A stretch of DNA of 64,000 nt from Myxococcales bacterium (GTDB lineage Bacteria; Myxococcota; Bradymonadia; UBA7976; UBA1532): positions 1 through 64,000 of the forward strand of contig JACKDM010000019.1 in the NCBI GenBank assembly GCA_020633515.1, given 5' to 3'. This document shows positions 1 to 64,000 of the stretch, piece after piece (position 1 is the first letter of the stretch; each line of letters opens with the position of its first letter). The translations under genes were made by a program, and so were the position numbers. The notes beneath the pieces were generated by a model that had not been told where the DNA came from, ran no database searches, and was given only the letters and a program-made list of their open reading frames with translations.

Positions 1-436
1 CCGCCGCCGATCCGGCCGCCGCCGTCACCCGCGCCGCCGCGGCGTCGACCTCGGTGAGCTCGTCACCCCCGGCGGCCCGCGCCGCGCGGCGGGCGGCGGC
101 GTCGGCGAGGGTCTGCTCGACCTGCGCCGCGATGCGGTCGTCGTACTGCTCGACCTGCTCGCCGAGCTGCTTGTCGAGCTCGACCGCTTCGAGCTCGTAC
201 TTGCGCCGCATCGCGTCGAGGTCGCGCGCGTCGACCTTGTTGAGCGCTGCTTCGAACTCGAGATCACGCAGCTCTTCGAGGAGCTGGTCGCGCCGCTGCA
301 GCAAGGTCAACGACTCGTCTTCGACCCGCTGCCACTCCTCGGCGGTCACCACGCCGCTCTCGAAGAGCGGTCGCACCGTCTGGGCGAGCAGGTAGAGCGC
401 GACCAGACCGGCCGCGATGGCGAGGAGCAACAACAT
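1..436 (-). CDS. CcmI-like cytochrome c maturation protein, N-terminal part (runs off window)
   Basis: The frame opens with ATG at 436 and is still open at the window edge, giving about 145 residues. It starts with one membrane segment (MLLLLAIAAGLVALYLLA). A charged, coiled-coil-like region follows, containing LLEELRDLEFEAALNKV and DLDAMRRKYELEAVEL. This resembles the N-terminus of CcmI/CycH, where a membrane anchor is followed by a DLEFD-type helix. It lies 24 bases downstream of ccmF on the same strand, so it is probably the next gene of the ccm operon. In the family, CcmI presents apocytochromes to the heme lyase. The C-terminal half is missing, so TPRs or a zinc ribbon cannot be checked. 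Confidence 0.6.
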   Translation of the reverse strand, partial: MLLLLAIAAGLVALYLLAQTVRPLFESGVVTAEEWQRVEDESLTLLQRRDQLLEELRDLEFEAALNKVDARDLDAMRRKYELEAVELDKQLGEQVEQYDDRIAAQVEQTLADAAARRAARAAGGDELTEVDAAAARVTAAAGSAA

Positions 437-460
437 GGGCGGGATTCCGTTCGGGCTCGA

Positions 461-2890
461 TCAGTCCAGGCGGGCGCGGGCGAGGGCGATCGACTCGGGG
501 GTGCCGTCGGGCGCGTCGCGTTTGCGGGCGCGGCGCGCGGCGGCGAACACCGGGTAGGGCGTGGGCTCGGGCCACACCGCGATGATGACCCCGAGCAGCA
601 GGAAGGCCCCGCCGATCCACATGTGCAGGATCATCGGGTTGTAGTGCGCCATGACCTCGGCCTGGTTGAAGTTCGGGCGGAAGGCGATGAGCGTCGCGTA
701 GACGTTGCCCTTCCAGAGGAACATCTCGTCCTTCTCGGAGGTGACCCGCGACATCTGCACGTTGGCGCCGTGGTAGCTGCGCCGGCTCGGCCACAGCTCG
801 CCGAGCTTCTCGCCGCGGGTGCCCTCGTCTTCGATCTGATAGACCGCGAACTTGCCGAACCACTCGCTGTACTCGCGGTTCTCGACGTGGTCGAAGCCGA
901 GGAACTCGAGCTGCTTGTCTTCGACCGAGTGCACCTCGCCGACCGCGTTGAAGGTCAGGTCCTTCTCGGTCTTGAGGCCGGTGCCGATGAAGCCGAGGAA
1001 GAGGCCGGCGAAGCCGATGTGGGTGATGTAGCCGCCGTAGCGGCGCTTCTGCTTGACCGCGAGGCGACCCATCGCGCGGAAGTAGCCCTCGCCGGTCGAC
1101 TTCGCGCGCACCCGGGCGCCGCGGAGGAACTCGACGACCATCGTGTAGAGCACGAAGAAGACACCCCAGAACCCGAGCAGCGCATAGATGCCGGTGAGCT
1201 CGGCGACGAGCGGGAGCCGGCCGAGCGCGACCTTGCCGAAGGGCACGTCGGTGTTCGCGAGGTGGGTCTTGAGGTGGTAGACGTCGCCGAAGTAGAGCGC
1301 CGCGGTGCCGGCCGTCGCGATGAGCATCGGCAGCACGAAGTTCCGCACGAAGCTCTTCTTGGTCATCTTGCGCCAGGGCACGAGCGGGCCGATGCCCATC
1401 AAGAGCAACAGCGCGAGGCCGCCGGGCACCATCCAGGCGTTGAACCAGGGCGCGGTGTACTTGGTCTTCTGCCAGAAGAACTCGCTGATCTTGCCGCCGA
1501 TGGTGCCGAACATCACCACCCACACCAGCCCGAACAAGAGCAGGTTGTTGAGCAGGAAGATGCCTTCGCGGCTCAGCAGGCTGTCGACCCCGCCGTCTTC
1601 GACGATCTTGGCCTTGCGGTCCCACGCCCAGCGGATGACGACCGCGGCGATCGGGCCGACGATCCAGGCGCCGAGGCAGGCGAGCACGGGTACGAAGAGG
1701 TCGGTCGGGATGAAGCCGTTGGCGCCGAAGACGCGGATGGCGAGCAGCACGAGCAGCACGCCGAGGTTGGCGCAGATCGCGCTGAGCGCGACGCCCTTCC
1801 AGAGCCCGGGGCCGCGGAAGTACGAGAGGAACGGGTCTTCGGGGTGGTCGGGCGAGCGGCCGGCGCGCAGGGTGCCGTCGAGCACGCGCCAGGTGAGCAG
1901 CATCAGCGGGGCGACGGTGAGCACCCCGAGGATGGCGACGAAGTACGCGCCGACGTCGCTCTGCGCGAAGGTGTGCACCGAGTCGATGAGGCCGGAGCGG
2001 GTGAGGAAGGTGCCGAAGACGGTGAGGAAGTAGGTGAAGAGCACGAGGAAGAAGTTCCAGGTGCGGAGCAGCCCGCGGCGCTCCTGGATCATGACCGAGT
2101 GCAGGTAGGCGGTCGCCGCGATCCAGGGCATGAACGAGGCGTTCTCGACGGGATCCCAGCCCCAGAAGCCACCCCAGCCGAGCTCCTGGTAGGCCCACAT
2201 GCCGCCGAAGAGGTTGCCGATCGAGAGGAAGCCCCAGGAGATGACGGCGTAGCCGCGGGTGGTCTTGATCCAGGCGTCGTCGCGGCGGCGGTGGATGAGC
2301 GCGGCGACGGCGAAGGCGAAGGGCACGGTGAACCAGACGTAGCCGGAGAGGATGCTCGGCGGGTGGAAGGTCATCGCCGGGTTCTGGAGGAGGGGCTCGA
2401 GGCCGCGGCCGTTGATGGGGGGCTCGTTGATCGCGAAGCGCTCGAAGGGGTTGGCTTCGATGACCATGAGCACGAGGAAGAAGGCCTGCATGATCATCAG
2501 CGTGGCGATGACGGTGGGCAGGATGTCGCGGTTCTTCTCGCGGTTCTGGCGGATGACGATCGCGGTGCAGACGCCGAGGACGAGCGACCAGAACATGAGC
2601 GAGCCCGCCTGGCCGCCCCAGAAGGCGGCGACCAGGTAGTACCAGGGCATGTTGTTGTCGCTGTACCGGGCGACGTACTTGTTGGCGTAGTCGTGGCTGA
2701 TGAAGGCGTTGACGAGCAGCAGCGAGGCGCACACCAGGATGCCGCAGAGCGCGTAGCCGGCGCGCTCGCCGGCGATGAGGAGCCGGCCGTCGTCGCGGCG
2801 GCGGCCGACGACGCTGGCGAATGTGGAGAAGGCGGCCACGACGATGGCGAGGTGGAGGAGGAAGCTCCCGATCGCGTTCGTGTCGATCAT
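461..2890 (-). CDS. ccmF: Cytochrome c heme lyase subunit CcmF
   Basis: An 809-residue multi-span membrane protein of the heme-handling (WWD) family. The tryptophan-rich motif GWGGFWGWDPVENASF lies at about residues 235-250, and the conserved TFHPPSIL segment at about 172. Many hydrophobic helices and a large periplasmic C-terminal part complete it. In System I, CcmF takes heme from CcmE and attaches it to the CXXCH of apocytochromes. The ATG at 2890 is preferred over in-frame codons further up because GGAG stands nine bases before it and the protein then begins with a hydrophobic helix. It lies 57 bases downstream of ccmE. Confidence 0.95.
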   Translation of the reverse strand: MIDTNAIGSFLLHLAIVVAAFSTFASVVGRRRDDGRLLIAGERAGYALCGILVCASLLLVNAFISHDYANKYVARYSDNNMPWYYLVAAFWGGQAGSLMFWSLVLGVCTAIVIRQNREKNRDILPTVIATLMIMQAFFLVLMVIEANPFERFAINEPPINGRGLEPLLQNPAMTFHPPSILSGYVWFTVPFAFAVAALIHRRRDDAWIKTTRGYAVISWGFLSIGNLFGGMWAYQELGWGGFWGWDPVENASFMPWIAATAYLHSVMIQERRGLLRTWNFFLVLFTYFLTVFGTFLTRSGLIDSVHTFAQSDVGAYFVAILGVLTVAPLMLLTWRVLDGTLRAGRSPDHPEDPFLSYFRGPGLWKGVALSAICANLGVLLVLLAIRVFGANGFIPTDLFVPVLACLGAWIVGPIAAVVIRWAWDRKAKIVEDGGVDSLLSREGIFLLNNLLLFGLVWVVMFGTIGGKISEFFWQKTKYTAPWFNAWMVPGGLALLLLMGIGPLVPWRKMTKKSFVRNFVLPMLIATAGTAALYFGDVYHLKTHLANTDVPFGKVALGRLPLVAELTGIYALLGFWGVFFVLYTMVVEFLRGARVRAKSTGEGYFRAMGRLAVKQKRRYGGYITHIGFAGLFLGFIGTGLKTEKDLTFNAVGEVHSVEDKQLEFLGFDHVENREYSEWFGKFAVYQIEDEGTRGEKLGELWPSRRSYHGANVQMSRVTSEKDEMFLWKGNVYATLIAFRPNFNQAEVMAHYNPMILHMWIGGAFLLLGVIIAVWPEPTPYPVFAAARRARKRDAPDGTPESIALARARLD

Positions 2891-2947
2891 GCGGTCACTC
2901 CAGGTGGGGTCACCCGACCCCATCGGCTCGGGCCGTGGTCGAGGCGG

Positions 2948-3412
2948 TCAGTCGCCGGCGCCGGTCTTGGGGATGTGCTCGGGGTGCTTCGCGCCGTCGC
3001 CGAGCGCCTCGCGGGCCTCGGGGGAGAGGCCGCCTTCGTACTTGGAGGGGCACTTGGCGATGACTTCGGTGGCTTCGAGGGTGCCGTCGGCGCGGCGGAA
3101 GCCTTCGACGACGACCTCGCGGCCCTCGGCGAAGACGTCGGGCATGGGGCCGTCGTAGTAGACGGGCATCGCGGCTTCGCCCTTGGCGGCGGCGATGGAG
3201 AAGCGGTGCTCGGTGCTGCCCTCGGCGGTCTTGTAGGTGCCCGCGACGACGTTGCCTTTGACCCGGATGGGGCGGTCGGGGCTGACGGCGGTCGAGGCGA
3301 CGGCTTCGTCGACCTCCATGAACCACTGCCCGCCCTCGGTCGCGCTCCCGACGAAGAGGTAGAGCAGGCCGACGACGGCCAGGAGCCCCACCACCATGAT
3401 CTTCTCGTTCAT
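2948..3412 (-). CDS. ccmE: Heme chaperone CcmE, cysteine (CxxxY) variant
   Basis: 154 residues: an N-terminal membrane anchor (about 6-22), then the OB-fold with RVKGNVVAGTY and YYDGPMPDVFAEGREVVVEG. CcmE binds heme covalently in the periplasm and delivers it to CcmF. The usual heme-binding HxxxY is here CPSKY (Cys121, Tyr125), so the His is replaced by Cys. Such variants are known from archaea and some delta-proteobacteria with the reduced System I*. The ATG at 3412 follows GGAGGCGAGG and lies downstream of a good -10 box, whereas an in-frame ATG at 3466 lies upstream of that box and is unlikely. Confidence 0.9.
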   Translation of the reverse strand: MNEKIMVVGLLAVVGLLYLFVGSATEGGQWFMEVDEAVASTAVSPDRPIRVKGNVVAGTYKTAEGSTEHRFSIAAAKGEAAMPVYYDGPMPDVFAEGREVVVEGFRRADGTLEATEVIAKCPSKYEGGLSPEAREALGDGAKHPEHIPKTGAGD

Positions 3413-3437
3413 CCTCGCCTCCGCGTGCCGGTCCGCC

Positions 3438-3465
3438 AGTATAACCGGGCGGACGAGCGTGTTCA
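3438..3465 (-). promoter_or_regulatory. Putative sigma70 promoter of ccmE
   Basis: On the minus strand TATACT (3443-3438) matches the -10 box at 5 of 6 positions. It is preceded after 16 bases by the weak -35 TGAACA (3465-3460). It stands about 25 bases before the ccmE start and its ribosome site. In this GC-rich sequence a TATACT is rare and therefore informative. Confidence 0.45.
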
Positions 3466-3498
3466 TCTTCCGTCGTCTTCTCTGCGCTCGGCCGCCGA

Positions 3499-4542
3499 TC
3501 AGCCGCCGAGGCCGGTCATGACCGCGAGCGGGATCGTGGCCGGCGATCCCATCAGGTGCGCCGGGCGCTTGCCTTCGACCGCCTCGCGGATCTGGGCGAT
3601 CAGCACCTCGCGGGGGGCGCCGGCGCGCAGGTTTTGCAAGATCGAGACCTCGCGATCGTCGGCGAGGCAGGCGCGCAGCCCGCCGCGCGCGGTGAGCCGG
3701 GCGCGGTTGCAGGCGGCGCAGAAGCCGTCGTCGCTCATGGGGCTGATGATCCCCAGCTCGCGGCCGGCGGCGGGGCCTTCGGTCACCACCCAGTACTCGG
3801 CGGGGCCGCGGGGCAGGTCGCCGCCGGGGCGGCCGACGTGCCGGAGGGGCAGGGTCGCGCCGAGCTCGGCGAGGATCGCGGGGGTCTCGATGCGGCGCTC
3901 CTCGGCCTGGAAGCCGAGGCCGCCGATGGGCATGAGCTCGATGAAGCGGGGGAGCCAGCCTTCGGCCCAGCAGCGGTGGGCGATGGCGGCGAGCTCGCCG
4001 TCGTTGACGCCGCGGATGACGACGACGTTGACGCGGATCCGCTCGAAGCCGGCGGCGGTGGCGGCGCGGAGGCCGGCGACGACGCGGTCGAGGTCGCCGC
4101 CGCGGGTGATGGCGGCGAAGCGGTCGCGGTCGAAGGTGTCGACGCTGACGTTGAGGACGCGGAGCCCGGCGGCGTGGAGCGCGGCGGCGTGGCGGTCGAG
4201 GAGGTGGCCGTTGGTGGTCATGGCGACCTCGCGGATGCCGGGGGTCTCGGCGATCCAGCCGACGAGGCGGACGAGGTCACGGCGGATGAGGGGCTCGCCG
4301 CCGGTGAGGCGGACGCGCTCGACGCCGAGCTCGGCCATGAGGCGGACGAAGGTGGCGATCTCTTCGAGGGTGAGCACCGCGGCGCGGGCGGTGGGCACGA
4401 AGCCCTCGGCGGGCATGCAGTAGGCGCAGCGGTAGTTGCAGCGATCGGTGACCGAGACGCGCAGGTACTTGATCTTGCGTCGGGATCGGTCGGTCAGCGC
4501 GGGGTCGATGACCGGCAATTCGGCTCTGGGGGTCGACTTCAC
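3499..4542 (-). CDS. moaA: GTP 3',8-cyclase MoaA (molybdenum cofactor biosynthesis)
   Basis: 347 residues from GTG. The radical-SAM cluster CNYRCAYC (Cys35, 39, 42) follows VSVTDR. Near the C-terminus FCAACNRARLTARGGLRACL gives the second cluster (C-x2-C-x13-C), and the protein ends in the Gly-Gly that MoaA needs. It converts GTP to the cyclic precursor of molybdopterin. The chosen GTG at 4542 has GAGGAG just upstream. An ATG at 4701 in the same frame would add 53 Arg/Pro-rich residues, but it overlaps the stop of the short repeat ORF at 4698-4814 (ATGA), so a longer form is possible. ccmE lies 86 bases downstream with its own promoter. Confidence 0.93.
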   Translation of the reverse strand: MKSTPRAELPVIDPALTDRSRRKIKYLRVSVTDRCNYRCAYCMPAEGFVPTARAAVLTLEEIATFVRLMAELGVERVRLTGGEPLIRRDLVRLVGWIAETPGIREVAMTTNGHLLDRHAAALHAAGLRVLNVSVDTFDRDRFAAITRGGDLDRVVAGLRAATAAGFERIRVNVVVIRGVNDGELAAIAHRCWAEGWLPRFIELMPIGGLGFQAEERRIETPAILAELGATLPLRHVGRPGGDLPRGPAEYWVVTEGPAAGRELGIISPMSDDGFCAACNRARLTARGGLRACLADDREVSILQNLRAGAPREVLIAQIREAVEGKRPAHLMGSPATIPLAVMTGLGG

Positions 4543-4697
4543 CGGCTCCTCGTAGCGCGTCGGGCGGCGGCGGGCAAGCGAAGTCGGCCGCCGCGCGCGC
4601 GTACGATGCCGGTCGGGGGCGCGGGGATGCCGCGATCGGCGCAGCGTCGTCGGGTGCGCCGTCTTCGATCCGTCCGGCGGTGGCCGGGCGGCCTCGC

Positions 4698-4814
4698 TCA
4701 TTGTCCTGCCTCGCCGTGCTCGCTCCGCCGCCCTCCGGGCGGGACCTGCGCTTCGTCGGGCTCACGCCCTCCTCGCTCCGGCTCGAGGGGACGGCTTCGC
4801 TGCGCTCGGCTCAC
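4698..4814 (-). repeat. Gene-junction repeat, copy B (38-codon ORF)
   Basis: Begins as GTGAGC on the TGA stop of the TPR gene and ends in TGA overlapping ATG 4701 of the next frame. It reads as 38 codons with PDEAQVPPGGRRSEHG, matching [11 protein letters not shown] of the other copies (15591-15698, 58378-58465, 63062-63195). It contains the palindrome CCGCCC-GGA-GGGCGG shared by all copies. Both its start and stop overlap neighbouring genes, as expected for translational coupling. No known protein family is recognised. Confidence 0.6.
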
Positions 4815-6022
4815 TGCTCGTCGATGGCGGGGAGCGGGGAGGTCTCGACGGAGTCGGGGCCGGCGACGGCGCGGGCGGCGCGGCAGCGGGGGTGGCGGGC
4901 GAGGATCTCTTCGGCGAGCATGGGGATCTCGTCGGTGCGGCCGAGGAGGCGGAGCGCGCGGGTGAGGCCTTCGAAGGCTTCGTCGACGTCGGCGCGGGTG
5001 AGGGTGCGGGCCTCGGCGTCGTCGAGGAGGGCGCGTTCGAAGTGGACGGAGGCGGTCGACGCGTCGCCGCGGCTCATCGCGAGGTTGCCGAGCGCGAGGT
5101 GGGCGCGGCCGTGGCGGCGGTCGAGGCTGATGGCGCGCTCGAGGTCGGCCTTGGCGCGGGCGGGTTCGCCGAAGCGGGTCTGCCAGAGCACGCCGCGGAG
5201 CGCGAGCAGTCCGGCGCGGACGCGGTCGTCGGCGGCGTGGTCGATGCGGTCGTCGAGCAGTCGGCGGAGGCGCTCGATGTCGGGGCGGCGGGGGCGGAGC
5301 GCGAGGAGGGCGTCGGTGGCCTCGACGGCGACGGCCGCGTCGCCGGCCGGATCGGTGAGCGCGCGCTCGTAGGCGTCGGCCGCGGCGGCGTAGTCGCCGA
5401 GGGCGCGGTCGGCGATCTGGGCGCGCTTGAGGAGCAGCGCGGCGCGCTCGGGGCGGGCGCCGATGATGGCGGCGTGGCGTTCGATGACGCCGCAGAGCTC
5501 GACCCAGCGGCGGTCGGTGGCGTAGAGCGACTCGAGGAGCACGTAGGCGCGCACGGTGCGGGGCGCGATGCCGAGCGCGTCTTCGAGGAGGCGGGCGGCC
5601 TCTTCGCGGGCGGTGGGGTCGGCCTTGAGGCGCTCGCTCTCGGCGACGAGGGCTTCGATGATCTCGTCGGCGTCGGCGAGGCCGCGCCAGGCGGGGGCGG
5701 GGAGGGCCGCGGTGTCGGCGGGCGCGGGCGGCGCGGTGACGACGAGCGGGTGCGGGCCGCTGGCGCGGGCGTCGGCGGGGGTGGCGTCGGGGGGGGCGGC
5801 GTCGGGCGGGGTGGCGTCGGCGGGGGTGACGTCGAGCGCGCGGGCGAAGCGGGTCTCGTCGACGGGCGCGTCGCGGCCAGGGTCGGTGTCGCTCTCGTCG
5901 AGCGCGTCGAGCGCGTCGGCGAGCTCGCCGTCGAAGTCGTCGTCGTCGTCGCCGGTGGAGTCGAAGGCGTCGTCGTCGAGCGCAGGGTGGCGGTCGCGGT
6001 CGGCGAGGCTGCGGCGCGGCAT
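4811..6022 (-). CDS. TPR-repeat protein, C-terminal segment of a frameshifted gene
   Basis: 403 residues from an internal ATG, in a clean frame. An Asp-rich low-complexity stretch (LDDDAFDSTGDDDDDFDGELADAL) and an Ala/Pro-rich linker are followed by helical TPR-like units such as AAAADAYERALTDP and ARAKADLERAISLD. It is most likely not a separate gene. The same kind of repeats continue upstream in other frames without stops up to 11140, and the three breaks together restore the starting frame. The stop overlaps the junction repeat that leads to moaA. TPR proteins are protein-binding scaffolds; no specific partner can be named. Confidence 0.6.
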   Translation of the reverse strand: MPRRSLADRDRHPALDDDAFDSTGDDDDDFDGELADALDALDESDTDPGRDAPVDETRFARALDVTPADATPPDAAPPDATPADARASGPHPLVVTAPPAPADTAALPAPAWRGLADADEIIEALVAESERLKADPTAREEAARLLEDALGIAPRTVRAYVLLESLYATDRRWVELCGVIERHAAIIGARPERAALLLKRAQIADRALGDYAAAADAYERALTDPAGDAAVAVEATDALLALRPRRPDIERLRRLLDDRIDHAADDRVRAGLLALRGVLWQTRFGEPARAKADLERAISLDRRHGRAHLALGNLAMSRGDASTASVHFERALLDDAEARTLTRADVDEAFEGLTRALRLLGRTDEIPMLAEEILARHPRCRAARAVAGPDSVETSPLPAIDEQ

Positions 6023-7670
6023 CGCGGTGCCGCGGGCATCGCGGTCGCAGGCGCCGAGGCGTCGCGGTCGCGGGCGCCGAGTTCGTCACGGTCGCGGGCG
6101 CCGCGGTCGGTGAGGCCGCGGGCGCCACGATCATCGTCGTCAGTGAGGCTGCGGGCGCCGCGGTCGCCAGCGCCGCGTCGGCGCCGAGGGTCTGCGGGCC
6201 GCGGCGGCGGATCGCGGCGGTCACCGGCGCGGCACCGCGTATGCCACCGTCCGCGCCGCGCGCATCGGGGCCGATCAGCGTGGCGCTCGGCCTGCCGCCG
6301 GCGCCGTCGGGCGGCGCGCTCCCCTGCCGCGTCGCCGGGCGCCGCCTGGAGCCGCGCGACCTGCGCCGCCGCCGGCGTGCCGTCGAGGTCGTCCGCGGCG
6401 ACCGCCAGCCACCGCTCGGCCGTCGCCCGGTCGCCGAGGCGGGTGATCGCGAGTCGCGCGAGCGCGAGCGCCATCTCACCGCGGTGCGGGCCGGGCAGCG
6501 CGGCCTCGATCTGCCGCCCGCGCACCACGACGAGCGCGGCGACGTCGTCGATGCGGTCGAGGAGCGCGGCGAGGTCGTCGAGGACCTCGACGTTGTCGGG
6601 CCAGGCGGCGAGGCTCGCGTCGAAGAGGCGCCGCGCGCGCCGGGTCTCGCCGAGCTCGGCGGCGACGCGGCCGGCCTCGGCGAGCGCGTTCGAGCGGCGG
6701 ATCGCGTCGACGCCGCCGCCGCCGCGGAGCGCGTCGGCCTGCGCTTCGAGCGCGTCGGCGAGCGCGCGGCGGTCCCCGGCGGCGCGGGCGGCCTCGACCC
6801 AGGCGTCGCAGAGCGCCGGTCGCCGAGGTCGGCGTGGGCCTCGGCGAGCCACGCGAGCGCCTGCGCGGGGTCGGCGGCCGCGACCAGCTCGGCGGCGCGC
6901 CAGCGGCGGTGGCCGGCGTCTTCGGCGCCGAGGCGGGCGAGGTCGTCGACGAGCGCGGCGGCGGCCTCGGCGGGGCGCCCGGCTTCGACGAGCAGCGAGA
7001 CGAAGAGGTCGAGCGCCCGGCCGCTCGTCGGCGCGGCGCGCTCGGCGGCCTCGACGGCCTCGTCGAGCCGGCCGGCGGCGCGCAGGATCGAGGCGCGGAG
7101 CAGGTCGATCTCGGCCGGGTCGCCGCCGGCAGCCTCGCGGCGGTCGTAGAGCGCGAGGAGCCGCGGCCAGTCCTCGCGGATGGCGTGCAGGTCTTCGAGC
7201 GCTTCGAGCGCCTCGCTCCACTCGGGGCCGGCGGGCTCGGCGAGGTCGAGGACCTCTTCGAAGGCGGGCACCGCGCCGTCGGGGTCGTGCAGCCGGTCGC
7301 GGCGCAGCTCGGCGAGCGAGAGCAGCGCGCGGGCGCGCTCGGCGGGCGTGAGCTCACCGGCGAGGCGGGCTTCGATCGCCTCGGCCTCGGCGGCGGCGTC
7401 GCTCGGGTCGAAGGCGAGGCGGCTCATGTCGAGCGGCGGGAGCTCGTCGTCGTCGTCGAGCGGGAGCTCGTCGTCGTCGAGCGCGCGCTCGGCGACCTGC
7501 TCGGGGAGCGGCTCGGGCTCGGGCTCGGGCAGCACGCCGGCCGCGCGCAGCGCCGCGATCGCCTCGTCGTCTTCGGGGAGGAGCGCGTGCAGCGCCGACC
7601 AGCAGTCGACGCCGCGGAGGCGGTGGCGCGCGTCGGCGGTGAGGAGCCGCGCGGCCGAGCGCAGGAGCGC
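6023..7670 (-). pseudogene. TPR-repeat protein, middle part, out of frame with both ends
   Basis: From about 7670 to 6815 the protein sense lies in a second frame (acidic linker PEPEPEPLPEQVAERALDDD, then AERARALLSLAELRRDRLHD repeats). From about 6815 to about 6050 it lies in a third frame (DAWVEAARAAGDRRALADAL, then ARRLFDASLAAWPDNVEVLD). Each change equals loss of one base, at about 7670 (a CGCG run), about 6815 and about 6050, and the three together equal one codon. The stretch at 6050-6260 is low-complexity and its frame is uncertain. Sequencing deletions or a real decaying gene both fit; the absence of stops favours errors. Confidence 0.55.
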
Positions 7671-10600
7671 GCGCGGTCGGCGGCCGGCTCGCCGAGCGCG
7701 AGGCGGTCGTCGAGCACGGCGGCGAGCGCGTCGGCGTCGGCGGCGTCGATCGCGAGGGTGGCGAGCAGGTCGAGCGCGTCGGGCGAGGCGGCGCCGCGGG
7801 CGTGCAGGCGGGCGAGGCGGACGCGGGCGGCGTCGTCTTCGCCGAGGTGCCGCTCGGCGACCGCGAGGCGATAGACGTCGTCGGGGCGCGGATCGGCGCC
7901 GTCGGCTTCGACGAGCCCGGCGTAGGCGCGGCGGGCGTTCTGCCAGTCCTCGGCGGCGTAGCTGCGTTCGCCGAGCAGGGTGAGCGCGGGGCGGTAGTCG
8001 GGCTGCTCGCCGAGCGCGGCGAGCGCGAGCTGGGTGCCTTCGTCGGGGCGTTCGAGCGCGGTGTAGGCGAGCTTGGCGAGGCTCAACAGCAGCGCGGGGC
8101 GCTCGCGGGGCTCGGCGCGCTCGAGCTGCGCGCGGAGCAGCGCGGCGACCCGCGGCCAGTCGGCGACGGCGGTCGCGACCTCGAGCCGCATCCGCCGCAC
8201 GTCGGCGTCCTCGGGATCGGCGCGCAGCACCTCGTCGAGCAGCGGCGCGGCCTCTTCGGGGCGGCGCAGCTCGCGCCACAAGAGCCGGCCGGCGCGCTTG
8301 GCGAGGAAGCGGCGCACGCTCGGGCGCATGGCGGCGCGCAGGCCGGCGCTGAAGAAGTCGACGATGCCGGCGACGTCGCCGCGGCGGAGGTAGATGTCCT
8401 GCGCCTGCTCGTAGACCGCCTGCCGGTCGGGGTCGGCCTCGGCCGCGGTGCGGAGGAACGCGAGCGCCTCGTCGCCCTTGCCCGCCGCGTCGAGCGCCTC
8501 GGCGACGCGGGCGAGGAAGGGGCCGGCGGGCTCGTCGTAGCCCTCGCCCTCGTAGACGGCGTGCAGCGCGAGGTAGTGCGGCACCGCGGCCTTGGCCTGC
8601 CCGGCGCCGAAGAGCAGGTCGGCGAGCGGGCGCAGCACCTCGGGGTCGGCGGGGCGGGTCTCGCGGGCGTGCTCGTAGCTCGTGATCGCGGCGCGCGGCC
8701 GGTCGAGGATGCGGGCCTGCACCCGCCCGAGCTCCAGCCACACCCGCCCGGCCTCGTCGCGCGGCACGACGCCGGCGAGGCGTTCGAGGAGCGGCACCAG
8801 CTCGCCGAAGCGCTCGCGCTCGCGGTAGATGTCGGCGAGCCCTTCGAGCGCGTCGCGGTGGGCGCCGACGCAGCCGAGCGCGAGCGCGTAGACCGCGGCG
8901 GCCTCGTCGGTGCGGTTGAGGTGCTGCCGCAGGAGGTCGCCGCGCTCGGCGTAGAGGTCGGCGAGGCGCTCGGGCGCTTCGACGCGCGCGCACCAGCGGG
9001 CGAGGATCGCTTCGAGCGCCTCGTGCCGGCCGGCGTCGCGGTGCACCGCGGCGAGGCGTTCGAGCACGGCCGGGTCGTCGCGGCGCAGCGTCGCCGCCTC
9101 TTCGAGCAGCGCGACCGCGCGCGCCTCGTCGCCGTGGCGGCGGTGCACGACCTCGGCGAGCCGGGTGATGCGCGCGCCCTTCTCCACCGGATCGGCCACC
9201 CGCGCGGCGGCGAGCTCGAGCACGCGGGCGACGTCGTCCCAGCGCTCGGCGGCGGCGTGCAGGCGTTCGAGCGCGCCGAGCGCCGCCTCGGCCTGCGCCG
9301 GGGTGCCTTGCAGCGCCTTCTGGAACCACGCGACCGCGAGCGGCGGGTCGCCGCCGGGGAGCGCGAGGACCTCGCCGAGCCGCAGGTGGACGGCGTGGCG
9401 GTCGACGCCGGGGCGGCCCTCGTCGGCGACGCGGAGCAGCTCTTCGAGCGCGTTGCGGGCGCGGGCCTGGTCGCCGTCGGCGAGCGCGGCCTCGGCGAGC
9501 CCGAACAAGGCGCCGGGGTGGCCGGGCACGAGCATCAGCGCCTGCCGGTAGCGCAGCGCGGCGGTCGCGGCGCCCTCGGCGGGGTCGCGGCGCCAGAGGT
9601 CGCCGAGGCGCACCATCGCGTCGGCGGCGCCGGCGTGGTCGCCGCGCTCCTGCAAGAGCCGCGCGGCGCGGTCGAGGGTGCGCACCGCGGGCAGGATGCG
9701 GCCGGCGCGCTCCTGCGCCGCGGCGAGGCCGAGGAGCGCGTCGATGTCGTCGGGGCCTTGCTCCAAGGCGCGCTCGAAGTAGCCGATCGCGGCGTCGAGG
9801 TCGCCGGCGGCGTCGAGCGCGAGGCGGCCGAGCTGGTGCAGCAGCGCGCGGCGGGCGGCGGGGTCTTCTTCGCGGGCGAGGAGGCGCTCGCGGGTGCGCA
9901 GCGCCGCGGCCCAGTCGCCGGTGCGGGCTTGCAGGTCGGCGAGCAGGCGCAGCGCGCCGGGGAGGCGGCGGCGGAGCGCGAGCGCCGATTCGAGCGCGCG
10001 CACCGCGGCGGGCGCGTCGCGCTCGGCGAGGGTCGCGGCGACGGCGCAGCGGGCCTGCGCGGCCTCGACCGCGTCGCCGCGCTTCTCGGCGAGATCGGCG
10101 AGGCGGGCCCAGGTCTCGGCGGCGGCCTCGACGTGGCCCTGGCGCTGCTGCACGACGCCGAGCGCGCAGAGCGCGTCCTGGTCGTCGGGGTAGCGGGCGA
10201 GGCGGGCGCGGGCGAGCGCGGCGGCGTCGGCGAGCGCGCCGGCCGAGGTGACGCCCTGGGTGACCTGGAGCTGGAGCAGCCGGGTGACGAGGAACGGGTG
10301 GTCGGGGTGGACCTCGAGCTGGCGGTCGTAGGCGGCGATCGCGCGGTCGAGCTGGCCGTCGGCGATGAGCGCCTCGGTCGAGGCGTAGAGCGACTTGGCC
10401 TCGTAGTCGGCGAGGAAGCGGCGGGCGCCGGGGCTGGCTTCGAGCGCGGGGCCGACGCCGCGGGGGCCGACGCGGCCGGGGGTCTGGCGGGCGGTGACGA
10501 GGCGGACGCGGCCGGCGGTGCACTGCGTCTCGACGAGGCGCACGTCGCGGCGGTCGGGGGCCTTCCAGCCGAGCTCGGCGCAGATCTCGTAGAGCAGCAG

Positions 10601-11140
10601 GTCGACGGGGTCGACGGTCGCGGCGGTGGGGCCGACGAGGCGGGCGCCGAGGCCGAGGCCGCGGAGCAGCTCGGCGGCGAGCAGCGGCGCGGCGAGGCGG
10701 GCGGGGCCGAAGATGCGGGTCTGGTAGACGCTGACGAGCAGCGCGCGCTCGTCGGCGACGCTGGCGGGCTCGAGGCGGAGGCGGGCGATGAAGGGCGCGG
10801 GCAGGTCGCCGGCGATCTCGCCGAGGATGACGAGGTCACCGTCGAGCGCGCGGACCTCGACGTCGGCGATGGGGCCGCCGCGGAGCGCGGCGCGGAGCGC
10901 GCGGCCGAGGTCCTGGTCGTCGACGAAGACGACGAGGCGCTCGAGGCGGGCGCGCTGGTGGCGGAAGCGCTCGACGCCGCCGCTCATGTCGAGGCGGCTG
11001 GGGACCTCGGGCAACGCGAGCTGCATCTCCTCGACGGCGAAGAGGTCGGCGACCTGCCGCTCGCCGAGCACGAGGCGGCCGAGGCCCTGTTCGAGCCGCA
11101 GCGAGAAGTGGCTGCGCCGGCCTCGCTCCGCGATCGCCAT
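7424..11140 (-). CDS. Large TPR-repeat protein, N-terminal segment
   Basis: A 1,238-residue open frame of which about the first 1,155 residues are genuine; after about 7670 the sense moves to another frame. Residues 1-230 form an unrecognised N-terminal domain (FSLRLEQGLGRLVLGERQVADL). The rest is a long series of TPR units, for example AIAAYDRQLEVHPDHPF, AIGYFERALEQGPDDIDAL and AITSYEHARETRPADPEVL. With the downstream segments the gene spans 4811-11140, about 2,100 residues. No signal peptide is visible. It starts nine bases after the small lipoprotein gene, so the two are probably one operon. The role is unknown; a scaffold for a cell-envelope complex is a guess from the neighbouring lipoprotein. 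Confidence 0.8.
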   Translation of the reverse strand: MAIAERGRRSHFSLRLEQGLGRLVLGERQVADLFAVEEMQLALPEVPSRLDMSGGVERFRHQRARLERLVVFVDDQDLGRALRAALRGGPIADVEVRALDGDLVILGEIAGDLPAPFIARLRLEPASVADERALLVSVYQTRIFGPARLAAPLLAAELLRGLGLGARLVGPTAATVDPVDLLLYEICAELGWKAPDRRDVRLVETQCTAGRVRLVTARQTPGRVGPRGVGPALEASPGARRFLADYEAKSLYASTEALIADGQLDRAIAAYDRQLEVHPDHPFLVTRLLQLQVTQGVTSAGALADAAALARARLARYPDDQDALCALGVVQQRQGHVEAAAETWARLADLAEKRGDAVEAAQARCAVAATLAERDAPAAVRALESALALRRRLPGALRLLADLQARTGDWAAALRTRERLLAREEDPAARRALLHQLGRLALDAAGDLDAAIGYFERALEQGPDDIDALLGLAAAQERAGRILPAVRTLDRAARLLQERGDHAGAADAMVRLGDLWRRDPAEGAATAALRYRQALMLVPGHPGALFGLAEAALADGDQARARNALEELLRVADEGRPGVDRHAVHLRLGEVLALPGGDPPLAVAWFQKALQGTPAQAEAALGALERLHAAAERWDDVARVLELAAARVADPVEKGARITRLAEVVHRRHGDEARAVALLEEAATLRRDDPAVLERLAAVHRDAGRHEALEAILARWCARVEAPERLADLYAERGDLLRQHLNRTDEAAAVYALALGCVGAHRDALEGLADIYRERERFGELVPLLERLAGVVPRDEAGRVWLELGRVQARILDRPRAAITSYEHARETRPADPEVLRPLADLLFGAGQAKAAVPHYLALHAVYEGEGYDEPAGPFLARVAEALDAAGKGDEALAFLRTAAEADPDRQAVYEQAQDIYLRRGDVAGIVDFFSAGLRAAMRPSVRRFLAKRAGRLLWRELRRPEEAAPLLDEVLRADPEDADVRRMRLEVATAVADWPRVAALLRAQLERAEPRERPALLLSLAKLAYTALERPDEGTQLALAALGEQPDYRPALTLLGERSYAAEDWQNARRAYAGLVEADGADPRPDDVYRLAVAERHLGEDDAARVRLARLHARGAASPDALDLLATLAIDAADADALAAVLDDRLALGEPAADRARSCARPRGSSPPTRATASAASTAGRRCTRSSPKTTRRSRRCARPACCPSPSPSRSPSRSPSARSTTTSSRSTTTTSSRRST

Positions 11141-11149
11141 CGGTCGCTC

Positions 11150-11518
11150 TCAGCCTTCCGGGGTGGTCTCGGCGGGGGGGGCCGCGCCCTCGGGCTCGCC
11201 CTCGTCGCCGGGGCCGGCGGTGCCGGGGGCCGGGGCGGGCGCGCTGCCATCGTCGTCGTCGTCGGCGGCGGCCTCGCCGCTCGCGCGGTCGCCCTCGGTC
11301 GCCATCGCCGCCTCGGCCTCACGGCGGGCGGCGTCGGCGGCGGGGCCGACGCAGGGGTTCTCGGTGGGATCGATCGAGGTGGCGTCGCAGGGGTTGGCGC
11401 GGTCGGGATCGGGCGCGTCCGGGGCGGCCTCGGTCCGGTCGCCCTGCGGGGCGGGGCCGCCGCCGCAGCCGAGCGCGAGGGACGCGGCGACGAGCGTCAG
11501 GGTGAGGGCGATGTGCAT
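11150..11518 (-). CDS. Small lipoprotein, unknown function
   Basis: 122 residues with a type II signal peptide (MHIALTLTLVAASLALGC; lipobox LALGC). The remainder is low-complexity and rich in Asp, Ala, Pro and Glu, with two widely spaced Cys (NPCDATSIDPTENPC). No known domain is seen. It is the first gene of the unit with the TPR gene (nine-base gap), so it may anchor or localise that protein at the membrane; this is inference. Confidence 0.75.
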   Translation of the reverse strand: MHIALTLTLVAASLALGCGGGPAPQGDRTEAAPDAPDPDRANPCDATSIDPTENPCVGPAADAARREAEAAMATEGDRASGEAAADDDDDGSAPAPAPGTAGPGDEGEPEGAAPPAETTPEG

Positions 11519-11619
11519 ACCACTCCCTTCGAGACGGGGTCGGCGCGACAGTAGCAGACCGGGGGGCCTGTTGAAACGGCCCTGACACGGGGAGCGATCG
11601 AAGGGCGGACGCGGCGGGC

Positions 11620-11637
11620 GGCGGGGGTCGGCCCGCC
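11620..11637 (-). terminator. Possible hairpin after the DUF4340 gene
   Basis: Stem GGCGGG / CCCGCC with a six-base loop, starting five bases past the DUF4340 stop. It has no T-run, so it would be an incomplete intrinsic terminator. In DNA this GC-rich such stems also arise by chance. Confidence 0.25.
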
Positions 11638-11641
11638 GGGA

Positions 11642-12690
11642 TCAGTGACCGGGCGGCGGCATCATCAGCTCGCCGGGCATGTCACCGGGCATGCCGGGCA
11701 TGCCACCGGGCATGCCACCGGGCATCCCGGGCATGCCACCGGGCATGCCACCGGGCGGCGCCGCCGGCTCCTCGACGAACTGATCGGGCGTCTGGGTGAG
11801 CAGCGAGTCGACGGCGTACTTGCGCACCTTGATGACATAGTCGTTGTCGGCTGCCTTGACATAGCGGAAGTCACCCGCTTCGGCGCCGATGGCATACTCG
11901 GCGGTCTTGTCACCCGCCTTGAGCCGCACCGTCGTCGCGCCGGGGCCGAGCCCGTAGGCCGGATCGGCCGTGCGCCCGACCGGCTCGGCGATCCGAATGA
12001 GACGCGCCGCGCCGACGAAGGCACGCACCCGGCTCTCGTCGACCGTCGCCCCCGGCTTGAGCTGCGCGACGTGCCATTTGCCGGCGTCGTCCTTCTGCAG
12101 CTCGATGACACCGAGCGGGTTCTGCACCTGCACCTCGGTGGGATCTTCGATCTCGACGTAGGCGGTGTCGATGTAGCTGTCGATGCCATCGGCGATGCCC
12201 CACGACGAGATGCCACGCGCGAGCCACACCGCGGGCTCGCCTTCGAAGCGGGCGTGAATGCTCGTGCCCTTGGCGTTGCCGACGTAGAGCGTGCGCGCGG
12301 TGTCGCCGACGCGCACGACGACCTTCTTGTCATGGTTCGTGTCACCGACCCCGAGCGCGTTGTGGCTCGCCGCCGTCTCGGCGATCGGCTCGCGGCGCTT
12401 GGCGCCGAGGAGCTTGTCGAGGATGTCTTCGACCTTCTTGGCGTCGGCGGGGAAGTCATCGGCGCCGGCGACGACCCACTGCTCGCCCTTGCGCTCGAGC
12501 CGCACCGACGACGGCTCCTCGCCCTTGTCGGGGCGCTTGGTCACTTCGAAGGCCGTCACCGCGGTCGGCTCGGCCTCGAAGAGCCGCTGCGCGTCGACCG
12601 CGCCGGCGCGCCCGAGGTCGCTCACCCAGGTCACCGCGAGCAGCGCCGCCTGCAAGACGAGCAGGCCGAGCAGGATCTTGTTGGTGGCGT

Positions 12691-12694
<4 letters not shown>
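11642..12694 (-). CDS. DUF4340 protein of the auxiliary ABC transporter cluster
   Basis: 350 residues. An N-terminal membrane segment (ILLGLLVLQAALLAVTWV) is followed by a long periplasmic beta-rich region with repeated DUF4340-like units (SSVRLERKGEQWVVAG; TTVRLKAGDKTAEYAIG). The end carries a Gly-Met-Pro repeat (GGMPGMPGGMPG). DUF4340 proteins regularly follow GldG-type subunits. Here the ATG overlaps the stop of the GldF-GldG fusion by four bases, indicating coupling in one complex. The substrate is unknown. The GMPG tail is a low-complexity surface linker of unclear use. Confidence 0.88.
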
Positions 12695-15590
<2,896 letters not shown>

Positions 15591-15594
<4 letters not shown>

Positions 15595-15698
15595 CGCTGC
15601 CCTCCGCCGTGCTCGTCCGGCCGCCCTGCGGGCGGGATCTCCGCGGCGCCCCCGGCGAGGGGACGGCCTCCTTCCGCTCGGCGATTCGGTGCGCTCAT
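15591..15698 (-). repeat. Gene-junction repeat, copy A (35-codon ORF bridging ATPase and permease)
   Basis: ATGAGC overlaps the TGA of the ATPase gene, and the final TGA overlaps the ATG of the permease. The insert is thus an uninterrupted translational bridge of 35 codons (MSAPNRRAEGGRP..., then [14 protein letters not shown]). It carries GGAGGG just before the permease start and the CCGCCC-GCA-GGGCGG palindrome. It is closest to copy C at 63062-63195. Confidence 0.65.
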
Positions 15699-16669
15699 GC
15701 TGCCTTCTCCGTCTTCTCCGTCTTCGTCTTCTCCGTCCGCGCCCGCGAGACGTGGCGCGTCATGAGGTCGCGGAAGACCTGTTCGAGGCTCTGCGTCTCG
15801 GGCGAGAGCTGCCCGAGCTTCCAGCCCGCCGTGTGCGCCGCCGCCGCGATCGCCGGGGCCGGATCGGCGCCCGGCGCGCACTCGACGCGCCACTGCGCAT
15901 AACCGCCGCGCTCGCCGTCGCGGGTCACCGACCGGACGCCCTCGACCGCGCCGAGCACCCGCGGCACGTCGCGCGCGCCCTCGCCGACGGCGACGCGGAT
16001 CACGTCGCTCTGCAGCAGCTCGGCGAGGCGCCGATCGGCGGCGAGCTCGCCGTCGATGAGGATCACCGCCCGGTCGCAGACCGCCTCGATCTCCGAGAGG
16101 ATGTGGGTCGAGAGGATCACCGTGCTGGTCTTTGCGAGCCGGCGGATCAGGTCGCGGATCTCGACGATCTGCACCGGGTCGAGGCCGTTGGTCGGCTCGT
16201 CGAGCACGAGCACCTCGGGCCGGTGCAGGATCGCCTGCGCGAGCCCGACCCGCTGGCGGTAGCCCTTCGAGAGCGTCGCGATCGGCTGCACGAGCCGGCC
16301 TTCGAGCCCGGTCGCGCGCACCGCGTCGGCCACCGCCGCGACCCGCTTCTCGGCGGGGATGCGCCGCAGCTCGGCCATCATCAGCAGGTATTCCTGCACG
16401 AGCATCTCGGGGTAGAGCGGCGCGTTCTCGGGCAGATAGCCGATCTGCCGCTGCACCGCGAGGCGATCGGCGACCACGTCGACGCCGCCGACGAGCACGG
16501 TGCCCGCCGTCGGCTCGAGGAAGCCGGTCATCACCTTCATCACCGTCGTCTTGCCCGCGCCGTTGTGCCCGAGCAGGCCCACGATCTCGCCCCGCTCGAC
16601 CTCGAAGGAGAGGCCCGAGACGGCGCGGATCTCGCCGTACCGTTTTTCGAGATTCCGTACCGAGATCAT
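15695..16669 (-). CDS. ABC transporter ATPase, GldA/ABC-2 type
   Basis: 324 residues from ATG 16669. Walker A GHNGAGKTT, Q-loop region YLPENAPLYP, signature LSKGYRQRVGLAQA (LSxGxxQR form), Walker B VLVLDEPTNGLD, and switch His in ILSTHILSE. A C-terminal regulatory domain of about 100 residues follows, typical of the GldA/NatA group. It powers the fused permease encoded next. The start has AGGAAG upstream and lies about 64 bases behind a good promoter; an in-frame ATG at 16744 falls inside that promoter's -10 box. The C-terminus is Lys/Thr-rich (RTEKTKTEKTEKAA). Confidence 0.93.
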   Translation of the reverse strand: MISVRNLEKRYGEIRAVSGLSFEVERGEIVGLLGHNGAGKTTVMKVMTGFLEPTAGTVLVGGVDVVADRLAVQRQIGYLPENAPLYPEMLVQEYLLMMAELRRIPAEKRVAAVADAVRATGLEGRLVQPIATLSKGYRQRVGLAQAILHRPEVLVLDEPTNGLDPVQIVEIRDLIRRLAKTSTVILSTHILSEIEAVCDRAVILIDGELAADRRLAELLQSDVIRVAVGEGARDVPRVLGAVEGVRSVTRDGERGGYAQWRVECAPGADPAPAIAAAAHTAGWKLGQLSPETQSLEQVFRDLMTRHVSRARTEKTKTEKTEKAA

Positions 16670-16739
16670 CACACTTCCTGTTCGCTCTGCCGGTGGCCAC
16701 GCGGCCGCCTCCGATCGGCGGCGCGCTCGCGACCGCGCC

Positions 16740-16767
16740 ATCATGAACGCCGCCGCCGCGGTGTCAA
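16740..16767 (-). promoter_or_regulatory. sigma70-type promoter of the ABC transporter operon
   Basis: A perfect -35 TTGACA (16767-16762) is followed, after a 16-base spacer, by CATGAT (16745-16740; 4 of 6 for -10) on the minus strand. Transcription would start near 16733 and read into the ATPase gene, repeat ORF, permease and DUF4340 gene. Confidence 0.5.
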
Positions 16768-16797
16768 CCGATCGAGGCGCAATGTCATGTCCGACCT

Positions 16798-16827
16798 TTG
16801 TCGCGGCCCGCCCCGCTGTCGTACCCT
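16798..16827 (+). promoter_or_regulatory. Possible promoter of the Asp-repeat lipoprotein gene
   Basis: TTGTCG (16798-16803) and TACCCT (16822-16827) with an 18-base spacer, ending 28 bases before ATG 16855. Both boxes are imperfect. The divergent ABC operon promoter lies about 30 bases to the left. Confidence 0.3.
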
Positions 16828-16854
16828 GCGCCCCTCTACGGCGTGGAGGATGAT

Positions 16855-19800
16855 ATGCAGCGGTGGCTCGTCGTGCTCGGGGTGGTGTTGCTCGCGGCCT
16901 GCAACGGCGAGAGCGACGACGGCGACGACGACGACGCCGACGCGGCGCCGCCGGTCGCGGCCTGCCAGAACGGCGAGGACGACGACGGCGACGGCCTCAC
17001 CGACCTCGACGACCCTGGCTGCGACGGCCCCGGACGACGACGACGAGGTCGACCCGATCCGCGCCGCCTGCCTGCAGAACGGCGTCGACGACGACGGACG
17101 GCGCCGGCGCGCCATCGACGACGACGACCCGGCTGCGACGGCCCCGACGACGACGACGAGACCGATCCGCGCCGTGCCCGCCTGCCAGAACGGCGAGGAC
17201 GACGACGGCGACGGCGCCATCGACCTCGCTGACCGCGGCTGCGCCTCGGCCCGCGACGACGACGAGAGCCGACGACCCGCCGCTGCCCGCGTGCAGCAAC
17301 GGCGAAGACGACGACGACGACGGCTTCATCGACTTCCCGCCGACCCCGGCTGCGGCTCGGCCGGCGACGACGACGAGTTCGACATGCGCATGCCGCTGCC
17401 GCAGTGCGCCGACGAGCCAGGACAACGACGACGACGGCCTCGTCGACCTCGCCGATCCCGGCTGCTCCAGCGTCGCCGACCCGCGCGAGGCCGACGGCGA
17501 CGCGCCCGCCGGTGTGCTTCAACAGCCTCGACGACGACGGCGACGGCATCATCGACTTCCCCGCCGACCCGGCTGCAGCGGCGGCCGGCGACGAAGACGA
17601 GGCCGATCCGCCCTCGCGCGCCGCCTGCGGCAACGGCCTCGACGACGACGGCGACGGCCGCGTCGACTACCCCGACGACCCTGGCTGCGCCGGCCTCGGC
17701 GACAACGACGAGGCCGATCGGCGAGCGCGCCGCCCCCCTGCGCCGACGGCGTCGACAACGACGGCGACGGCGCGCGTCGACTACCCCGACGACCCCGGCT
17801 GCGAGGCCGCCGCCGACGCCACCGAAGGCGGCCGCTGCGGCGCGGCGCCGCGTCGCCGCCGAGGTCGTCCGACGGCGACCGCACCGTGCGCGGCGACTCC
17901 AGCGGCGAACCCTTCGCCCGCGAGGGCACCTGCGGCGGCCGCGGCGCGCCCCTGAGGTCGCCTTCCTCGTCTACGCGTCGACCGCCCCATCGAGGCGCTC
18001 CGCATCACCACCGCGCTCCCCGAGACGCCAGCTCGAGACCGCGATCTACGTGCGCCGCGGCTGCCCGACCCCCGCAGAGCGAGGTCGCCTGCCAGCGCGA
18101 GCCGCCCGCGACGACGTCGCCGCCAACACCCTCGCTGCGGATCGACGAGCCCGCGCCCGGCACCTACTACATCTTCCTCGACGGCGCCGCCGGCCGCGCC
18201 GGCAGTTCGCGATGCAGCATCGAACAGATCCCGCTCGCGCCGTGCCGCAACGGCCTCGACGACGACGACCGACGGCCGCGTCGACTTCCCCACCGACCCC
18301 GGCTGCGACACCCGCGAAGACCGCGACGAGACGACCCCGACGCCGCCCGCCGCAGTGCGCCGACGACGTCGACAACGACGGCGACGGCCTCGTCGACTTC
18401 CCGCTCGACATCGGCTGCCGCGCCGCGAGCGACGGCGACGAGGTCGACGCCTGCGGCCAGGGCGTGCGCGTCCTCGAGTACCCCGTCGGCGCGCCTTCAT
18501 CCTCGACGACACCTCCGCTGGCGGCACCAACCAGTTCTCCGGCTCGCTGCGGCGGCGCCACCGCCGCCGAGCGCATCTTCGTCTACAGTGACCGCGATTC
18601 AACGCCCGCCTGCGCCTTCAGCACCGACCAACCCCGAGACCGCCGGCGACACGACGCTCTACGTGCGCACCGCCTGCACCAACGCCGCCGCCGAGATCGC
18701 CTGCGCCCCCGCGCAGAACCAGCAGCAGCAGAACCGCAGCGGCGCCGTCGTCATCGACGCGCGCCGCGCCCGGCGACTACTTCGTCTTCGTCGACCACCC
18801 CCTCGGGCTCGGCATCCCCTTCCGCTCTCCGTCGACGTCGAGCGCCTCCCGCCCGGCTGCAGCGACGCCGTCGACAACGACGGCGACGGCTTCATCGACG
18901 GCGACGACGTCGGCTGCGCCACCCCCGACGACGAAGACGAGCGCGACCCGCCCGCCGCGCCGCCCGCCTGCTTCAACGGCCTCGACGACGACGGCGACGG
19001 CCTCGTCGACCACCCCTCGACCCCGGCTGCGCCACCCGCAGGCGGCGCGAGCGAGGCCGATCCCGCCGAGCGCCCGCCTGCGCCAACGGCGTCGACGACG
19101 ACGACGACGGCCTCATCGACTTCCCCGACGACATCGGCTGCGCCGCCGCGGCGACGACCGACGAGGCCGACGACCGCCGCGCGCCGCCTGCAACAACCGC
19201 ATCGACGACGACATGGACGGCCTCACCGACTTCCCGCTCGACCCCGGCTGCGCCGGCCCCGGCAGCCGCAGCGAGACCGACCCCGAGCCCGCGCCCGCCT
19301 GCGCCGACGAGCTCGACAACGACCGCGACGGCCTCGTCGACTTCCCCTACGACCCCGGCTGCGCCGCCGCCGGCGCCCCGAGCGAGCAGGACCCGCCCGC
19401 GCCGACCGCCTGCCTCAACCGCATCGACGACGACGGCGACGGCCTCGCCGACTTCCCCCGCGACCCCGGCTGCGAGTCGGCCGCCGACGACGACGAGGCC
19501 GACCCCGCCTTCGCGCCCGCCTGCGCCAACGGCCGCGACGACGACCAGAACGGCCGCATCGACTGGCCCGACGACCCCGGCTGCGACTCCGCCGCCGACG
19601 CCAGCGAGCGCGACGGCGGCCGGGTGCGGGTCCGCTGCTCCGACGGCCTCGACAACGACGACGACGGCCTCATCGACCTCGCCGATCCCGGCTGCGGCAA
19701 CGCCCGCGACGACGACGAAGAGGACCTCGTCGCGCTGCCCTGGTGCGCCGACGGCGTCGACAACGACGGCGACGGCCTCACCGACTGGCCCGAGGACGAA

Positions 19801-20424
19801 GGCTGCGCCGCGCAGGGCGACGAGTGTGAACAGACCGGCTACGGCCAGTGCGGCGGCGTCTGCCTCGACCTCCAGAACGACGCGCAGAACTGCGGCCGCT
19901 GCGGCCGGATCTGCGAGCCCGGCGTCGAGTGCATCGAAGGCTTCTGCGGTGGGCTGCTGACATTCGAAGGGATCCGCGAGAACGTGCCCGACGCCGATCT
20001 CGGCGGCTGGGAGGTCTGCCACCGCGACCTCTACAGCGACGGCAACACCGTCGTCGCCGACATGGTCCGCAACTGCGACGGCGAGTACGTCATGTACGGC
20101 TGCCGCCGGGTCAACTCGCCCAACTGGCAGCTCCTCGCCATGGGCGAGCGCGAGCAGGTCTTCCGCAACACCGGCGACCGCAACAACGTGCTCAACCCGC
20201 ACAACGGCGTGGAGTGGTACTTCTCGGAGAACACCTCGATCGGCTTCGTCGCCCCCGGCACCGGCGTCTCGCGCAACTCGTGCGACACGAACAACGTGCA
20301 GCCGCAGTTCCGCCTGTGCTGGCACACCGGCGGCGCCCGCTTCAACGGCGGCTACCGCTGCGGCGCCAACACCGGCCTCAACGGTGATCGCAACTGGGAG
20401 CGCGTCGTCTGGACGAGCCGCTGA
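16855..20424 (+). pseudogene. Asp-rich calcium-repeat lipoprotein with many frameshifts
   Basis: ATG 16855 follows GGAGGATGAT and opens a lipoprotein signal (VVLGVVLLAAC). The product is a series of ~30-40 residue units of the type NGxDDDGDGxxDxxDPGC, likely to bind calcium through the Asp loops. Two inserts are visible in shifting frames: about 17900-18230 (TAIYVRRGC, then EPAPGTYYIFLDG) and about 18470-18850 (TLYVRTACTNAAAEIACAP, then GDYFVFVDHPLG). Both look like pre-peptidase C-terminal-type beta domains. Between about 17030 and 19200 the sense jumps frame more than a dozen times; from 19213 to 20424 the frame is clean. Assembly error is the simplest explanation, real decay the alternative. 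Confidence 0.65.
19213..20424 (+). CDS. Intact C-terminal part of the Asp-repeat lipoprotein
   Basis: 403 codons in one frame from an internal ATG. Seven Asp repeats (such as DDDGDGLADFPRDPGC) come first, then a Cys-rich linker (CGGVCLDLQNDAQNCGRCGR). A ~150-residue terminal domain follows, with paired Cys and many Trp/Tyr (WEVCHRDLYSD; VMYGCRR; FRLCWHTGG; WERVVWTS). It is unlikely to start here, because the ATG lies in the middle of a repeat. The terminal domain is not one I can name; it looks extracellular and disulfide-bonded. Confidence 0.6.
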   Translation: MDGLTDFPLDPGCAGPGSRSETDPEPAPACADELDNDRDGLVDFPYDPGCAAAGAPSEQDPPAPTACLNRIDDDGDGLADFPRDPGCESAADDDEADPAFAPACANGRDDDQNGRIDWPDDPGCDSAADASERDGGRVRVRCSDGLDNDDDGLIDLADPGCGNARDDDEEDLVALPWCADGVDNDGDGLTDWPEDEGCAAQGDECEQTGYGQCGGVCLDLQNDAQNCGRCGRICEPGVECIEGFCGGLLTFEGIRENVPDADLGGWEVCHRDLYSDGNTVVADMVRNCDGEYVMYGCRRVNSPNWQLLAMGEREQVFRNTGDRNNVLNPHNGVEWYFSENTSIGFVAPGTGVSRNSCDTNNVQPQFRLCWHTGGARFNGGYRCGANTGLNGDRNWERVVWTSR

Positions 20425-20531
20425 TCCGCGCCGCTGATCCGCGCCCGCCGCCGATCTTCTTGACGCCGCCCCGCCGCCGGTGCCACATGCCGGGGCCGCG
20501 CGCCTGCGCCGCCATCCTGACAGGAGCCCCC

Positions 20532-21329
20532 ATGCGCCCCGCCGACGACGACGTGCCCGCGCTCATCGAGCGCGCGCTCTCCCCCGACGAAGAGACCGCC
20601 GCCGAGGCGACCATGGCGCTGCAACGCCGCGGCGACGCCGAGACCCTCGACGCGATGCGCACCCTGCTCGGCGACCCCCGCCCCCGCCGCCGATCGCTCG
20701 CCGCCGACGTCATCGGCCAGCTCGGCGTGCCCGAGCGCACCCTGCCCGAAGAGTGCTTCACCGCGCTCGCCGCCCGCCTCGCCGTCGAAGACGACGCCGC
20801 CGTGATCGGCGACCTCGGCATCGCCTTCGGCCACCTCCGCGACCCCCGCGCGATCGCGCTCCTGCTGCCGCACGCCCGCCACACCGATCCGCGGGCGCGC
20901 TACGGCGTCGTGATGGGGCTGATGGGCCACGACGACGCCGACGCGCTCGACGCGCTCGTCGCGCTCTCGACCGACGCCGACGCCGAGATCCGCAACTGGT
21001 CGACGTTTGCGCTCGGCACCCAGACCGAGGTCGACACCCCCGCGATCCGGGCGGCGCTCGTCGCCCGCCTCGACGACGCCGACCCGCACACCCGCAGCGA
21101 GGCGATGGTCGGCCTCGCCGAGCGCGACGACCCCGCCGCCGTGCCCGCCATCGCCCGCGCGCTCCGCGAGGGCATCGACCCCGCCGCGATCGAGGCCGCC
21201 GCCCGCCTCGGCGACCCGAGCCTGCACGCCCCGCTCGTCGCGCTGCGCGACCACCCCGAGCTGACCGCGCGCTACGCCGAGGAGCTCGACGAAGCCATCG
21301 CCCGCTGCGACCCCGACGCCGAGATGTGA
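20532..21329 (+). CDS. HEAT-repeat protein
   Basis: 265 residues of alpha-helical HEAT/PBS-lyase-like repeats, for example ADVIGQLGVPERTL, DPRARYGVVMGLMGHDDADALDAL, DADAEIRNWSTFALG and TRSEAMVGLAERDDPAAVPAI. No signal peptide is present, so it is probably cytoplasmic and protein-binding. ATG 20532 has ACAGGAG seven bases upstream; an in-frame ATG at 20460 would add 24 Arg/Pro-rich residues without a ribosome site. It is convergent with the next gene, and a hairpin lies between them. Confidence 0.85.
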   Translation: MRPADDDVPALIERALSPDEETAAEATMALQRRGDAETLDAMRTLLGDPRPRRRSLAADVIGQLGVPERTLPEECFTALAARLAVEDDAAVIGDLGIAFGHLRDPRAIALLLPHARHTDPRARYGVVMGLMGHDDADALDALVALSTDADAEIRNWSTFALGTQTEVDTPAIRAALVARLDDADPHTRSEAMVGLAERDDPAAVPAIARALREGIDPAAIEAAARLGDPSLHAPLVALRDHPELTARYAEELDEAIARCDPDAEM

Positions 21330-21336
21330 TGGCACC

Positions 21337-21385
21337 GATGGCATCACGTCGATGCCATCACGATGATGCCATCACGATGTCATCG
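21337..21385. terminator. Hairpin and tandem 14-mers between convergent genes
   Basis: GATGGCATC (21337-21345) and GATGCCATC (21351-21359) form a perfect nine-base stem with a five-base loop. Two tandem copies of GATGCCATCACGAT follow from 21351. It sits exactly between the convergent HEAT and beta-propeller genes, so a bidirectional terminator is plausible, though there is no T-run. Confidence 0.4.
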
Positions 21386-21389
21386 CTGA

Positions 21390-22682
21390 CTACCGCACCA
21401 GCGGCAGCCCCGCGATCCCCACCTCGAAGCGCTCGAGCCCCCGCGAGTCGGGATCGCTGAAGCCCGGGATCGCGAGCAGCGCGATGTAGAGCGTCGAGGC
21501 GCCGTACGCCCCGTCGCCGAACGCCACGTTCGCGAAGATCTGCCGCTCGCCGGCGACGAGGAAGTCGACCGGCGTCGTCTCGCCCGCCGGGATCACCACC
21601 ACCGCGCTCTGGGTGAGCTGGAAGTTCTCGGCGCGGTCGACGACCACGTACAGGTTGCCCTCGACATCGAACGCGAGCCCGTCGCCGAAGAGACCGATCC
21701 GCTCCGCGACCGGCGCGTGGGTCCCGAAGTCATCGAGGTCGAAGACATAGACGCCCGCGATCGGATCCTGCAACGGCACCTCGCGGTGCCCGCACAACAG
21801 CCCGGTGTTCTCGGTCGCGACATACATCGAGGTGCCATCGGGCGAGAGCGCCATGCCATTGGGGCCGCCCTCGGTCATCAGATCGAAGCGGTGCACCGCG
21901 ATGTCATCGGTCGCCGGATCGAGGCGGATGATCTCACCGAGGCACGGATCGGAGAGATAGACCCGCCCCTCGCGATCGACCGCCACGTAGTTGGCGCCCG
22001 CGAGCGGCTGCGTGCCATCGGTCGTCAGCGCCTGCTCGACGCTGCCATCGGCGAGGATGCGCACCATGCGCCCGTTGCCCGCGTCGACCGCCCACAGGAT
22101 CCCACCCGGCCCCGCCGCGAAGCCCCACACCCGCGAGAGGTCGTCGCTCTGCAGGAAGCGGCTCGTCGTGCCATCGGGCGCGACGTGCAACAGCCCCGCG
22201 GGCGCGCCCATCAAGAGCCCCGCCGCGGTGAAGGTCAGGTCCTCGGTGCTGCCGGTGTGTCCCTCGGCTTCGAGAAAGGCGTGCACGTCGCCGAACGGCT
22301 CGGCGCGATAGGGCGCGTCGAGCGTGGCGCGCACGGTCAGCTCGACGGTGTCGCCGTTGCCCTCGATCCGCACCACGTTGTCGACCGGCGCGAAGCCGAG
22401 CGTCCACGCGTAGCCCGCGGCCCCCGCCTCGACCCGCCCGCCGCCGCGGATCACGGTCACCTCGGGGCCGCCGTCGATGCCGGGCAGCTCGGCGGCGAAG
22501 CTCACCACCGAGCCCGCGGGCGCGCTCGCCGGCGGGGTGACGGTCACCTCGAGCGGCCCCGGCTGCGCGCCGCCGTCCTGCCCGGATGGGCCGCCGTCGG
22601 CGCCGTCATCGTCACCGCCGTCACAGCCGGCGAGGGGGAGCAACAGGGTCGAGAGCAGGGCGAGGGGCAGCGTCGGGCGCAC
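21390..22682 (-). CDS. SMP-30/NHL-type beta-propeller lipoprotein
   Basis: 430 residues from GTG 22682, which has GGAG eight bases upstream and begins the lipoprotein signal (ALLSTLLLPLAGC). An Asp/Gly linker and an Ig-like part (LEVTVTPPASAPAGSVVSFA) are followed by a propeller with gluconolactonase-like blades: GILWAVDAGNGRMVRI, NYVAVDREGRVYLSDP, NGMALSPDGTSMYVATENT and LAFDVEGNLYVVVDRAEN. SMP-30 relatives hydrolyse lactones, but many lipoprotein versions are binding proteins, and the catalytic metal ligands cannot be assigned with certainty. Outer-membrane or periplasmic location is inferred. Confidence 0.82.
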   Translation of the reverse strand: MRPTLPLALLSTLLLPLAGCDGGDDDGADGGPSGQDGGAQPGPLEVTVTPPASAPAGSVVSFAAELPGIDGGPEVTVIRGGGRVEAGAAGYAWTLGFAPVDNVVRIEGNGDTVELTVRATLDAPYRAEPFGDVHAFLEAEGHTGSTEDLTFTAAGLLMGAPAGLLHVAPDGTTSRFLQSDDLSRVWGFAAGPGGILWAVDAGNGRMVRILADGSVEQALTTDGTQPLAGANYVAVDREGRVYLSDPCLGEIIRLDPATDDIAVHRFDLMTEGGPNGMALSPDGTSMYVATENTGLLCGHREVPLQDPIAGVYVFDLDDFGTHAPVAERIGLFGDGLAFDVEGNLYVVVDRAENFQLTQSAVVVIPAGETTPVDFLVAGERQIFANVAFGDGAYGASTLYIALLAIPGFSDPDSRGLERFEVGIAGLPLVR

Positions 22683-22728
22683 GGTCGTCTCCGGTCGGGG
22701 GTGCGGCGGGAGTCTACAACGCCGGCCC

Positions 22729-22740
22729 GGTGGATCCACC
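22729..22740. promoter_or_regulatory. 12-bp perfect palindrome upstream of the propeller lipoprotein
   Basis: GGTGGATCCACC is fully self-complementary. It lies 47 bases upstream of GTG 22682, just before TAGACT (a possible minus-strand -10). It may be an operator; nothing else supports this. Confidence 0.25.
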
Positions 22741-22858
22741 CGCGCGCGCCCCGAGCGGCTGCCATTTTTCACCTTGAGCCGACCCCGACGATGTGACAAT
22801 TTTGAGCTTTGCGACACACCAGCGGTGATGTTTTCGGCCGAGCCGGGGGGAGACGCCG

Positions 22859-23935
22859 ATGAACGGTGGCATCGGGGGCCTGTTCGAGCAGCTCTGGGAG
22901 CGCGTCAAGGCCGCCGTCGGCGACATCTTCGACGGGCCCGAGTCGGGGCCGCCCAACATCAACCGCATCCAGCAGTCGCGCACCGCCGGGCAGGGGCAGG
23001 CGACCGACATCCGGCGCACGATCGAGGCCGAGGTCGGGCAGGGGCGCACCCACACCGTGCAGCGCGGCGACACCCTCAGCGCGATCGCCGCCCGCCACCT
23101 CGGCGCCGCGAGCCGCTGGCGCGAGATCGCCGAGCTCAACCGCATCACCAACCCGGGCTCGTTGCAGGTCGGGCAGATCCTCGCGCTGCCGCCGCAACAG
23201 CAGCAGAACGGCCCGGGTGACCAGACCGGCCCCGGCGCGCAGGGCCAGGCGCCGGGCGGCGGGCAGCAGCAGCAAGGGCCGCAGGGCGAGCGCCCGCAGG
23301 GGCCGCAGGCCGAGGGGCCGGGCACCACCGCCGGTCCCGGTCAGGGCCCCGGCGCCGGCGGCGATCAGGCGCCCGGCAACACGCCCGCGCAGGAGCCGCA
23401 GGGCGGCCCGTCGGGCCCCGGCGCGGGCAGCAGCGCGAGCGGCGAGCCGCCGTGGATGGCCAAGGCCCGCGGCGAGATCGGGGTCCGCGAGATCGTCGGC
23501 AGCCGCCACAGCCCGCGGGTGCTCGAGTACCACGCCACCACCGGCCGCTTCACCACCGACGAGGTCCCGTGGTGCGCCTCGTTCGTCAACTGGGTGCTCG
23601 TCAACTCCGGTCAGGCCGGCACCGGCAGCGCGGTCGCGCTCTCGTTCCGCTCCTACGGCACCCGCCTCGAGCGCCCCGCCTACGGCTCGATCGCGGTGAT
23701 CTCGTGGGGCGGCGGCAAGGGCCACGTCGGCTTCGTCGTCGGCAAGCAGGGCAGCAGCATCATGCTGCTCGGCGGCAACCAGTCGAACTCGGTCTGCATC
23801 AGCCCGTTCCGGTCGAGCGCGATCGTCGCCTACGTGGTCCCGGCCGGCTACACCCCGCCCGAGTCGGCCTACGAGCTGACGTCGAGCGGTGACGTGCCGA
23901 CCGGCGAGGCGGGCGGGCTCGGCAACACCCGCTAA
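22859..23935 (+). CDS. LysM protein with TIGR02594/CHAP-like amidase domain
   Basis: 358 residues. LysM at about 64-112 (HTVQRGDTLSAIAARHLG; LQVGQILALPP) binds peptidoglycan. A Gln/Gly/Pro-rich linker (about 113-195) leads to a C-terminal papain-like peptidoglycan hydrolase: IGVREIVGSRHSPRVLEYH, catalytic Cys in EVPWCASFVNW, and His in GKGHVGFVVG. There is no signal peptide or membrane segment, so export would need lysis, a phage-like particle or a contractile system. GGGGGGAG precedes the ATG. It is divergent from the propeller lipoprotein. Confidence 0.88.
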   Translation: MNGGIGGLFEQLWERVKAAVGDIFDGPESGPPNINRIQQSRTAGQGQATDIRRTIEAEVGQGRTHTVQRGDTLSAIAARHLGAASRWREIAELNRITNPGSLQVGQILALPPQQQQNGPGDQTGPGAQGQAPGGGQQQQGPQGERPQGPQAEGPGTTAGPGQGPGAGGDQAPGNTPAQEPQGGPSGPGAGSSASGEPPWMAKARGEIGVREIVGSRHSPRVLEYHATTGRFTTDEVPWCASFVNWVLVNSGQAGTGSAVALSFRSYGTRLERPAYGSIAVISWGGGKGHVGFVVGKQGSSIMLLGGNQSNSVCISPFRSSAIVAYVVPAGYTPPESAYELTSSGDVPTGEAGGLGNTR

Positions 23936-23946
23936 CTCAGGTCATT

Positions 23947-24789
23947 TCACGCTGACACCCCGCCGGGCTCCGCCTCGATCGCCTTCGGCCGCCCATCCAG
24001 ACCGTCGAGCTTCCACGGGTTCGCGAAGACCTCCCGCATCGTGCGCGCGAGCACCGCGCCCTGCGCGCCGTCCATGAAGCGGTGGTCGATCGTCGCGGTG
24101 ATCGTCATCTGCGGGCGGATCACCGCCTGCCCGTCGCGGGCGACGACCGCGTCGTGCATCGCGCCCATCAGCACGAAGACCGGGACCCGCGCGAACGGGG
24201 TGTGCGGCGCGAAGCCTTCGTCGAGGCCGAAGACGCCGACGTTGGTGAGCACCGCGCTGCCGAACGGGAAGCGGCTGAGCTTGAGCGCCTTGAGCTCGAT
24301 ACCCAGCGCGCTGGTGACGAACGAGACCCCGCGCAGCAGCGGGCGGATGATCCACGTCGGCAGCGCGCGCATGAGCCCCTTGCTGCTCTCGAACTCGGGA
24401 TCACCGCCGGTGCGCACCCGCTCCGCGCCCGCGCGCAGCTCGGCGGCGATCTGGGCGACGGTCTTCTGGTCGACGTCGGCGACCTTGACCTTGGCGAGAT
24501 CATTGCCACCCTCGACGACGACGAGGAACGCGACGTCGACGCTCGCGAAGGGCACGAAGCGGCCGAAGACGATGCGCCCGTTGAGCCCCGGCGCCGCCGC
24601 GAGCGCGAGCCCCATCGCCTTGCCGACCAGGTGGGTGATGGTGATCTTCTCGCCGGTGGTCTCGCGCGCCCAGGTGATGTAGTCGAGCGCCTCACCGACG
24701 TCGAGGGTGAGCTTGCCGTAGATGTTGCCTTCGCGCGGTGCGCTCCAGGTCGCGATCGCCATCTTGCGGCGGGTCGACATGCGGGCCAT
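23947..24789 (-). CDS. Stand-alone 2-oxoacid dehydrogenase E2-type acyltransferase domain
   Basis: 280 residues matching the catalytic (CAT) domain of E2 acyltransferases, with the active-site motif DHRFMDGAQGA near the C-terminus and ITHLVGKAMGLALAAAPGLNGR in the middle. The lipoyl and subunit-binding domains of true E2 proteins are absent. It cannot act as an E2 swinging-arm subunit on its own, so it may acetylate or acylate something else, as chloramphenicol-acetyltransferase-fold proteins do. GGGAGG precedes the ATG. It is convergent with the LysM gene. Confidence 0.85.
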   Translation of the reverse strand: MARMSTRRKMAIATWSAPREGNIYGKLTLDVGEALDYITWARETTGEKITITHLVGKAMGLALAAAPGLNGRIVFGRFVPFASVDVAFLVVVEGGNDLAKVKVADVDQKTVAQIAAELRAGAERVRTGGDPEFESSKGLMRALPTWIIRPLLRGVSFVTSALGIELKALKLSRFPFGSAVLTNVGVFGLDEGFAPHTPFARVPVFVLMGAMHDAVVARDGQAVIRPQMTITATIDHRFMDGAQGAVLARTMREVFANPWKLDGLDGRPKAIEAEPGGVSA

Positions 24790-24929
24790 GCGGCGTCCTC
24801 CCTGCTGGTGGGGTGAGGATACGCCAGCTCCGCGCCGGGCGGGCGGAGGAAAGCGGCGGGCATCGGTCGGGGGTGGATCGGGTCCGTGGGGTGATGTCAG
24901 AGTCGAGGCATCAGCGATGGGAGGGTGCC

Positions 24930-25532
24930 ATGATTGCCTTGCTCGCCATCTTCTATGGCTGCTTTCCCTATGACCGCCCGATCGAAGTGGCTCCGCCCCG
25001 GCCCGACAGCAACTCGCTCACCCGCAGTCACCTCGCCGCTCCTGCCGACTGCGACGCACCGACGGCGACGCGCCCCGTCGCCTGCCTCGCCGCGACCGAC
25101 TGGCCCTCGGGCACCTCCGCGCCGCTGCCGCGAGAAGCCGTGCTGCCGGGGGTGATGTTCGGCCGAGGCGAGGGCGGGGGCTTCGCGGTGCTCGCCGTCG
25201 ATACGCGGGGCGAGACCGTCTTCGCGAGCATGGTGTACCTGCGCCCGGAGGACTTCGACGAGCTCGCGCAGCTCGACGACGCGCGCGACGCGGTCGAGCG
25301 GGTGCTGCGCGGCGAAGAGACCACCGTCGAGCTCTCCGCCCCGCTCGATGCCTACCTCACGCCCCTGGCCGAGCGGGCGACGCGGCCGCTCACCCGATTC
25401 GAGCAGGGCTGGGTCGGCGAGCGCATCGAGCTGCGCCGGATCGGGCGCGCGTGGGTCGCCATCGAGCAGGACAAGAAGCCCTGGGAGCCGAACTGGGTGG
25501 GCATCTTCCCCGAAGCCACGCCCACCCGCTGA
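24930..25532 (+). CDS. Hypothetical protein, possible lipoprotein
   Basis: 200 residues. The short hydrophobic start MIALLAIFYGC could be a minimal lipoprotein signal (FYGC), but it lacks the usual basic residues. The body has no recognised domain; it contains VLAVDTRGETVFASMVYLRPEDF and ends with KPWEPNWVGIFPEATPTR. GGGAGGG lies six bases before the ATG; an in-frame ATG 36 bases earlier is possible. Convergent with the next gene, with only seven bases between stops. Confidence 0.7.
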   Translation: MIALLAIFYGCFPYDRPIEVAPPRPDSNSLTRSHLAAPADCDAPTATRPVACLAATDWPSGTSAPLPREAVLPGVMFGRGEGGGFAVLAVDTRGETVFASMVYLRPEDFDELAQLDDARDAVERVLRGEETTVELSAPLDAYLTPLAERATRPLTRFEQGWVGERIELRRIGRAWVAIEQDKKPWEPNWVGIFPEATPTR

Positions 25533-25539
25533 GCCGCCG

Positions 25540-28167
25540 TCACTCCGCGAGCCACCCCACGAAGCGCACGTCCGCCGCGCCGTCGACCGCCGCGGTCGTG
25601 TGCTCGTCGCGGTGCGCGCCGGTGAGCTGCACCCCGAGGCGGCCGCTCGCGTCGAGGCCGTGGTGCACCACCGCGAGGCCGTCGGGGCTCCAGCCGAACG
25701 GGCGCAGCGGGCCGTCGAACGCCGAGCCGAGCCGCAGCGGCGCGCCGCCGTGCACGTCGAGCCGCCACGCGCCGCAGTCGGCGCAGCCCGCGCCCGCCTC
25801 CCCGGCGGCCATCACCACCGGCGGCCGCCCCGGGCCGGTCGGGCCGAGCCCGCGCAGCCCCGCCGGCGAGGGCAACGCCAGCTCGACCGCCACGCCCGTC
25901 GGCGGCGCGTACCACGCCCGCCCGGCGCCCAGTTCGAACAACAGCCCCTGCTCGACCGGCCCCCACAGCCGCACCACGTCGTCGGGCGCGCCGTTGGTGA
26001 CGGTCATCCACGGCCCGTTGCCGCCGATCGGGACCCGCTGCACCAACAACTGCCGCGCCGTGTCGCGCACGAAGTACACATCGGCCGGCGTCGCCATCGC
26101 CGTCGCGCCCCACTCGGGCCGCCGCACGGCCGGATCGGGGTCGATCAGCGGCCGCACGTCGAACTGTTCGCCGAACAGCCGCACCACCCCGAGCCCCCAC
26201 GCCGGGCAGCCCTCGCCGAAGCAGGCGCCGTAGAGCAGCGCGTCGTCGTCGATCCACGTCAGCGGGTAGGTCCCCTGCCCCGGCACGAGCACGAACAGGC
26301 CCTCGTCGGGCTCGGGGTCGTCGAGCTCGACCACCGGGATCCCCGTCGTCGGCCCCGGCGCGACCTGCACCGTCAGCCGCGCGGCGTTCGGCGCCATCAG
26401 CGCCGGGTACTGCCGGCTCTGCCACAGCCCCACGCCGTCGGGGTAGTCCTCGCCGGTCACCCGCGCGCCGCGCAGCGTGCCGAGCAGCGCGTCGCCCGCG
26501 CGCCACACCACCCAGCGGCCGTCGGGGCTCATCTGCGCGTCGAGCGCGTTCGGGCGGTTGTTGATCCGCGCGATAGGGATCGGCACCGCCGCCGGATCCT
26601 GCAGGTCGAGCGCCATCAGCGGCCCGTCGCCGGCCTCGAAGAACACCGCGTGCCGCCCGCTCGTGATCACGCCCCGCGGCGCCGCCTCGCCGCTCAGATC
26701 GGCGCGCTCCGGGATCCACACCGAGGCCACCGGCGTCGCCCCATCCGGCCCGCTCCGCACCAGCGTCGCCGGCGCCGGCGTCGCGTGCCGCACCAGCAGC
26801 GCCTCGCCCACCACCCCCAGCGGCGCCCCGATCGCCGGATCGTCCCGCGTCGCCGCGGTCAGCGTCGCCCGATCGAGCGCGTCGACCCGCCCCGGCGCGG
26901 TGAACCAGACGTGCCCCGGCCCGAACCCGGCGAAGGTCGCCGCGAGCGGCGGCAGCACCACCGGCGCGCCACCCTCGGCCCGGATCGCCCACCGCGACTC
27001 GCCCACGCCCGCCAGCGCCAGCGCACCATCGGGCGCCACCGCGAAGATCGTCGCCCCCGGCGCCAGCGCGCCCTGCCGATCGAGCGGCGCCGGGCCGTCG
27101 TCGCCGAGCGTGCTCCGCCAGACCGCGCCCTCGGCGTCGATCGCCACCACCGCGCCGGCCACGACCCGGGCGTCGACCCACGCCGACGCCAGCCGATGCA
27201 GCCGCGGCGGCCACACCGACAGATCGATCACCGCGTCCCCCGCCGGCGCCACCGCCCACCGCGCCCCGAGCGCCGGCGGCCCGATCCGCGGCGGCGCGGC
27301 GAGCGCGAGCCCGGCGACCCGGCGCCCGGCGATATCGACCACCGCGAGCGCCTCCGAGCCGCGCACGAAGCCGAAGCCGCCCACCACCGCCAGCGGCGCC
27401 GCCGCGTCGACCCCGGCCAGATCGGCGTCCTCGGGCGCCCACGGCTCGCCCGCCTCAGCGCCGAGCGTGCGCCCGACGAGGCGCCCGTCGAGCCACCCGA
27501 AGAAGGCCGTCTCATCGGCCGCGCCGACGCCGAGCGCGGTCGCGATGCCATCGGCGGTGACATGCACCACGCCGCCATCCGATCCCACCAGCGCCAGCGC
27601 CTCGCCCGCGAGCGGGACCACCCGCGCGCCCGGCACCAGCGGGGCGCGGTGGGTGCGCGGCGCGAACTCCGAGGCCGCCGGATCCCAGCGCAGCACCGCC
27701 GTCGAGTCGACCGCGTCGAGCGGCCGCGTCGCCCACAGCGCGCCCTCGCCGCCATAGAACGCCCGCGGCGCCCGCGCCCCGGTCGGCGTGACCACCGGCG
27801 CCCCGCCCTCGACCCGCACCGCGACCACCTCGGCCGCCGGCAGCGTCGCGCCCCCGATCGGCGGCACGTCGGCGACGAGCGCGAGCATCGCCGGCAGCGG
27901 CTCACCGAGACACGCGCCGTCGACGCAGCGATCGGCCGTGGTCCATGGGTCGAAGTCATCACAGGGATCGAGGCACGATGGCATGTCGGGCAGCGGCCCG
28001 TCGCTCGGCGTCGCGTCGGGCGCCGCGTCGAACACGGCATCGGGACCAGCGGCGTCGACCGCCGCGTCCTCGTCGGGCAGGATGATGATCGGCTCTTCGT
28101 CCGGCTCCTGGCAGCCCGCGGCGAGCAGGGCCAGCCCGAGCAGTGCGGGGCGCAGCGGGGCGCGCAT
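25540..28167 (-). CDS. Large beta-propeller-like lipoprotein, unknown function
   Basis: 875 residues from ATG 28167 (GAGGAG upstream). Lipobox LALLAAGC is followed by an Asp/Ala/Pro linker typical of these lipoproteins and a small Cys cluster (CLDPCDDFDPWTTADRCVDGAC). The rest is beta-rich, with blade-like segments such as MSPDGRWVVWRAGDALLG, DVYFVRDTARQLLVQRV and FGWSPDGLAVVHHGLDASG, as in TolB/WD-like propellers. It is probably displayed on the outer membrane. The stop lies 12 bases before the esterase gene's stop-side neighbour on the same strand, so the two genes are likely co-transcribed. Confidence 0.82.
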   Translation of the reverse strand: MRAPLRPALLGLALLAAGCQEPDEEPIIILPDEDAAVDAAGPDAVFDAAPDATPSDGPLPDMPSCLDPCDDFDPWTTADRCVDGACLGEPLPAMLALVADVPPIGGATLPAAEVVAVRVEGGAPVVTPTGARAPRAFYGGEGALWATRPLDAVDSTAVLRWDPAASEFAPRTHRAPLVPGARVVPLAGEALALVGSDGGVVHVTADGIATALGVGAADETAFFGWLDGRLVGRTLGAEAGEPWAPEDADLAGVDAAAPLAVVGGFGFVRGSEALAVVDIAGRRVAGLALAAPPRIGPPALGARWAVAPAGDAVIDLSVWPPRLHRLASAWVDARVVAGAVVAIDAEGAVWRSTLGDDGPAPLDRQGALAPGATIFAVAPDGALALAGVGESRWAIRAEGGAPVVLPPLAATFAGFGPGHVWFTAPGRVDALDRATLTAATRDDPAIGAPLGVVGEALLVRHATPAPATLVRSGPDGATPVASVWIPERADLSGEAAPRGVITSGRHAVFFEAGDGPLMALDLQDPAAVPIPIARINNRPNALDAQMSPDGRWVVWRAGDALLGTLRGARVTGEDYPDGVGLWQSRQYPALMAPNAARLTVQVAPGPTTGIPVVELDDPEPDEGLFVLVPGQGTYPLTWIDDDALLYGACFGEGCPAWGLGVVRLFGEQFDVRPLIDPDPAVRRPEWGATAMATPADVYFVRDTARQLLVQRVPIGGNGPWMTVTNGAPDDVVRLWGPVEQGLLFELGAGRAWYAPPTGVAVELALPSPAGLRGLGPTGPGRPPVVMAAGEAGAGCADCGAWRLDVHGGAPLRLGSAFDGPLRPFGWSPDGLAVVHHGLDASGRLGVQLTGAHRDEHTTAAVDGAADVRFVGWLAE

Positions 28168-28178
28168 GGGCGATCTCC

Positions 28179-29585
28179 TCAGGGAGCGACGGCGTCGCTC
28201 AGCCAGCGCAGGGTCTCGACGCCGAAGGCCTCGGTGAACTGCGGTACGTGACCCTCGCCGAGCAATGTCCAGAGCGCGACGGGCCGATCGCAGTCGCTCC
28301 ACGCGCGCACCGCGGTCTCGGCGCCCGGCAGCGCCGCGAGCAGGTCGAGCGGCGCGCCCTCGACCGCGAGCCCGCAGTCGTTGCGCTCGGCCCACAGGTT
28401 GGCGCTCGCCTCGGCGCCGAGGTGCCACGGCGCGCCGTCGTAGAGGATGGTGTCATCGAGGGTGCCATGCACGTCGAGCACCGCCACCCGTCCGGCGCCC
28501 GGGCACTCGAGCCCCGCGATCCCGGCGCTGCCGGCGAGCGAGACGACCCCGGTGAAGGTGTCGGCGGCGAGGCAGGCGAGGTCGAACGCCATGAAGCCAC
28601 CATTCGAATGACCGATGGCAAAGACCCGCTGCCGATCGATGTTCCACGTCGCCGCCGCCTCCTCGACGAGCCCCACCAGATAACCCACGTCGTCCACCGG
28701 CGCCCCGCCCTCGCCGCAGCACGTCCGCGCCTGCCAGTGCCGCCGTCCGGTGCCATCGACGGTGCCATCGGGCATCACCATGATGATGTCATCGGCCTCG
28801 ACCCGCTCGACGAGCCCGAGGAACCCCGCCTGCAACCGCCCCGAGGCCCCGTAGCCATGCAGCACCATCACCAGCGGATAGGCCACCGCCGGATCGTAAT
28901 CGCTCGGCAGCAGCACCTCCGCCGGCCGATCACCGCCGATGAAGACCTCGGGCAGCACCTCGCCCCCCGGACACGCCCCCGGCGCCGCCCCCGGCCACTC
29001 GACCGCGCCGAAGGTGCTCTCGGTCAGCGTCAGCATCAACAGCGGCACCGCGCCCCGCACCGCGCCGCACCAGCCCCCCTCGACCGTCTGCCCGTCGAGG
29101 CGCAGCGTCACCATCACGTCGATCCCCGCCGGGTTGTAGGCCGCCGGCATCACCACCGTGCCGAAGTCGACGCTGAAGGTGCCATCGGCCGCGATCGGCA
29201 CGCCCGCCACCTCGGCGAGCACCGGGCTCGTCATGTCCCCGCGCCCGACCGATCGGATCGCGAACCGCTCGAAGGCCATGCCCGCGTCGTCGTAGCTCAC
29301 CTCGACCTGAAACGGCAGCGAGAGCCCGCCCGCCTCGACGACGGTCACCACCAGCCGCCACCGCTCGTCGACCTCGACCGGCTCGACCGCCAGATCGGGC
29401 AGCGCCGCGTCGACCGCGGCGTCGACGGCGGCGTCGGGCACCTCGGCCATGCCATCGGGCGCCACGCCGCCCGCGTCGGGCTCGACCTGGGCATCATCGA
29501 CGGTGGGATCGGCGTCGCCCCCGTCGTCACAAGCGGCGAGGGCGAGGGCGCAGAGCCCGAGGAGGGTCGACAGATGGCGATTCAA
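28179..29585 (-). CDS. PHB-depolymerase/feruloyl-esterase-type hydrolase lipoprotein
   Basis: 468 residues. Lipobox LALAAC and an Asp-rich linker come first; a beta domain of about 150 residues precedes the alpha/beta hydrolase. That fold shows LVMVLHGYGASG (oxyanion region), nucleophile GHSNGG, acid region DVHGTLDDTI and catalytic His in GEGHVPQF. LpqC/PHB-depolymerase relatives cleave esters of polyhydroxyalkanoates or plant phenolics; the substrate here is unknown. TTG 29585 is preferred because GGAGG stands nine bases before it and TATGAT lies ~30 bases upstream. The ATG pair at 29618 falls inside that -10 box. Confidence 0.85.
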   Translation of the reverse strand: MNRHLSTLLGLCALALAACDDGGDADPTVDDAQVEPDAGGVAPDGMAEVPDAAVDAAVDAALPDLAVEPVEVDERWRLVVTVVEAGGLSLPFQVEVSYDDAGMAFERFAIRSVGRGDMTSPVLAEVAGVPIAADGTFSVDFGTVVMPAAYNPAGIDVMVTLRLDGQTVEGGWCGAVRGAVPLLMLTLTESTFGAVEWPGAAPGACPGGEVLPEVFIGGDRPAEVLLPSDYDPAVAYPLVMVLHGYGASGRLQAGFLGLVERVEADDIIMVMPDGTVDGTGRRHWQARTCCGEGGAPVDDVGYLVGLVEEAAATWNIDRQRVFAIGHSNGGFMAFDLACLAADTFTGVVSLAGSAGIAGLECPGAGRVAVLDVHGTLDDTILYDGAPWHLGAEASANLWAERNDCGLAVEGAPLDLLAALPGAETAVRAWSDCDRPVALWTLLGEGHVPQFTEAFGVETLRWLSDAVAP

Positions 29586-29614
29586 AGCGGGGCCTCCGGG
29601 GAAGTGGCGCGGCA

Positions 29615-29620
29615 TCATAG
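29615..29620 (-). promoter_or_regulatory. -10 box (TATGAT) of the esterase-propeller lipoprotein operon
   Basis: TATGAT matches 5 of 6 positions of the consensus. No clear -35 is seen 16-18 bases upstream. The position fits a short leader before TTG 29585. Confidence 0.35.
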
Positions 29621-29652
29621 CCGAGGCGCGGCCTTGGATGCCCCCCGGGGCT

Positions 29653-30828
29653 TCACGGGCTCACGCACACCCCGTCGCCGTCGCCGTCGGGGTCGGCGCA
29701 GCGCAGCGCACCGGCGCAGAGGTCCTCCACCGCCGAGCCATCGCAGCGCTCGCCGAGGATCCGCAGCGGCACCGCGCGCAGCGCGTAGGCGAACGCCCCG
29801 CCGGGGACCGGGTCGTCGACGACGAAGAAGTAGCTCCCCGCCGGCAGCTCCAGATCCATGCGGGCGCAGAGCCCGAGGCCGCCGCCGTCCTGCTGCGCGA
29901 GCACCCGCGGCGGGCGCACCGCGGCCGGGTAGCCGACGCCGTCGAGGCTCGCCGCGTCGACCGCCGAGAGCCGGGTGTCGCCGCTGCACGTCCCGTCGAG
30001 CGACGTGGTGAGCACGGCGATCCGCGCGTCGACCGGCAGCGTGAGCCGCCAGGTGTCGAACGGATCGAGCCCGCCGACGACCGCGCGCACCGCGACCGCC
30101 GGGCCGATCGGGAGCGGGGTCGCGTCCGCGGTGGTCTGGTTGGGCTCGACCTCGGCGATCGGCCGCCAGAGCGCGTCGCAGACGCCGTCGCCGTCGACCG
30201 CGGTCATGCGGCACGTCGTCGGCGGCGCGCAGCGGTCGCTGCGGGCGCGGTCGCAGAGCGCGCCGGGCGCGAGGCTCGGGGCCGCGGCGCCCACCTCGAC
30301 CACCACGTAGGCGTGCGCCGGGCAGGCGGGCGTGGGCGCGCGGGCGCCGTCGGCCGCGGCGACCTCGAGCGCGAAGACGTAGCGGCCGGTCTCTTCGAGG
30401 TGCACGACCGCGGTGGCCGAGGCGGGGTCGTCGGGGAAGCCGCCGGCCGCCGGATCGGCCGGGTCGAAGAAGGCCTCGACCGGCTCGGCGACCGCGCCGT
30501 CGGGCGCCTGCACCGCGCGCCAGGTGAACGCGACCGCGTCGGCCGAGGAGGGCGAGCCGTCGAGCACGACGATGGCGGGCGGCTCGGCGAAGACGGCCGG
30601 CGCGGTGACGCGGGGGATGGGGCAGCCCGCGGCCGGTCCGCCGCCTTCGCCTTCGCCTTCACCTTCGCCTTCGCCTTCGCCTTCTCCTTCTCCCTCACCT
30701 TCGCCTTCGCCTTCGCCTTCGCCTTCTCCCTCACCTTCGCCTTCGCCTTCTCCCTCACCTTCGCCTTCGCCTTCTCCCTCACCTTCCCCTTCGCCTTCTC
30801 CCTCACCTTCCCCTTCCTTCTCCCGCCT
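29653..30828 (-). pseudogene. C-terminal PPC-like segment, probably the displaced end of the giant lipoprotein
   Basis: An open frame with no plausible own start: upstream it continues as (EG)n into the tail of the giant gene. It reads EGEGGGPAAGCPIP, then a PKD-like part (PPAIVVLDGSPSSADAVAFTW). A pre-peptidase C-terminal-like domain follows (EVEPNQTTADATPLPIG; SYFFVVDDPVPGGAFAYAL), and it ends in Cys-rich DPDGDGDGVCVSP. The giant gene also ends in (EG)n, one base out of register with this frame. The simplest reading is one protein spanning 29653-43571 with slipped bases in the repeat. A separate gene would lack a start codon and signal peptide. Confidence 0.55.
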
Positions 30829-30908
30829 TCACCTTCACCTTCGCCTTCACCCTCCCCTTCGCCTTCACCCTCCCCTCGCCTTCGCCTTCTCCCCTCCCCT
30901 CACCCTCC

Positions 30909-43571
<12,663 letters not shown>

Positions 43572-43603
43572 GCGGTTCCCCCTGGCGGCGAGCAGTCGGA
43601 GGT

Positions 43604-43609
43604 ATTTTA
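43604..43609 (-). promoter_or_regulatory. -10 box (TAAAAT) of the giant lipoprotein gene
   Basis: TAAAAT matches the -10 consensus at 5 of 6 positions. It lies 32 bases upstream of GTG 43571 in the divergent gap with the pirin gene. The -35 region is weak, which could mean an activator or another sigma factor. Confidence 0.35.
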
Positions 43610-43758
43610 GGTGATCGGGCGGGGCGGTGGCGACTTGGGAATACCGCTTGCGGTGCAAAGTTGCGGCGTTCGTGCAGCGGCGCCGGTTCGGGTTGCGCTC
43701 GCGGCCGCGGCGGTGTCTCCTCCTGCGGCGACACGGGAGACGCGACGGAGGGTGCGAG

Positions 43759-44637
43759 ATGGCCGACGAGAGCGCGATCGAGGTGGTGATCACGCCGCGC
43801 GAGCGGGACCTGGGCGGCTTCACGGTGCGGCGGGTGCTGCCGTGGGTGAAGCGGCGCATGGTGGGGCCGTTCATCTTCCTCGACCAGATGGGGCCGGTCG
43901 AGCTCGCCGCGGGGACCGGCATGGACGTGCGCCCGCACCCCCACATCGGGCTCGCGACGGTGACCTATCTCTTCGAGGGTGCCTTCGAGCACCGTGACAG
44001 CCTGGGATCATTCCAGGTCATCCGACCCGGTGCGGTCAACTGGATGACCGCCGGGCGCGGCATCGTACACTCCGAGCGCACCGGCGCGGCCGAGCGGGTG
44101 ATCGGCGGGCGGGTCTTCGGGATGCAGTCGTGGGTGGCGCTGCCGGTCGAGGCCGAGGAGGTCGCGCCGTCGTTCGTGCACCACCCGGCCGAGACGCTGC
44201 CGGCGTTCGGCGTCGAGGGCGCCGCGCTGCGGCTGATCGCGGGCACCGCCTACGGGCAGAAGTCGCCGGTCGAGGTCTTCTCGCCGCTGTTCTACGTCGA
44301 CGCCGTCGTGCCCCGCGGCGCCCGGCTGCCGCTGCCCGCCGAGCACGAAGAGCGCGCGGTCTACGTCGCGGTCGGCGCCGGCGCGGTCGCCGGCGAGCCG
44401 GTCGAGGCGGGCACCATGGTCGTCGTGCGCCCCGGCGCCGACGCCGGCTTCACCGCCGCGGTCGACAGCCGGGTGATGTTGCTCGGCGGCGCCCCGGTCG
44501 GCCCCCGGCTCGTGTGGTGGAACTTCGTCTCCTCGCGCGCCGACCGCATCGAGCAGGCCAAGGCCGACTGGGCCGCCGGCCGCTTCGGCAAGGTCCCGGG
44601 CGACGAGATCGAGTTCATCCCGCTGCCGGCGGAGTGA
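43759..44637 (+). CDS. Pirin-family protein
   Basis: 292 residues, a bicupin. The N-terminal metal-binding cupin has [17 protein letters not shown] and GRGIVHSER. The C-terminal signature [19 protein letters not shown] is typical of bacterial pirins. Members bind Fe and include quercetin dioxygenases and redox-sensing partners of metabolic enzymes. ATG 43759 has GGAGGG ten bases upstream. It lies 43 bases before ctaC in the same direction, which suggests it is read with the oxidase operon, an unusual neighbourhood for pirin. Confidence 0.92.
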
Positions 44638-44680
44638 TTCCCTCGTCACGAGACGGACCCGGCCCTCATCAACCCTCCCG

Positions 44681-45658
44681 ATGACCGCCGCGCGCCGCCG
44701 ACCGATCGCTGCCATCTGCCTCGCCCTCGCCGGCTGTGAATCGCCGCAGTCGGCGCTCTCACCCGCCGGCCGCGACGCCGAGCAGGTCGCGACCTTGTTC
44801 TGGGTCATGCTCGCCGGCGCCGCCGTCGTCTGGCTCGCGGTGATGGGCGCCGCGCTCTACGCGGTCGTGCGCGGCGGGCGAGAGCACGCCGAGCGCAGCG
44901 CGCGGCTGTTCATCGTCGGCGGCGGCATCGTCTTCCCCACCGTCGTGCTCACCGTGCTGCTCGTCTTCGGGCTGCGGCTCCTGCCCGGCATGCTCGACCT
45001 CGGCCCCGAGCCGCCGGTGGCGGTGGTCTCGGGCGAGCAGTGGTGGTGGCGCGTCACCTACCAGCACGACGGCGGCGAGCTCGCCGCCGCCAACGAGCTG
45101 CGCCTCCCGCTCGGCCGCCGCAGCGCGGTCGCGGTCGTCAGTCCCGATGTCATCCACGCGCTCTGGGTGCCCGCGCTCGGCGGCAAGGTCGACGCGATCC
45201 CCGGCCGCCAGAACCACCTCGCCTTCGAACCGACCCGCGAGGGCACCTATCGCGGGCTCTGCGCCGAGTACTGCGGGCTCTCGCACGCGCTGATGAACCT
45301 CGACGTCGTCGTCATGCGCCCCGACGCCTACGCCGCCTGGCTCGCCGCCGAGGCCGCGCCCGCGAAGCCACCCGCCGATGACATCACCCGCCGCGGCGCC
45401 GATGCCTTCGCTGCCCATGGCTGCGGCGCCTGCCATGCCATCCGGGGCACCGCGGCCAATGGCAGACTCGGCCCCGACCTCACCCACGTCGGCGGCCGCG
45501 TCCGCATCGGCGGGGTGCTCCCCAACACCGTCGATGGCTTCCGCGACTGGCTCACCCACCCCGAGCATCACAAGCCCGGCGTACACATGCCATCGTTTCA
45601 CATGCTCCCACCCGCCGAGCTCGACGCGCTCGCCCGCTACCTGGACGAATTGCATTGA
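44681..45658 (+). CDS. ctaC: Cytochrome c oxidase subunit II with C-terminal cytochrome c (caa3 type)
   Basis: 325 residues. A lipoprotein-type signal (CLALAGC) and two membrane helices (about 37-60 and 75-100) precede the CuA domain: QWWWRVTY, then SPDVIHALWVPALGGKVDAIPG, and copper ligands in CAEYCGLSHALM (~194-205). A C-terminal c-type domain has CGACH at about 248 and a Met ligand in HMPSFHML. It takes electrons from a soluble or membrane cytochrome c and passes them through CuA to subunit I. Its TGA overlaps the TTG start of ctaD. Confidence 0.95.
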   Translation: MTAARRRPIAAICLALAGCESPQSALSPAGRDAEQVATLFWVMLAGAAVVWLAVMGAALYAVVRGGREHAERSARLFIVGGGIVFPTVVLTVLLVFGLRLLPGMLDLGPEPPVAVVSGEQWWWRVTYQHDGGELAAANELRLPLGRRSAVAVVSPDVIHALWVPALGGKVDAIPGRQNHLAFEPTREGTYRGLCAEYCGLSHALMNLDVVVMRPDAYAAWLAAEAAPAKPPADDITRRGADAFAAHGCGACHAIRGTAANGRLGPDLTHVGGRVRIGGVLPNTVDGFRDWLTHPEHHKPGVHMPSFHMLPPAELDALARYLDELH

Positions 45659-48189
45659 AGACCGCACCCGACGACGTCGAGCCGCTCGCCGAGGCCCCGC
45701 CCGCCGAGGTGCAGGCCGCGCAGGTGCGCCGGCTCATGAACGCGTGGCGCACCCCGACCGGCTGGCGCTACTGGTCGGCGGTCAACAACAGCGAGGTCGG
45801 GCGCTGGTACACCGCGCTCGCGCTCGTCTTCCTGCTCTTCGGCGGCGTGCTCGCGCTGCTCATGCGCATCCAGCTCGCCGTGCCCGGCAATGACTTCGTC
45901 TCGGCCGACACCTACGACCAGCTCTTCACCCTGCATGGCTCGGTGATGATGTTCCTGTTTGCGGTGCCGGTCTTCGAAGCCTTCTCGATCATGGTGCTCC
46001 CCGAGATGCTCGGCGCCCGCGACCTGCCCTTCCCCCGGCTCTCGGCGTTCGGGTTCTGGTGCTTCGCGATCGGCGGTGTCTTCGTGTGTGGCTCGATCTT
46101 CTTCGGCCAGGGACCGCGCGGCGGGTGGTTCATGTATCCGCCGCTGACGACCCAGTACGTCGAAGGCTACGGCCCCGACATCTGGCTGCTCGGGCTCTCG
46201 TTCATCGAGATCGCGTCGATCGCCGCCGCCGTCGAGCTGCTCGTCGGCGTGCTCAAGTGCCGCCCGCCGGGCATGCGCATCAACCTGATCCCGCTGTACT
46301 CGTGGTACATCCTCGTCGTCGCGGTGATGATCCTGTTTGCGTTCCCGCCGCTGATCGCCGGTGACATCCTGCTCGAGCTCGAGCGCACCTTCGACTGGCC
46401 GTTCTTCGACCCGTCCCGCGGCGGCGATCCCTTGCTGTGGCAGCACCTCTTCTGGATCTTCGGCCACCCCGAGGTCTACATCGTCTTTCTGCCATCGGTG
46501 GCATTGGTCGCGATGATCGTGCCGACCTTCGCCCGCACCCCGATGGTGGGGTATGGCTGGATCGTGCTCGCCGCGCTCGGGACCGGGTTCTTGAGCTTCG
46601 GGCTGTGGGTGCATCACATGTTCACCACCGGCCTGCCCGGGATCTCGCTCGGGATCTTCTCGGCGGCGTCGGAGGCGGTCGCGATCCCGACCGGGGTGCA
46701 GCTCTTCTGCTTCGTCGCGACGCTGCTCGTCGGCAAGCTGCGCTTCACGGTGCCGATGCTCTATGTGCTCGGCGGGCTCTCGACGTTCGTCATCGGTGGC
46801 TTGACCGGTGTCATGGTGGCGTTGGTGCCCTTCGACCTGCAGGCGCATGACAGCTACTTCGTCGTCGGCCACCTGCACGCGGTGCTGCTCGGCGGCACGA
46901 TCTTCCCCATCGTCGCCGCGGTGCATTACTTCTTCCCGCTCGTGCGCGGGCGCATGCTCTCGGAGAAGCTCGGGCGGATCTCGTTCTGGCTGATGTTCAT
47001 CGGCTTCAACGTCACCTTCCTCCCGATGCACGCGACCGGGCTGCTCGGCATGCAGCGGCGGGTCTTCGCCTACCCCGACGAGCCCGGGCTGTGGGCGCTC
47101 AACCTCGCGTCGAGCATCGGCGCGTTCGTCTTGGCGGCGGGCTTCCTCATCTTCGCGATCGATGTCATCCGCCCCAAGCGCAAGGGTGAAGAGGTCGAGC
47201 GCAACCCATGGGACGCCGGCACCCTCGAATGGCTCGCCGAGGTGCCCGATCGGCCGTGGGGCGTGCGCTCGATCCCCGAGATCGACAGCCGCTATCCCTT
47301 GTGGGACCAGCCGGACTTCGTGCGCGACGTCGACGAGGGGCGCTTCTACCTGCCCGACGCCGCCGAGGAGAAGCGCGAGACGCTCGTCACCTCACCGGTC
47401 GACGCCCGGCCCGAGCAGTGCCTGCGCGTGGCGGGGCCCTCGTTCGTGCCGATGATCGCGGCGGTCTTCACCGGCGGGCTGTTCATCTTCTCGACGTTTC
47501 ACCTGTGGGTCGCCGCGCTCGTCAGCGGCGGGCTCGCGTTCGTCACCGTGCTGTACTGGCTGTGGACCGGGACCGCGCCGATCCCCGAGAAGGAGGAGAA
47601 GGACGTCGGCCTCGGGATGCGGCTGCCGATCTATGTCTCGGGGCCGAAGTCGGTGGGCTGGTGGGCGATGCTGATCACGATGCTCGCCGATCTGACCGCG
47701 TTCGTGGCGTTGGTCTTCGGCTGGTTCTTCTACTGGACCGCCTCGCCCGCGTGGCCGCCGGTGGGGCACGCGGCGCTCGCCGAGCCCGCGGCGTGGTGGG
47801 GCGGGGCGCTGGTGGGGCTCTCGTGGGTCGCGACGGTCGCGGCGCGGCGGCTCAACCGCGCGGTGCGCGCGGTCTGGTTCCATCTGGCGGTCGGCCTCGC
47901 CGCGGCGGCCGCCATCGCGGGCGCGGTGCTGCTGTGGCAGAGCGCCGATGGCGTCGATCCCACCGCGCATGTCTACGCGTCGATGCTGTGGCTGCTCGTC
48001 GGCTGGACGGTGCTGCACGTCGTCATCGGCGCGGTGATGCAGCTCTACTGCGCGGCGCGGCGGATGGCCGGCAAGATGGACGCCCGGCATGACATCGACA
48101 TCGTCAACGCCACGCTCTACTGGCACTTCGTGCTGCTCACCGCCGCGGTGACGATCGCGGTGGTGGTCGGCTCGCCGAGGTTGCTATGA
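45655..48189 (+). CDS. ctaD: Cytochrome c oxidase subunit I-III fusion (Q in place of K-channel lysine)
   Basis: 844 residues from TTG, overlapping the ctaC stop. Subunit I (~1-520) has heme a ligand LHGSVMMF, CuB/Tyr motif GHPEVYI (~271), HHMF, and HDSYFVVGHLH (heme a3 and heme a His). The D-channel entry GARDLPFPR is present, but the usual Asn pair after it is SA. The K-channel motif IPTGxK is IPTGVQ, with Gln349 where Lys is expected. Residues ~590-844 are subunit III-like (GGLFIFSTFHLW; ending NATLYWHFVLLTAAVTIAVV). The fusion reduces O2 to water and pumps protons. The ATG of the next gene overlaps its stop. Confidence 0.95.
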   Translation: MKTAPDDVEPLAEAPPAEVQAAQVRRLMNAWRTPTGWRYWSAVNNSEVGRWYTALALVFLLFGGVLALLMRIQLAVPGNDFVSADTYDQLFTLHGSVMMFLFAVPVFEAFSIMVLPEMLGARDLPFPRLSAFGFWCFAIGGVFVCGSIFFGQGPRGGWFMYPPLTTQYVEGYGPDIWLLGLSFIEIASIAAAVELLVGVLKCRPPGMRINLIPLYSWYILVVAVMILFAFPPLIAGDILLELERTFDWPFFDPSRGGDPLLWQHLFWIFGHPEVYIVFLPSVALVAMIVPTFARTPMVGYGWIVLAALGTGFLSFGLWVHHMFTTGLPGISLGIFSAASEAVAIPTGVQLFCFVATLLVGKLRFTVPMLYVLGGLSTFVIGGLTGVMVALVPFDLQAHDSYFVVGHLHAVLLGGTIFPIVAAVHYFFPLVRGRMLSEKLGRISFWLMFIGFNVTFLPMHATGLLGMQRRVFAYPDEPGLWALNLASSIGAFVLAAGFLIFAIDVIRPKRKGEEVERNPWDAGTLEWLAEVPDRPWGVRSIPEIDSRYPLWDQPDFVRDVDEGRFYLPDAAEEKRETLVTSPVDARPEQCLRVAGPSFVPMIAAVFTGGLFIFSTFHLWVAALVSGGLAFVTVLYWLWTGTAPIPEKEEKDVGLGMRLPIYVSGPKSVGWWAMLITMLADLTAFVALVFGWFFYWTASPAWPPVGHAALAEPAAWWGGALVGLSWVATVAARRLNRAVRAVWFHLAVGLAAAAAIAGAVLLWQSADGVDPTAHVYASMLWLLVGWTVLHVVIGAVMQLYCAARRMAGKMDARHDIDIVNATLYWHFVLLTAAVTIAVVVGSPRLL

Positions 48190-48575
48190 GGTCCAAGACT
48201 GCGGCGGCGCACGATGAGCGCCGGGAGAGCCTGTGGTGGCTCGCGGCCTCGCCCGCGATCTGGTGCCTTCATCTGATCGTGTGTTACAGCGCCGCCGCGA
48301 TCTGGTGTGCCAGGAGCGGGCGCGACGCCTCGCTCGCCGAGATCCGGTGGCTGATCCTGGGGGCGACGATCGCCGCGCTCGGTGGCATCGCCGCGGTCGG
48401 CTGGCGCGGCCGCGGCCGGCGTCACTTCGGGGCCGATCCGCACACGCACGCCGATGACACGCCGGAGGATCGCCATCGCTTCCTCGGGCTCGCGCTGATG
48501 CTGTTGAGCGGGCTCGCGGCGGTGGGGGTCGTCTTCGTCGCGCTGCCGGCGGTCTTCATGGAGACGTGCCGGTGA
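48186..48575 (+). CDS. Small membrane protein of the cytochrome oxidase operon
   Basis: 129 residues with three hydrophobic segments: SPAIWCLHLIVCYSAAAIWC, WLILGATIAALGGIAAVGW and GLALMLLSGLAAVGVVFVALP. The first (SPxIWxxHLxxCYxxAAIWC) is a pattern seen in small proteins beside CoxI/CtaG genes. It could be a subunit IV-like or assembly protein; the exact family is not recognised. It overlaps ctaD (ATGA) and ctaG. Confidence 0.75.
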   Translation: MRSKTAAAHDERRESLWWLAASPAIWCLHLIVCYSAAAIWCARSGRDASLAEIRWLILGATIAALGGIAAVGWRGRGRRHFGADPHTHADDTPEDRHRFLGLALMLLSGLAAVGVVFVALPAVFMETCR

Positions 48576-49204
48576 ACGCCGCGCTCGCCGCCGGCGCCGG
48601 GGTGCTCGCGCTCGCCTGGATCGCCTTGCCACGCCTGGGTTTGCCGCCGTTCACCGGGCACATGGTGATGCACATGAGCGTCGTCGCGCTCGCCGCGCCG
48701 CTGCTCGCGCTCGGGCTCGCCGGCGGGCGATGGGATCCGGTGCGGCGGTGGCCGGCGCTGATGTCGCCGGTGGTGGCGTCGATGGCCGAGGCGGTGCTGG
48801 TGTGGGGCTGGCACGCGCCGGCGCTGCACCACGCGGCGCGGCAGGCGGCGTGGGCGCGGGCGGCGGAGCAGGGCTCGTTCCTGCTCGCGGGGCTGTGGCT
48901 GTGGTGCGCGGCGCTGGGCGGCGGGGCGGCGACGCGGCGGGCGCGCGCGGCGGGCGGGGTCGCGGGGCTGTTGCTGACGTCGATGCACATGACGCTGCTC
49001 GGCGCGCTGATCACGCTGAGTCATCGGCCGCTGTATTCGCATGGCACGCATGGCATGGATGGGATCGATGGCATGAGCGGCCTGTCGCCGCTGCACGACC
49101 AGCAGCTCGGCGGCGCGGTGATGCTCGTCGCCGGCGGGCTCGCCTACCTGCTCGGCGGGATCGGGCTCGCCGGTGACGTGATGCGGCGGCGGGAGGCGCG
49201 ATGA
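48572..49204 (+). CDS. ctaG: Cytochrome c oxidase assembly protein CtaG (caa3 family)
   Basis: 210 residues from GTG 48572 (GTGA overlap with the preceding stop; GGAG upstream; GTG 48566 is also possible). Multi-helix membrane protein with the CtaG_caa3 motifs HMVMHMSVVALAAPLL, WGWHAPALHHAA and TSMHMTLLGALITL, His/Met-rich as expected for copper handling. It helps insert copper into the oxidase. The loop SHGTHGMDGIDGMSGLSPLHDQQLGG precedes the last helix. The stop overlaps the ATG of the cytochrome gene. Confidence 0.9.
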   Translation: MNAALAAGAGVLALAWIALPRLGLPPFTGHMVMHMSVVALAAPLLALGLAGGRWDPVRRWPALMSPVVASMAEAVLVWGWHAPALHHAARQAAWARAAEQGSFLLAGLWLWCAALGGGAATRRARAAGGVAGLLLTSMHMTLLGALITLSHRPLYSHGTHGMDGIDGMSGLSPLHDQQLGGAVMLVAGGLAYLLGGIGLAGDVMRRREAR

Positions 49205-50433
49205 AGACCTGGGTCAAGCGGGGGCTGTGGATCGGCGCCGGACTCGCCGCGCTCGGGGCGGCGGTGGTGTCATCGGGCTTGGTGTCGCTCTCGGCGCGCG
49301 CCGGGCACTGGGAGGTCACCGAGCAGCTCCTCGCCTTTGCCAAGGACCGCTCGGTCGCGACGCATTCGCTCGGGGTCGAGCCGCCGGTCGCGCTCGACGA
49401 TCCGGCGCTGATCCTGCGGGGCGCGGGGCACTACGAGGGCGGCTGCCGCTGGTGCCATGGCGCGCCGGGGCGGCCGCAGCCGGCGGTGGGGCAGGCGATG
49501 CTGCCGCCGCCGACCGATCTGCCGCCGTTCGCGCGCGACGAGCCGCCAGCGCAGCTCTATCGAGTCATCCACGATGGCATCAAGTTCACCGGCATGCCGG
49601 GCTGGCCGGCGAAGGACCGCGGCGACGAGGTCTGGGCGCTCGTCGCGTTCGTCAAGGCGCTGCCGGGGATGAGCGCCGATGACTACGACCGGCTGGTGTG
49701 GGGGCGCGAGGCGGCGCCGGCGGGCGCGCCGGCGGTGGTGGCGGTGGCGTGCGCGCGGTGCCATGGCTTCGATGGCAGGGGCCGCATGGCCGGCGCGTTC
49801 CCCCGGCTCGCCGGGCAGCGCGAGCCGTACCTCGTCGGGGCGCTCGAAGCCTACGCGAGCGGGGCGCGGCCGAGCGGGGTGATGGGTCCGATCGCGGTGG
49901 CGCTGCGAGGCGACGATCTGCGCGCGGCGGCGCGGTACTACGCGGGGCTCGATGGTCTAGCCCGAAAAGTGCGCGGGTTCCCGTCGCGAGCGACGGGAGA
50001 CCGCCTCGCAGGCGGCTCCGCGGAGGGTGAGCCAGCGCAGGCGTACCCCGAGGTACGTCGAGCATGGCGAGGCCGAGCAGAGCCGCATGGGAGGCGGGAT
50101 CGCGGCGCGCAGCAGGGAACTCGCGCACTTTTCGGGCTAGGCGCGGCGGCGGAGGCATCGGCGGCGGGGGGGCGGATCGTGCGCGAGGGCGTGCCCGATG
50201 ACAAGATCCCGGCGTGTCATGGCTGCCATGGGCCGACGGCGCACGATCGCAACCCGGCCTATCCGCTGCTCGCCGGCCAGGACGCGCGCTACCTGCGGGA
50301 GCAGCTCGTGTTGTTCCGCGAGCGGCGGCGGGGCGGGTCGCAGTACGCCGAGCTGATGCAGGCGGTGCGCGCGCACGGGCTCGACGACGCGCAGATCGCG
50401 GCGGTGAGCGTCTGGTATGGGGCGGCGGAGTGA
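49201..50433 (+). CDS. Membrane-anchored triheme cytochrome c carrying an in-frame 60-codon insertion
   Basis: 410 residues. An N-terminal anchor (about 8-32) precedes three heme sites: CRWCH (~82), CARCH (~185) and CHGCH (~337), each followed by a cytochrome c-like helix and Met ligand region (FTGMPGWP; PLLAGQDARYLREQL). It probably donates electrons to the caa3 oxidase encoded upstream. Between hemes 2 and 3, residues ~253-312 are encoded by a 180-bp repeat element. Without it the chain would read DGLGAAAEASAAGG. The insert is Arg/Gly-rich and unlike the rest, but the frame is kept. Confidence 0.92.
   Translation: MKTWVKRGLWIGAGLAALGAAVVSSGLVSLSARAGHWEVTEQLLAFAKDRSVATHSLGVEPPVALDDPALILRGAGHYEGGCRWCHGAPGRPQPAVGQAMLPPPTDLPPFARDEPPAQLYRVIHDGIKFTGMPGWPAKDRGDEVWALVAFVKALPGMSADDYDRLVWGREAAPAGAPAVVAVACARCHGFDGRGRMAGAFPRLAGQREPYLVGALEAYASGARPSGVMGPIAVALRGDDLRAAARYYAGLDGLARKVRGFPSRATGDRLAGGSAEGEPAQAYPEVRRAWRGRAEPHGRRDRGAQQGTRALFGLGAAAEASAAGGRIVREGVPDDKIPACHGCHGPTAHDRNPAYPLLAGQDARYLREQLVLFRERRRGGSQYAELMQAVRAHGLDDAQIAAVSVWYGAAE
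49958..50139 (+). mobile_element. 180-bp palindromic TA-flanked element, copy 1 (inside cytochrome c gene)
   Basis: Terminal inverted repeats GCCCGAAAAGTGCGCG / CGCGCACTTTTCGGGC continue imperfectly to about 24 bases. The element is flanked by TA on both sides (49958-49959 and 50138-50139), as for Tc1/mariner- or IS630-type transposition. Body plus one TA is exactly 180 bp, so the host frame is preserved. Internal hairpins include CCGCCTCGCAGGCGG and CGTACCCCGAGGTACG. It has no transposase, so it is MITE-like. A second copy lies at 53243-53424. Confidence 0.8.
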
Positions 50434-50507
50434 TCGGGGTGACGGCGCTTGACATCGGCGCCGCGGGGGCGCGAAGTGGCGGCGGATGTCATGGTGTGGA
50501 GCTGCGC

Positions 50508-50897
50508 ATGTACGATCACATCTCGCTGGGCGTCGCCGATCTGGATCGCGCGGCGGCCTTCTACGACGCCTGCCTCGCCCCGCTCGGGCTGGTGCCGCTG
50601 TTCCGCCAGCCGCGGGCGGTGGGTTATGGGCCGCCGGGGTTCAAGGGCGAGGCGCCGTTTGCGATCGTGCTCGGCGGCGGCGAGGCGCGGTCGCCGGGCA
50701 AGGGCTTCCACCTCGCGTTCGCGGCGGCGAGCCGGGCGGCGGTCGATGGGTGGTACGCGGCGGCGATGGCACACGGTGGCGTCGACGAGGGCAAGCCGGG
50801 GATCCGGGAGAACTACGATCCCGGCTACTACGCGGCGTTCGTGCGCGACCCGGATGGGCATCGGCTCGAAGCGGTGCTGCACGAGGCGATGGGCTGA
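50508..50897 (+). CDS. VOC/glyoxalase-family protein
   Basis: 129 residues, a single vicinal-oxygen-chelate domain: MYDHISLGVADLDRAAAFYD at the start, HLAFAAASRAAVDGWYAAA in the middle, and FVRDPDGHRLEAVLHE at the end. Candidate metal ligands are His4, His65-region and Glu near the end. The substrate is not predictable; many are glyoxalase- or dioxygenase-like. ATG 50508 has GGAG seven bases upstream. It stands 74 bases after the cytochrome gene and is convergent, with a four-base gap, with the TonB receptor. Confidence 0.9.
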   Translation: MYDHISLGVADLDRAAAFYDACLAPLGLVPLFRQPRAVGYGPPGFKGEAPFAIVLGGGEARSPGKGFHLAFAAASRAAVDGWYAAAMAHGGVDEGKPGIRENYDPGYYAAFVRDPDGHRLEAVLHEAMG

Positions 50898-50901
50898 GTG
50901 A

Positions 50902-53196
50902 TCAGAAGCGGGCGGTGAGCTCGGCGCCGAAGGTGCGGGGCTCGTTGAGGAAGCCGGTGAGGTTGTTGAAGTCGATGCCACCCTCGAACTCTGTCTGGTC
51001 GAGCAGGTTGCGGCCGTAGGCGGCGGCTTCGAGCGCGGTGTCGTCGTCGATCTGCCATGTGTAGCCGAGGCGGGCGCCGACTTCGAGCAGTCCGTCGCTG
51101 CGGAACTCTTCGGAGTCATAGAGGAAGAAGCGGATCTCGCTGCGCCAGGCGAGGTCGACGAAGGCGAAGACCTCGTCGTCGCCGCGGACGGGGAGGCCGT
51201 AGCGGGCGGTGAGGTTGGCGATCCATTCGGGCGCGAGCGGGAGCGAGTTGCCGTCGATGACATAGGTGCCGGCGTCGGCGTCGGCGACGGGGTCGCGGAA
51301 GGTGATGCCTTGCGCGGCGCCGCCGACGACGCTGAGGCCGGGGTCGTCGATGGCGGTGCGGTTGAGGCTCAAGCCGGCGGTGAGGAAGAGGCCGGCGAGG
51401 GGGGCGGATGAGAGGTCGAGTTCGAAGCCATAGCCATGGGTGGCGTCGGCGTTGATGAGGGTGTTGAAGTTCTGCGCGCCGCCGACGGCGGTGAGCTGCT
51501 GGTCGGTGAGGGTGTAGTAGAAGCCGCTGAGGTTGGCGCGGAGCTGGCCTTGGAAGAGGCGGGTCTTGAGGCCGGCTTCGTAGGAGAGGATCTTCTCGCT
51601 GTCGGCGGTGGAGATGACATCGCCGAAGAGCACGCGGCCTTGGATGGAGGGGGCGCGGAAGCCACGGGCGACGCGGGCGTAGAGGTTGATGTCTTCGGCG
51701 GCGAACCAGGTGAGCGAGGCGTCGGCGCTGAGGAAGTCGTCGTCGAGCTCGACGGTCTGCTCGGTGAGCGCGCCGGCGCCGACGGGCGAGGTGTCGCGGC
51801 GGGCGGTGAAGTCCTTCTGCTCATGGGCGTAGCGGGCGCCGGCGCGGAGCTCGATGGCTTCGACGGGTCGGTAGGAGAGGCTGCCGAAGCCGGCGAGCGC
51901 GAGGGTCTGCTGGCTCTGGGTGGCGTAGCCGTTCTGGGGGTTGCCGGGCGCGAGCGAGTCGTAGCTGAAGCTCTGGATGTCGAGGTCTTCGTGGAAGAAG
52001 TAGGCGCCGACGACGAAGCCGAAGGGGCCGAGCTCCTGGCCGGTGAGGCGGAGCTCTTCGGTGAACTGGCCGAGCGCGGGCACGGCGTCGGCGGTCTCGG
52101 AGGGGAACGGGATGACACCGGGTCCCATGGGGAGGTCGGGCAGGAAGGCGGCGCCGTAGCCGCCGTCGATGTCACCGCGGCTGTAGGTCTCGGCGGTCTC
52201 GTAGGCGGTGATCGAGGTGAGGGTGAGGCGGCCGAGCTCTTGAGTGAGGGTGAGCGCGCCGCCGAGGCTGTCGAGGGTCTGCTCGTTCTGGCCGTCTTGG
52301 GAGACGGCGTATCGGTCGAAGCCATCGGCGAGGCCGCCGCCGGGGGCGATGGCGTTGGCGCGGAAGACGCGGGCGGTGCCGCGGAGGCGGCGGGCGTGGA
52401 TGTTGAGGAGCGCTTCGAAGTCGCCGAGGGTGAGGAGGAGCTGGGCGCGGGCGGCGAGGTCGTCGAAGCCTTCGAGGTCGGCGTCGGCGTCGGTGAGGGT
52501 GTTGTCGACGGAGTCGTCGCGGCGCTGGTAGAGCAGCGAGAGGCGGCCGGCGAGCAGATCGTCGACGAGGGGGCCGCCGAGGGCGCCTTCGGTCTCGACG
52601 AGGTTGAAGCTGCCGTAGGCGACGCTGGCGTAGGCGTCGAGCTCATCGGTGGGGCGCTTGCTCTCGAGCTTGATGGTGCCGGCGGGGGTGTTGCGGCCGA
52701 AGAGGGTGCCTTGCGGGCCGCGGAGGACCTCGACGCGGTCGAGGTCGAAGGCGGGGAAGGCTTTGAGGATGGGGTTCTCGAGGACGACGTCGTCGTAGAC
52801 GAGCGAGACGGGCTGGCTGGCGTTGAGGTCGAAGTCGGTGTTGCCGAGGCCGCGGATGTAGAAGCGGGGGAAGGTGCGGCCGAAGGAGGACTCGGCGTTG
52901 AGGCTGGGGACGCGGGCGGCGAGGAAGCGGATGTCGACGCCGGCCGCGGTGAGCGCGTCGAGCTGGTCGTCGGCGAGGGTGGCGACCGAGGCGGGGACGC
53001 GCTGGAGGTTTTCGCGAGTGCGGGTGGCGGTGACGATGATCTCTTCCATGCCGCCAGCGGCGGGGGCCTGGTCGGTGGCTTCGGTGCCTTCGGGAGCTTG
53101 GGTGGCTTCGGTGCCTTCGGGCGCGTCCTGCGCGATGGCAGGAGCGGCGAGGGCGAGGGTGAGTGCGGCGGTGAGCGTGCGGGGCGCGTGCGACAT
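50902..53196 (-). CDS. TonB-dependent outer membrane receptor
   Basis: 764 residues. Signal peptide MSHAPRTLTAALTLALAAPAIAQ, a short repeat (PEGTEATQAPEGTEAT), a TonB box (EEIIVTATR), the plug (VPASVATLADDQLDALTAAG; FYIRGLGNTDFD; DRVEVLRGPQGTLFGRNTPAGTI) and a 22-strand-type barrel ending in the typical aromatic C-terminus (FGAELTARF). It imports an unknown ligand such as a siderophore, cobalamin or carbohydrate. No transport or regulatory gene lies next to it. A copy of the 180-bp element occupies the space 46 bases upstream of its ATG. Confidence 0.93.
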   Translation of the reverse strand: MSHAPRTLTAALTLALAAPAIAQDAPEGTEATQAPEGTEATDQAPAAGGMEEIIVTATRTRENLQRVPASVATLADDQLDALTAAGVDIRFLAARVPSLNAESSFGRTFPRFYIRGLGNTDFDLNASQPVSLVYDDVVLENPILKAFPAFDLDRVEVLRGPQGTLFGRNTPAGTIKLESKRPTDELDAYASVAYGSFNLVETEGALGGPLVDDLLAGRLSLLYQRRDDSVDNTLTDADADLEGFDDLAARAQLLLTLGDFEALLNIHARRLRGTARVFRANAIAPGGGLADGFDRYAVSQDGQNEQTLDSLGGALTLTQELGRLTLTSITAYETAETYSRGDIDGGYGAAFLPDLPMGPGVIPFPSETADAVPALGQFTEELRLTGQELGPFGFVVGAYFFHEDLDIQSFSYDSLAPGNPQNGYATQSQQTLALAGFGSLSYRPVEAIELRAGARYAHEQKDFTARRDTSPVGAGALTEQTVELDDDFLSADASLTWFAAEDINLYARVARGFRAPSIQGRVLFGDVISTADSEKILSYEAGLKTRLFQGQLRANLSGFYYTLTDQQLTAVGGAQNFNTLINADATHGYGFELDLSSAPLAGLFLTAGLSLNRTAIDDPGLSVVGGAAQGITFRDPVADADAGTYVIDGNSLPLAPEWIANLTARYGLPVRGDDEVFAFVDLAWRSEIRFFLYDSEEFRSDGLLEVGARLGYTWQIDDDTALEAAAYGRNLLDQTEFEGGIDFNNLTGFLNEPRTFGAELTARF

Positions 53197-53242
53197 GGAA
53201 CCGGCCTCCCATCGACGTCCGTGGGGTGGAGCGTCGGCAGGC

Positions 53243-53424
53243 TAGCCCGAAAAGAGCGTGAGTTCCAGTCGCGAGCGACGGGAGACCGCCTCGCAGGCGG
53301 CTCCGCGGAGGGTGAGCCAGCGGAGCCGTACCTGAGGTACGGCGAGCATGGCGAGGCCGAGCAGAGCCGCATGGGAGGCGGGATCGCGGCGCGCAGCAGG
53401 GATACTCACGCTCTTTTCGGGCCA
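53243..53424 (-). mobile_element. 180-bp palindromic TA-flanked element, copy 2 (upstream of TonB receptor)
   Basis: Inverted repeats GCCCGAAAAGAGCGTGAGT / ACTCACGCTCTTTTCGGGC, flanked by TA on the left and CA on the right. The unit is again 180 bp. The core is nearly identical to copy 1, with two compensating one-base indels. The outer stem differs from copy 1 on both arms in a matched way (TGCGCG to AGCGTG), so base pairing is kept. It lies between the GNAT stop and the TonB receptor start, where it could form part of the receptor mRNA leader. Confidence 0.8.
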
Positions 53425-53450
53425 AGCGGTCCGGGGCGGGATGTAAACCG

Positions 53451-53927
53451 TCAGGAGAGGCGGCGCACGAAGATGATGAGGTCGTCGTCGGGTTTGTAGA
53501 AGCCGCGGATGCGGGCCTCTTCGGTGAAGCCGGCGGCGTGGTAGAAGCCGACCGCGGCGCCGTAGGCTTCCTGGCTGGCGGTCTCGACGCGGACGAGGCG
53601 GGCGCCGTCGGGTTTGATGGCTTCGTCCATGGCGGCGATGAGCTGGCGGGCGATGCCTTTGCGGAGGTGATCGGGGTGGGTGGCGAGCCAGTAGAGGTCG
53701 TAGGTGCCTTCGGTCATCGGGGTGGGGCCGAAGCAGATGTAGCCGGCGATCTGGCCGTCGGTCTCTTCGGCGAGGATGAAGTGATAGTCGGTCTGTTCGG
53801 GGCGGTCGAGCGCGATGTCGACGAGCTCCATGGCGACGCCGACCTCGGAGGGGTCGAAGGCGGGGGTGTCTTCGATGAGGTGGGCGAGCGCGGGGCGGCG
53901 AGCGGGGGTGAGGGGGACGAAGCGCAT
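53451..53927 (-). CDS. GNAT-family N-acetyltransferase
   Basis: 158 residues with the GNAT fold: GQIAGYICFGPTP (strand 4 region), acetyl-CoA loop LATHPDHLRKGIARQLIAAMD (motif A, RKGIA), and AVGFYHAAGFTEEARIRGFY (motif B). The substrate is unknown. It starts 20 bases after the ATP-grasp gene, which suggests co-transcription and perhaps successive action on one amino-acid or peptide substrate. Confidence 0.9.
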   Translation of the reverse strand: MRFVPLTPARRPALAHLIEDTPAFDPSEVGVAMELVDIALDRPEQTDYHFILAEETDGQIAGYICFGPTPMTEGTYDLYWLATHPDHLRKGIARQLIAAMDEAIKPDGARLVRVETASQEAYGAAVGFYHAAGFTEEARIRGFYKPDDDLIIFVRRLS

Positions 53928-53947
53928 GGTGTGGTCTCGGGCGGGGG

Positions 53948-55066
53948 TCAGAGGCCGAGCGCGCTGCCTTCGCTGCGGCGGACGCGGCGGCGGGCGTGGA
54001 GGGCGCGCTGGCGGGGCACGGCGGCGCGGGCGCGGGCGGCGAGCGCGATGGTGTGCACGAGGCGCGGGTAGTCGATGCCGCCGCGGGCGGCGGCGAGCGC
54101 GAAGCCGGCGTCGGGGGAGATGTCGCAGTTGGGGTTGACGTCGATGACCCAGGGGCGGCCGCGGCCGTCGACGCGGACGTCGATGCGGGCGTAGTCGCGC
54201 AGGCCGAGCGCCTGGCCGGTGCGGCGGGCGATGTCGGCGAGGCGGGCGGCGAGCGTGGGGCCGACGTCGGCGGCGACGCTCGCGCAGCCGTTCCACTCGG
54301 GGGAGTCGGGGTGCCACTTGGCGGCGTAGGCGACGATGCGGGGGAGCTCGGCGGGGAGCTTGCCGAAGTCGATCTCGCTGAGCGGGAGCGCGCGGAGCGG
54401 CTGGCCGAGGAGCGCGATGTTGATCTCGCGGCCTTCGATGTAGCGCTGCACGATGATCGGGCCGCCGATGGTCTCGCGGAGCTCGGCGACGATGGCGGCG
54501 AGCGCGCGGGCGTCGTGCACGACGGAGCGGGAGTGGATGCCGGTGGAGCCGTCTTCGGCGTCGGGCTTGACGATGACGGGGTACTCGATGCCGGCGGGGA
54601 GCGGCCTGCCGGGGACGAGGCGCCAGGTGGCGGGCACGGCGACGCTGGCGGCGCGGAGCGCGGCGTTGCAGCTCGACTTGCGCAGGCAGGTGAGGAGCGC
54701 GCGGGGCGGGTTGCCGGTGTAGGCGACGCGGTGGCGCTCGAGCACGGCGGCGACGGCCGGTTCGAAGTCGGCGCGGCCGTCGAGCGACTCGCAGAGGTTG
54801 AAGACGAGCCCCGGGCGGCGCTCGCGGATCGCGTGGGCGATCTCGGCGAGGCTGTTGACGCCGACGCGGTGGACCTGGAAGTCGGGGAAGGTCGCGAGCG
54901 CGCGGGTGACGGCGCCGGCGGCGAGCTCGACGTCGGCCCGGGCGCGGAGCGCGAGGTCGTCGGGGCTGTAGTCGGGGGATCTGGGGGGTTCGTCGCTCTC
55001 GCCGGGGTCGGCGGCGTCGGCGGCGGAGGGGAAGTCGGCGTTGTGGAGGACCGTCACGTTGATCAT
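53948..55066 (-). CDS. D-Ala-D-Ala ligase-like ATP-grasp ligase
   Basis: 372 residues from ATG 55066. ATP-grasp features: GLVFNLCESLDGRADFEPAV (N-terminal domain), AYTGNPPRALLTCLRKSSCN, VIVKPDAEDGSTGIHSRSVV (ATP-binding Lys and glycine loop), IVQRYIEGREINIALLG, and the metal-binding end DYARIDVRVDGRGRPWVIDVNPNCDI. Like Ddl enzymes it should join a carboxylate to an amine through an acyl phosphate. It is not in a cell-wall cluster, and the partner gene is a GNAT, so it may be a dipeptide or amino-acid ligase. An in-frame ATG at 55135 would add 23 residues. Confidence 0.88.
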   Translation of the reverse strand: MINVTVLHNADFPSAADAADPGESDEPPRSPDYSPDDLALRARADVELAAGAVTRALATFPDFQVHRVGVNSLAEIAHAIRERRPGLVFNLCESLDGRADFEPAVAAVLERHRVAYTGNPPRALLTCLRKSSCNAALRAASVAVPATWRLVPGRPLPAGIEYPVIVKPDAEDGSTGIHSRSVVHDARALAAIVAELRETIGGPIIVQRYIEGREINIALLGQPLRALPLSEIDFGKLPAELPRIVAYAAKWHPDSPEWNGCASVAADVGPTLAARLADIARRTGQALGLRDYARIDVRVDGRGRPWVIDVNPNCDISPDAGFALAAARGGIDYPRLVHTIALAARARAAVPRQRALHARRRVRRSEGSALGL

Positions 55067-55240
55067 CGGGCCGAATCCAAGACCGGGCCGGTGGGGGGCG
55101 CCCGTTTTGCTCGTTTTGCGCTCTGGCCGGTGCAAGATAGCCTCCTCGTCGAGAATCGCAAGCGGTTCCGACGGGGGTCCGCAACTTCTGCGCCAGCAGG
55201 GGCGGTGGGACGCGGTTTCGGGCGGTGGACGCGGTCGCGT

Positions 55241-55283
55241 GGGGCGGATCGGGGCGGCGTGGGGCGGTTCGGGGCGGGTGGGG
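55241..55283 (+). repeat. Tandem 10-bp G-run repeat (possible G-quadruplex)
   Basis: GGGGCGGATC, GGGGCGGCGT, GGGGCGGTTC and GGGGCGGGTG follow each other, then GGGC. This makes five G-runs spaced exactly ten bases apart. It lies in the 234-bp gap between the globin gene's stop and the ATP-grasp start. Apart from a weak TATCTT nothing else is seen in that gap. Confidence 0.6.
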
Positions 55284-55300
55284 CGTCGTGGGACTCGGGC

Positions 55301-55843
55301 CTACTTCGCGGGCATCTTGATGACGTTCTCGATGAGGCGCCTCGACATGCCGGTGAACTTGGAGAAGCGGTCGAGGCGCTCTTCGCCATAGGCGAGGTTG
55401 ATGATGGCGAGGTCGAGGTCGCAGAGCTTGACGAAGCTGGCGGTCTTCGCGGCGAGCTCGGCGGGGTCGCTGATCTCGTTGGCGAGGGCGAGCAGCATGC
55501 CGGTGCGGATGGTGCTCATGACGCCTTCGACGAAGCGGGGGTCGATGCCCATCGCGACGTGGACCTGGCCGATGCGGGCGCGGCCTTCGAAGTAGGCGTC
55601 GCCGTAGTCGCCGGCGCAGAGCTCGGCGAGGTAGCGGCGGTGGGTCTTCTTGAGCGCGTCGACGCGGCCGGCGATGACCTTGGCGGTCTCTTCGACGGTG
55701 CCGAGCGTGTCGTAGAAGTGGTCGGTGATCGCGGGGCCGTGGCGCTCCACGATGGGCGCGAGGCTGATGAGGTTCTGGGCGTCGGCGTCGCTGAACTCGA
55801 CGAAGCGCTTGAGCGCTTCGAACTCCTGGCTGGTCACGGGCAT
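55301..55843 (-). CDS. Single-domain globin-coupled-sensor-type globin (protoglobin-like)
   Basis: 180 residues covering only the globin domain of globin-coupled sensors: TDHFYDTLG (helix B), HRRYLAELCAGDYGDAYFEGR, and the proximal-His segment RIGQVHVAMGIDPRFVEGVM. It ends with LDRFSKFTGMSRRLIENVIK. No kinase, cyclase or methyl-accepting domain is attached, so it would bind O2, NO or CO alone or act with a partner. ATG 55843 has AAAGGA directly upstream; an in-frame ATG 48 bases earlier lacks a ribosome site. An inverted repeat lies about 50 bases upstream. Confidence 0.88.
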   Translation of the reverse strand: MPVTSQEFEALKRFVEFSDADAQNLISLAPIVERHGPAITDHFYDTLGTVEETAKVIAGRVDALKKTHRRYLAELCAGDYGDAYFEGRARIGQVHVAMGIDPRFVEGVMSTIRTGMLLALANEISDPAELAAKTASFVKLCDLDLAIINLAYGEERLDRFSKFTGMSRRLIENVIKMPAK

Positions 55844-55893
55844 TGTCCTTTCCCCCTCCGTCGGACGCTGTGGTTGTAGCGGAAGACACACTG

Positions 55894-55909
55894 CGTTACC
55901 AGCGTAACG
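55894..55909. promoter_or_regulatory. Inverted repeat upstream of the globin gene, possible operator
   Basis: CGTTAC-CAGC-GTAACG is a perfect 6+4+6 inverted repeat, 51 bases upstream of the globin ATG. It overlaps the place of a -35 box for the weak -10 TACAAC on the minus strand. It is notable for being AT-containing in GC-rich surroundings. Confidence 0.35.
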
Positions 55910-55940
55910 ATGCCTCGGATTCTTCGATACGGAGGTTCGC

Positions 55941-56549
55941 TCAGATCGCGGTGAGGCGGGCTTCGACCTGGTCGAGGGCGTGGATGACGTGGGCGTTGTC
56001 GGGTTCGAGGGCGCGGGCGACGCGGAGGAGGCGGACGGCTTCGGCGAGCGCGGGGCGGAGCGCGCCGGTCTCGCCGCGGGCTTGTTCGAGGACGTCGCGG
56101 GCCATGCGCCAGTAGTGGTCGGCGATGGGGCCGGGGTCGTCGAGGGTGGCGGTGTCGGGGTCGATCTCGACGGATTCGACGGTGTCGCCGGGGCCGGGGG
56201 GGGCGCTGTCGGGGAGGGGGTCGGCGGCGAGGAGCGCGGCGCGGAGGCCGGTGAGGTAGGCGTCGAGCCAGGCGCGGTCGTCGGGGGTGAACTCGACGGC
56301 GACGCGGAGGCGGACGCCGCCGTCGGGGCGGGGGCGGACCCGCTCGACGCGGCCGCCGAGGCGGAGGCGGTCGGGGGCGCCGGGGGGGCTGACGACGATG
56401 AGGATGGCGGTGCCTTCGGGGACGGGGCGGGGGTGGCGGACGGCGAGGAGGGCGCGGGCGAGCTGCTTGTCGTAGAACTCGACGAAGGTCGCGGGGGTTT
56501 CGAAGCGGAGGCGGCTGGCGAGGCGGCCGTCGTCGGGTGAGGTGGACAT
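55941..56549 (-). CDS. PilZ-like protein with C-terminal helical tail
   Basis: 202 residues. Residues ~10-110 resemble a degenerate PilZ domain: [20 protein letters not shown], then [28 protein letters not shown], then [22 protein letters not shown]. The RxxxR and DxSxxG c-di-GMP motifs are not evident, so it may not bind the nucleotide. After an acidic linker, the end ([31 protein letters not shown]) looks like one TPR. ATG 56549 is the start that gives a normal N-terminus. Divergent from the exporter gene. Confidence 0.65.
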
Positions 56550-56686
56550 CGGCGCGATGGTATGCGGGGGGCGGGGCGGCGGCAAATCGGCGGTTCTGCG
56601 GGGGCGCGGAGCGGGGTCTGGGGCGGCGATCCGGGCGGGGGCGGGTCGTGTTATGGTCCGCCGTCTTCGGGGTGCGTGAGGGGTGC

Positions 56687-58381
56687 GTGTTCGATCGTCA
56701 TCTGCGCGCGCTGCTGGCTCCGCGGATCGGGGCGCTGGGCCGGCTGGTGGGCTGGGCGGGGATCCTGGCGGGGTGTACGGCGGCGTATGGGGCGCTGGCG
56801 GGGCCGGTGCTGCGGGCGTTGTTCGGGGGGGCGGGGCTGTCGTGGCCGGCTTGGGTGGCGCCCTATCTGCCGGCGCCGCCGGGGATCGAGGCGCTGCGGC
56901 GGTGGCTGCCGGTGGTGGTGGTGGGGGTGGCGGGGCTCAAGGCGCTGGCGTTTCATCGGCACGCGGTGGGGGTGGCGGTGGTGGGTCAGGGGGTGGCGTT
57001 CGAACTGCGGCGGCGGCTGCATCGGCGGGCGCTGGCGCTGCCGCCGGATGGGGCGGCGGCGATGGGGGCGGGGGATCTGTTGAGCCGGTGTACGCACGAC
57101 GCGGAGGCGGTGGAGCGGCTGGTGGTGGAGGGCGGGGCGTCGGTGGTGCGCGATGGGTTGCAGGCGGTGGCGCTGCTCGGGGTGTGCGTGGCGCTCGATC
57201 CGGTGCTGGCGGCGGTGGCGTTCGCGGTGTATCCGCTGGCGTTCTGGCCGATCGCGCGGTTCGCGCGGCGGCTGCGGCGGGCGGCGGGGGACGCGCACGC
57301 GGAGCGGGGGGCGCTGGCGGTGGAGCTGGGTGATCAGCTCGCGCGGCTGCCGTTGATCCAGTTGAGCGCGGCGCGGGGGTTCGCGGAGCGGCGCTTCGGG
57401 GCGGCGGCGGGCGCGGTGCGGGACGCGGTGGTGCGGTCGGTGCGGGTGCGGGCGTTTGCGTCGCCGTTCACCGAGGTGCTCGGCGCGGCGGCGCTGGCGG
57501 GCACGCTGGTGTACGCGGCGGGGCGGGTGGCGGCGGGGGAGACGGCGCCGGAGCTGGTGATCGGGTTCTTCGCGGCGTTGATGATGCTGTACCAGCCGGT
57601 GAAGGGGCTGGTGCGGGCGGTGGAGGTGATGGCGCCGGGGCGGGCGGCGCTGGATCGGGTGGCGGCGGTGCTCGACGCGGCGGAGGGGCTGCCGGTGGGC
57701 GGTGATCGGCCGGCGCCGGCGGGGGCGCCGCGGATCGCGGTGGCGGGGCTGGAGGCGCGGCGCGGGGGGCGGGCGGTGCTGCGGGGGGTCGATCTGGCGC
57801 TCTCGCCGGGGCAGATCACCGCGCTGTGCGGGCCGAACGGGGCGGGAAAGACGACGCTGGCGTGGCTGCTGGCGGGTTTGATCGAGCCGGCGGCGGGCGC
57901 GGTGACGGTCGACGACGTGCCGCTCGGCGCGCTCGACGCGGACGGCTGGCGGGCGCGGATCGGGTGGGTGACGCAGGGGCTCGACGTGGGGCGGGGGAGC
58001 TTGCGGGAGAACGTGCTGTTCGGTGATCCGCCGGGCGGCGCGGCGCGGCTGGACGCGGTGGCGGCGCTGTGCGGGCTGGACGCGCTGGTGGCGCGGCTGC
58101 CGGCGGGGTGGGAGACGCCGCTCGGGGACGGCGGCGCGGGGCTCTCGGGCGGCGAGCGGCAGCGGGTGGCGCTCGCGCGGGCGCTGGTGCGCGATCCGGC
58201 GTTGTTGATCCTCGATGAGCCCGACGCGCACCTCGACGCGGCGGCGGTGGAGGCGCTGCGGGTGATCCTGCCGGCGGCGGCGCGGCGGTGCACGGTGCTG
58301 TTGATCACGCACGATCCGGCGGTCGCGGCGCTGGCCGATCGGGTGGTGCGGCTGGTCGATGGGCGGGTGGTGGCCGGGTGA
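56687..58381 (+). CDS. ABC exporter, MsbA-like (fused membrane and ATPase domains)
   Basis: 564 residues from GTG 56687 (AGGGG upstream). The N-terminal six-helix exporter domain (~20-320) contains [21 protein letters not shown], and the ATPase (~345-564) has Walker [30 protein letters not shown] (Q-loop), signature [15 protein letters not shown], Walker [13 protein letters not shown] and LLITHDPAV. The usual SAT after DEP is DAH. Its position before DUF374, lpxK and an LpxL-type gene suggests lipid A-core flipping, as for MsbA. Its stop overlaps the start of the DUF374 gene. Confidence 0.9.
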
Positions 58382-58465
58382 GTGAGGCGAACCGTGGAGC
58401 GAGGCGAGCGAACGCCGACGCGGCGCAGATCCCGCCCGCCGGGCGGCCGGATGAGCGCGACACCA
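58378..58465 (+). repeat. Gene-junction repeat, copy D (translated as N-terminus of the DUF374 gene)
   Basis: Starts GTGAGT on the TGA of the exporter gene and contains CGGCGCAGATCCCGCCCG with the shared palindrome CCGCCC-GCC-GGGCGG. It reads [10 protein letters not shown]..., then [14 protein letters not shown]. It is the shortest copy and runs in frame into the acyltransferase. Confidence 0.6.
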
Positions 58466-59076
58466 GGACACCACGGCTTCTGGCTTGGGCGGCGGCCATC
58501 TTGATCCGGTTGTGGATCGCGACGTTGCGCTATTGGCGGCGGGGTCCGGTGCCGGCGGGGCCGGGGCTGGTGGCCTTCTGGCATGGCGACCAGCTCCCGT
58601 TGATCGGGCAGCGGCCGGCGGGGCGGCTGGTGGCGCCGGTGAGCCTGAGCGCGGACGGGCGGTTGCAGGCGCAGATCCTCGGGCGGCTGGGGATCGAGCA
58701 CGTCTCGGGGTCGAGCAGCCGGGGCGGGGCGCGGGCGCTGCGGGGGCTGTGGCGGGCGCTCGGCGGGGGCGCGATCGGGCTGGTGGCGGTCGACGGGCCG
58801 CGGGGGCCGCGGGGGGTGGTCAAGCCGGGGGTGGTGTATCTGGCGCGGCGGCTCGGGGTGCCGGTGTGGCCGGTCGGGGTCGCGGTGCGGCGCGGGCGGC
58901 GGCTGCGGCGGGCGTGGGATCGTTACCTGCTGCCGCTGCCGGGGACGCGGGTGGTGGTGGTCTTCGGGGAGCCGTGGCGGCCGGGCGAGCTGGACGACGC
59001 GGCGGCGTGCGCGGCGCTCGGGGAGCGGATCGCGGCGGCGTCGGCGGCGGCGCGGGCGGGGCTCGATCGACGGTGA
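58378..59076 (+). CDS. DUF374/LPLAT-family acyltransferase with repeat-encoded N-terminus
   Basis: 232 residues from GTG, which overlaps the exporter stop (GTGA). The LPLAT motifs are [15 protein letters not shown] (HxxxxLP type), [24 protein letters not shown] and [19 protein letters not shown], as in DUF374 proteins found with lipid A genes. It probably acylates or otherwise modifies a lipid A intermediate at the inner membrane. The first ~30 codons come from the junction repeat ([14 protein letters not shown]) and are not part of the family fold. No other good start exists before the first helix. Confidence 0.85.
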
Positions 59077-59398
59077 AAGGGGGGCGGCCGGACGCGCGCG
59101 GAGAGGGCAGGAGCGGCGTCGGCGAAGAGCTTGTCACGGAGTCGCTTTTCCGGTTCACTCGACCGTGGGGATTGCTGTGGTCGGCTGTCCCGGGCGCTGT
59201 GACATGGATGTCAGAGCGTCGCCCGGGGTTGACACCTGCGGCGTGCGCCTCGCGGCGGCTCGGGCGCTCGGGCACCGCGAGCAGACGCGACTCCGCGGCC
59301 GGCCGCGCATCTCAAGGTTCGGGTGGTGTGGCTGTTGCAGTGATCGGCGCCGCGCCCCCGGGTCGAACCGGATCGGCCCGGGCGTGAGGAGGTTTCCC
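59077..59398 (+). other. Intergenic region and leader before rpoD
   Basis: 322 bases without a gene. It contains TTGACA at 59229-59234, but no convincing -10 lies 16-18 bases beyond. The last 15 bases carry AGGAGG before the rpoD start. No terminator-like stem with T-run was found after the DUF374 gene. Confidence 0.5.
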
Positions 59399-60955
59399 AT
59401 GGCGGACTCGAATCTCGACGAGACCGACATCATCGGCGACGACGACGAGGCCGAAGGCGGCCGCAAGAAGTCGAGCCGTGCGCGCAAGGGCGCGGCCAAG
59501 GGCCGGCGCGATCGCGAGCCGGACGCCGGTGAGCTCGACAGCGTTCGGATGTATCTCTCCAAGATCGGCTGTGTCGACCTCCTCACCCGCGAGCAGGAGG
59601 TCGAGATCGCCAAGCGGATCGAGGCGGCGCGCGAGGGCGTGCTCGCCGGGATCCTCTCCACCGGCGCCGGCGTCAACGCGTTCGTGGATCTGCCGCGGCA
59701 GGTCCGCAAGGGGTTGCGCAGCCTGCGCGAGATCCTCGACGGCAGCAGCAGCGGCGAGCCCGACACCGAGACGGGGCTGCTCGGGATCGATCGGCTCGAG
59801 GACGTCGCCAGGCGCATGAAGGCGGTGTCGCGGGCGCGCGGGCGCAGCCAGAAGCTCGACAAGAAGAGCGCGCGCAAGGCGCGGGACTACGAGGTCGAGC
59901 TGCGGGAGCTGATCGACCGGATGAAGGTGAGCTGGAACGTCGTCGCCGAGACGGCGGAGCACCTCAAGGCGACCCGCGACGAGATGCGCGACTGGCGGCG
60001 CTTCGTCGAGGAGTGCGAGGTGATGGCCGGCGTCGACGTCAACCGGCTGGTCGAGGGCTGCGCGCCGACGGCCGAGAGCGGGCTCGACGAGAAGCAGTGG
60101 GCGGAGCTGGTGCGCAGCGCGAGCAAGGCGAAGAAGCGCACCGATGAGCTCGAGGCGCGCGCGGGCATGACCTACGAGGAGCTGCGCGACGTCGTCGCCG
60201 AGATCCAGCGGCACGCGCGGGCGCTCGAGCGGGCCAAGAGCGAGATGATCCTCGCCAACCTGCGGCTGGTGGTGAGCATCGCGAAGCGATATCTCAACCA
60301 CGGCCTGCACTTCCTCGATCTGATCCAGGAGGGCAACATCGGGTTGATGCGGGCGGTCGACAAGTTCGAATACCAGCGCGGTCACAAGTTCAGCACCTAC
60401 GCGACGTGGTGGATCCGGCAGGCGATCACGCGCGCGATCGCCGATCAGGCGCGCACGATCCGCATCCCGGTGCACCTCATCGAGACGATCAACAAGATCA
60501 CCCGGGTGGCGCGGCAGATGGAGCAGGAGCTCGAGCGGCCGGCGCTGCCGGAGGAGATCGCGGAGCGGTTGGAGATGACCGCCGAGCAGGTGCGGCGCGC
60601 GCTCAAGATCAGCCGGGCGCCGGTGTCGCTCGAGACGCCGGTGGGCGACGATGACAGCCAGCTCGGTGACTTCATCGAGGATCAGAGCCAGATCTCGCCC
60701 GATTCGGCGACGGCGAACATGCTGATGGGCGAGGAGACGGCGCGGGTGCTCGAGACGCTGAGCCCGCGGGAGGCGAAGGTGCTCCAGCTCCGCTTCGGGA
60801 TCGGGGTGCGCTCCGATCACACCCTCGAAGAGGTGGGGCAGGTCTTCGAGCTGACGCGGGAGCGGATCCGGCAGATCGAGGCGCAGGCGATCCGCAAGCT
60901 GCGGCAGACGCACCGCAGCCGGTCGCTGCGGACCTTCTTCGACAACAACTCCTGA
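59399..60955 (+). CDS. rpoD: Primary sigma factor RpoD (sigma70 group 1)
   Basis: 518 residues. An acidic/basic N-terminus ([15 protein letters not shown], then [18 protein letters not shown]) replaces a full region 1.1. Region 1.2 is [21 protein letters not shown] long non-conserved region (~90-250) follows, then 2.1-2.4 [20 protein letters not shown] and [20 protein letters not shown], region 3, and 4.2 [20 protein letters not shown]. These match the housekeeping sigma factor. AGGAGG precedes ATG 59399. The gene stands among lipid A genes rather than beside dnaG and rpsU. Confidence 0.95.
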
Positions 60956-60958
60956 CGG

Positions 60959-61981
60959 CTACTCGACGCCGAGGACGCGGGCCATGTGGGCGCCGAGCGC
61001 GCGGGCGGCGCGGCGGAGGCGGGCTTCTTCTTCGGTGGAGAAGCCGTCTTCGCCGTGGCGGTCGAGGAGCTCGAGCACGCCGAAGGTCTTGCGGCGGGCG
61101 ATGATCGGGAGGCAGACGATCGAGTCGGGCAGGTAGCCGATCTTCTCGGCGATGGTGCGGGCGAAGCGGGGGTCGCGGGCGGGCTCGGTGACGTTGATGG
61201 AGCGGCGGGTGCGCAGGCTGTGGCCGGCGAGGCCGGTGTCGAGCGGGAGGCGCCGGGCGACGAGCGCCTCGGCTTTGCTGCCGCGGGCGGCGGCGAAGTA
61301 GAGCGAGCGGTCTCGGGGGTCGACGAGCAGGACGGAGCCGGCGACGCAGGGGACGTGGGCCATGGCGCGGTCGAGGAGGAGCGCGGCGGCGTCGTGGAGC
61401 GGGCCGTCGAAGCGGTCGAGGGCGGCGAGGTCGCGGAGGAGCGGGTCGCTGCTGTCGGTGGGGTTGGCGGCGCGGGCGCGGGCGGGCGTGATCTCGTAGC
61501 TGTCGCTGGCGTCGTCGTCGGCGTCGAGCCCGCCGGGCTCGGGCGGGGCGTCGGGCGCGCTGCGGGTGAGGCGGCGGTAGGGGCCCCAGGCGGCGGCGGA
61601 GAGGCGCTTGCGGCGGCGGCTGGTGTCGAGCGGGACGGCGGCGGCCTGCACCGGGGGGTGGATCGGGAGGCCTTCTTCGAGCTCGTCGTCGTCGGCGAAC
61701 GGATCGGCGAAGGCGTCGGCGATCGGCGCGGGGAGGGGGCCGGTGCTCGGGCGCTCGGCGGTGGCTTCGGCGACGGGCACGACGCGGTAGGTGCGGCCGG
61801 CGTCGGTGTCGGTGATGTCGACCGAGGCGTCGGGGGCGAAGGCGACGCCGAGGTTGCGGTTGGGGGCGGGGAGGCCGGCGGCGGCGAGGCCGCGACGGAG
61901 CGCGTCGAGCCAGTTGTCGCCGTGCACGCGCTCGACGCGGGTGCGGTCGCCGTCGGGGATGTGGATTTCGTAGCGGCTCAC
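60959..61981 (-). CDS. GAF-domain protein
   Basis: 340 residues from GTG 61981. An N-terminal ~70-residue module (YEIHIPDGDRTRVERVHGDN; AFAPDASVDITDTDAGRTYR) and a disordered middle (LEEGLPIHPPVQ) precede a C-terminal GAF domain (~185-335): CVAGSVLLVDPRDRSLYFAAARG, RLPLDTGLAGHSLRTRRSIN, LPDSIVCLPIIARRKTFGVLEL. GAF domains bind small ligands or sense redox state; no output domain is attached. The stop lies four bases from the rpoD stop (convergent). Its start codon is one base from that of lpxK on the other strand. Confidence 0.85.
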   Translation of the reverse strand: MSRYEIHIPDGDRTRVERVHGDNWLDALRRGLAAAGLPAPNRNLGVAFAPDASVDITDTDAGRTYRVVPVAEATAERPSTGPLPAPIADAFADPFADDDELEEGLPIHPPVQAAAVPLDTSRRRKRLSAAAWGPYRRLTRSAPDAPPEPGGLDADDDASDSYEITPARARAANPTDSSDPLLRDLAALDRFDGPLHDAAALLLDRAMAHVPCVAGSVLLVDPRDRSLYFAAARGSKAEALVARRLPLDTGLAGHSLRTRRSINVTEPARDPRFARTIAEKIGYLPDSIVCLPIIARRKTFGVLELLDRHGEDGFSTEEEARLRRAARALGAHMARVLGVE

Positions 61982-61982
61982 G

Positions 61983-63065
61983 GTGGGCGATGATGCGGCG
62001 GATGTGGTGCGGGAGTCCAGCCCGGTGGTGCTTCGCGTGACGGCGCGGTTGCGTTCGGCGGCGCAGGAATGGCCGCATCGCGACGATCCGGGCGCGGTGG
62101 CGCGGCTGCGTTCGGCGGCGCAGGCGTGGCTGCATCGCGACGATCCGGGCGCGGTGGCGCGGCTGCTGGCGCGGGGGACGGCGGCGGTGGCGCGGCGGCG
62201 GGCGGCGGTGGCGCGGGCGCGGGCGGAGGTGCCGACGATCGTGGTGGGCGGGCTTTCGGTGGGCGGGGCGGGCAAGACGCCGGTGGTGGCGCTGCTCGCG
62301 CGGCGGATCGGCGCGCGCCGGCGGGTGGCGGTGGTGGGGCATGGCTACGGCGGGCGGATCCGGGGCGCGGCGGTGGTCGAGGCGCCGGACGCGGTCTGGT
62401 TCGGTGATGAGGCCGCGGCGCTGCGGCGGGCGCTGCCGGCGGCGGTGCGGGTCGTGGCGGGCGCGCGGCGGGCGGCGTACGCGCTCGCGGCGGGGTGGGC
62501 CGAGGTGGTGATCGTGGACGATGGCTTCCAGGATCCGGCGCTGCCGCGCACGCTCGATGTGGTGGTGGTCGACGCGACCGCCGGGCGGCTCCCCTTCCCC
62601 GCCGGGCCGCTGCGCGAGGGCTTGTCGGCGCTCGGGCGGGCGGATGTGGTGTGGCTGCACAAGGTCGACGAGCCGGGGGCGCAGGCGCTGCCGGTGGCGG
62701 CGGACGTCCAGAGCCGGGTGGTGATCGGGGCGGTGCGGCTGGCGGACGGGCGGCGGGTCGGGGCCGAGTGGCTGGCGGGGCGGGCGCTGCGGCCGATCTG
62801 CGGGATCGGGCGGCCGGGGTCGTTCCTGCACACGCTGGCGGCGGCGGGGGCGGTGGTCGAGCCGGGCGTGATGCGGGCGGATCATCATCGCTTCACCGCG
62901 GCGGAGCTGGCGCGGCTGCCGGCGGGGGCGCCGTGGGTGACGACGAGCAAGGACGCGGAGCGGCTGCCGGCGGGGTTCGCGGCGGTGGTCGAGGTGGAGC
63001 CTTCGATCGTGCGGGGCGAGGCGGCGCTCGCGGCGCTGGTCGAGCGGTTCGGGGGGGCGCCGTGA
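61983..63065 (+). CDS. lpxK: Tetraacyldisaccharide 4'-kinase LpxK
   Basis: 360 residues from GTG 61983. The P-loop VGGLSVGGAGKTPVVALLARRI, HGYGGRIRG (RGYG-type motif), WFGDEAAALRRALPAAV (GDE motif), IVDDGFQDP, PAGPLREGLSALGRADVVWL (GPLRE motif), ICGIGRPGSFLHTL and DHHRFTAAEL are all in the order of the family. It phosphorylates the lipid A disaccharide at 4'. The His usual after DDGFQ is Asp. The P-loop lies later than usual because of a 57-bp tandem duplication, so the true start may lie further in. Confidence 0.93.
   Translation: MGDDAADVVRESSPVVLRVTARLRSAAQEWPHRDDPGAVARLRSAAQAWLHRDDPGAVARLLARGTAAVARRRAAVARARAEVPTIVVGGLSVGGAGKTPVVALLARRIGARRRVAVVGHGYGGRIRGAAVVEAPDAVWFGDEAAALRRALPAAVRVVAGARRAAYALAAGWAEVVIVDDGFQDPALPRTLDVVVVDATAGRLPFPAGPLREGLSALGRADVVWLHKVDEPGAQALPVAADVQSRVVIGAVRLADGRRVGAEWLAGRALRPICGIGRPGSFLHTLAAAGAVVEPGVMRADHHRFTAAELARLPAGAPWVTTSKDAERLPAGFAAVVEVEPSIVRGEAALAALVERFGGAP
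62046..62159 (+). repeat. 57-bp tandem duplication in the 5' end of lpxK
   Basis: Two adjacent 57-bp units (62046-62102 and 62103-62159) encode RLRSAAQEWPHRDDPGAVA and RLRSAAQAWLHRDDPGAVA. They differ at only a few bases, which points to a recent in-frame duplication. Confidence 0.9.
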
Positions 63066-63195
63066 GCGGAGCGAACCGCCGAGCGCAAGGAGGCCGTCCG
63101 GCCAGAGCCGGACGGGTCGGAGCGAGGAGGAGGGCTCTGCCCGACGACGCGGCGGAGATCCCGCCCGCAGGGCGGCCGGATGAGCACGGCAAAGG
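63062..63195 (+). repeat. Gene-junction repeat, copy C (between lpxK and the acyltransferase)
   Basis: GTGAGC overlaps the lpxK stop. It reads without a stop, in frame with the acyltransferase, as MSGANRRAQGGRP... and then [16 protein letters not shown]. The copy holds CCGTCCGGC-CAGA-GCCGGACGG, a perfect nine-base stem, and the shared CCGCCC-GCA-GGGCGG palindrome. It is the longest copy. It may be translated as an N-terminal extension from GTG 63062. Confidence 0.65.
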
Positions 63196-63211
63196 GATAC
63201 CGAGCTACTTG

Positions 63212-64000
63212 ATGCGGGCGCTGCTGTGGCCGGTGGTGTGGATCGCGGCGGCGCTGCCGGCGGGGGCGGCGGATGCGCTCGGGCGAGCGCTCGGGTGGGT
63301 GTGGTATCGGGTGGTCCCGATCCGGCGCGGGGTGGCGCGGGCGAACGTGGCGGCGGCGCTGGGGACGGGGCCGGCGGAGACGGAGGTGGTCGTCGCCGGC
63401 ATGTATCGCCACCTCGGGCGGGCGTTCGTCGAGTTGTTGCGCTTCACCCGGCGGCGGCCGTCGGTGCGGGTCGAGGGGCGCGAACACCTCGACGCGGCGC
63501 TCGCGGCGGGGCGGGGGGCGCTGGTGCTGACGGCGCATCTCGGCAACTGGGAGCTGTTGGTCCAAGCGGGCATGTGGGTCGATCGGCCGGTGTCGGTGGT
63601 GACGAAGCGGCTGCGCGCCGGCTGGGCCGAGGCGGCGTGGCGGGCGCTGCGGCGGGGGGGACCGGCGCTGTTCCCGGCGGGGGCGTCGGCGCGGTTGGTG
63701 GTGGCGGCGCTGGGGCGGGGCGAGGTGGTGGGCTACGTGCTCGACCAGCACAGCCCGGAGAAGCAGGCGGTGCGGGCGCCGTTCTTCGGGCGGATGGCGG
63801 CGACGAGCGGCGATCTGGTGCGGCTGGCGCGGCTGACGGGGGCGGCGGTGGTGCCGGTGTTCATCTGGCGGGCGGGGGACGAGCACGTCATTCGGGTGGG
63901 GCCGGCGGTGGCGTTGGCGTGGAGCGCGGACAAGCGCGCCGACGTCGAGGTGGGGACGCGGCGGTGTCTGGCGGTGGTCGAGGCGGCGATCGCGGCGCGG
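63212..64000 (+). CDS. LpxL/HtrB-type lipid A acyltransferase, N-terminal part (runs off window)
   Basis: About 263 residues to the window edge. An N-terminal membrane helix (LLWPVVWIAAALPAGAADAL) precedes the acyltransferase motif GALVLTAHLGNWELL (HxxxxE: His and Glu), then VVTKRLRAGW, EVVGYVLDQHSPEKQAV and APFFGRMAATSG. These features are typical of lauroyl/myristoyl acyltransferases acting on Kdo2-lipid IVA. ATG 63212 gives the normal family N-terminus. An in-frame GTG at 63062, overlapping the lpxK stop, would add 50 residues encoded by the junction repeat. Confidence 0.9.
   Translation, partial: MRALLWPVVWIAAALPAGAADALGRALGWVWYRVVPIRRGVARANVAAALGTGPAETEVVVAGMYRHLGRAFVELLRFTRRRPSVRVEGREHLDAALAAGRGALVLTAHLGNWELLVQAGMWVDRPVSVVTKRLRAGWAEAAWRALRRGGPALFPAGASARLVVAALGRGEVVGYVLDQHSPEKQAVRAPFFGRMAATSGDLVRLARLTGAAVVPVFIWRAGDEHVIRVGPAVALAWSADKRADVEVGTRRCLAVVEAAIAAR

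Follow-up and report, generated by a model that had tools for sequence, protein, structure and literature searches.

A probable 178-bp palindromic MITE lies in frame within a three-heme cytochrome c gene of a GC-rich, Myxococcota-like genome

The stretch of DNA analysed here (64,000 nucleotides, hereafter the window) carries two copies of a palindromic repeat, one inside a gene and one between genes. Copy 1 lies in a 410-aa ORF (49201–50433, +) that Pfam matches (Cytochrome_CBB3, Cytochrom_C) and invariant heme columns mark as a three-heme cytochrome c, with CxxCH motifs at residues 82–86, 184–188 and 339–343; the copy sits between hemes 2 and 3. This ORF ends an operon-like run on the forward strand (45655–50433, +), in which it follows a heme-copper oxidase ORF (844 aa, COX1 domain), a small ORF and CtaG. 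Copy 2 occupies 182 of the 254 intergenic bases between a TonB-dependent receptor gene downstream of it (50902–53196, −; Pfam) and a GNAT acetyltransferase gene on its other side (53451–53933, −; coordinates of the stretch given to Pfam, the start not being fixed). Both genes are on the same strand; 46 bp separate copy 2 from the receptor ATG, and 26 bp separate it from the stop of the GNAT gene.

With both TA flanks, copy 1 covers 49958–50139 (body 49960–50137, 178 bp) and adds residues 253–312 to the cytochrome in frame; copy 2, flanked by TA on the left and CA on the right, covers 53243–53424 (body 53245–53422, 178 bp), and neither copy is assigned a strand. Copy 1 begins and ends with the terminal inverted repeat GCCCGAAAAG (left end 49960–49969, +; right end 50128–50137, −). 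These perfect 10-bp ends are identical in both copies and part of a longer stem, and GCCCGAAAAG or its complement occurs four times in the 64 kb, at exactly the four element ends. The copies share 93.4% identity (BLASTN) and are separated by 11 substitutions, one of them in the flank (TA vs CA), and by two single-base gaps that cancel, so that both bodies are 178 bp long. Coordinates, inverted ends, body length and the second copy all agree with a preliminary description made from the sequence alone, as does the TA on both sides of copy 1; the flanks of copy 2, however, are TA/CA, not TA/TA. At copy 1 the left border reads CTAG (49957–49960; host C and TA, then the element's G), the right border reads CTAG as well (50137–50140; the element's C, the duplicated TA, then host G), and the emptied target is CTAG too. 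Body plus one TA makes 180 bp, and an insertion in a gene therefore adds 60 codons; this length and the proposed in-frame junctions, GAT GGT CTA before the element and CTA GGC GCG after it, were confirmed. MITEs are defined in PMC5896051 as elements of 100–400 bp with terminal inverted repeats and no protein of their own, and the repeat has this size and structure (178 bp, 10-bp ends, no gene of its own beyond open frames). TA duplication with a matching empty site is found for copy 1 (the empty site being that of homologue P0002, at the protein level), and the TA/CA of copy 2 is imperfect.

A protein search with the cytochrome returned 917 matches, and the best 120 of these were compared. By our own rule for the motif, three CxxCH motifs are present in 120/120, while the distance between hemes 2 and 3 is 155 in the window protein (P0001) versus 91–117 in the other 119 of these best 120. 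In P0002 and P0003 it is 95, that is, 155 minus 60. Within a 19-row alignment P0002 (88% identical there) runs in register on either side of the insertion and is shorter by exactly 60 residues, at a site where the homologues already differ in length, and excising the insert leaves GGT CTA GGC with a single Leu, the same as in P0002. A comparison with orthologues lacking residues 253–312 had been set in advance as a check, and P0002 lacks precisely those residues; the proposed insertion between the second and third heme domains likewise stands, with frame and heme motifs kept. Among six organism-named cytochrome relatives in the matches listed, there were one Archangium, one Myxococcales, two Sandaracinaceae, one Nannocystis and one Elusimicrobia, and all but the last we take to be Myxococcota. 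From these relatives, and from MopE-type metal-binding repeats in a giant RHS protein of the window, we take the host to be probably an uncultured relative of the Myxococcota.

In its codon usage the insert stands apart from the gene (GC by codon position of 0.83/0.68/0.65 in the insert versus 0.78/0.56/0.91 in the rest of the gene; CAI-like index of 0.22 versus 0.70). In an AlphaFold model built on the 19-row alignment (mean pLDDT 77.7), residues 253–312 are the sole segment of at least three residues with pLDDT below 50. Judging by this model, the 60 residues probably form a disordered, floppy loop in a linker of already variable length between hemes 2 and 3, and the prediction on that basis is that the cytochrome with its insert may still fold and work. 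Such a stable mRNA hairpin could, at the same time, attract RNase III or impede ribosomes.

Each copy folds into one long hairpin, with RNA MFE values of −134.7 kcal/mol (copy 1; z −11.5) and −126.7 kcal/mol (copy 2; z −11.8) that 0 of 200 shuffles equalled. Among 3191 scanned segments of 182 nt, the copies ranked 3rd and 5th by energy per base, at GC contents of 0.73 and 0.70, whereas the other 23 of the top 25 had higher GC (0.77–0.86). A chance palindrome is ruled out by the shuffles and the scan together. There are 71 pairs in copy 1 and 68 in copy 2, with 66 common to both. Three pairs differ between the copies at both positions yet remain paired, a compensatory pattern that permuted substitutions produced 0.11 times on average and that 0 of 20,000 permutations brought to three; one more pair is altered on one side only and also still pairs. 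Two altered pairs are broken in the structure of copy 1, one of them being the flanking TA, and none in that of copy 2. The differences between the copies are concentrated at the tip, at the 3' end and in the outer stem, and two stretches of 55 and 60 columns are invariant (P 0.0017; counting 10 events, 0.022). Homologues without the insert, together with the hairpin and its paired ends, uphold the original view of a mobile palindromic element that duplicated TA at copy 1. Transposon hairpins can keep their pairing through templated quasi-palindrome correction, and the pairing could be kept here either by such correction or by selection on the hairpin. The 5' arm of copy 1 also holds two perfect local inverted repeats, at 49980–49997 (CCCGTCGC-GA-GCGACGGG) and 50001–50015 (CCGCCT-CGC-AGGCGG), which are possible rivals of the long stem.

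When the reverse-strand reading of copy 1 was used as a protein query, one protein was recovered, P0121 (E 6e-18; 320 candidates). It starts with MKHTPR, continues with 60 residues that resemble the reverse frame of copy 1 (47/60 identical over the stretch compared) and goes on with LAAGAAVLALCAAPAVAQ, so that a signal peptide-like start is split after residue 6 by 60 residues. Without them the protein begins MKHTPRLAAGAAVLALCAAPAVAQ, with a positive n-region, a hydrophobic core and an A-x-A site (judged by Kyte-Doolittle and by eye, with no signal-peptide program), and is apparently exported. It belongs to a cluster of 2 members found on 9 contigs of up to 352 kb; it gave no Pfam family at E up to 10 and no match in plasmids. 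The copies known are two at the DNA level in 64 kb and one at the protein level in P0121, and the latter, as a second in-frame case elsewhere, supports the original interpretation. As with RPE, in-frame insertion is found in unrelated protein genes: exactly 60 codons were added to both the cytochrome c and P0121, in opposite orientations. At the protein level, 63/68 pairs of the palindrome remain possible in P0121 (control mean 59.9, P 0.117, a weak test), and two forced double changes still pair (P 0.045). The forward-strand query, copy 1 in its + frame, returned the window's own protein only (133 candidates). Both protein searches detect only in-frame cases that share 5-residue words with the query in proteins of 0.55–1.75 times its length, and the cytochrome and P0121 cases were found because they are in frame.

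At the DNA level, the exact-ends pattern (the two ends at 143–173 spacing) gave 30 loci in 84,980 species genomes, none of them BLASTN-similar to either copy at E 0.01, and 3 loci in viral contigs, none similar, where three core patterns gave 0. Two of the species-genome loci, L008 2871–3049 (Eisenbergiella MAG) and L009 5976–6151 (Lachnospiraceae MAG), are strong hairpins that share the 10-bp ends but are of other sequence. Plasmids had no match to copy 1 at E 1e-5, and with copy 2 and a limit of E 10 there were 80 plasmid records, all falling short of 80% query coverage and the 10 listed spanning 27–31%; phages had no match to copy 2 at 1e-5. Since no similar loci appeared in species genomes, plasmids or phages, the family either is uncommon in these genomes or has ends that have diverged. 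Within the window, the next best hit of a covariance model beyond the two copies (each found on both strands) was partial, at 52217–52272 (E 0.028). A 28-bp BLASTN match to copy 2 at 28119–28146 (85.7%, E 7e-4) came without covariance-model support, and both matches are taken as chance. No published record of the element was found in a literature search whose scope excluded most subscription papers, and among the matches listed for GCCCGAAAAG in paper texts no title named a bacterial repeat element.

The target of the element looks like YTAR rather than any TA. Once the two elements are taken out, 420 TA sites are left in the window and only 4 of them are YTAR, versus 84 expected under a first-order model, and both insertion sites (CTAG and CTAA) are among these 4 (P = 6.8e-5, in a post hoc test that was framed after the sites had been seen, with n = 2 (+1) for target statistics and with the CTAA of copy 2 assuming that its right CA once was TA). 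CTAG does not occur beyond the element borders (0 versus 49 expected under the first-order model, window 1–64000) despite 418 TA there, and the codons of P0121 permit (C/T)TAG. Sorted by codon position of the T, the 310 TAs of 24 genes (starts set mechanically; 23 of the genes matched by Pfam) fall 294/6/10 into Tyr codons, the NTA phase and the split phase, and CTA makes up 3 of 1374 Leu codons. The emptied cytochrome gene has 12 TAs, 11 in Tyr codons and one in a CTA codon (11/1/0 by phase), and it is the CTA that the element occupies.

These phases have different consequences for translation. An insertion in the Tyr phase makes TAG at once with the element's first G; in the split phase, reading through the + orientation ends at a TGA in either copy, and the − orientation can be read through in copy 1 but not in copy 2. 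In the CTA (Leu) phase the 180-bp addition is in frame and open in both orientations, for both window copies. A YTAR rule excludes the Tyr phase, in which YTAR would amount to a stop codon; within a gene, YTAR would be confined to the CTA/TTA (Leu) phase or the xYT|ARx phase and would never fall in a Tyr codon. The in-frame outcome would thus follow from a length of 180, a multiple of 3, from the phases available to YTAR and from a Leu phase that is open in both orientations. Open frames as such number 3 of 6 in each copy, whereas the commonest count is 4/6 in 182-bp slices of the window (73.5% GC) and 2/6 in random sequences generated from copy 1 by a first-order model. The element's open frames are unremarkable by themselves and within chance for its base composition; the open host frame and open reverse strand to which the preliminary description drew attention are indeed present, but at the level that composition predicts. 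It had further suggested that the element tolerates or exploits insertion into coding DNA. Tolerance agrees with the kept frame and heme motifs, while exploitation is not supported, given the foreign codons, the low-confidence model and the chance-level openness.

Taken together, these results make it very probable that the repeat is a non-autonomous 178-bp palindromic MITE which inserts at YTAR with duplication of TA, would be moved by an IS630-like (or IS5-like) transposase and is tolerated in the cytochrome linker. That transposase would be supplied in trans. The alternative that the cytochrome natively possesses the 60 residues, as a linker or domain, could appeal to the variable linker length among homologues (91–117 between hemes 2 and 3), but the insert is present in 0/119 of the other homologues (best 120 of 917), and the same DNA is also found between two other genes as copy 2; the homologue comparison rules this alternative out, and we assign it practically no probability. 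The IS630/mariner mover proposed at the outset was not shown: a scan of 35 window ORFs of our choice gave no match to a transposase family, and copy 1 and P0121 are explained just as well by an IS5-like mover with a 4-bp CTAG/YTAR duplication. Read as a TA duplication, the flanks are TA/TA at copy 1, TA/CA at copy 2 and compatible by codons at P0121; read as a 4-bp duplication, with a body of 176 bp, they are CTAG/CTAG at copy 1 and CTAG/CCAA at copy 2. An IS5-type transposase that duplicates CTAG/YTAR, instead of an IS630 type with TA, would explain the CTAG on both sides of copy 1, is compatible with the codons of P0121 and has a parallel in MITEPsy1, listed as 'IS5?' and placed at CTAG or YTAA, duplicated on insertion, in the entry for it in PMC3189936. 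Under this reading, however, copy 2 has two mismatches versus one under the TA reading, and IS630 is also reported to favour TA in CTAG, according to the title of Tenzen and Ohtsubo 1991 in the references of PMC2170065. Copy 1 fits both the IS630 preference and a MITEPsy1-type target, and we consider the IS5-type mover a possible but somewhat unlikely choice.

As to why the insertions are in frame, we tentatively suggest, at less than even confidence, that the element is frame-neutral by its choice of target: YTAR avoids Tyr codons, and a 180-bp unit with one phase open both ways keeps genic insertions translatable. If so, in-frame 'protein-coding palindromes' follow from target rule and length, and selection is needed only for the length and one open phase. 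A coding-adapted selfish element, as proposed for RPE, in which selection keeps the element open for genic life in either orientation, would fit the Leu phase of YTAR targets being open in both orientations in both window copies, the two cancelling single-base gaps that preserve 178 bp in both, and the gain of exactly 60 codons in each of two proteins, with the element in opposite orientations. We hold it to be unlikely, as the openness is within chance for composition, the insert uses codons in a way foreign to the gene, copy 2 reads in another frame between the two gaps, where the + strand peptide is unconserved, and being in frame is what allowed both protein cases to be found. More doubtful still is a regulatory RNA or DNA structure (a processing site or leader element), with copy 2 functional in the TonB receptor leader and the genic copy a by-product. 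The compensatory changes that preserve pairs, the clustering of differences in outer stem and tip beside the invariant runs of 55 and 60 (P 0.0017, or 0.022) and the share of the intergenic bases filled by copy 2 (182/254) point that way. Against it, no promoter- or terminator-like site was found at copy 2, no Rfam family reached its gathering score anywhere in the window or matched the element even at E up to 1, and in a transposon hairpin pairing can also be preserved by templated quasi-palindrome correction.

By comparison of descriptions, the element is a new family of the same kind as ERIC and RPE. In-frame palindromic MITEs with open frames are represented in PMC2229807 by ERIC, RPE, the 107-bp Correia form and YPAL, with TA ends in most, and are reviewed in PMC10969869. 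ERIC (IRU/RU-1) resembles the present element as a small hairpin repeat with TIR, TSD, TA termini, open frames and in-frame gene fusions (PMC2229807), but is 127 bp long and described from Enterobacteriaceae and Vibrionaceae (PMC2229807, PMC10969869), whereas the body here is 178 bp in both copies. RPE are likewise palindromes fused in frame in unrelated genes, and in one tested protein the insert was neutral or slightly detrimental (PMC2229807, PMC10969869); their lengths are given as 105–146 bp, with TA not in all of them and the TSD stated to be unknown (PMC2229807). As far as descriptions allow comparison, the present element differs from RPE in its 178 bp, GC of 0.69–0.71, TA duplication and YTAR target. 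The hosts of RPE are AT-rich intracellular bacteria. Coxiella QMITE1 and QMITE2, likened here by description, are palindromic MITEs of another host, some of them in frame in genes (PMC5896051). YPAL/RU-2 of Yersinia has termini without TA in Table 1 of PMC2229807; MITEPsy1 of Pseudomonas syringae shares insertion at CTAG or YTAA but has 100 nt, an 18-nt TIR and a 4-nt duplication (PMC3189936); and REP is a palindrome of 20–40 bp (PMC3733652), in contrast to the 178-bp hairpin here.

The present case adds a TA-duplicating, probably YTAR-targeting in-frame palindrome from a GC-rich, Myxococcota-like genome to known cases that come mainly from Rickettsia, enterobacteria, Neisseria and Coxiella. 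New here are the uninterrupted homologues available for comparison, the compensatory changes and a YTAR rule that offers a simple possible explanation for in-frame insertion; the reason suggested for such insertions is a target rule that bars the lethal codon phase, not adaptation of the encoded peptide. Elsewhere in the window, a 4345-aa ORF (30909–43946, −) with MopE-type Cu-binding repeats, PKD/Ig domains and RHS repeats probably encodes a giant surface protein.
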